Made by a program: the position numbers and the translations under genes. Source: Chloroflexota bacterium (lineage in GTDB: Bacteria; Chloroflexota; Dehalococcoidia; JACQUD01). Taken from it: a stretch of 33,452 bases of DNA. The stretch is taken from NCBI GenBank assembly GCA_016210485.1, contig JACQUD010000045.1:1-33452 (forward strand), given 5' to 3'. This document shows, one piece after another, positions 1-33,452 of this stretch. The notes under the pieces are model-generated. The model did no database searches. It saw nothing but the letters and a program-made list of their open reading frames with translations, and had not been told where the DNA came from. Numbering within the stretch: position 1 is the stretch's first letter; each line of letters starts with the position of its first letter.

Positions 1-43
1 GGCCTTGACAGGGCCGCATGTTAGGCCGCTACACCACGGGTCC
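1..43 (-). tRNA. tRNA-Asp(GTC), truncated by the window start
   Basis: Reverse complement reads GGACCCGTGGTGTAGCGGCCTAACATGCGGCCCTGTCAAGGCC: acceptor 5' strand, D-arm and anticodon arm with CTGTCAA loop (anticodon GTC). The 3' half lies outside the window. Confidence 0.8.
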
Positions 44-127
44 GAAGCCACTGGATGGAAGCGAGGTCGCTTTCTCATTCTATCAGCAGCTACTTCCCTG
101 GTCAAGAAGATGCAGTTTTTAAAGTGT

Positions 128-688
128 TTACAGCAGCCAGGACATGGCCCCGGCCGAGGCCAGGGGAACCGACAGGTTATCGTCCAGGGGCAGGGGTAAA
201 AGCTCTATGGCCGTCGCCACCGCCGCTCCCATTCCGGCGACGGGAAAAGGAAGCCCTGACCTCCCCAGGGCCGCACCCAGGGCCAGGGCTACCCCCAGGA
301 AGGCCAGGCTTCCCTCCAGGGACTTCTCCCAGAGCCGGTGGCGGCCCCAGCACTGTCCCACGACCGCTGCTGCGGGGTCGGCCACGGCGGTATAGATGAG
401 GGCAGCGGCTGCCGCCTCCTGAGGAAGGAGAGCCAGGGCTGCCAGAGAGCCGATGAGGAAATAGGTGGCGCCGGTGAGGCTGCGCCTCTCGTTCTCTTTT
501 AGGATGAAGGAGAGGTGAGTCAGAAAGAAGCGGTTTACCCGGGGACGCCACCGCCGCAGCCCCTCTCCCAAAAGAAAGGCCAGGGTCACCGCCCCCAGGC
601 CGAAGAGGATGAGGGGGCGAGGCAGAAAATAGGAAGCTACCGGGAAAGCCAGGCCCGCCAGGAGATGCCAGAGATGGCGCCAGGGCAT
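128..688 (-). CDS. Diacylglycerol/dolichol/phytol kinase-like integral membrane protein (CTP-dependent kinase family)
   Basis: ORF of 186 aa; multiple hydrophobic helices, ...YTAVADPAAAVVGQCWGRHRLWEKSLEGSLAFLGVALALG... typical of the SEC59/phosphatidate cytidylyltransferase-like family (ADPAA, G-R, K-EGS motif). Confidence 0.7.
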   Translation of the reverse strand: MPWRHLWHLLAGLAFPVASYFLPRPLILFGLGAVTLAFLLGEGLRRWRPRVNRFFLTHLSFILKENERRSLTGATYFLIGSLAALALLPQEAAAAALIYTAVADPAAAVVGQCWGRHRLWEKSLEGSLAFLGVALALGAALGRSGLPFPVAGMGAAVATAIELLPLPLDDNLSVPLASAGAMSWLL

Positions 689-691
689 GAG

Positions 692-1876
692 CTAGCCCGA
701 GGCCAGGAAGGCTTCCCTGACTCTGCGAAGGCTCTCTGGGTGGAGGAGAAGGTCGGCGGCGGTGAGGGCCAGGGCCTTGGCGGCCAGGAGCATCCCCTCT
801 TGGCCTTCCGGTGAGGCGGTGGCTTGGGCGAACTGCTCGGAGTGAAGAGAGACCTCGTGTGGGGCGATAGCCAGGGATGGGTGGATGGTGGGCACCACCT
901 GGCTGACATTCCCCATATCTGTGGAGCCCTGTCCAGGTGCTGAAGTGTCGGGTGGTGGCATGGCACGCCCCAAAGCCTCCACGTTCTTGGTGAAGAGGTC
1001 GGCCAGAGGCCGGTTGACTCGCATGGGGGCATAGGCCATCTCGGCCCAGCGATGGCGGAGGTGAGCGCCCGTGGCCTGGGCCGCCCCCTGGAAGCAGGCC
1101 AGGACCTTCTTCTTGAGCAACTCCAGATAGGCGAAGTCCTCGGCGCGTACCAGGAAGCTGCCGGCGGCGTAGGCCGGCACTATGTTGGCCGCATCCCCGC
1201 CTGAGGTGATGATGCCGTGGATTCGGGCAGAACTTCGGATATGTTGGCGCAGAGCGTCTACAGCGTTGAAGGAGAGAATGAGGGCCTCCAGGGCATTTAT
1301 CCCTTCTTGGGGTTGGGCGGCGGCATGGGCTGCTCTGCCCAGGAACTCTACCTCCAGGCCGATGCAGGCCAGGGCCAGGGTAGAGGCAGTATCCCGATGG
1401 CTGGGGTGAACCAGCATGGCGGCGTCCAGGCCATCGAAAGCTCCGCGCTGGGCCATGAGGGCCTTGGTGGCGCTCACCTCCTCGGCGGGGGTGCCTATAA
1501 CCACCACCTGGCCGCCTCCTATGTCCACCCCTTTGCGGGCGGCCAGGGCAGCTCCCACAGCTGATGCGGCGATGAGGTTGTGGCCGCAGGCGTGGCCCAG
1601 CTTGGGCAGGGCATCGTATTCTGCCAGGAAGCCGATGGCGGGGTGGCCCTCTCCATAGCGAGCGCGGAAGGCTGTCGCCAGGTCGCAGATGCCCCTTTCC
1701 ACCCGAAATCCCCTCTCCTCCAGAAAGGAGGCGAGCCAGGTCGCGGCTTTCTTCTCCTGAAACCCCACCTCGGGATGGGCGTGAAGGCGCAGGCTGAGCT
1801 TGATGAGCTCCTGTCGAAGGGAGTCCACTTCGGCTATGATGTCCCGCTTCAAACTCTTCCGACTTCCTTTACTCAC
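692..1876 (-). CDS. M20 family metallopeptidase/amidohydrolase (AbgB/AbgA-like)
   Basis: 394 aa; LRLHAHPEVGFQEKKAATWL, FLAEYDALPKLGHACGHNLIAASAVGAA, GTPAEE, and GQGSTDMGNVSQVVPTIHP are M20D family motifs. Confidence 0.9.
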   Translation of the reverse strand: MSKGSRKSLKRDIIAEVDSLRQELIKLSLRLHAHPEVGFQEKKAATWLASFLEERGFRVERGICDLATAFRARYGEGHPAIGFLAEYDALPKLGHACGHNLIAASAVGAALAARKGVDIGGGQVVVIGTPAEEVSATKALMAQRGAFDGLDAAMLVHPSHRDTASTLALACIGLEVEFLGRAAHAAAQPQEGINALEALILSFNAVDALRQHIRSSARIHGIITSGGDAANIVPAYAAGSFLVRAEDFAYLELLKKKVLACFQGAAQATGAHLRHRWAEMAYAPMRVNRPLADLFTKNVEALGRAMPPPDTSAPGQGSTDMGNVSQVVPTIHPSLAIAPHEVSLHSEQFAQATASPEGQEGMLLAAKALALTAADLLLHPESLRRVREAFLASG

Positions 1877-1942
1877 GTCCCCTCCACTCCTCTTGACCTT
1901 TCCTTGGGCTAGCGGTTAAAATTTTAGCAGAGGTGAGCGCTT

Positions 1943-2176
1943 ATGCCTATTTATGAATATCTTTGCTCCCAATGCCAGCTCAGGTTCGAGCTCATGAGGC
2001 CCATGAGCCGAGCTAGCGAGGACGCCCCCTGTCCTCAGGGTCATCCCGACGCCCGGCGAGTCCCCTCGGCGGTGGCTGCCTTCGGGAGGAGCGAGGATGG
2101 CTCCCCTGTCTCGCTGGGTGGGGAAAACGGTTGCGCATCGTGCTCCGCTACCAGTTGCTCCACCTGCGGCGTCTAG
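1943..2176 (+). CDS. FmdB family zinc-ribbon protein
   Basis: 77 aa; MPIYEYLCSQCQLRFELMRPMS N-terminus is characteristic of the FmdB putative regulatory zinc ribbon. The second CxxC is degenerate (CPQGH) and there is a Cys-rich C-terminus. Confidence 0.85.
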   Translation: MPIYEYLCSQCQLRFELMRPMSRASEDAPCPQGHPDARRVPSAVAAFGRSEDGSPVSLGGENGCASCSATSCSTCGV

Positions 2177-2183
2177 CATACTG

Positions 2184-2957
2184 TTAAGTCCTCTCTTCTG
2201 AAGTAGAGGTTAGTATTCCTTTTCGTTTGTCGCCTTTGTAGCGTCGCCACCAGAGGTATGTCCCGGCCAAAGCTCCCAAGATGAGGGCCTCTGTGGCCAC
2301 CGCACCGGCCAGCAGCTTAGAAGAATCGTAGAAGAAACCTGGTTGAAACAAACAGGCCAGGCGGTCCTGGGGGCAGGTAAGCTGCCAAAAGCTGTTGCTG
2401 AAGCTCACCAGGTGGAACTGGAGGAAGAGCCAGTCGAAGTCCAGTGCCAGAGCAGCCGCCAGTACCAGGCCCAGGGACAACGTCAGTAGACTCCCTGATA
2501 GGGTTGCCCAGGCCAGAGACAGCCAGACTTGCCCCCGCCAGCGGGCCACCAGGAAGGCTATGTAGCCCAGGGATACCGCCAGGGCAGCAAGCCAGACCCG
2601 CCGGTTTAGCTCCAGAAGGCCCTTGATATCCTCAAGGTGGATGACCTCCTCGGGGCTGAACAAGCCCTCGGTCTCCCCGTAGATTTTGACCTGTATTTGG
2701 GGGGTCTCGCGTTGGGAGCCAAAGTAGTCTATAAGCTCTTGGGCCACCCGGTTCAGCTCCACTGGCGTGATCCCCGTCCACTCGGCTACCTGATATTTCT
2801 TGAAGCCGGCCTCGTAGAACTTGGGATTAGAGGCAATATAGCGAAGGTTGGTGGCCAAGAGCAATACAGGCAGGCTGAGGGCGAAGATTATACCGTAGAC
2901 GAGGCGAATGCGCTGGGCCATAGTCCCAATACTATTTAAGCCCTTTTGCCTTGTCAA
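2184..2957 (-). CDS. TIGR01906/DUF1461 family integral membrane protein
   Basis: 257 aa with several TM segments; N-terminal TM followed by a long soluble loop (VIHLEDIKGLLELNR...) as in DUF1461 proteins. Confidence 0.7.
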   Translation of the reverse strand: MTRQKGLNSIGTMAQRIRLVYGIIFALSLPVLLLATNLRYIASNPKFYEAGFKKYQVAEWTGITPVELNRVAQELIDYFGSQRETPQIQVKIYGETEGLFSPEEVIHLEDIKGLLELNRRVWLAALAVSLGYIAFLVARWRGQVWLSLAWATLSGSLLTLSLGLVLAAALALDFDWLFLQFHLVSFSNSFWQLTCPQDRLACLFQPGFFYDSSKLLAGAVATEALILGALAGTYLWWRRYKGDKRKGILTSTSEERT

Positions 2958-2969
2958 GGCGAAGCCAGG

Positions 2970-2975
2970 TATAAT
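2970..2975 (+). promoter_or_regulatory. Candidate -10 box (TATAAT) for the mazG-tilS unit
   Basis: Perfect TATAAT upstream of mazG. No convincing -35 at 16-18 nt spacing, so tentative. Confidence 0.4.
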
Positions 2976-3001
2976 GCGTAGCGGAAAGAGTTTTCGCAGG
3001 T

Positions 3002-3043
3002 GTATGCTGTTTTACTCAGGAGAAGGAGCAAGCAACAGCATAC
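3002..3043 (+). promoter_or_regulatory. Inverted repeat / hairpin in the mazG 5' leader
   Basis: GTATGCTGTT (3002-3011) and AACAGCATAC (3034-3043) form a perfect 10-bp stem with a 22-nt purine-rich loop. Confidence 0.65.
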
Positions 3044-3089
3044 TTGAGTCTAAGGGATAATCGCCCAATAATTTGAATTTGGGGGACAT

Positions 3090-3848
3090 ATGTCATTCGA
3101 TGCCTTTACCCAGCTTATCGCTCGCCTTCGGGGACCTGGCGGCTGCCCCTGGGACCGGGAGCAGACCCACGAGTCCCTCAAGCCCTTCCTTATTGAAGAG
3201 ACTTATGAGGTGCTGGAAGCCCTGGATAAGGCCGACCCCGCCCAACTCAAGGAAGAGCTCGGAGACCTCCTGCTTCAGGTGGCCCTCCATGCCCAGATAG
3301 CTCAGGAGACAGGGAACTTCAACATCCAGGATGTCATCCAGGGCATATCGGACAAGCTAGTGCGCCGCCACCCCCACATCTTCGGGGATGCCCAGGCCTC
3401 GGATGCGCGGCAGGTCATCGCCCACTGGGAGGAGCTGAAGCGAGAGGAGAGGGGGGATGGGGCCTCCATCCTGGAGGGCATCCCTAGGCAGATGCCAGCC
3501 CTGGCCTACAGCCAGGCCCTGCAGCACCGAGCGGCCCGGGTGGGCTTCGAATGGCCCGACCTGCCGGCAATACTGGATAAGCTGGCCGAGGAGGTTCAGG
3601 AGATAAAGGAAACGATATCTCCGGAGCGGCGACTTCAAGAGTTTGGCGACCTGCTCTTCGTTCTGGCCGATTCCGCTCGATGGCTGGGGGTGGATGGCGA
3701 GGAGGCCCTGCGCCAGGCCAACGAGCGTTTCCGCCGTCGCTTCAACCACATGGAGGGGGCCTGTCGCAGCCGGGGGGTGGAGTTGAGCAGCTTGAACTTG
3801 GAGGCGTGGACCCGCCTGTGGGAGGAGGCCAAGGAAACCGTTGGCTGA
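3090..3848 (+). CDS. mazG: Nucleoside triphosphate pyrophosphohydrolase MazG
   Basis: 252 aa; LRGPGGCPWDREQTHESLKPFLIEETYEVLEAL...LKEELGDLLLQVALHAQIA...FGDLLFVLADSARWLGVDGEEALRQANERFRRRF: both MazG domains. Confidence 0.95.
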   Translation: MSFDAFTQLIARLRGPGGCPWDREQTHESLKPFLIEETYEVLEALDKADPAQLKEELGDLLLQVALHAQIAQETGNFNIQDVIQGISDKLVRRHPHIFGDAQASDARQVIAHWEELKREERGDGASILEGIPRQMPALAYSQALQHRAARVGFEWPDLPAILDKLAEEVQEIKETISPERRLQEFGDLLFVLADSARWLGVDGEEALRQANERFRRRFNHMEGACRSRGVELSSLNLEAWTRLWEEAKETVG

Positions 3849-5328
3849 GCTGGAGATTCAGGGTAAGAAGCTGGTTCAGGCTGTGGAAAGGAAGGTGCTC
3901 CACAGCCTGAGGGAGGATGGCCTGGCTAGCTCGGGGGACAGGCTGGTGGTGGCCGTCTCCGGCGGCCCCGATTCTCTTTGCCTGCTCTACGCCCTCCATC
4001 GCTTACGAGAAGCCTTCCCTTTGCAGCTCCATGTGGCCCATTTGGACCACGGGCTGCGCTCGGCCTCGGCCCAGGATGCGCTCTTCGTGGCTGAGCAGGC
4101 CAAACAGCTAGGCCTCCCTTTCGTTGCGGAGAAGGGCAATGTTAGAGGCTTCCGCAGGGAGCTTGGCGGAACCCTGGAGGAGGCGGCCCGGGAGGTGCGT
4201 TACGCTTTCCTGGCGCGAGTAGTCCAAGAGATGGGGGCGAGGGCGGTGGCGGTGGGGCACACCTCAGACGACCAGATGGAGACGCTGCTCATGCACCTGC
4301 TCCGGGGGACGGGGCTGGCTGGCCTGCGTGGCATGCTCCCCAGGACGTGCTGGCGCTCCCGGCGCACCGGAGCCAGCGTAGCCGTCATCCGGCCCTTGTT
4401 GGGCCTCTCTCGACTGGAGATCGAGGGCTACTGCCATGCCCTGGCCCTGGAGCCTCGGCGCGATGCCTCCAATTTGTCCCCACGTTTCCTACGCAACCGC
4501 GTCCGGGCACAGCTCATCCCTGCTTTAAAAAAGTACAACCCCGCTCTGGAGCGGGCCCTCCTCCATACCGCCCGCTCCGCCACCGTGGAGCTGGTCTACT
4601 GGGAGGAGGAGGTGCGCCGCTTCTGGCCCCAGATGGTGAGGGAGGAAGGGCCTGCCCTGGTGCTGGACAAGAAGGCCATATCTGGCCTTCATCCGGCCCT
4701 TCAGCGCCACCTGCTCCTGGCCGCCGCAGAGCTGAAGCTGGGAGGCCACCACTATAGCGCCATCGAGGCCATGGTCTCGGCTCTGGAGAAGCCGGTGGGC
4801 ACACGGGTCCTTCTGCCCGGAGGGATAAGCTTCACAGTAGACTACGACTCTTATCGCTTGGGGCTGGAGCCTTCACCGCCGCTGCCTTCTCTGGAAAGCG
4901 AAACTAAGGTTTCCGTCCCCGGAGATGTTCAGGTTGGGGGGTGGAGGCTGCGCAGCTGCATCCTGGCTGCCCCCCTTCCAGAGTTGCCCGGCCTGGGCTG
5001 GCGGGCGTGCCTGAACTTGGAGGCAGTGGGGACGGAGCTATCCCTACGTTGTCGCCGCCCCGGGGATGTATTCCAGCCCCTGGGTATGGAGCAGCCCAAG
5101 AGGCTTCAGGATTTCCTGGTGGATGCCCAGGTCCCCCGCCTATGGAGGGAGCGCCTCCCTCTCCTCTGTTCTCGGGGACGCATCGCCTGGGTGGCGGGGT
5201 GGCGCATCGCCCACTGGGCCCGGGTCACCCCCGAGACCAGGGCCATTCTCCAACTGGAGCTAGAAGGGCAACCGGAGTTGGAGAAGGCTTCCAACGCCGC
5301 TGGCTCTGACCTGGGAGCTAAGATATAG
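3841..5328 (+). CDS. tilS: tRNA(Ile)-lysidine synthase TilS
   Basis: 495 aa from a TTG start overlapping mazG by 8 nt; PP-loop motif VVAVSGGPDSLCLLYAL, VAHLDHGLR, AVGHTSDDQMETLLMHLLRGTGLAGLRGM, RNRVRAQLIPAL; C-terminal LRCRRPGDVFQPLGM...KRLQDFLVDAQVPR. Confidence 0.95.
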   Translation: MAELEIQGKKLVQAVERKVLHSLREDGLASSGDRLVVAVSGGPDSLCLLYALHRLREAFPLQLHVAHLDHGLRSASAQDALFVAEQAKQLGLPFVAEKGNVRGFRRELGGTLEEAAREVRYAFLARVVQEMGARAVAVGHTSDDQMETLLMHLLRGTGLAGLRGMLPRTCWRSRRTGASVAVIRPLLGLSRLEIEGYCHALALEPRRDASNLSPRFLRNRVRAQLIPALKKYNPALERALLHTARSATVELVYWEEEVRRFWPQMVREEGPALVLDKKAISGLHPALQRHLLLAAAELKLGGHHYSAIEAMVSALEKPVGTRVLLPGGISFTVDYDSYRLGLEPSPPLPSLESETKVSVPGDVQVGGWRLRSCILAAPLPELPGLGWRACLNLEAVGTELSLRCRRPGDVFQPLGMEQPKRLQDFLVDAQVPRLWRERLPLLCSRGRIAWVAGWRIAHWARVTPETRAILQLELEGQPELEKASNAAGSDLGAKI

Positions 5329-5641
5329 GCCTGAAGGCTTTCCTTAACACTACATCATAAGGTGGGCCGGGGGTGAAGGCATGGATTTCGCCGCGTTGCT
5401 GCCTCTCTCGGAGGCTGAGGAAATCCTGTAGGACCTTCTCATCCCGGAGCTCGTAAATCGCCAGGAACTGGGGGCCTTCTCTGTCCGTCGCCTTATACCG
5501 GGTGACTTTGGTCATCCCCGGGATGGCTCGGCGCACCTCCGGAATGTGAATTTCCTCATACCAGCGGTTGAACTCCGTCTCCTGGGCGGGGTCTTTGTAG
5601 GCGATGCCTACCAAGAACAGGATGGGTTTCTTCCCAGGCAT
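5318..5641 (-). CDS. Conserved small protein, EthD/DUF4286-like ferredoxin-fold
   Basis: 107 aa; ETEFNRWYEEIHIPEVRRAIPGMTKVTRYKA resembles dimeric alpha-beta barrel (EthD-type) proteins. Confidence 0.6.
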   Translation of the reverse strand: MPGKKPILFLVGIAYKDPAQETEFNRWYEEIHIPEVRRAIPGMTKVTRYKATDREGPQFLAIYELRDEKVLQDFLSLRERQQRGEIHAFTPGPPYDVVLRKAFRPIS

Positions 5642-5664
5642 AGCTTCGTTCCTCCTCGGTGATT

Positions 5665-7953
5665 CTATAGGTTCTCACGGTCTCCCAACAGCGCTATGAG
5701 AATCCTCGTGGCCGCTTTTTTGTCCAGCGGCTCATTATTATTGCCACACTTGGGCGACTGGATGCAACTGGGGCATCCCTCCTGGCATGGGCACTCCTCG
5801 ATGGCTTTGAGGGTGGCTTGCCATAGCTCCCCCATCATCTCGTAGCCTTTCTCAGCGATGCCGGTGCCGCCGGGGTGGGCATCGTAGATGAAGACCTGGG
5901 ACTTGCCAGTGTCGGCGTGGAGGGGGGTGGACACCCCGCCGATGTCGTTGCGGTCGCACAAGGCGTAGAGGGGCAGCAGGGCGATGGTGGCATGCTCGGC
6001 GGCGTGGAGGCCGCCGGCGAAGTCCAGCCCCTCCCTCGTCAGGCTCATCTCCATCCCCTCAGGTATATCGAACCACAAAGCTACTGTGGAGTAGGACTGG
6101 GGTGGCAGGTCCAGGGGTATCACCCCGATGACCTCGTCGGTGTAGATGCGCTTCCTTTTGAAGCCAGCCACGTGGGTGGTGACCGTCACCCTGCCCAGGA
6201 AGGCCTGCACCGTGCCCGCCCTTTTGGCCCCCAGGACTTCATGGACGGCTATTTCCGTAGTATCGATGGTGTCGGTATAATAGTCGGCCTTGTGTGGGGT
6301 GGCGTAGGCAGTCATGGAGGCCAGGTCCAGGGACGTTACCAAAAAGGCCTCTCCCTGATGGAGATAAATAGCTCCGGGATAGATATGGAAGAAAGCAGTG
6401 GCCTCCTCGATAGTCTCCATGAGGGTGTTGCCCCGTGAGGCATTCACCAGGGTATAGCTCCGGCTGGAGGCGGAGCGGATGTTTATGTCCTGAGTGGGAT
6501 AGCGCACATGGGGGCTGAGGTAGTAGCGGCGTGCTCGGAAGCGTAGCAGTCCCTTGGCCTCCAGTTGGGCCACGGCCTTGGCGTAGCCGGAGCCAAAAAT
6601 ACCCTCGTCCAGGGAGGTCAGAGGAGCCTCCCAGGCGGCGCAGAGGAGGTGGGGCTGGAGGATGTGAGGGTTGGAGGGGTTGATGAGGGCGTGCTCATGG
6701 GGCTTGCCGAAGAGGGCCTCGGGGTGGTGCATGAGATACTGGTCCAATGGGTTGTCCATCCCCACCAGAAAACTCAGGGACTCCGTGGTGCCCCGGCGGC
6801 CGCTTCGCCCCGCCTGCTGCCAGGTGCTGGCGATGCTCCCCGGGTAGCCGGCCAGCACCGTGGCCCCCAGGTCGCCGATGTCCACCCCCAGCTCTAGGGC
6901 TGTGGTGGACACCGCTCCCATGAGCTGGCCCTGAAATAGGCCCTGCTCGATGCGCCGCCTCTCATCGGGCAGGTATCCAGCGCGGTAGGGGCTGACCCTC
7001 TCCGCCAGGGAGGGGTCATCCCTGGCTAGCCGCTTCTTGAGGTAGAGGCAAATCAGCTCCGCCAGCCGCCTGGTCCGGGCGAAGCCCAGGCTACGGATGC
7101 CCTGAGTTATGAGCTCCGCTAGGAGGAAGGTGGCCTCGGAGTTGGCGCTGCCCCGGACATCCTGGCCCAGGAAGGGAGGATTCCAGAGGACGAACCGCTT
7201 GCCCCCGTAGGGCGAGCCGTCCTCGTCTATGACCTGGAAGGGCAGGTCCGTTAGCCTTTCAGCGTGCTCCTTAGGATTGGCGATGGTGGCGGAGCACAGG
7301 ATAAACTGGGGATGGGAGCCGTAGTGACGGGCCAGGCGGCGCAGGCGGCGCAGCACCAGGGCCACGTGGCTGCCGAAGACCCCTCGGTAGACGTGGGCTT
7401 CATCCGCCACCACATACTTGAGCCGGGAGAGGAAGGAGGCCCAGAGGGCGTGATTGGGCAGGATGCCCAGGTGGAGCATGTCCGGGTTGGTGATGATGAT
7501 GTGGGCCTGGCGGCGGATGGCGGCCCGCAGCTCCGAGGGGGTATCGCCATCGAAGGTATCGAAAGGGACGTCCAGGCCTCCGGCCCGAGTCAATTCCTCC
7601 AGGGCACGCCTCTGGTCCTGGGCCAGGGCCTTGGTGGGGAAGAGGTAGAAGGCCCGCCCGCCTTTCCCTAACCCCTCCAGGACGGGCAGGTTGTAGCCCA
7701 GGGTTTTGCCGCTGGCCGTCCCCGTGGCCACCATGATGTTGTGCCCCTCCCTGGCCAGGGCCAGGGACTGGGCCTGGTGGCTATAGAGGGGCCACTGCCC
7801 CGTTCTCTCCAGGGCTTTGAGCAAAGGTGGAGGTGGCGGTGGCTCTGGCTGGACGAAATTGGGTTGGCGAGGAGGGATTAGCTCCACATGCTCTGCCTGT
7901 CCCCGGTAGCGGGGTAAACACATCAGACGCTCCAGAAAAGCCAGGGAATCCAT
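5665..7953 (-). CDS. DEAD/DEAH box helicase with DUF1998 and C-terminal Cys cluster (YprA/MrfA-like)
   Basis: 762 aa; ATGTASGKTLGYNLPVLE (Walker A), VADEAHVY (DEAH variant), CSATIANP, QQAGRSGRRG (motif VI), C-terminal CPCQEGCPSCIQSPKCGNNNEPLDK. Confidence 0.92.
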   Translation of the reverse strand: MDSLAFLERLMCLPRYRGQAEHVELIPPRQPNFVQPEPPPPPPLLKALERTGQWPLYSHQAQSLALAREGHNIMVATGTASGKTLGYNLPVLEGLGKGGRAFYLFPTKALAQDQRRALEELTRAGGLDVPFDTFDGDTPSELRAAIRRQAHIIITNPDMLHLGILPNHALWASFLSRLKYVVADEAHVYRGVFGSHVALVLRRLRRLARHYGSHPQFILCSATIANPKEHAERLTDLPFQVIDEDGSPYGGKRFVLWNPPFLGQDVRGSANSEATFLLAELITQGIRSLGFARTRRLAELICLYLKKRLARDDPSLAERVSPYRAGYLPDERRRIEQGLFQGQLMGAVSTTALELGVDIGDLGATVLAGYPGSIASTWQQAGRSGRRGTTESLSFLVGMDNPLDQYLMHHPEALFGKPHEHALINPSNPHILQPHLLCAAWEAPLTSLDEGIFGSGYAKAVAQLEAKGLLRFRARRYYLSPHVRYPTQDINIRSASSRSYTLVNASRGNTLMETIEEATAFFHIYPGAIYLHQGEAFLVTSLDLASMTAYATPHKADYYTDTIDTTEIAVHEVLGAKRAGTVQAFLGRVTVTTHVAGFKRKRIYTDEVIGVIPLDLPPQSYSTVALWFDIPEGMEMSLTREGLDFAGGLHAAEHATIALLPLYALCDRNDIGGVSTPLHADTGKSQVFIYDAHPGGTGIAEKGYEMMGELWQATLKAIEECPCQEGCPSCIQSPKCGNNNEPLDKKAATRILIALLGDRENL

Positions 7954-7956
7954 ATC

Positions 7957-8250
7957 TCAAAAGGCAGGCGTGACTTCTATCTCATAGTCCAGGAGCTCAG
8001 CATCGCCCCGAATGGCCTCGATGAAGTTTACCACATGGGAGAGGATTTCGTTGGCGTGCTGTCCCTGGTTGGAGACACAGCTTATTCCCAGGGTTATCCG
8101 CTGCCACAGGTCCTGGTCATCCACCTCGGCGATGGACACATTGAATCGATGCCTCACCCGGTCCACAATGGACTTGACAACCTGTCGTTTTCCTTTGAGG
8201 GACTGGTTCTCGGGCAGCCGGAGCTCCACCCTACAAATGCCCACCTGCAT
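7957..8250 (-). CDS. DUF503 family protein (YlxP-like)
   Basis: 97 aa; MQVGICRVELRLPENQSLKGKRQVVKSIVDRVRHRFNVSIAEVDDQDLWQR is characteristic of DUF503. Confidence 0.9.
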   Translation of the reverse strand: MQVGICRVELRLPENQSLKGKRQVVKSIVDRVRHRFNVSIAEVDDQDLWQRITLGISCVSNQGQHANEILSHVVNFIEAIRGDAELLDYEIEVTPAF

Positions 8251-8260
8251 AGCCTTTTCC

Positions 8261-9139
8261 TCACACTACCAATATGATACCTAAAATGCTGAGCACCGTG
8301 CCTGTCACCAGTCTAGCAGTGATTTTTTCCTTCAGGATAAGCAGGGACATAGGTAAGGCAAAAAGGGGCGTCGTGGAGATGAGGATAGCTGTCTTGGCGG
8401 CGCCCGCATGGCCCACGGCATAGGTGAAGGAAAAGCTGCCCAGCCCAAACCCCACAAACCCCACCGCTGCCATGATAGCCAGAGCCTGTCTGCCATATCT
8501 CGTAGGATGGTAGCCCGTGGGCAGCACGCTGGCCAGGGCTATCAAAGAGAGGACGCCCGATGGGAAGCGAATAAAGTTCACCGTCACCACAGGGAGATCC
8601 TCCAGGGCCATTTTGATAATGAATGTAGCCATGGCCCCGATGAGGCCTGACCCCAGAGCCAGGGCCAGGCCCAGCCTCTTCCCGGTCTCGGCGGCGGTAA
8701 CGGACGGGCCTTTTCTTCCGGCCTCGGAAACGGCGTAGACGCCGACAAGGATGAAGCCCAAACCCAACGCCGTCAGCCAGGTGATGTCCTCGTTCAGCAA
8801 TAGGAAGGCCATGATCAGCGTGAATACAGTGTAGGCGCTCATCTGGGTAGGCAGGGCCCTGGCCACCCCCGCCAGCTTCAAGCCCATAGCATTCATGGTG
8901 AATCCCACTGTGAACCCCAGCACGCCTGATAAAGCTGTCAGCCCTACTATGAGAATGGGGGCATGCCAGAGGTCATCGGCCTGTCCCGAGGCCAGGAGGG
9001 CTATCCCATAGAATAGGGAGACGAAGATACCCGTGGTGGCGTTTATCACCCAGACTGGCACCCTTCGGGCCAGGGAACTTATGAAGATGCTTTGCAAAGC
9101 CCCAATGAAAGCCGCGGCTAGGCCTGCTGCCTCACCCAT
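8261..9139 (-). CDS. EamA/DMT-family transporter (copy 3 of tandem set)
   Basis: 292 aa, ~10 hydrophobic segments; GHAGAAKTAILISTTPLFALPMSLLILKEKITARLVTGT is shared with neighbouring copies. Confidence 0.85.
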   Translation of the reverse strand: MGEAAGLAAAFIGALQSIFISSLARRVPVWVINATTGIFVSLFYGIALLASGQADDLWHAPILIVGLTALSGVLGFTVGFTMNAMGLKLAGVARALPTQMSAYTVFTLIMAFLLLNEDITWLTALGLGFILVGVYAVSEAGRKGPSVTAAETGKRLGLALALGSGLIGAMATFIIKMALEDLPVVTVNFIRFPSGVLSLIALASVLPTGYHPTRYGRQALAIMAAVGFVGFGLGSFSFTYAVGHAGAAKTAILISTTPLFALPMSLLILKEKITARLVTGTVLSILGIILVV

Positions 9140-9187
9140 AGCTGCCCGCTAGGATGAAAATCCATGTCATCAAAAGCATACCCTTTT

Positions 9188-10060
9188 TCAAAGCACGATT
9201 AGTGCTATGCCCGATACCGTCAATGCTGTGCCGGCGATCAGGCGGGATGTTACCCTCTCCTTGCTCAGAAGAACGGCCATAGGGAGGGCGAATAGCGGGG
9301 AGGTGGAGGAGAGGATGGCTGTCTTGGCGGCTCCCGCCGTGGCCAGGGCAAAGACAAAGAGGAAGCTGCCCATACCCTGAGCGATGAAGCCAACTACACC
9401 CAGGACTGCCAGGTCCTTTTTACTCCAGCGCCTGATGTTGGGGGAGCTGTTCAGCAGAAAGGTCAGCAATACGAGAATCAAAGCGCCCGCCGGCATGCGG
9501 ACAAAGTTCACCGCCACCACCGATTCCTCCTTTAAAACGATGCGCAGGACAAAGGTGGTCAGGGCCCAGATCGCCCCCGCCCCTACCGAGAGGACGATGC
9601 CCAGTTTGACGTCCTTCGCTGCCACCTTGCTCTCCTTCTGCGCGCCCCCGACCAGATAGAGGCCAACCAGCACCAGAGCCACGCCCGCCAGCATGGGCGG
9701 GGAGAAGGCCTCGTCCAGCAGGAGGAAGGCCAGGAGCAGGGTAAAGAGTGAGTAGCAGCTCATCTGGATGGGGAAGGCCCTGGCCACCCCCGCCAGCTCC
9801 AGACCTTTAATGTAGGCGCTCCCTCCCAGGACCATTCCCGTTACCCCGGACAGCACGCTGAGAGCCACCATATCCCGGGGCATGCGCCACACCTCTCCCG
9901 CTTGGCCGAAGGCGAGGAGGGCCACCACGTAGAAGAGGGAGACGAAGAGGGCCAGGATGGCGTTGAGGCTCCAGACGCTGGCCCGCATCGAGTAGGAACG
10001 AATGATGATGGCCGATACCGCTACGAAAAAGGCAGACAGAAGTCCGGCTGCTTCACCCAT
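9188..10060 (-). CDS. EamA/DMT-family transporter (copy 2 of tandem set)
   Basis: 290 aa; ATAGAAKTAILSSTSPLFALPMAVLLSKERVTSRLIAGTALTVSGI, duplicated 5-TM halves. Confidence 0.85.
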   Translation of the reverse strand: MGEAAGLLSAFFVAVSAIIIRSYSMRASVWSLNAILALFVSLFYVVALLAFGQAGEVWRMPRDMVALSVLSGVTGMVLGGSAYIKGLELAGVARAFPIQMSCYSLFTLLLAFLLLDEAFSPPMLAGVALVLVGLYLVGGAQKESKVAAKDVKLGIVLSVGAGAIWALTTFVLRIVLKEESVVAVNFVRMPAGALILVLLTFLLNSSPNIRRWSKKDLAVLGVVGFIAQGMGSFLFVFALATAGAAKTAILSSTSPLFALPMAVLLSKERVTSRLIAGTALTVSGIALIVL

Positions 10061-10068
10061 GTTTTACA

Positions 10069-10959
10069 TCATGCCATGAGGAGAAAGATGCCCAAAAGAC
10101 AAGACGCAGTGCCCACGGCCACCTTTCTAGTTAGTGGTTCTCTGAGAATAAGAAAAGCTAGGGGTAGCCCAAAGAGAGGCGAGGTGGAGGCCAGGATGGC
10201 CGTCTTGGCAGCTCCGGCCCTGGAAACAGCGAAGAGAAACAGAAGTCCGCCCATGACCACTCCCAGGGCAGCGGCCGCAGCAATGGCGGCTATCCCTTTC
10301 CCTCCGTATTTTCTCAAGCTCATCCCCCCACCTCTCATCCCTGCTATCAAAAGAAGAGCCGCCGCCGCTATCGGCAGCTCGACGATGCTTATGGTGATGG
10401 GGTGAAACCTCTCCAGCCCGCGCTTTAAGATGATCGTCTCCACCGCCCATAAGAGCCCGGCCAAGACCGCCAGGGACACTCCCACTTTGACCAGCGCCGG
10501 TTTTCCCTGGGGTGGCTCAGCCTCGGCATGGCGAGGAGGATGAGCTACTAGATAGATACCAACCATCACCAGGATACCGCCTATGGCCATAACGTAGCTC
10601 ATGGCCTCGTCCAGAAACAGGACGGCCAAGAAGATGGTGAACAGGGGGTAAGAGCTTACCGAAGCCGGGAGGGAGCGGGAGACGCCAGCAGCCTGAAGGC
10701 TCTTCACCCAGAGAAGATCGCCCAATACTCGCCCCACGATGGCTGCAGCCAGAAGGAGGAGCAACCAGAGAAGGGTTATCTGCCAGAGCTCTCGGGCTTT
10801 GCTTGTGGCGAAGAGCAGCACGAGAAAGGGCACGGAGGCAAAGGCGAAGAGCCAGCCGGTCAGGCCTATGGCCCCCAACTTCGTCACCTGGGTGCGGAGA
10901 AGGATGCTAGTCAGGGCCCAGCTGAAGGAGGCACCCAGAGCACTGGCCTCACCCAGCAT
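10069..10959 (-). CDS. EamA/DMT-family transporter (copy 1 of tandem set)
   Basis: 296 aa; SRAGAAKTAILASTSPLFGLPLAFLILREPLTRKVAVGTASCLLGI. Confidence 0.85.
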   Translation of the reverse strand: MLGEASALGASFSWALTSILLRTQVTKLGAIGLTGWLFAFASVPFLVLLFATSKARELWQITLLWLLLLLAAAIVGRVLGDLLWVKSLQAAGVSRSLPASVSSYPLFTIFLAVLFLDEAMSYVMAIGGILVMVGIYLVAHPPRHAEAEPPQGKPALVKVGVSLAVLAGLLWAVETIILKRGLERFHPITISIVELPIAAAALLLIAGMRGGGMSLRKYGGKGIAAIAAAAALGVVMGGLLFLFAVSRAGAAKTAILASTSPLFGLPLAFLILREPLTRKVAVGTASCLLGIFLLMA

Positions 10960-11024
10960 GGGTCAGTCCATAACAGTGGGAAGGACGGGGCTCGTTGGAA
11001 CCCTTTCTTTTGCCCTGAGCTTGT

Positions 11025-11321
11025 TTAATTTTTCTCTTTGGATTTAGCGAAACAATCGCTATAATATACCGGGCGAATCCCTCGGGGAACAAAGGGCACC
11101 TCCGTGGGCGCTCCGCAGGAGGCGCACACTGCTGGATACATCTGTCTGGGAGAGCTGGAGTCATAGTTAGATCCTCCCCGACGCCGCGCCGAGCGGCAGT
11201 CCGGACAGCGTACGGGTTCATTGAGCAACCCCCTGGGCTTGTAGAACTCCTGCTCACCGGCGCTGAAAGTGAAGGTCGCTCCGCATTCGCGGCATGTCAA
11301 AGTTTTGTCCACAAAAGCCAT
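11025..11321 (-). CDS. Zinc-ribbon domain protein
   Basis: Likely start MAFVDKTLTCRECGATFTFSAGEQEFYKPRGLLNEPVRCPDCRSARR (ORF track extends to 11348); CxxC...CxxC of the 'probable zinc-ribbon' family plus a second CASC motif. Confidence 0.8.
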   Translation of the reverse strand: MAFVDKTLTCRECGATFTFSAGEQEFYKPRGLLNEPVRCPDCRSARRRGGSNYDSSSPRQMYPAVCASCGAPTEVPFVPRGIRPVYYSDCFAKSKEKN

Positions 11322-11616
11322 ATTATCTCTTGCTGCTTGGCGCCTCATCTCCGACAGCTACAGCAACTTTCTGCTGGCGCAACTCACTGCCTCTCAGGCT
11401 TTGGAAAAAGAGTAGCGCTCAAAAGCCGAAGATAAACTTGGCCAAACATCTTTCGGAATATTATCATAATATCTACACCATTTACAAGGACTTAGGCTGA
11501 GGGTGTTTGATAGCGGAGAGTCAAATTAGGGGAGACTCTTCTCAATGTCAATATGCGTTTCATCGCTCTGAACTTGAATAGTGAGTTCCACGGGACGGGA
11601 TAGCTTACTTAATTAG

Positions 11617-12774
11617 TTAGCTGAAGGCATTGATGTCCAGAGCATCGCGGGCGATGAGGAGCGTCTGGATCTGAGAGGTGCCATCCCAGATGGTGGCAAT
11701 GCGGATGTCCCTCAGGTAGCGCTCTACGGGGAAGTCATCGATGTAGCCATAGCCACCGTGGACCTGAAGGGCATTGTTAGCCACTCTGAAAACCACTTCA
11801 GAAGCATAATACTTGGCCTTGGAGATCTCGGTACTGGCCGAGTTTCCCTTAGTCCTGGCGTAGGCAGCTCGGTAGGTGAGGAAGCGAGCGGCCTCGGTCT
11901 CAACTATCATATCGGAGATTATCTCCTGGATTAGCTGATGTCCGCCGATGGGCTTCCCGAATTGTATACGATTCTTGGCGTATTCTACGGCAGCATCGAT
12001 ACAGGCCTGGGCCACGCCGACACATTGCGCGGCGCAACAAAGCCTGGCCCTGTCCAAGGCAGACATAGCAATCCTGAACCCGGACCCTATCTCTCCACCC
12101 AGGAGGGCATTCTGAGGCAGCCGGCAGCCGTCAAAGATAAGCTCGGCAGTATTGGAGCTCTGGAGCCCCAATTTGCCATGGATATCTCGAGTAGTGAAGC
12201 CCTGGGTACCCCGGTCTACCAGGAAAGCGGTTAGGCCTCGGTATCCCCTGGACTTATCGGCCTGGGCTATGACCAGGACCACCCCCGCCACTCCTCCGTT
12301 AGTGGTGAATATTTTGGTGCCGTTGAGCACCCAGAAGCCTCCATCTTTAGCGGCGATTGTCTCTATGCTAGCAATGTCCGAGCCTATATTAGGCTCAGTA
12401 GCGGCAAAGCCAGCCAAAACCTCGCCGCGGCACATCCGGGGCAGGTATCTCTCCTTCTGCTCCGGAGTCCCCCATTGCTCTATGGTTTGGCCCACATTAG
12501 CCATGTGAGTAGACATAGTTGTGCTCAGAGGTAGATTGGCCTTGCCCATCTCTTCCATAAAGATAGAGAGGCTCAGGTCATCCAGGCCCATGCCTCCGTA
12601 TTCCTGGGAAATGGGTGCCCCCAGGAAGCCCAGTGGGACCATCTTCTTCAAAATCTCCCAGGGGAAACGCTTCTCTCGGGCCAACTGCCGGGATACCGGG
12701 ATGATCTCTTTTTGGGCGAAATCCCGAACAGCCTGGCGTATCATGAGCTGCTCTTCCGTGAGATCGAGGTCCAT
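11617..12774 (-). CDS. Acyl-CoA dehydrogenase
   Basis: 385 aa; MDLDLTEEQLMIRQAVRDFAQKEI, GFAATEPNIGSDIASI, RIQFGKPIGGHQLIQ, ALQVHGGYGYIDDFPVERYLRDIRIATIWDGTSQIQ. Confidence 0.95.
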   Translation of the reverse strand: MDLDLTEEQLMIRQAVRDFAQKEIIPVSRQLAREKRFPWEILKKMVPLGFLGAPISQEYGGMGLDDLSLSIFMEEMGKANLPLSTTMSTHMANVGQTIEQWGTPEQKERYLPRMCRGEVLAGFAATEPNIGSDIASIETIAAKDGGFWVLNGTKIFTTNGGVAGVVLVIAQADKSRGYRGLTAFLVDRGTQGFTTRDIHGKLGLQSSNTAELIFDGCRLPQNALLGGEIGSGFRIAMSALDRARLCCAAQCVGVAQACIDAAVEYAKNRIQFGKPIGGHQLIQEIISDMIVETEAARFLTYRAAYARTKGNSASTEISKAKYYASEVVFRVANNALQVHGGYGYIDDFPVERYLRDIRIATIWDGTSQIQTLLIARDALDINAFS

Positions 12775-12910
12775 ATTGATGTCTCCTTCAGCAGCTAAAG
12801 AATTCCATGGGCTCCCACGAGAGAGGAGCGAGGTGAAAAAGCTGCGGCCGTGCCTCAGTGGTCACTCTAATCCCCACCAACCCAGGACGGCCCCATCCTC
12901 TCTCTTTCTT

Positions 12911-14122
12911 CTACTTTATGGCCCCGGCCTGGCGCAGGGCCTGGATCCTGGTCTGGGAGTACCCTAACTCTTTTAGGATGTTATTGGTGTGCTCGCCAAG
13001 CTGGGGGGTGAGGCTCCTGATGCTGGCCGGCGTCTCCGAAAGCTTCACCGCGGGCCCCACCTGTTTCACCCTCCCTTTTTGGGGATGGTCAACCTCCATC
13101 ACCATCTGGCGGTGGAGGAGGTGGGGGTCTATCTCCAGTTCATCCAGGGTATTGACCTTGGCCACAGGGATATCGAACTGCCTCAGATAATCGAACCATT
13201 CGTCCCTGGTTTTGGTGCCGAAGATCCCTCGCATGATGGAGAAAATCTCTATCTTACTGGCCTGGTCGCTTTGAAGGGGGATGAGGTCCTCTCTATTCAG
13301 AGCGCGACAGAGGTTGGCCCAGAACCACGGCTCCAGGCAGCCCAGGCTGAGGTATTTGCCATCCTTGGCACGATAGACATTGTAGTATGGCTCCGTTCCT
13401 AAGTGGAAGCCCTCCTCACTCCTCATCGCCACGCTCTCATCGAAGTAGGGGATAAGGAAAGAGGAGAGCAAAGCTACCACACCATCGGTCATGGATATGT
13501 CAACAAACTGGCCTCGTCCTGTCTTCTCCCGGGCTAAGAGAGCCGCTAGGATGCCAATGACCCCGTGCAAGCCACCGCCAGCGAAATCGGCCAGCAGGTT
13601 AGGGGGGATGATGGGAGGGCTGTCCCTCTTGCCGAATAGGGAGAGAGCACCGGCAATGGATATGTAGTTTATATCGTGCCCCGCCAGGTTTCCATAGGGC
13701 CCGTCCTGCCCGTAGCCGGTGATGGCGCAGTAGATCAGTCGAGGGTTTATCTTCTTTATTGTGGCATAGTCTACGCCCAGCCGTTGAGTCACCCCGGGTC
13801 TGAATTCCTCTACTATCACATCAGCTCTCTCCGCCAGCTTGTAGAAGATGTCGCGGGCCTCTGGCACTTTCAGGTTGAGTCCTATGCTCTTCTTGTTGCG
13901 GTTGAGGGAGTTGGAAAGGGAGTAGCGATTAATGCTGCCAGGAATAGGGCCGCCGGCTGCCTCGGAGCTGCTGGCCTGATCGGCCCGGCGACCTGTGGGA
14001 GGGCCAGGTTCTTCGATCTTGATGACCTCAGCTCCCAGGTCCCCCAGCATCATGGTGCAAAAAGGCCCCGGGGCGAGGCGTGTCATATCGAGGATGGTGA
14101 CCCCGTCCAGCGGCAACGTCAT
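12911..14122 (-). CDS. CaiB/BaiF (family III) CoA-transferase
   Basis: Likely start MTLPLDGVTILDMTRLAPGPFCTMMLGDLGAEVIKIEEPG (ORF track extends to 14335); RNKKSIGLNLK, ADVIVEEFRPGVTQRLGVDY, GYGQDGPYG family motifs. Confidence 0.93.
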   Translation of the reverse strand: MTLPLDGVTILDMTRLAPGPFCTMMLGDLGAEVIKIEEPGPPTGRRADQASSSEAAGGPIPGSINRYSLSNSLNRNKKSIGLNLKVPEARDIFYKLAERADVIVEEFRPGVTQRLGVDYATIKKINPRLIYCAITGYGQDGPYGNLAGHDINYISIAGALSLFGKRDSPPIIPPNLLADFAGGGLHGVIGILAALLAREKTGRGQFVDISMTDGVVALLSSFLIPYFDESVAMRSEEGFHLGTEPYYNVYRAKDGKYLSLGCLEPWFWANLCRALNREDLIPLQSDQASKIEIFSIMRGIFGTKTRDEWFDYLRQFDIPVAKVNTLDELEIDPHLLHRQMVMEVDHPQKGRVKQVGPAVKLSETPASIRSLTPQLGEHTNNILKELGYSQTRIQALRQAGAIK

Positions 14123-14575
14123 AGCCTTGCCTCCCGGAACAACGGCGTCAATATGTATTCCTGTGCTTCCCCCATAAGGAGACCTCCACCTTCTGGTGAT
14201 TCGATGGTGAATCCTCCCATAGGTAGCGCAAGTGAGACAGAAGAACGTTAGCGATGATAAAGCACTATTCCCTTTGCTGTCAAGCAGCTGTACTTGCACT
14301 CTACGTATGAGATGGTTGGGCTTAGGGGGCCCCAATTTTGGGGTGGCAGAACGAGCAGCTCAATGCCTCGTTCCTGGCAGGCCCGCCCAAGGGCTATTTG
14401 GAACTCATTGCCCTTATCTACTCGAAGGGATGCCTACTTATCTATACAAGGCTCCAAATTTCTCTGCCCGTAGTCCTTGATGTCTGCCGATGGCGCGCAT
14501 TATTTCCATCTACGCTATCATAGGTAAGAGGTGGCGGAGATGTTGTTCCAAATATCTCATCCTCTAGCCAGGTCA

Positions 14576-15352
14576 TCAGCCCCGGCGCAGGGTGGCCGCG
14601 CCCAGGGCCGACATGGACACAGCGAAGGCCAGTAGCACCCCAAGTTCCAGGGGCACATCCTTCAGCCCCCTCCCCTCCAGCATTACCTCGCGCAGACCCC
14701 TGACAGCGTAGGTGAGGGGCAGGAAGTCGGAAGCCCACTGGAGGTAGCGGGGCATCTGGGCCACGGGCCAGAGCACCCCGGACAGAAATAGCTGGGGCAT
14801 GATGACCAGGGGGATGAACTGGGTCACCTGGAACTCGTTGCGGGCGTAGGTGGATACGAAGATGCCCAGGTTCACTGACCCCAGGGTTACGATAACCTGG
14901 AATACGATGATCTGCCACAGAGCGCCGCTGTAGTTGATGTCCAGGACGTAGATGGTGAAGAGCAGGACGACAAAGGACTGGACCAGTGCGAAGAGTGAGA
15001 ATCCGAACAGGTATCCCAGTACCACTTCTTCCTGCCTTACGGGCGAGGCCATCAGCCGCTCCAGGGTGCCCTGGGTGCGCTCCCGAAGAAAGCTTACCCC
15101 TGTGAGGATGAAGGCGAAGAAGAGGGCCATGGCCGCTAGGAGGGCCGGCGCCAGGTAGCTGAGAACGCCTGACCCAGCCGATTCCGGGAAGCTCGCGCCC
15201 ACCAGGGCCATCACCACCGCAGGGACGACGAAGATGAGGGCCAGGGTCCTCCGGTCCCTGGCTATCTGCCGGACGATACGGAGGGCGATGGCGGCTACCC
15301 TACTGGGTGACACTTTCCTCCTCCCGACGCCGAGCAAAATAGAGGAAGGCAT
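14576..15352 (-). CDS. ABC-2 type transporter permease
   Basis: 258 aa, 6 TM segments; FLRERTQGTLERLMASPVRQEEVVLGYL and FLPLTYAVRGLREVMLEGRG are ABC-2 motifs. A GTG at ~15313, overlapping the ATPase stop, is a plausible alternative start. Confidence 0.9.
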   Translation of the reverse strand: MPSSILLGVGRRKVSPSRVAAIALRIVRQIARDRRTLALIFVVPAVVMALVGASFPESAGSGVLSYLAPALLAAMALFFAFILTGVSFLRERTQGTLERLMASPVRQEEVVLGYLFGFSLFALVQSFVVLLFTIYVLDINYSGALWQIIVFQVIVTLGSVNLGIFVSTYARNEFQVTQFIPLVIMPQLFLSGVLWPVAQMPRYLQWASDFLPLTYAVRGLREVMLEGRGLKDVPLELGVLLAFAVSMSALGAATLRRG

Positions 15353-16088
15353 CCTCCAGGCTGGCCCCTATCTTTCCTACGGCCCGGATCAGCTCCTCGG
15401 GCGTGCCCTGGGCGATGACTCTCCCCGCGCGCAGGAAAGCCAGCTCGTCGCATCGGGAGGCGTCGTCCATGGTATGGCTGGATATTACCAGGGTGGCTCC
15501 CTGGTGGGTCAGATCATGGAAGTATTCCCAGAAGGTGGAGCGGAGCTCGGGGTCCAGACCCACGGTAGGCTCGTCCAGGAAAAGAAGCTTTGGCCGGTGC
15601 ACCAGGGCACAGGCCAGGCTCAATCGCTGGCGCATGCCTCCGCTCAGTCTCAGCACCGGGTCACCTCGACGTTCCCACAGCCCCACTAGGCGCAATACCT
15701 CCTCCATGGCAGCCCGTCGCGCCTTACCTTGGATAAGGCCGTAGACCTGGGCGAAGAAGCTCACGTTCTCCAGAGCCGAGAGCTCCAAGTACAGGGCCGG
15801 GAGCTGGGGCATATAGCCTATGTTTCTCGCTACCTGGGGTGAAGGCGGCTGGCCCAGGACGCGCACCTGGCCCGACTGTGGCTTCAGTAGGCCCGCTAGG
15901 GTTCGGATGAGGGTGGTCTTACCGGCGCCGTTAGGCCCCAGGAGCCCGAAGCTCAGGCCTGCTGGTATCCGAAGGTCAAGCCCATCCAGCGCTCTGAAAT
16001 GGCCGAAGGAGACCGCCAGCCGGCCTACCTCTACCGCAGCCGCCTTCTTTCCAGTGTCCAGATTCCCCTCTTTTACCCTAGCCCTCAA
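15300..16088 (-). CDS. ABC transporter ATP-binding protein
   Basis: 262 aa; LLGPNGAGKTTLIRTL (Walker A), LSGGMRQRLSLACAL (signature), LLFLDEPTVGLDP (Walker B). Confidence 0.95.
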   Translation of the reverse strand: MRARVKEGNLDTGKKAAAVEVGRLAVSFGHFRALDGLDLRIPAGLSFGLLGPNGAGKTTLIRTLAGLLKPQSGQVRVLGQPPSPQVARNIGYMPQLPALYLELSALENVSFFAQVYGLIQGKARRAAMEEVLRLVGLWERRGDPVLRLSGGMRQRLSLACALVHRPKLLFLDEPTVGLDPELRSTFWEYFHDLTHQGATLVISSHTMDDASRCDELAFLRAGRVIAQGTPEELIRAVGKIGASLEDAFLYFARRREEESVTQ

Positions 16089-16617
16089 GATAAAAGGATT
16101 ATAGCACCCCGTTCAGGGGCTGGGCATCCGTGAGAGAATAACCATGGCACCCGTCTGGGGGAAACCTTGCCCCCAAACCCTTGGGGACATGAGCATGGCT
16201 CTGAAGGGATTTCCGGACAATGATGGAGCCATCTTGAAACATCTCGAGGAGTGAAGGTGCTCAAAGAGCCACATCAGAACGAATAGCCAACAGCAAGCGC
16301 CGCCGCCCTGGGCTTTATAGGCAATAGAGATATGGCTCGCTATCGGCAATAAAAGGCAGAACCTTCGCCGCCGACTTCACGTTTCCGGCACCCGCCGTAC
16401 GACCACCTCTGGTCAGGCTGATAATGTCCGGGCAAAGCTAGCGACTGCGACAGGTAGCCATAGCCTGTTCTAGATGCCTCAGATGCGAATCTTCTGTTTG
16501 AAGGCCCTCTGACCCCTCAGCCGCTGCTCGTTTCGCGACGGCAAGAGCCTTCGGGATGAAACGAGCGAGGAGGAACTGGGTCGCTAGTGCTCGTGACTGC
16601 TAACCAACCCCTCTCAG

Positions 16618-17427
16618 CTAGGGCTCAACTTTGATCCAGAGGGCATGGAGAAACCTCGCCTGCTGCTCGGCCCTGATTTTCACCCCCGTCACGACGCAGT
16701 CCCATAGCTCCACGTCCTCCATGTCCACGCCTTCTAGATTGGAGTAATTGAGCCACGTACTGCGAAAATGCGCCATAGCCAACTTCGCACCCTGCAAGTT
16801 GCAACTTGTCACCCAAGCTTTTCGAAGCTTGGTGCGGCGGAGGTCCGCATCTCTCAGGTCTGCCGATGGCAGAGCTGCCCGCTCAAGTCGAGCCATGTAC
16901 AGGTCTGCCCCCCGAAGATTGGCATGACTGAATGTTGCCCGCCGCAGGTCGGCATGGCGGAGTACAGATCCCTCGAAATTACCGTCAAAGACCTTTGCCT
17001 TGCGCAGGTCTGCACCGGTCAGGTTCGTCCCTGTAAAATCGACTGGGTAGAGGTATGCTCCCCGTAGATTGATGCCGCTAAGGTCCAGACCACGCAGGTC
17101 TCTGGGCGGCAATAGGTCGTCGTACTCAACAGGAATGAATGTCCCGTACGAATCCCATTCAAACTCGCGTTCGAAATCTCTGTAGTCAGCCCACAGGGGG
17201 TTCACAGCTGCAGTGTATCCGTTCGAAAACCAATGGGGAGTCTCGCGCGCTTCCGTGGGCCAGTAATAGGGGCTGCTTGGAGGTTGCTGCCGTATTTCGA
17301 AGATATGCTCTAACTCGGCCCGAAGCAGGTTGATACCCTCGAAGTTGCGCTCTCCCTTCTGATACCTCTCTACAAGTTCCTCGGGGTACAGGGTTTTGAA
17401 ACGGGTTGCAACCTCATTGGATTGCAT
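16618..17427 (-). CDS. Pentapeptide-repeat protein
   Basis: 269 aa with consecutive A(D/N)LXX repeats: LDLSGINLRGAYLYPVDFTGTNLTGADLRKAKVFDGNFEGSVLRHADLRRATFSHANLRGADLYMARLERAALPSADLRDADLRRTKLRKAW. Confidence 0.92.
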   Translation of the reverse strand: MQSNEVATRFKTLYPEELVERYQKGERNFEGINLLRAELEHIFEIRQQPPSSPYYWPTEARETPHWFSNGYTAAVNPLWADYRDFEREFEWDSYGTFIPVEYDDLLPPRDLRGLDLSGINLRGAYLYPVDFTGTNLTGADLRKAKVFDGNFEGSVLRHADLRRATFSHANLRGADLYMARLERAALPSADLRDADLRRTKLRKAWVTSCNLQGAKLAMAHFRSTWLNYSNLEGVDMEDVELWDCVVTGVKIRAEQQARFLHALWIKVEP

Positions 17428-17492
17428 GGCGATCCTCGTTCTCCTGGTGCTTTCTGGACTTCAGAGGTAGCAGTTCTGCCTTTCATACGGAA

Positions 17493-17567
17493 TGGCTCCC
17501 CGGGCAGGATTCGAACCTGCGACCATGCGGTTAACAGCCGCCCGCTCTACCGTTGAGCTACCGGGGA
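17493..17567 (-). tRNA. tRNA-Asn(GTT)
   Basis: Reverse complement TCCCCGGTAGCTCAACGGTAGAGCGGGCGGCTGTTAACCGCATGGTCGCAGGTTCGAATCCTGCCCGGGGAGCCA; complete cloverleaf, CCA encoded. Confidence 0.95.
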
Positions 17568-17575
17568 ACGCTATC

Positions 17576-17649
17576 TGGCTGCCCCGTCTGGATTCGAACC
17601 AGAGCTAAGGGATCCAAAGTCCCGCGTGCTACCGCTACACTACGGGGCA
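17576..17649 (-). tRNA. tRNA-Gln(TTG)
   Basis: Reverse complement TGCCCCGTAGTGTAGCGGTAGCACGCGGGACTTTGGATCCCTTAGCTCTGGTTCGAATCCAGACGGGGCAGCCA; loop CTTTGGA, CCA encoded. Confidence 0.95.
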
Positions 17650-17653
17650 TCCT

Positions 17654-17950
17654 TCATTCGTAGGCTACTGTGCCTGTTATCAGGGCCGGCAGACCTCTTA
17701 CCAGGACAGATATGCGCAGCGTCTCGGCAATCTCGGCCTCGCTGGCCCCCTGGCTCCTGGCCCGCGCCGCCAGGCTCTTCACCCCATCCCGCTGCCCGAT
17801 GGCGGCATCTATAGCCATGGTGATGAGAGTCTTGGTCTTGGCATCCAGGGCCCCGGGGGAGTTGGCTTTATCCATGAGCGCGCTGACTATGTTGCAAAAC
17901 TCTGGGTCTTTGTCTTGGGCTGCCTTCATCCATGGCGGAATTTGTCTCAT
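17654..17950 (-). CDS. Carboxymuconolactone decarboxylase/AhpD-like family protein
   Basis: Likely start MRQIPPWMKAAQDKDPEFCNIVSALMDKANSPGALDAKTKTLITMAIDAAIGQRDGVKSLAARARSQGASEAEIAETLRIS. The longer ORF (to 18076) runs through the tRNA-Leu gene and is not real there. Confidence 0.85.
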   Translation of the reverse strand: MRQIPPWMKAAQDKDPEFCNIVSALMDKANSPGALDAKTKTLITMAIDAAIGQRDGVKSLAARARSQGASEAEIAETLRISVLVRGLPALITGTVAYE

Positions 17951-17996
17951 AGTTTGCCATCTCCTTATTTTGTTTTGCTCCGAGATCTGTCTTCTA

Positions 17997-18082
17997 TGCC
18001 GAAGGTCGGGCTCGAACCGACACGGGGGTTGCCCCCCAACAGTTTTTGAGACTGTCGCGTCTACCGATTCCGCCACTTCGGC
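17997..18082 (-). tRNA. tRNA-Leu(CAA)
   Basis: Reverse complement GCCGAAGTGGCGGAATCGGTAGACGCGACAGTCTCAAAAACTGTTGGGGGGCAACCCCCGTGTCGGTTCGAGCCCGACCTTCGGCA; long variable arm, loop CTCAAAA. Confidence 0.95.
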
Positions 18083-18092
18083 TCATCCCCGG

Positions 18093-18165
18093 TGCCGAGG
18101 GCCAGAATCGAACTGACGACACCGTGATTTTCAGTCACGTGCTCTACCGACTGAGCTACCTCGGC
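18093..18165 (-). tRNA. tRNA-Phe(GAA)
   Basis: Reverse complement GCCGAGGTAGCTCAGTCGGTAGAGCACGTGACTGAAAATCACGGTGTCGTCAGTTCGATTCTGGCCCTCGGCA; loop CTGAAAA. Confidence 0.95.
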
Positions 18166-18311
18166 AGCATCTTGAATTGTATTCCAGGAGTCCTCAGACG
18201 TCAAGGCGGCTCTGGAAGCTCTGCTCATCGCTTCACGGGCTCGCGCCGCAACGCATAAACAGAACTAATGGTTATGATATACTTAGTTTAACACGAGATA
18301 AAAGGGATAGC

Positions 18312-19412
18312 ATGATAGACCTATTCACACCCTTCAGAATCAAGGGGCTGGAGCTGCGGAACCGTTTCATGCGCTCCGCTACTTATGACCGCATGGCAGA
18401 CGACCGGGGTAGGGTCACCGATGCCTCGGTAGCTCTATATCGCTGCCTGGCCGAGGGGGGGGTGGGGCTCATCGTCACCGGGCACACCTTCATCTCTCCC
18501 CAGGGCCAGGCTGGTGTCCGGCAATACGGAATCTACAGCGATGAGGTGATCCCAGGGTTGCGTCACCTCACCGAGGTGGTACACGCTGCAGGCGGAAAGA
18601 TAGCAGTGCAAATATCTCATGCCGGCATTAACAGCCGTTTCCTTGCCAGCCAGGGCATTACAGCCCTGGCCCCCTCTCTCAAGGAAGACAGCCAGATTCC
18701 TCACCGGGAGATGACCCAGGAGGAAGTGGAGGCTACCATCGCTGACTATGGGTCTGCGGCGGCCCGGGCCAGGGAGGCGGGGTTCGATGCCGTTCAGCTC
18801 CACGGCGCTCATGGTTTCCTGATGAGCCAGTTCCTTTCGGCTCTCTTCAATCGGCGCGCCGACCGCTGGGGAGGCAGCCCCGAGAACCGTCGCCGCTTCC
18901 ATATTCAGGTGGTGAAAGAGGTGCGGCACAGGATCGGCCAGGATTATCCCATTCTCATGAAGTTCGGCGTCATGGATGACCAGGGCGGTGGCACAACCCT
19001 GGAGGATGGTCTGGAGGCCGCCCGAGGGATGGTCGCCGCCGGGCTGGATGCTCTGGAGGTCAGCGGTGGTGTTGGAAGCCGTCCCACCAGGGCTGTCCCT
19101 GCCGGCATCTCGGAGGAGGAGCCTTACTTCCGGGAGCGCACCATTGCGGTGAAGAAGGCGGTGTCGGTGCCTGTGATGGAGGTGGGGGGAATCCGGAGCC
19201 TGGCCATGGCCCAGGCCATCGTCGACTCAGGCGAGGCGGACATGGTCTCACTGAGCCGTCCCCTGATCCGGGAACCCGGCCTCATCGCTCGATGGCAGTG
19301 GGAGAGTCAGGCCCCGGCCCGGTGCATCTCCTGCAGCCGCTGCTTTCGTGTAATGGAACGCGAGGGCTTCCTGGGCTGCTACCGGGAGCTCCACCCCGAT
19401 GCCACAGATTGA
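18312..19412 (+). CDS. NADH:flavin oxidoreductase, Old Yellow Enzyme family
   Basis: Likely start MIDLFTPFRIKGLELRNRFMRSATYD; QISHAGINSR, AREAGFDAVQLHGAHGFLMSQFLSALFNRRADRWGGSPENRRRF, CISCSRC. Confidence 0.93.
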   Translation: MIDLFTPFRIKGLELRNRFMRSATYDRMADDRGRVTDASVALYRCLAEGGVGLIVTGHTFISPQGQAGVRQYGIYSDEVIPGLRHLTEVVHAAGGKIAVQISHAGINSRFLASQGITALAPSLKEDSQIPHREMTQEEVEATIADYGSAAARAREAGFDAVQLHGAHGFLMSQFLSALFNRRADRWGGSPENRRRFHIQVVKEVRHRIGQDYPILMKFGVMDDQGGGTTLEDGLEAARGMVAAGLDALEVSGGVGSRPTRAVPAGISEEEPYFRERTIAVKKAVSVPVMEVGGIRSLAMAQAIVDSGEADMVSLSRPLIREPGLIARWQWESQAPARCISCSRCFRVMEREGFLGCYRELHPDATD

Positions 19413-19464
19413 AGAATACCCTAGGTTGAAATCGTTCCAGCGCCGGACAAGGTGGCTTGGCCTT

Positions 19465-19737
19465 CTATAACCCTAAGAGGCTGTGCTTGGCTAGATGAAG
19501 ATAATGCTCGGAGATGAAATTCAGCGGCTTCCTGGCTATGGCGAAGTTTTCATGGAGAAGCCAAAAAACCTCCGATAGCTCCAACTTCCTGGCCCAGGGG
19601 CTATCGGCGGCCAGCTTGTAGAACCTCCTGGCTTCTTCCTCGTAATTCCTGGCACGCCTTTTCTCCTTCCCTAAGATCTCTAGCCCCGCCTTCCACTTTT
19701 GAAGAGGTGCCTCGGCTACCCTCTCCAGAGGGCCGGG
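19465..19737 (-). pseudogene. Open frame without an ATG/GTG start; probable 3' remnant of a coding gene
   Basis: Minus-strand frame from just after an in-frame TAG (19738-19740) to TAG (19465-19467): PGPLERVAEAPLQKWKAGLEILGKEKRRARNYEEEARRFYKLAADSPWARKLELSEVFWLLHENFAIARKPLNFISEHYLHLAKHSLLGL*. Protein-like composition; absent from the ORF track because it lacks ATG. Confidence 0.45.
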
Positions 19738-19829
19738 CTAATCAGCGAGGTAGGAGCCAACCCCACGCAAACTAGCTAGCAGCTATCAATGATTGGTAAA
19801 GATTTGTAGTGTTTTTCTGGGATAGACTA

Positions 19830-19858
19830 TTGACATTTACAGAGTAGCATGGTAATAT
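19830..19858 (+). promoter_or_regulatory. sigma70-type promoter of the first cytochrome gene
   Basis: TTGACA (19830-19835), 17-nt spacer, TAATAT (19853-19858); conserved with the second promoter at 21397-21425. Confidence 0.85.
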
Positions 19859-19895
19859 TCACAGGGTTTTGGGAAAAACTTCACATAATATCCAG

Positions 19896-19914
19896 CCCTG
19901 GGATAGCCCCAGGG
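19896..19914 (+). promoter_or_regulatory. Leader hairpin immediately 5' of the ribosome-binding site
   Basis: CCCTGGG-ATAGC-CCCAGGG, followed by GAAAAAAGGAGG and ATG at 19931; structurally conserved in the second leader. Confidence 0.6.
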
Positions 19915-19930
19915 GAAAAAAGGAGGCAGT

Positions 19931-21226
19931 ATGCGCAAGGCTGTAGTCTCAGGTATCTTCCTCGTCCTTATGGGGCTGGTGTTCATTCTGGTCTTTTCTG
20001 CCTGTAAAGGCGCTGAGGGTCCCCAAGGGCTCCAAGGGCCTCAGGGGCTACAAGGTATCCAGGGCGTGGCAGGCCCCTCGGGGCCAGCCGGCGAGAGGGT
20101 GGAACTGACGGCTCTGGAGGCCATCGCGGCGGATACCCCACCCGTGCTGGACGGCGTCCTGGAGCCCCTCTGGCTTCAGGCTACCCCTCTCCTTATAGAC
20201 GTAGACAACGGGGCCAACCTGGTCGATGGTCGGACCAGTGTGGAGATGCGTGCCCTTTACGATAATGAAAACGTTTACTTCATAGCGACATGGGCCGACC
20301 CCACGGAGTCCACCCGCCGCATGCCCTGGCAGAAGCAGGCCGACGGCTCTTGGAAGAAGCTCGCCAGCAGCACCACGCATCAGGAGAACCTTTACTATGA
20401 GGACAAGTTCGCCCTGATCTGGGACATCAAGATAGCTGACTTCGCAAGTGTGGGCTGCACCGCCACGTGCCACCCTGGTGAGGAGGCCGCCAGCGGCTAC
20501 GGTAGCAAGTATACTCTGAACGTCGATGGGCTGGGCGACATCTGGCATTGGAAGGGGGTACGCACAGGCTCCGTGGGACAGATAGACGATCAATACCTGG
20601 ATGGCAAACGCCCCGCGGAGGCGGCAGAGGCCGGCCGCCACAGCGATCCCAAGACAGGCGGCGGCTACTCAGATAACCAAAACGCTGCCAAGACAGCCCC
20701 GCAATATGCCCTGCCTAACAACGTCAAGGCCAACCCCGGCGGCCCTTACTGGATTAAGGACGCCGAGAAAGTCGCCGTGAACGAGGCCAGCTATCAGACG
20801 GGTGACGAGGTTCCCAGCATCATCGTGGCCCCCTTTACTGGCGACCGCGGCGACCTCCCGGCTATGTCGGTCTGGAGCGATGGCAAGTGGACCCTGGAAT
20901 GGTCGCGCAAGCTGACTACAGGCTCCCAGTATGACGTCCAGTTCAGCGACCTGGCCAAGGCCTATCCCTTTGGCCTGGCCGTCTTCGACAATGCCCAGGT
21001 CAACCACGCCTGGAGCCCGGGCGTCTACACCTTGAAGTTCACTCCTGCGGTGGCGCAGGGTCCGGCCTTCCCACCGACCATCCCCGCCAACCACGCCGGC
21101 CGCACTACCTGCGCCATATGCCACGCCACTGGCGTTGGCGGCGCTCCCCAGTTCGCGGCCGCTCCCGACCACACCAAGGTCATAGACGCCATAGACACCT
21201 GCCAGGCCTGCCACAAGGGCCCCTAA
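19931..21226 (+). CDS. Lipoprotein c-type cytochrome: collagen-like linker plus ethylbenzene-dehydrogenase-related (EB_dh) haem-binding domain and C-terminal CxxCH pair
   Basis: 431 aa; signal/lipobox ...LVFSACKG; GAEGPQGLQGPQGLQGIQGVAGPSGPAG triplets; VDGRTSVEMRALYDNENVYFIATWADPTES, GCTATCHPGEE, KWTLEWSRKLTTGSQYDVQF...FGLAVFDNAQVNHAW; CAICH and CQACH. Confidence 0.85.
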   Translation: MRKAVVSGIFLVLMGLVFILVFSACKGAEGPQGLQGPQGLQGIQGVAGPSGPAGERVELTALEAIAADTPPVLDGVLEPLWLQATPLLIDVDNGANLVDGRTSVEMRALYDNENVYFIATWADPTESTRRMPWQKQADGSWKKLASSTTHQENLYYEDKFALIWDIKIADFASVGCTATCHPGEEAASGYGSKYTLNVDGLGDIWHWKGVRTGSVGQIDDQYLDGKRPAEAAEAGRHSDPKTGGGYSDNQNAAKTAPQYALPNNVKANPGGPYWIKDAEKVAVNEASYQTGDEVPSIIVAPFTGDRGDLPAMSVWSDGKWTLEWSRKLTTGSQYDVQFSDLAKAYPFGLAVFDNAQVNHAWSPGVYTLKFTPAVAQGPAFPPTIPANHAGRTTCAICHATGVGGAPQFAAAPDHTKVIDAIDTCQACHKGP

Positions 21227-21246
21227 CCGTCTAAACCTGCGGCGGA

Positions 21247-21277
21247 GGAGAGGGGAGGGCTATTTGCTCTCCCCTCT
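21247..21277 (+). terminator. Probable terminator hairpin downstream of the first cytochrome gene
   Basis: GAGAGGGGAG (21247-21256) pairs perfectly with CTCCCCTCTC (21268-21277); followed by pyrimidine-rich TCTGTTGTC. Confidence 0.55.
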
Positions 21278-21396
21278 CTCTGTTGTCAGGACAGGAATAG
21301 CCTTGCCGGGCGTCTCTCTAAAGTAAAGCCTGCAGGCCCCGCGCTTCCATTGTAGCGGTTTAAGCGATAAGCTGTAGTGATTTCAGCGACAAACTA

Positions 21397-21425
21397 TTGA
21401 CATCCTCAGAGTAACGTGATAACAT
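21397..21425 (+). promoter_or_regulatory. sigma70-type promoter of the second cytochrome gene
   Basis: TTGACA (21397-21402), 17-nt spacer, TAACAT (21420-21425); part of a 107-nt ungapped duplicate of the 19827-19933 leader. Confidence 0.85.
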
Positions 21426-21497
21426 TCACACGGTTTTAGGAAAAACTTCACATAATTTTTACCCCTGGGGTAGCTCCGGGGGAAAGAAGGAGGCAAT

Positions 21498-23744
21498 GTG
21501 GGCAAGAAGGCGGCTCTCGGTCTCATAGTAACGGTCCTCTCGGTAGCACTTCTCTTATCCTTCGCAGCCTGTAAAGGCCCTACAGGCCCGGAGGGGCCAC
21601 AAGGTATTCAGGGCGTAGCAGGCCCCACAGGCACCAGCATTGGCACCATAGAGGGCAAGGTTACTGCTCTGGCAACGGGCAAAGGTGTTGAGAAGGCCTC
21701 TGTAACGACCAATCCTGTAACGGTTTCCGCTACAACGGACGCCGATGGTAAGTATAAAATAGAGAACGTTCCGATAGGGGGCTATTCCATCAAGGCAACG
21801 GCGGCGGGCTATAACGCAGCGAGTTCCCAGGCATCTATCACTGCAGGGAAGTCCGTCACCGCCAACTTCGCCCTCGCAGTCGAGGAGCCTTTCGCCCTGG
21901 CCAAGGTCAGGGCAGTGTCTTTCCGTACCAACGATGGGGAGAAGTACCCCGCAGGGACGCTGCGTTTGACGACTCATTATCTCTTCGATAAGACGCCGAC
22001 GATGACTCACAATGAGAACGATATTGTTACCTCCGGACTCCCCAATGTGGGCGTAGGCTCCTACGTATATTTGGAGGGGAGAGAGGCAGACCACGCTGAC
22101 AAGGCGCTGTCTGGCTGGGAGTGGAGCGTTGTCGGCCCGGGCGAATCCACGGTGACTGTGGAGAATCCGACTTCCCGAACGCCCAGGTTCATGGCCAGCA
22201 AGACAGGCAAATATGAGGTTAAAATAAGCGCCACGAATGCGGACGGCGTGAAAGCCTCCAGCGAGCTGGTGGTCTTCGCCGGCACTTATGTCGGCCAGGC
22301 GGTCTGTATCACCTGTCACAGCGGGAGCGTCATGCCCGATGTCTTCGCCGAGTTCCAGCAGACAGGCCACACCACCAAGCTCATAAACACCTACGCTAGC
22401 TACTCTCCGACCAGCGACTACTGCATAGGCTGCCACACCACGGGTTATAATGAGTCAGACAAGGCGGGCGGCTTCGATGACCTGGCCAAGCAGGCTGGCT
22501 GGGATTCGACCAAGGAGAGCCTCACCGCCTGGCTCAAGAACAACAAATGGACCGTTGACCAGATTATGAACTCTATCATGGGCAAGCTGGCCAACGTCCA
22601 GTGCGAGGCCTGCCATGGCCCCGGTCAGATACACGAGGCGATACTCACTGCCAAAGAGACTACGGCTCTCATGCAGCCCGGCGTGTGCAGCCAGTGCCAT
22701 CCACAGGAGGCCCAGTGGCGTAACTCCGGACACTCCAACACTGGCTCCGTCCAGATGCATATGGCGGAGGGCACTTCCTGCGTAGAATGCCACACCGGAC
22801 AGGGATTCGTGGAGGTGAAGATACGGGGCAATGCTCCTGTATTCCCGAGCCAAGCGACCGCGGAGCAGCCGGCTACCCTGGCTGAGCCCAGCCAGCAGGC
22901 TCCCGTGGCCTGCGCCGCCTGCCACGACCCTCACGCCTTCCCCGAACCCTTCAACAAGGGCACTGCCGATAAGCCCAACATAGCCTCTCTCCAGTTGAGG
23001 GTGTATGGCAATGTAACTATGCCCAACGGGGCAACTGTCAATGCTCAAGAGTCCGCCGTCTGCGTGAGCTGCCATGCCAACAAGCGGGACCTGGCTTACA
23101 AAGCGAACTACCTGGCGGGCAAGAATAGCCGGGGCCCCCACGACAACGCCCAGGCAGACAGCTTCTATGGCGTAAATGCCGCCGCCTTCGACTTCGGCGG
23201 TTCCCCCTACTCCAGCTCGCCTCATAAGGCGGTGGTGACGGAGGGCTGCATCCAGTGCCATATGGCTCCCAATCCCCCAGCGCCGGCGGGCGCTGTGGCC
23301 GACGGCGTAAAGGTTGTTAGCTCCCACGGTGCTCTGGTGCTCTACACTGCGGGCGACCACACCTGGAGCATGAGTGGCGCTTACGGAGATACGACTATAG
23401 AGAACATTGGGGCTTGCACCGGGTGCCACGCGGGCCTGACTACCTTCAACCGACCTGCCTACGGCGACTACGATGGCGATGGCGTGGTGGAGGGCATCCA
23501 GGACGAGGTAACGGGCTTGCTGAAACTGGTGGCTGCTCAGTTGCCTGTGAACGCTGCGGGCACGCGCTTGGCGCCGAACGCGGCCGGAGTTACGGAGCTC
23601 CAGCGCCAGGTGATGTGGAACTACGATCTCATCAACAACGATGGCAGTTTGGGAGTGCACAACGCCGCCTACGCGGTGCAGGTGCTCCAGAGGACATACA
23701 AGCAGATTACGGGCAACGACGTGCCCGGGGCTACCATTCGCTGA
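21498..23744 (+). CDS. Multihaem c-type cytochrome lipoprotein (nine CxxCH) with collagen-like linker, CarboxypepD_reg-like and Ig/PKD-like domains
   Basis: 748 aa, GTG start aligned with the ATG of the paralogous leader; lipobox ...LLSFAACKG; GPTGPEGPQGIQGVAGPTG; GTIEGKVTALATGKGVEKASVTT...ATTDADGKYKIENVPIGGYSIKATAAGY; CITCH, CIGCH, CEACH, CSQCH, CVECH, CAACH, CVSCH, CIQCH, CTGCH. Confidence 0.9.
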   Translation: MGKKAALGLIVTVLSVALLLSFAACKGPTGPEGPQGIQGVAGPTGTSIGTIEGKVTALATGKGVEKASVTTNPVTVSATTDADGKYKIENVPIGGYSIKATAAGYNAASSQASITAGKSVTANFALAVEEPFALAKVRAVSFRTNDGEKYPAGTLRLTTHYLFDKTPTMTHNENDIVTSGLPNVGVGSYVYLEGREADHADKALSGWEWSVVGPGESTVTVENPTSRTPRFMASKTGKYEVKISATNADGVKASSELVVFAGTYVGQAVCITCHSGSVMPDVFAEFQQTGHTTKLINTYASYSPTSDYCIGCHTTGYNESDKAGGFDDLAKQAGWDSTKESLTAWLKNNKWTVDQIMNSIMGKLANVQCEACHGPGQIHEAILTAKETTALMQPGVCSQCHPQEAQWRNSGHSNTGSVQMHMAEGTSCVECHTGQGFVEVKIRGNAPVFPSQATAEQPATLAEPSQQAPVACAACHDPHAFPEPFNKGTADKPNIASLQLRVYGNVTMPNGATVNAQESAVCVSCHANKRDLAYKANYLAGKNSRGPHDNAQADSFYGVNAAAFDFGGSPYSSSPHKAVVTEGCIQCHMAPNPPAPAGAVADGVKVVSSHGALVLYTAGDHTWSMSGAYGDTTIENIGACTGCHAGLTTFNRPAYGDYDGDGVVEGIQDEVTGLLKLVAAQLPVNAAGTRLAPNAAGVTELQRQVMWNYDLINNDGSLGVHNAAYAVQVLQRTYKQITGNDVPGATIR

Positions 23745-23764
23745 GATCATAGACGGAGAGCAGA

Positions 23765-23805
23765 GCGGGCGGGCCGATTCATCGGCCTGCCCGCCTTCTT
23801 GTTCT
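23765..23805 (+). terminator. Rho-independent terminator after the multihaem cytochrome gene
   Basis: GCGGGCGGGCCGAT-TC-ATCGGCCTGCCCGC: 14-bp stem with one G-U pair, followed by CTTCTTGTTCT. Confidence 0.8.
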
Positions 23806-23813
23806 GCTATAAT
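23805..23813 (+). promoter_or_regulatory. Candidate extended -10 promoter (TGCTATAAT) for the HD-domain gene
   Basis: TG-n-TATAAT directly after the terminator and ~25 nt upstream of the ATG at 23838; no good -35. Confidence 0.5.
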
Positions 23814-23837
23814 GGCTACAAAAACCTGGAGAAGAGC

Positions 23838-24389
23838 ATGCAGCGCCAGGAAGCCGTGGCCTCCATCCAGGCCAAGGTGAAGAATCAGAACACCGTAAAG
23901 CATATGCTGGCCACGGAGGCCATAATGATGGCTCTGGCTCGCCGCCTGGGGCAGGATGAGGATGCCTGGGGGCTGGCCGGCCTCGTCCACGATATAGACC
24001 TGGAGCTGATCCAGGGGGATATGCAAACCCATAGTCGGAGCAGCGCTGAGATGGCCCGGGAGATGGGCGCCTCTGATGAGATATGCCAGGCCATCCTGTG
24101 CCACAATGAGGCCCACGGTATCTCCCGGCAGAGCCTCATGGACAAGGCCCTGTGGTGCGCCGACCCCCTCACCGGGCTGATAGTGGCGGGGGCCCTGGTG
24201 CGGCCTGATAAGAAATTGGCAGGCCTGGACGTGTCCTCCCTGGTCAAGCGCTTTGGGGAGAAGCGCTTCGCCGCCGGGGCTAGTAGAGAGCAGATAGCAT
24301 CCTGCGTAAAGATCGGGCTGGAGATGGAGGAGTTCCTGTCCCTGGGTCTGGAGGCCATGAAGGGCATTGCCCCCGAGTTGGGCTTGTAG
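23838..24389 (+). CDS. HD-domain (HDIG) phosphohydrolase-like protein
   Basis: Likely start MQRQEAVASIQAKVKNQNTVKHMLATEAIMMALARRLGQDEDAWGLAGLVHDIDLEL...HSRSSAEMAREMGASDEICQAILCHNE (H...HD...D pattern). Confidence 0.85.
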   Translation: MQRQEAVASIQAKVKNQNTVKHMLATEAIMMALARRLGQDEDAWGLAGLVHDIDLELIQGDMQTHSRSSAEMAREMGASDEICQAILCHNEAHGISRQSLMDKALWCADPLTGLIVAGALVRPDKKLAGLDVSSLVKRFGEKRFAAGASREQIASCVKIGLEMEEFLSLGLEAMKGIAPELGL

Positions 24390-24410
24390 GTCGGGCGTGT
24401 GCTCATCGGT

Positions 24411-24489
24411 GTCATTCTGAGGAGTCCGCCGCAGGCGGGCGACGAAGAATCTCAGATTCCTCGTCCTTCTGCGAAGGACTCAGAATGAC
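24411..24489. repeat. REPIN/MITE-like composite palindrome between convergent genes
   Basis: Outer arms GTCATTCTGAG...CTCAGAATGAC; inner near-palindrome GACGAAGAATCT-C-AGATTCCTCGTC. Resembles the widespread GTCATTCTGAG...GAAGAATCTC intergenic repeat. Confidence 0.7.
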
Positions 24490-24499
24490 AACAGCTTTG

Positions 24500-27073
24500 T
24501 CAGGTTACAGTGAAGGTGGAGCCACTCTCTGTCTTGGTCACCTCGATGCGTACCGGGAAGGCCTCTTTCAGCTCCTCGATGTGGGTGATGACCAGCACTT
24601 TCTCGAAGTCGTCCTGGATGGAGGTTATGGCCTCCACGATGCTGTCTCGGCCAGCGCTATCCTGAGTGCCGAACCCCTCGTCGATGATCAGGATGGGGAG
24701 GGGTGCCCGAGCACGGCGGGCCAGGAGGCGGGAGAGGGCGATGCGCAGGGCCAGGTTGATGCGGAAGGCCTCGCCTCCGCTGAACATCTCGTAGTTGCGA
24801 GTCCCTAGCTCGTCGGCGATGAGGATGTCCAGGGTCTCTATAGGCTCTCCCTTCCCTGCCCTCCGGGGCCTCTGGGCCTCTAGCGTGAGGAACATCCGCC
24901 CCCCCGTCATCCGGGTCAGAAGCTGATTGGCTTCGGCCTCTACTTCGGGGAGAGCAGATTCGATAATGAGGGCCGGGACTCCTCGGTGGCTGAAGGCTAG
25001 GGCCAGCTCCTCATAGATATCCTTCTCTCGAGAGACTAGGTGTAGCTCCCTCTCCTTTGAGGCCAGCATTCCTTCCAGGGCTAGGCATCGCTCAAGTTTT
25101 TGCTGGGCAGCGCCCAGCCGCCGGTCCGCCGCCTCCTTTTGGCTGGAAGTTTCTTTAAACGTTGCCTCAGCCTGGCGAAGCTGCGCCGAGGCCTGGGGCA
25201 GGCCCTGTAGTTCCTGGCGTAGCTCTTCGATTCTTTGAGCTAGGGCGCGAAGAGAGCTGTCCAGCGCCTCGGCCAGGCTTCGAGCCTGGGCCAGGGCGGC
25301 TTCCTCTTGGGGGATAAGCTTCTCGGCTTCCCTCAGTCGCATCAGGTGGGCTTCATAGGGAGTCAGCTCCCGAATACGGCGCTGGGCCTGGAGATGCTGG
25401 GCCTCGTCATAGCCCAGCTCGGCCATCTCCTGCCCCAGCCTTTGTAGCTCCTGGCGCTCCTGGTGGGCGAAATCCTGCGAGCCCAACCTGGCTCTCATCG
25501 CTTCCAATAAAGGGCGGTGTGCCTCCGTAGCCTCTCTGGCCGCCACGGCTTGGGCCACGTCTTTTTTCAGGGAGGCGTCTCTGGCTTGGGCTCGTGCCGT
25601 CTCCTGCTTTAGGCGAACCTCCCCATTCTCCACCTCCTCTTTCAGGGCCATCAGCTCCCTTCCCTTCTCAAGGATGGCCTCTTCTGCCTCCTTGAGGGAT
25701 CGCTCCTGCCCCAATATCTCATCATGGAACAAGGCCTGAAGGCGTGCTCTATCCTCCTTGGATAGGGGCCGCTGGCACAGGGGGCACAAAGCCTCCTCGG
25801 GCTTCAGCATGTCCAGCTTGCCCTGGAGGTCGCTGATCTCATCCCGCGCCTTATCACCCCGAGACTGGAGGCTCTGGATTTGAAGGGCGAGGCCGGAGGC
25901 CTGCTGTCTTTTTGCTTTCAGCCCCTCTTCCTGCCTATATAGGGCCTCCAGGTGTTTGGCTATCTCTTTCAACTCTTTCTGCGCCACCTCCAGGCCTGAT
26001 ACCTGCGCTTCCAGCTTGTCCAGCTCGGCCTGGGCCAGTCTTTCCTGGGTGGCCAGGTCGCTCCTGATTCGCTCCACCGCTGCCTGGAGGCTGGCGTGAC
26101 GCTCTCTCAAGCTCAGGAGCGTATGGAGCTTGTGTCCCAGTTCGTCGTTGGCTTGCCTCAAAGAAACTAGCTCTCGGTATCCTGTCTCCACCTCCTGAGC
26201 CTGGGAGAGGATGCCCTGGTATTCCTGCATTTGCTGGAGGTGGCGATGAGCTTGGCTCTCCCAGGAGCGGCACTCAGCTTCCTTTTGGGTCCTCTCGCCA
26301 TCCAGTTGGCCCAGTTCCTGCCCTTTTATCTCCAGTTCCATCGCCGACCGGCGGAGGTTATCCACGTTTCTCTCCTGGACCTGGCGGCGGCTCTCCACAG
26401 CCTCCAGGAGGGCTTGGGCCTCCTGAAGCTCAGCCTCGTAGTTGGCTTTCAGGGCCAGCTCCCGGCTCAAGCTTTCAATCTCACGTTTCAGCGCCTCCTC
26501 CTCAGCCTCCCGCAGTTTGAGGTGGTCTTTGGCCATGGCTTCCAGCCTGTCGTAGAAGCCGAGGCCCAGGATGTTGCTCAGGATGTCCTTGCGCTGGGCG
26601 GGGGGTCGGTGGGTGAACTCATCGGCCCTCCCCTGGAGGAGGAAGGCGCTGTTAATGAAGGTGTCGTAGTCCAGGCGCAGGATTTCCAGGAGGATCTGCT
26701 GCGTTTCTCGGAGGCTGTTGCCGGCGATGGAGCGGAAGCCTCCGTTATGGGCTACCTGGAGTTCTAGGAGGCTCTGGCCTGGCTGGCCGGGGCGGCGGCC
26801 CCGGGCGCGCTTGCGCAGGACTCGGTAGCGCTCCTTTCCCTCCAGGAACTCTATCTCTACCTCCATCTCCCCTTGGCTATAGTGTATGAGGTCATCGTCG
26901 CTGGCAGCCCGGGACTTTCCCCACAGTGCCCAGGTCATGGCCTCCAGGAGGGCGGACTTGCCGTGGCCATTGTCGCCGCAGAGGCAGGCCACGTGGACGC
27001 CCTCCAGGTCGAGGGTGGGGACTCCCTCCCGGTAGCACATGAAGTTGCGCAGGGAGAGCCTGAGGGGGATCAC
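24500..27073 (-). CDS. sbcC: SbcC/Rad50-type exonuclease ATPase subunit
   Basis: 857 aa; N-terminal LSLRNFMCYREGVPTLDLEGVHVACLCGDNGHGKSALLEAMTWALWG (Walker A), coiled coil with zinc hook CPLCQRPL, C-terminal NYEMFSGGEAFRINLALRIALSRLLARR (signature) and PILIIDEGFGTQD (Walker B). Confidence 0.95.
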   Translation of the reverse strand: MIPLRLSLRNFMCYREGVPTLDLEGVHVACLCGDNGHGKSALLEAMTWALWGKSRAASDDDLIHYSQGEMEVEIEFLEGKERYRVLRKRARGRRPGQPGQSLLELQVAHNGGFRSIAGNSLRETQQILLEILRLDYDTFINSAFLLQGRADEFTHRPPAQRKDILSNILGLGFYDRLEAMAKDHLKLREAEEEALKREIESLSRELALKANYEAELQEAQALLEAVESRRQVQERNVDNLRRSAMELEIKGQELGQLDGERTQKEAECRSWESQAHRHLQQMQEYQGILSQAQEVETGYRELVSLRQANDELGHKLHTLLSLRERHASLQAAVERIRSDLATQERLAQAELDKLEAQVSGLEVAQKELKEIAKHLEALYRQEEGLKAKRQQASGLALQIQSLQSRGDKARDEISDLQGKLDMLKPEEALCPLCQRPLSKEDRARLQALFHDEILGQERSLKEAEEAILEKGRELMALKEEVENGEVRLKQETARAQARDASLKKDVAQAVAAREATEAHRPLLEAMRARLGSQDFAHQERQELQRLGQEMAELGYDEAQHLQAQRRIRELTPYEAHLMRLREAEKLIPQEEAALAQARSLAEALDSSLRALAQRIEELRQELQGLPQASAQLRQAEATFKETSSQKEAADRRLGAAQQKLERCLALEGMLASKERELHLVSREKDIYEELALAFSHRGVPALIIESALPEVEAEANQLLTRMTGGRMFLTLEAQRPRRAGKGEPIETLDILIADELGTRNYEMFSGGEAFRINLALRIALSRLLARRARAPLPILIIDEGFGTQDSAGRDSIVEAITSIQDDFEKVLVITHIEELKEAFPVRIEVTKTESGSTFTVT

Positions 27074-28671
27074 AGCTTTATTTCCCGGCCCAGCTCAGGG
27101 ATGCGAACTTCTATGCCTGTGCCCGCCAGTTTTTCCCCGAAAATCTGTGGTTTCTCCGTATGAATAGGTAAAACTACTTGTGGGTGGATGTCTTTTATCA
27201 TTTGGATAAGCTCCGGCCCGCTGGCGTGGCCCGAGGCATGAATATAGATGGGCTCATGGTGAGGCGCGTTGATGTGGAAGCGTTCTAGCCAGCGCTTCAA
27301 TCTCGCCTCGTCCAATTTCATTTCTTCGTTGAAGGGTTCGCTCCGGGCCCCAATGAAAACACTTCCAGATGGTGGCTCCAAATCGATTAGCTCGTTGAAG
27401 TCGAAGAAGTCCATGTGGACAATGTATTGAGTGGGATTTTGGCGGATCTCATAGGCCCTCACCCCTCTATCGTAATGTTCGGTCCTGATGGTCGAAGCGT
27501 CCCCACGGCTCCACTTTGTGCTGAATCCTATCGCATATTTGTTGCTCACATAGTCCTGCTTGCTATAGAGCATACTCTCTTTTCTTTCCAGATAGACCCG
27601 CACGCTCTTTTCCGAAAGCACGTCGGTGATTCCGGACTCAGGAAAGTCCTTGAGCTTGTTGAGCAAATAGGCAAGCTTGGGGGAGATAACCAGGGTGCGT
27701 CCCGTCTGCTCTGCCACAGTTTTCAGTGTTTGGTATCTGGTGGTATCTTTCCAGGCAAATCCAACCATAACTAAGCCAGCGCTACTAGAGACTAGTTTTC
27801 TGCACCCTTCTTCAACATTCAACTCGCTGTCTGGGGCGTCATCGTCTATTCTCGTGCCCTCGGTTATTAAAATATTTGGCCTTAGATTTCTCACTTTCTT
27901 CCAAAAGCCCTCGGTGTAATCGTTTCTGCGTCCGTGAAATCTCAAGTCTCCGGTATACAGCACACGCTGGCCATCTGACAGGCTGAGCAAAAACGATGCA
28001 CCTCCAGGAACAGAATGATCGACAGGAATGGCTTCGACCAAGATGTTTCCTATACTTATCGGTCCAGCCAAGGTGTTAAATTGGCGCGGGCGTGGCTCAC
28101 CTGAAGTGAGGTCGAAGGCTCCTGGGAAAAATGCGGTTTTGCCTGTGCGCTTAAGGCTTTTGCCTTTTGCGGCTGTGAACTCGTACTCGAATCCGCCTCT
28201 GCCCAGGTCTTCCGCAACCTCTATGGTAGCTTTAGTTATCTCGGTGCAAAAGATGGGAATCTTTTCGTCCAATAGGGAGATGTGCTTGAAGTGATCCTCG
28301 TGGGTGTGTGAGAGGAGAACAGCATCAACGAAGGGTTTACCATCTCTTTCCCTTATTATTTCGTCATAGCTCTTGACATTGGTCTCCCAGAGCGAACTGT
28401 CGCCCATGCCATGCTCTTTTAGTACCTCGTCGATGCCTTCGACCTTCAGGAGGTCTGACCTATATATGCCGTCCACTCTGGGTACTATCCCGAGCCTGAG
28501 CTGGTCTCGAAGAGCGTTATTGGTCCTGGGTTGCAAAAACTCTTCGTAAAAATCCCCCATTCTGTGGAAGGAGATGCCGAAATCGAGGAAAAGCCTGGTT
28601 TCAGCGTCTTCTATCAGCACTTTGTTGCCCCCCACCTCTCCCACCCCGCCGTAGAAGGTCAGCGAAGTCAC
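27070..28671 (-). CDS. Metallo-beta-lactamase/beta-CASP nuclease, RNase J-like
   Basis: 533 aa; TFYGGVGEVGGNKVLIED, LLSHTHEDHFKHISLL (HxHxDH), VDHSVPGGASFLLSLSDGQRVLYTGDLRFHG, IHASGHASGPELIQMIKDIHPQVVLPIHTEKPQIF (beta-CASP C-terminal motifs). Overlaps sbcC and sbcD by 4 nt each. Confidence 0.9.
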   Translation of the reverse strand: MTSLTFYGGVGEVGGNKVLIEDAETRLFLDFGISFHRMGDFYEEFLQPRTNNALRDQLRLGIVPRVDGIYRSDLLKVEGIDEVLKEHGMGDSSLWETNVKSYDEIIRERDGKPFVDAVLLSHTHEDHFKHISLLDEKIPIFCTEITKATIEVAEDLGRGGFEYEFTAAKGKSLKRTGKTAFFPGAFDLTSGEPRPRQFNTLAGPISIGNILVEAIPVDHSVPGGASFLLSLSDGQRVLYTGDLRFHGRRNDYTEGFWKKVRNLRPNILITEGTRIDDDAPDSELNVEEGCRKLVSSSAGLVMVGFAWKDTTRYQTLKTVAEQTGRTLVISPKLAYLLNKLKDFPESGITDVLSEKSVRVYLERKESMLYSKQDYVSNKYAIGFSTKWSRGDASTIRTEHYDRGVRAYEIRQNPTQYIVHMDFFDFNELIDLEPPSGSVFIGARSEPFNEEMKLDEARLKRWLERFHINAPHHEPIYIHASGHASGPELIQMIKDIHPQVVLPIHTEKPQIFGEKLAGTGIEVRIPELGREIKL

Positions 28672-29930
28672 GGCATCGTCTCCTGGCCGATGGCTTCCTG
28701 GATGAGTCGCTCACCGTATTCCTGGAGCGTTTGCGCTCTCTCCGGGGCTGTGCCCCTGACCTCCAGGTAGTGGCGCAGGGCCACCGCCGGCGTCAGCCCT
28801 GGGCCCGGCTCCAGCCCGCGCCTGGGCCGGCCAGTCGACTCCACCTCCCAGGCGATGGCGGCCACGAAGTGGGCGGGGGCCAGGGCCTTCCTCAGGGCCG
28901 ATTCGTCAATGAGATGGCGGTCATCCTCGGCCACCTTTATCTTCAGGCGGACGATGGCATCCTCTATCTTGTAGCGGGCGATGGCTCTGAGGAGGGCGTC
29001 AGTGGGGCTGGGAGGAATAGCATCGGCTTCTATGGTGAGGAAGGGTCGGGACTCCACGGGGTGGAAGCTCCACTCGGCGCGCCTGCCTGCTGGCTTCGAT
29101 GGGTCTATCTCCACCAGGCAGAAGCCCTTGGCCTCTCCCTCCTCACTGAAGTCTATGGCCTGGAGGCTACCGGAGTAAACGATGGGGGGGGCCTCGGAGA
29201 GGGCCTGGTGGCGATGGATGTGGCCCAGGGCTACGTAGTCCAGGTAGGGGTGATAGAGGCTGCTCTTGAGGAAGGCGATGTCGTGCCCCAGCATCATGCC
29301 ACGTTCCGAGCCGAACTTCGCCGAGTCCACGTGGAGGTGGCTGGACAGGACGGCGGGGATGTCCTCCCGCAGGTTTCGATATTCCTCTTGGAGCCAGGCG
29401 GCTACGATGTCTCTGGCCCTCTGGTTCATCTGGTCCAGGGGCAGGTTCTTGTGCTCCTCTTTTGCCAGGAGGGCGCGGCGCTGTGCCCAGGGCAGGGCGA
29501 TGACCTGGAGGGGGCCACTGTGGGTCTGGAGGAGGTAGGTGCCGGGGCGGGAGGCCACGGTTACGTTCTCCAGGGCCAGGGTGTGGCCCTTCGACGAGCT
29601 CAGGACAGCGAAGATCTCCATGGTGTGGGCGCGGGAGGGGGAGGCGGGGAGGTCGTGGTTGCCGGCCAGGAGGAAGACGTGGATGCCGGAGGAGGCGAGC
29701 CTGGAGATGCGGCGGGCGAACTCCCGCTGCTGGGTCTGGGAGGGGTCGCGAGATTTGTAGGCGTCGCCGCAGAAGAGGAAGACGTCGGCTCTCTCCTGGA
29801 GGGCGAAGTCCACGGCTTCATCCAGGGCGGAGAGGGCGTCCAGGAGGCGGGTGTTGAGGCCGGTGGCCGGGTCTATGCGGCCATAGGTCTCCACGCCCAG
29901 GTGAAGGTCAGAGAGGTGGAGGAGTTTCAT
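28668..29930 (-). CDS. sbcD: SbcD/Mre11-type nuclease subunit
   Basis: 420 aa; MKLLHLSDLHLGVETYGRIDP, FLFCGDAYKSRDPS, FLLAGNHDLP, VLSSHLHVD, YVALGHIHRHQ: calcineurin-like phosphoesterase motifs of Mre11/SbcD. Confidence 0.94.
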   Translation of the reverse strand: MKLLHLSDLHLGVETYGRIDPATGLNTRLLDALSALDEAVDFALQERADVFLFCGDAYKSRDPSQTQQREFARRISRLASSGIHVFLLAGNHDLPASPSRAHTMEIFAVLSSSKGHTLALENVTVASRPGTYLLQTHSGPLQVIALPWAQRRALLAKEEHKNLPLDQMNQRARDIVAAWLQEEYRNLREDIPAVLSSHLHVDSAKFGSERGMMLGHDIAFLKSSLYHPYLDYVALGHIHRHQALSEAPPIVYSGSLQAIDFSEEGEAKGFCLVEIDPSKPAGRRAEWSFHPVESRPFLTIEADAIPPSPTDALLRAIARYKIEDAIVRLKIKVAEDDRHLIDESALRKALAPAHFVAAIAWEVESTGRPRRGLEPGPGLTPAVALRHYLEVRGTAPERAQTLQEYGERLIQEAIGQETMP

Positions 29931-30406
29931 GTTTGATTGTTTTTATTTTTTGGTGGCCGATGGAGTCTGTCAAGCGGCTGATTAGGTTCAAGGGGAGGTC
30001 GGCCTTGGGGCTGGGGCGGTGCCAGAATTCAATCACAGGCCACATTGGAGTTTCCGTTTTTTAACCTTACCCTTTTGTGCTTTCCGAGGGGCTTGGCCTG
30101 CCTGGCCTGGGGCGATGATGGCGAGGCTGTCCGGGATGGATTCGGCAGGCTCTCCGCGCACGGAGTCCGCTCCGTTCCGAGAGTCCGCAGAGCGGACAAG
30201 GCGGACATCACGAGGTGGAGGTAGATGCTGGGCCGGTATGTAATAATCATAGGGCTAGGCGATGAGCGGGTCAATGGCCACAGGTCTCCCCCGATATATC
30301 GGGGCAGGTCAGAGGGATGGAGGAGGCAGATCATTTTCGAGATATTTACTCCGCCTTCGGTTCAAAGAGAACTTTTTGTAGGCGCACTGGCGGGTACGCT
30401 AACCGC

Positions 30407-31180
30407 TTATTTGATCGTCGTTTTCGAAGAGGAAGAATTGAACTTGACCAATGCATCCCAATCTATTTTCCCATCCGTGACGAAATTCTTGCTGAATTCG
30501 ACGGTGAACCTGTTCACTATTTGAGCGTACTCGTTGAAGAATTCTGCATTCCTCTTTCTGGCCGTATATCCCAGTGGCTTGATAATCTTTAGATAGAGGT
30601 CTTTGTTACCCGATATGAATTCCCAGAACTTTTGACCACAGTATTTGTAGTAATCACCCTTATCAGGATTATTATCACGGCCGTAGCAGCATCCATTAGC
30701 TGCCACAATTCGAATCTCGGAGTTTCCTGTTCGAAGAGCCCGCTTCGCCTTGTTGAAATCGTCTTTCATTTTTCTAATCTGACTACTATTGCCCCAATTG
30801 GGCCCTGATTTTATTGCCACTATATATCGTGTACCACCTTTATCGAATTCCAAATCAATTCCTTCTGTCGAGGACTTCCAGCCTCCATATACCCGTCGAT
30901 TAATGAAAACGGCTAGTCCTTCCAGGAAGTTCCCGAATAGGGCCTCTTCCTGTGACGATAAATGGGCGTCAAGCAGCATTTTCACTAAATCCTGGGCAAG
31001 TAGTACATTCTTGGCCTTAAAGAGGTAAGGATTCTTCCTTCTCAGAATCTGACTCAATCTCAGGCCCCGCAGACTCTGTAGTCTACTTGAATGGAAGCCG
31101 CCGATATTTTCCTGAACGTAAGCCTTTACATCATCGATCTTTATCGGGTTCATAATTTTTCCTATTTGCGCTATTTCCAT
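30407..31180 (-). CDS. Type II restriction endonuclease, PmeII-like family
   Basis: 257 aa; FKAKNVLLAQDLVKMLLDAHLSSQEEALFGNFLEGLAVFINRRVYGGWKSSTEGIDLEFDKGGTRYIVAIKSGPNWGNSSQIRKMKDDFNKAKRAL (D...xIKSG-like PD-(D/E)XK core); 9 nt downstream of a DNA methyltransferase. Confidence 0.8.
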   Translation of the reverse strand: MEIAQIGKIMNPIKIDDVKAYVQENIGGFHSSRLQSLRGLRLSQILRRKNPYLFKAKNVLLAQDLVKMLLDAHLSSQEEALFGNFLEGLAVFINRRVYGGWKSSTEGIDLEFDKGGTRYIVAIKSGPNWGNSSQIRKMKDDFNKAKRALRTGNSEIRIVAANGCCYGRDNNPDKGDYYKYCGQKFWEFISGNKDLYLKIIKPLGYTARKRNAEFFNEYAQIVNRFTVEFSKNFVTDGKIDWDALVKFNSSSSKTTIK

Positions 31181-31189
31181 TCCTTTGGT

Positions 31190-32074
31190 TCACGTGAGTC
31201 TCATAGGTAACTGTGCGTCACTAAGTGGAGTCCCTTTCAATCGAGCCTTGGCCCTCTCTGTGGATTCAATTGCCAGATCATAATACTGCTCCATTGCCTC
31301 AATGCCCATGTAATATCTCCGTAGCTGGATGCAAGCTAAGGCTGTTGTTCCAGACCCCATAAATGGGTCTAGCACTATGTCGCCTTCTTGAGTAAACAGT
31401 TTGATGAACCAAGTTGGCAGGGTGATCGGAAATGACGCGCTATGTTTGCGGTTGGAGCACTCTGTAGCGAGATGCAAGACATTAGTTGGGTAGGCAAAAT
31501 CCCTCCCGATCCAGTGAGAAACATTCTTGCCAAAACCGCTACCCACATGGGACTCATCGCGGATGCGGTCGGTCTGACTAAGTGTTGCGAGACGCTTTGT
31601 TGCCCAATCGCCCATTGGCACTGCAACTGCCTCTTGGAACATCTTAAACTGCTTTTGCTTTGTGAAGTGCAAACAACGCTCCCAGGCATCTCTGAAGCGG
31701 TTAGGCCACTTGCCAGGGTAGCAGTTTTTCTTGTGCCAGATGTATTCCTCTGTCCAAAGCCATCCTTCTTTCTTCATGGCTAGGATTAGCTCTAGCACAT
31801 AGGTCTGCCGCTCACCGTTGCTCGCTCGCTCTTTAATGTTTAGGACAAACGAACCTTCCGGTTTGAGGACACGCTTTAATTCAAGTGAAATGGGAAGGAA
31901 CCATTCTACATACTTGTTAATTGGAACCCCTGTATAGGTCTTTTTTCGGTTATCGGCATACGGAGGTGATGTGAATACCAAGTCAATGCAAGCATCGGGG
32001 AACGTTCTGAGGACTTCAAGGCAGTGTCCGCAGATGATTCTATCGAGTTCCAATGTGCTATCGTTCATAGGCAC
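31190..32074 (-). CDS. Site-specific DNA methyltransferase, beta-class, SPPY-type (probable N4-cytosine)
   Basis: 294 aa; LVFTSPPYADNRKKTYTG (motif IV) precedes DIVLDPFMGSGTTALACIQLRRYYMGIE (motif I), i.e. beta-class motif order. Confidence 0.9.
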   Translation of the reverse strand: MPMNDSTLELDRIICGHCLEVLRTFPDACIDLVFTSPPYADNRKKTYTGVPINKYVEWFLPISLELKRVLKPEGSFVLNIKERASNGERQTYVLELILAMKKEGWLWTEEYIWHKKNCYPGKWPNRFRDAWERCLHFTKQKQFKMFQEAVAVPMGDWATKRLATLSQTDRIRDESHVGSGFGKNVSHWIGRDFAYPTNVLHLATECSNRKHSASFPITLPTWFIKLFTQEGDIVLDPFMGSGTTALACIQLRRYYMGIEAMEQYYDLAIESTERAKARLKGTPLSDAQLPMRLT

Positions 32075-32144
32075 TCTGAAAGTGTAGCACCTACAATGAT
32101 TTGTCCAAGCCTATCGCAAAGCTTGCTGTTGGTGCAAGGATGTC

Positions 32145-32342
32145 TCAACAAGCTCTTTCCCACCCCTCTCGCAACAGTATTGAGGCTAACTCATTAGCCT
32201 GATCTACTGAGATGACGTGTTCTGCTACAAAGTCCCCCCATAGTAGTCTCCGGCAGGCTATATGTCCTCCAATATCATCGCCCTCGGCGACTAGCTCTAC
32301 AGCCAAATTCCCGCAAATCAGTTTTTCAAGGACTTGCCCCAT
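32145..32342 (-). CDS. Small hypothetical protein (65 aa)
   Basis: MGQVLEKLICGNLAVELVAEGDDIGGHIACRRLLWGDFVAEHVISVDQANELASILLREGWERAC; AAAGGAGG 7 nt upstream of this internal ATG supports it over the 81-aa ORF start. Confidence 0.6.
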   Translation of the reverse strand: MGQVLEKLICGNLAVELVAEGDDIGGHIACRRLLWGDFVAEHVISVDQANELASILLREGWERAC

Positions 32343-32486
32343 TGCTACGCCTCCTTTTAAACTATTGTTCCTCGCTCGCGGAATTGACAAAGCTTCTACC
32401 GTCGCTTTGCCAGCTATCTAAAACTCTCTCACTCGTGCATCTCCATGAGCGCGCCGTGGGCGTCCCGGGGGGAGGGCTGCCTCTTC

Positions 32487-33452
32487 TCACTCGAACCCCA
32501 GGAATTTGGTCGCCCCGGGGGCCAGCACGGCGAAGTCTTCCCCCTCCAGCTTGGCCCGGAGGACATCTGCCAGCCTATCGATGGGGGCCCGAAGCTGGCG
32601 CAGGCTGTCCCGGTCCCGGATGGTGACGGCGTTGTCCTCCAGGGTCTGGAAGTCGATGGTGACGCAGTAGGGGGTGCCGATCTCATCCTGTCGGCGGTAG
32701 CGCCGGCCGATGCTCTGAGCATCGTCGAACTGGGCCATGAAATGTCTCCGCACTGTAGCATACACCTCCCTGGATTTCCCGGCTAGCTTCTCGTTACGGG
32801 AGAGGGGCAGCACTGCCACCTTGATGGGGGCCAGGGCCGGGTGCAGGTGGAGCATCGTTCGCAGCTCCCTGGCCCCGGGGTCGGCCTCCTCGGCGTAGGC
32901 ATCCAGTAGGAAGGCCAGCATTGCCCTGTCCACGCCGCCGGAAGGCTCGATGACGTAGGGGAGGTAGCGCTCTTTCGTGTCCTCGTCGAAGTAGGCCAGG
33001 TCCTGACCGCTGAACTCCTGGTGGCGGCGCAGGTCGAAGTCGCCCCGGTTGGCGATGCCCTCCAGCTCGCTCCAGCCTATAGGGAAGAGGTACTCAATGT
33101 CGTGGCAGGCCCTGGCGTAGTGGGCCAGCTCGTCGGGGGTGTGCTGGCGCAGGCGGAGGTTCTCCTTCTTCATGCCCAGGCCCAGATACCAGTTGAAGCG
33201 AGCCTCCAGCCAGCGCTGGAGCCATTCATCGGCGGTATCCGGCTTGACGAAGTATTCGATCTCCATCTGCTCGAACTCCCGGGTGCGGAAGGTGAAGTTG
33301 CCGGGGGTGATCTCGTTGCGGAAGGCCTTGCCGATCTGGGCGATGCCGAAGGGGAGCTTGCGGCGGGATGTCATGAGGACGTTCTGGAAATTGACGAAGA
33401 TGCCCTGGGCCGTCTCGGGGCGGAGATAGACCACCGAGGCGCTGTCCTCCAC
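32487..33452 (-). CDS. glyS: Glycyl-tRNA synthetase (dimeric class II), C-terminal part; gene continues beyond window
   Basis: 321 aa in-window; [77 protein letters not shown], anticodon-binding domain with TIRDRDS. Confidence 0.95.

Follow-up and report, generated by a model that had tools for sequence, protein, structure and literature searches.

Introduction

The yhaONM genes of Bacillus, a putative double-strand-break repair cluster that is listed as LexA-regulated (PMC3896406), may be taken as the nearest working analogue of the gene pairing described here, namely that of a beta-CASP metallo-beta-lactamase (MBL) protein with SbcC or SbcCD. In that cluster, likewise, a ribonuclease gene (YhaM, a 3'-5' exoribonuclease) is grouped with an SbcD-like gene (YhaO) and an SbcC-like gene (YhaN/SbcE). 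YhaM is composed of OB and HD domains and is not a beta-CASP protein.

Two other systems bring a beta-CASP enzyme together with repair proteins. In the RecJ3/4-aRNase J complex of Haloferax, which is important after DNA damage (PMC10470531), a beta-CASP RNase binds nucleases of DNA-repair type; this complex differs from the present case in being archaeal and in its partners (RecJ, Cdc48, and SAMP). Members of the SNM1/Artemis/Apollo group share the beta-CASP fold, and Apollo interacts with Mre11 and Rad50 (PMC5564657), but their motif C is Val (DNA type) and they possess a DRMBL domain, whereas the protein studied here shows neither feature. The Apollo and aRNase J cases indicate that beta-CASP enzymes can accompany repair complexes. 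Among individual proteins, RNase J shares the MBL and beta-CASP fold, the catalytic motifs, and the His at motif C, but lacks the EE-x3-PR...YRxD insert of our family, while the EF2904 family (PDB 2az4, Enterococcus faecalis) shares the intact beta-CASP motifs, the motif C His, and the closest fold, with a length of about 430 aa compared with 533 aa. The literature searched, which excluded most subscription journals, contained no description of a beta-CASP gene with SbcCD.

A three-gene operon in a Dehalococcoidia contig

The window, i.e., the whole 33,452-nt stretch of DNA that was analysed, is one contig of a 1.24-Mb assembly (69% complete) of a Chloroflexota bacterium, and the named sequences closest to it come from Dehalococcoidia and other Chloroflexota. 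According to its open reading frames, sbcD, a beta-CASP gene, and sbcC form a tandem series on the minus strand (Table 1); the order, the strand, the coordinates, and both 4-nt overlaps are exactly those given in the preliminary description. The AGGAG sequence lies 8 nt upstream of the GTG start of the beta-CASP gene, and we infer that the three genes are carried on one transcript and translationally coupled. SbcD scored above its family cut-off (TIGR00619, 144.5 bits versus 77.65). Both the AAA_23 domain and the Rad50 zinc hook of SbcC exceeded their Pfam cut-offs, with its TIGR00618 score (277.7 bits) falling under the cut-off of 478.5. In contrast to the yhaONM proteins, SbcD and SbcC of the window score as SbcCD-type. 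Elsewhere in the window, positions 19931-23744 encode an ethylbenzene-dehydrogenase-like haem domain protein and then a large multihaem cytochrome with a carboxypeptidase-regulatory-like domain.

Table 1 Features of the sbcD/beta-CASP/sbcC locus and its surroundings in the window.
Feature	Positions	Strand	Evidence
sbcD (Mre11-type nuclease), 420 aa, ATG start	28668-29930	-	Metallophos E 2.6e-14; TIGR00619
beta-CASP metallo-beta-lactamase protein, 533 aa, GTG start, SbcC-linked family, subclade A	27070-28671	-	Lactamase_B_2 + RMMBL
sbcC (Rad50-type ATPase with zinc hook), 857 aa, GTG start	24500-27073	-	AAA_23 E 7.7e-22; Rad50_zn_hook 28 bits
4-nt overlap, stop of sbcD / start of beta-CASP gene	28668-28671	-	sequence
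4-nt overlap, stop of beta-CASP gene / start of sbcC	27070-27073	-	sequence
AGGAG, Shine-Dalgarno-like, putative for beta-CASP gene, within 3' end of sbcD	28680-28684	-	sequence
Motif 2, H122-T-H-E-D126-H127 (metal ligands)	28291-28308	-	alignment of subclades A, B, C
Motif B (H482) to motif C (H504)	27160-27228	-	alignment; motif C = His, RNA type
EcoO109I-type endonuclease + N6/N4 methylase, between glyS and sbcD	30407-32074		RE_EcoO109I E 1e-88

The middle protein belongs to a separate beta-CASP family

The middle protein matched Lactamase_B_2 (39.7, cut-off 27) and RMMBL (32.9, cut-off 21.6) in Pfam, and beta-CASP motifs 1-4, A, B, and C are all present, with the catalytic motifs intact. 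Motif residues are invariant across the three subclades of the family (A, B, and C, see below), the exceptions being G451 and family f7, in which the motif-2 Asp is lost. Every row of the alignment has His at motif C, and between motifs 1 and 2 the family has an insert, EE-x3-PR...YRxD. Given the rule of Callebaut 2002 as cited in PMC3095777, by which His at motif C marks the RNA type and Val the DNA type, the middle protein is of RNA type, motif C being a correlate of RNA specificity and no proof of it. Of the substrates suggested in the preliminary description (DNA ends, RNA, or RNA:DNA hybrids), these sequence features favour RNA over DNA.

With the RNase J model TIGR00649 the protein reached 43 bits against a cut-off of 400, and in the tree it was separated from RNase J, aCPSF1, and aCPSF2 (SH-aLRT 96), where the six RNase J rows grouped together (support 100) at the end of a long branch. 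Canonical RNase J identity was rejected on the score and the separate branch, so that the earlier label "RNase J-like" holds for the fold and not for membership. Pfam found no KH domain, and the MBL fold starts at residue 1, unlike in aCPSF1 with its N-terminal KH domains. The nearest predicted fold neighbour was EF2904, followed by RNase J, CPSF73, and Cas14, as judged from an AlphaFold model of moderate quality (pLDDT 72, eight sequences). EF2904 (2az4) was also the closest solved structure by sequence (E 1e-20, 22% identity). EF2904-like Chloroflexota proteins formed separate deep branches in the tree, which did not include EF2904 itself, and no SbcC was found at the loci fetched for them. 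A phage origin was rejected, as viral and phage records gave only weak, partial matches of EF2904 type. By its sequence features, the middle protein belongs to a separate beta-CASP family and is distinct both from canonical RNase J and from the SNM1/Artemis DNA nucleases.

Recurrent adjacency to sbcC

In an even sample of the class (294 Dehalococcoidia genomes), 62 genomes have a long member of the beta-CASP family. In 27 of these, from 19 families, the gene precedes sbcC in the same orientation, while chance would be expected to give approximately 0.01 such cases. The distance to sbcC is at most 466 nt in 25 of the 27 linked genomes, and at many linked loci the genes overlap or are separated by less than 30 nt. 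This recurrence led us to reject chance adjacency or an assembly artefact, and the comparison with other genomes proposed in the preliminary description thus revealed a recurrent, non-random arrangement.

The layout is variable. The commonest consists of beta-CASP-SbcC alone, with SbcD located elsewhere in most such genomes checked. SbcD-beta-CASP-SbcC was found in the window, L024, L037, and L038, and SbcD-PD-(D/E)XK nuclease-beta-CASP-SbcC in L022, L026, and L027, with the last three of these genes in L023. Furthermore, L176 has SbcD-beta-CASP alone, and one Bipolaricaulota genome (L028) has consecutive genes for Mre11-like, Rad50-like, and beta-CASP proteins. Because layouts vary around SbcC, the steadiest neighbour is SbcC itself and not SbcCD as a pair. 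The view of the middle protein as a third partner of SbcCD therefore survives in part: a functional link of the protein to SbcC/SbcD is likely from this genomic context, while its constant neighbour is SbcC and an obligate subunit is not supported.

The PD-(D/E)XK nuclease (Cas4/AddB-like) lies directly before the beta-CASP gene (L022:1766-2530, L026:7045-7809, L027:386-1150, and L023:7111-7959), and between SbcD and the beta-CASP gene wherever SbcD is present.

Repeated pairing and a degenerate copy

Members linked to sbcC occur in each of the three beta-CASP subclades. Subclade A contains the window, f123, f138, and one Methanophagales and one Bipolaricaulota sequence; subclade B contains f19 and another Methanophagales copy; and subclade C contains other Chloroflexota. 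AU tests rejected a single clade of sbcC-linked beta-CASP proteins (p 2.7e-56) as well as a single clade of the SbcCs beside subclade-A proteins (p 7e-36), and with them a single origin of the linkage. There is strong discordance between the tree of SbcC and that of the beta-CASP proteins; for example, SbcC of L023 (partner in A) groups with SbcC of L115 (partner in C) with support of 100/99. Given linked members in three subclades and discordant trees, either the pairing arose repeatedly or partners were swapped on several occasions. The beta-CASP gene of the window has a GC of 50.4 compared with 61.8 for sbcC (11 points lower; GC3 58.6 versus 75.6), the largest fall among 28 loci, as would be expected of a transferred gene. 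In addition to aCPSF-type proteins, Methanophagales genome G640 (L025, L157) encodes two family members, of which one falls in subclade A and the other close to subclade B.

In family f7 (L042, L159, and L160), the motif-2 Asp is replaced by Gln or Arg and the family insert is gone, and these copies are presumably catalytically inactive. The gene nevertheless still lies 13-21 nt before sbcC and is under purifying selection, with a dN/dS of approximately 0.22 (0.21 for sbcC). Retention of a degenerate gene in this position under such selection points to a role beyond catalysis in f7. The copy in G451 is likewise degenerate, without linkage to sbcC.

Copies without sbcC and the distribution of RNase J

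SbcC is present in 43 of the 62 genomes with the beta-CASP gene and in 142 of the 232 without it, i.e., there is no enrichment (Fisher p 0.30). At the threshold used, no SbcC match was found in G016 (98% complete) or in several genomes of genus g54 (89-99% complete), though the beta-CASP gene is present. As some near-complete genomes have the gene but no SbcC match, and as the two are not found together more often than expected, the protein is not an obligate third subunit. Copies in other (Anaerolineae-like) Chloroflexota and most Bipolaricaulota have unrelated neighbours, and full-length plasmid relatives from Thermus, Rhodothermus, Thermococcus, and Methanothermobacter (L213-L218) lie among mobile or defence genes. 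The family must therefore have a function independent of SbcC, its association with which is frequent but not obligate. In two Bipolaricaulota genomes (L206:1-8654, L209:4943-9845) the beta-CASP gene adjoins an SNF2-type helicase, and one of these regions also has an Eco57I-type methylase and a Y-family polymerase.

Such copies, together with the RNA-type motif and fold, are also what would be expected if the protein served RNA turnover in general, either as a second RNase J or in place of one, with its gene sharing the sbcC transcript purely for co-regulation and the protein itself not acting as a partner of SbcCD, a reading that we consider possible though doubtful. The distribution of canonical RNase J bears on it in both directions. 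Separate RNase J genes scored over the cut-off in 36 of 41 relatives, and, with both searches counted, at least ten other linked families carry canonical RNase J in the same genome as the linked gene, as does the L023 genome. On the other hand, none was found above the cut-off in the window genome (assembly 69% complete) or in three f123 and four f19 genomes carrying the linked gene, the RNase J-negative assemblies with a linked gene being 66-93% complete. Unlike most of the class, genomes G000, G449, G598, G439, G444, G465, G553, G543, and G018 (f1, f123, and f19) gave no canonical RNase J above the cut-off. With so many absences, loss of RNase J in the f19 and f123 lineages is suggested, and the lineage of the window appears to be without canonical RNase J. 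On whether the middle gene is its genome's only RNase J, the outcome is thus split: it may be so, with a possible substitute role, in the window, f123, and f19 genomes examined, and is not so in the other linked families that have a separate one. Moreover, G018 (f19, 99% complete) has neither canonical RNase J nor the beta-CASP subfamily, and the gene is therefore not a mandatory replacement. The recurrence of different subclades before sbcC is also hard to reconcile with co-regulation alone.

Unlikely alternatives: DNA-directed and defence roles

A DNA nuclease that acts with SbcCD on ends or hairpins, as a bacterial counterpart of Artemis/SNM1, would fit the operon context, the co-precipitation of human SNM1B/Apollo with Mre11 and Rad50 (PMC5564657), and the ability of the Haloferax complex with beta-CASP aRNase J to cut both RNA and ssDNA (PMC10470531). 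Nevertheless, this is unlikely given that motif C is His and not Val, that Pfam detected the RNA-type RMMBL and no DRMBL domain, and that SNM1 or Artemis structures were absent among the 50 best fold matches, the same features on which Artemis/SNM1 identity was rejected.

The restriction-modification pair directly upstream (Table 1) had prompted the suggestion of a defence role. The pair has a low GC (43 and 48%), and RGGNCCY sites number 70 in the window compared with approximately 106 expected. As L024, L026, and L037 have glyS near sbcD without a restriction-modification match, the pair looks like an insertion; no match to it was found at any linked locus examined. PADLOC gave no match for the beta-CASP protein. 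SbcC, which has the zinc hook, scored weakly against Lamassu LmuB (81 bits), and LmuA had no match among the genes scanned, so the locus was not classed as Lamassu. An anti-phage system formed with the neighbouring restriction-modification genes is therefore highly improbable, despite the position of the pair, the weak LmuB score, and plasmid homologues near toxin-antitoxin, restriction, and Avs genes, because the beta-CASP protein is unmatched in PADLOC and the pair is missing from related loci.

Proposed role and significance

We propose, with an even chance of being right, that the beta-CASP protein acts as a ribonuclease-type accessory of SbcC/SbcCD that would remove RNA where the complex acts; its substrate, its contact with the complex, and its part in repair are what we infer from sequence. 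SbcD, a metal-dependent, ribonuclease-type beta-CASP nuclease, and SbcC would be made from one message, the SbcCD ATPase-nuclease would hold and trim hairpins or DNA ends, from which the beta-CASP enzyme would clear RNA, e.g., nascent transcripts, RNA ends, or the RNA:DNA hybrids that form where collisions or breaks occur. The accessory role is favoured by the recurrent adjacency, the repeated pairing, retention in f7, the intact active site, the RNA-type motif C, RMMBL, and the fold neighbours, and is weakened by the lack of enrichment with SbcC, the copies without sbcC, and the unrelated neighbours elsewhere. More tentatively, the locus may encode a bacterial machine of Mre11-Rad50 type in which a dedicated but swappable subunit, the beta-CASP protein, clears RNA at DNA ends; that subunit would have been exchanged several times, in some cases from archaea-related stock, and reduced in one lineage to a non-catalytic structural part.

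Little is understood of how bacteria handle RNA at broken or colliding DNA, and what is known of RNA-type beta-CASP enzymes comes chiefly from RNA decay. The presence of different enzyme versions before sbcC in different lineages suggests that RNA removal and DNA-end repair may cooperate, in parallel with Bacillus yhaONM and the contacts of human Apollo with Mre11-Rad50. For the EF2904 family, which has had a structure since 2005 and is uncharacterised, the sbcC context suggests a possible function. The conserved beta-CASP/SbcC operon offers a handle for a direct genetic and biochemical test of a link between RNA and DNA ends.
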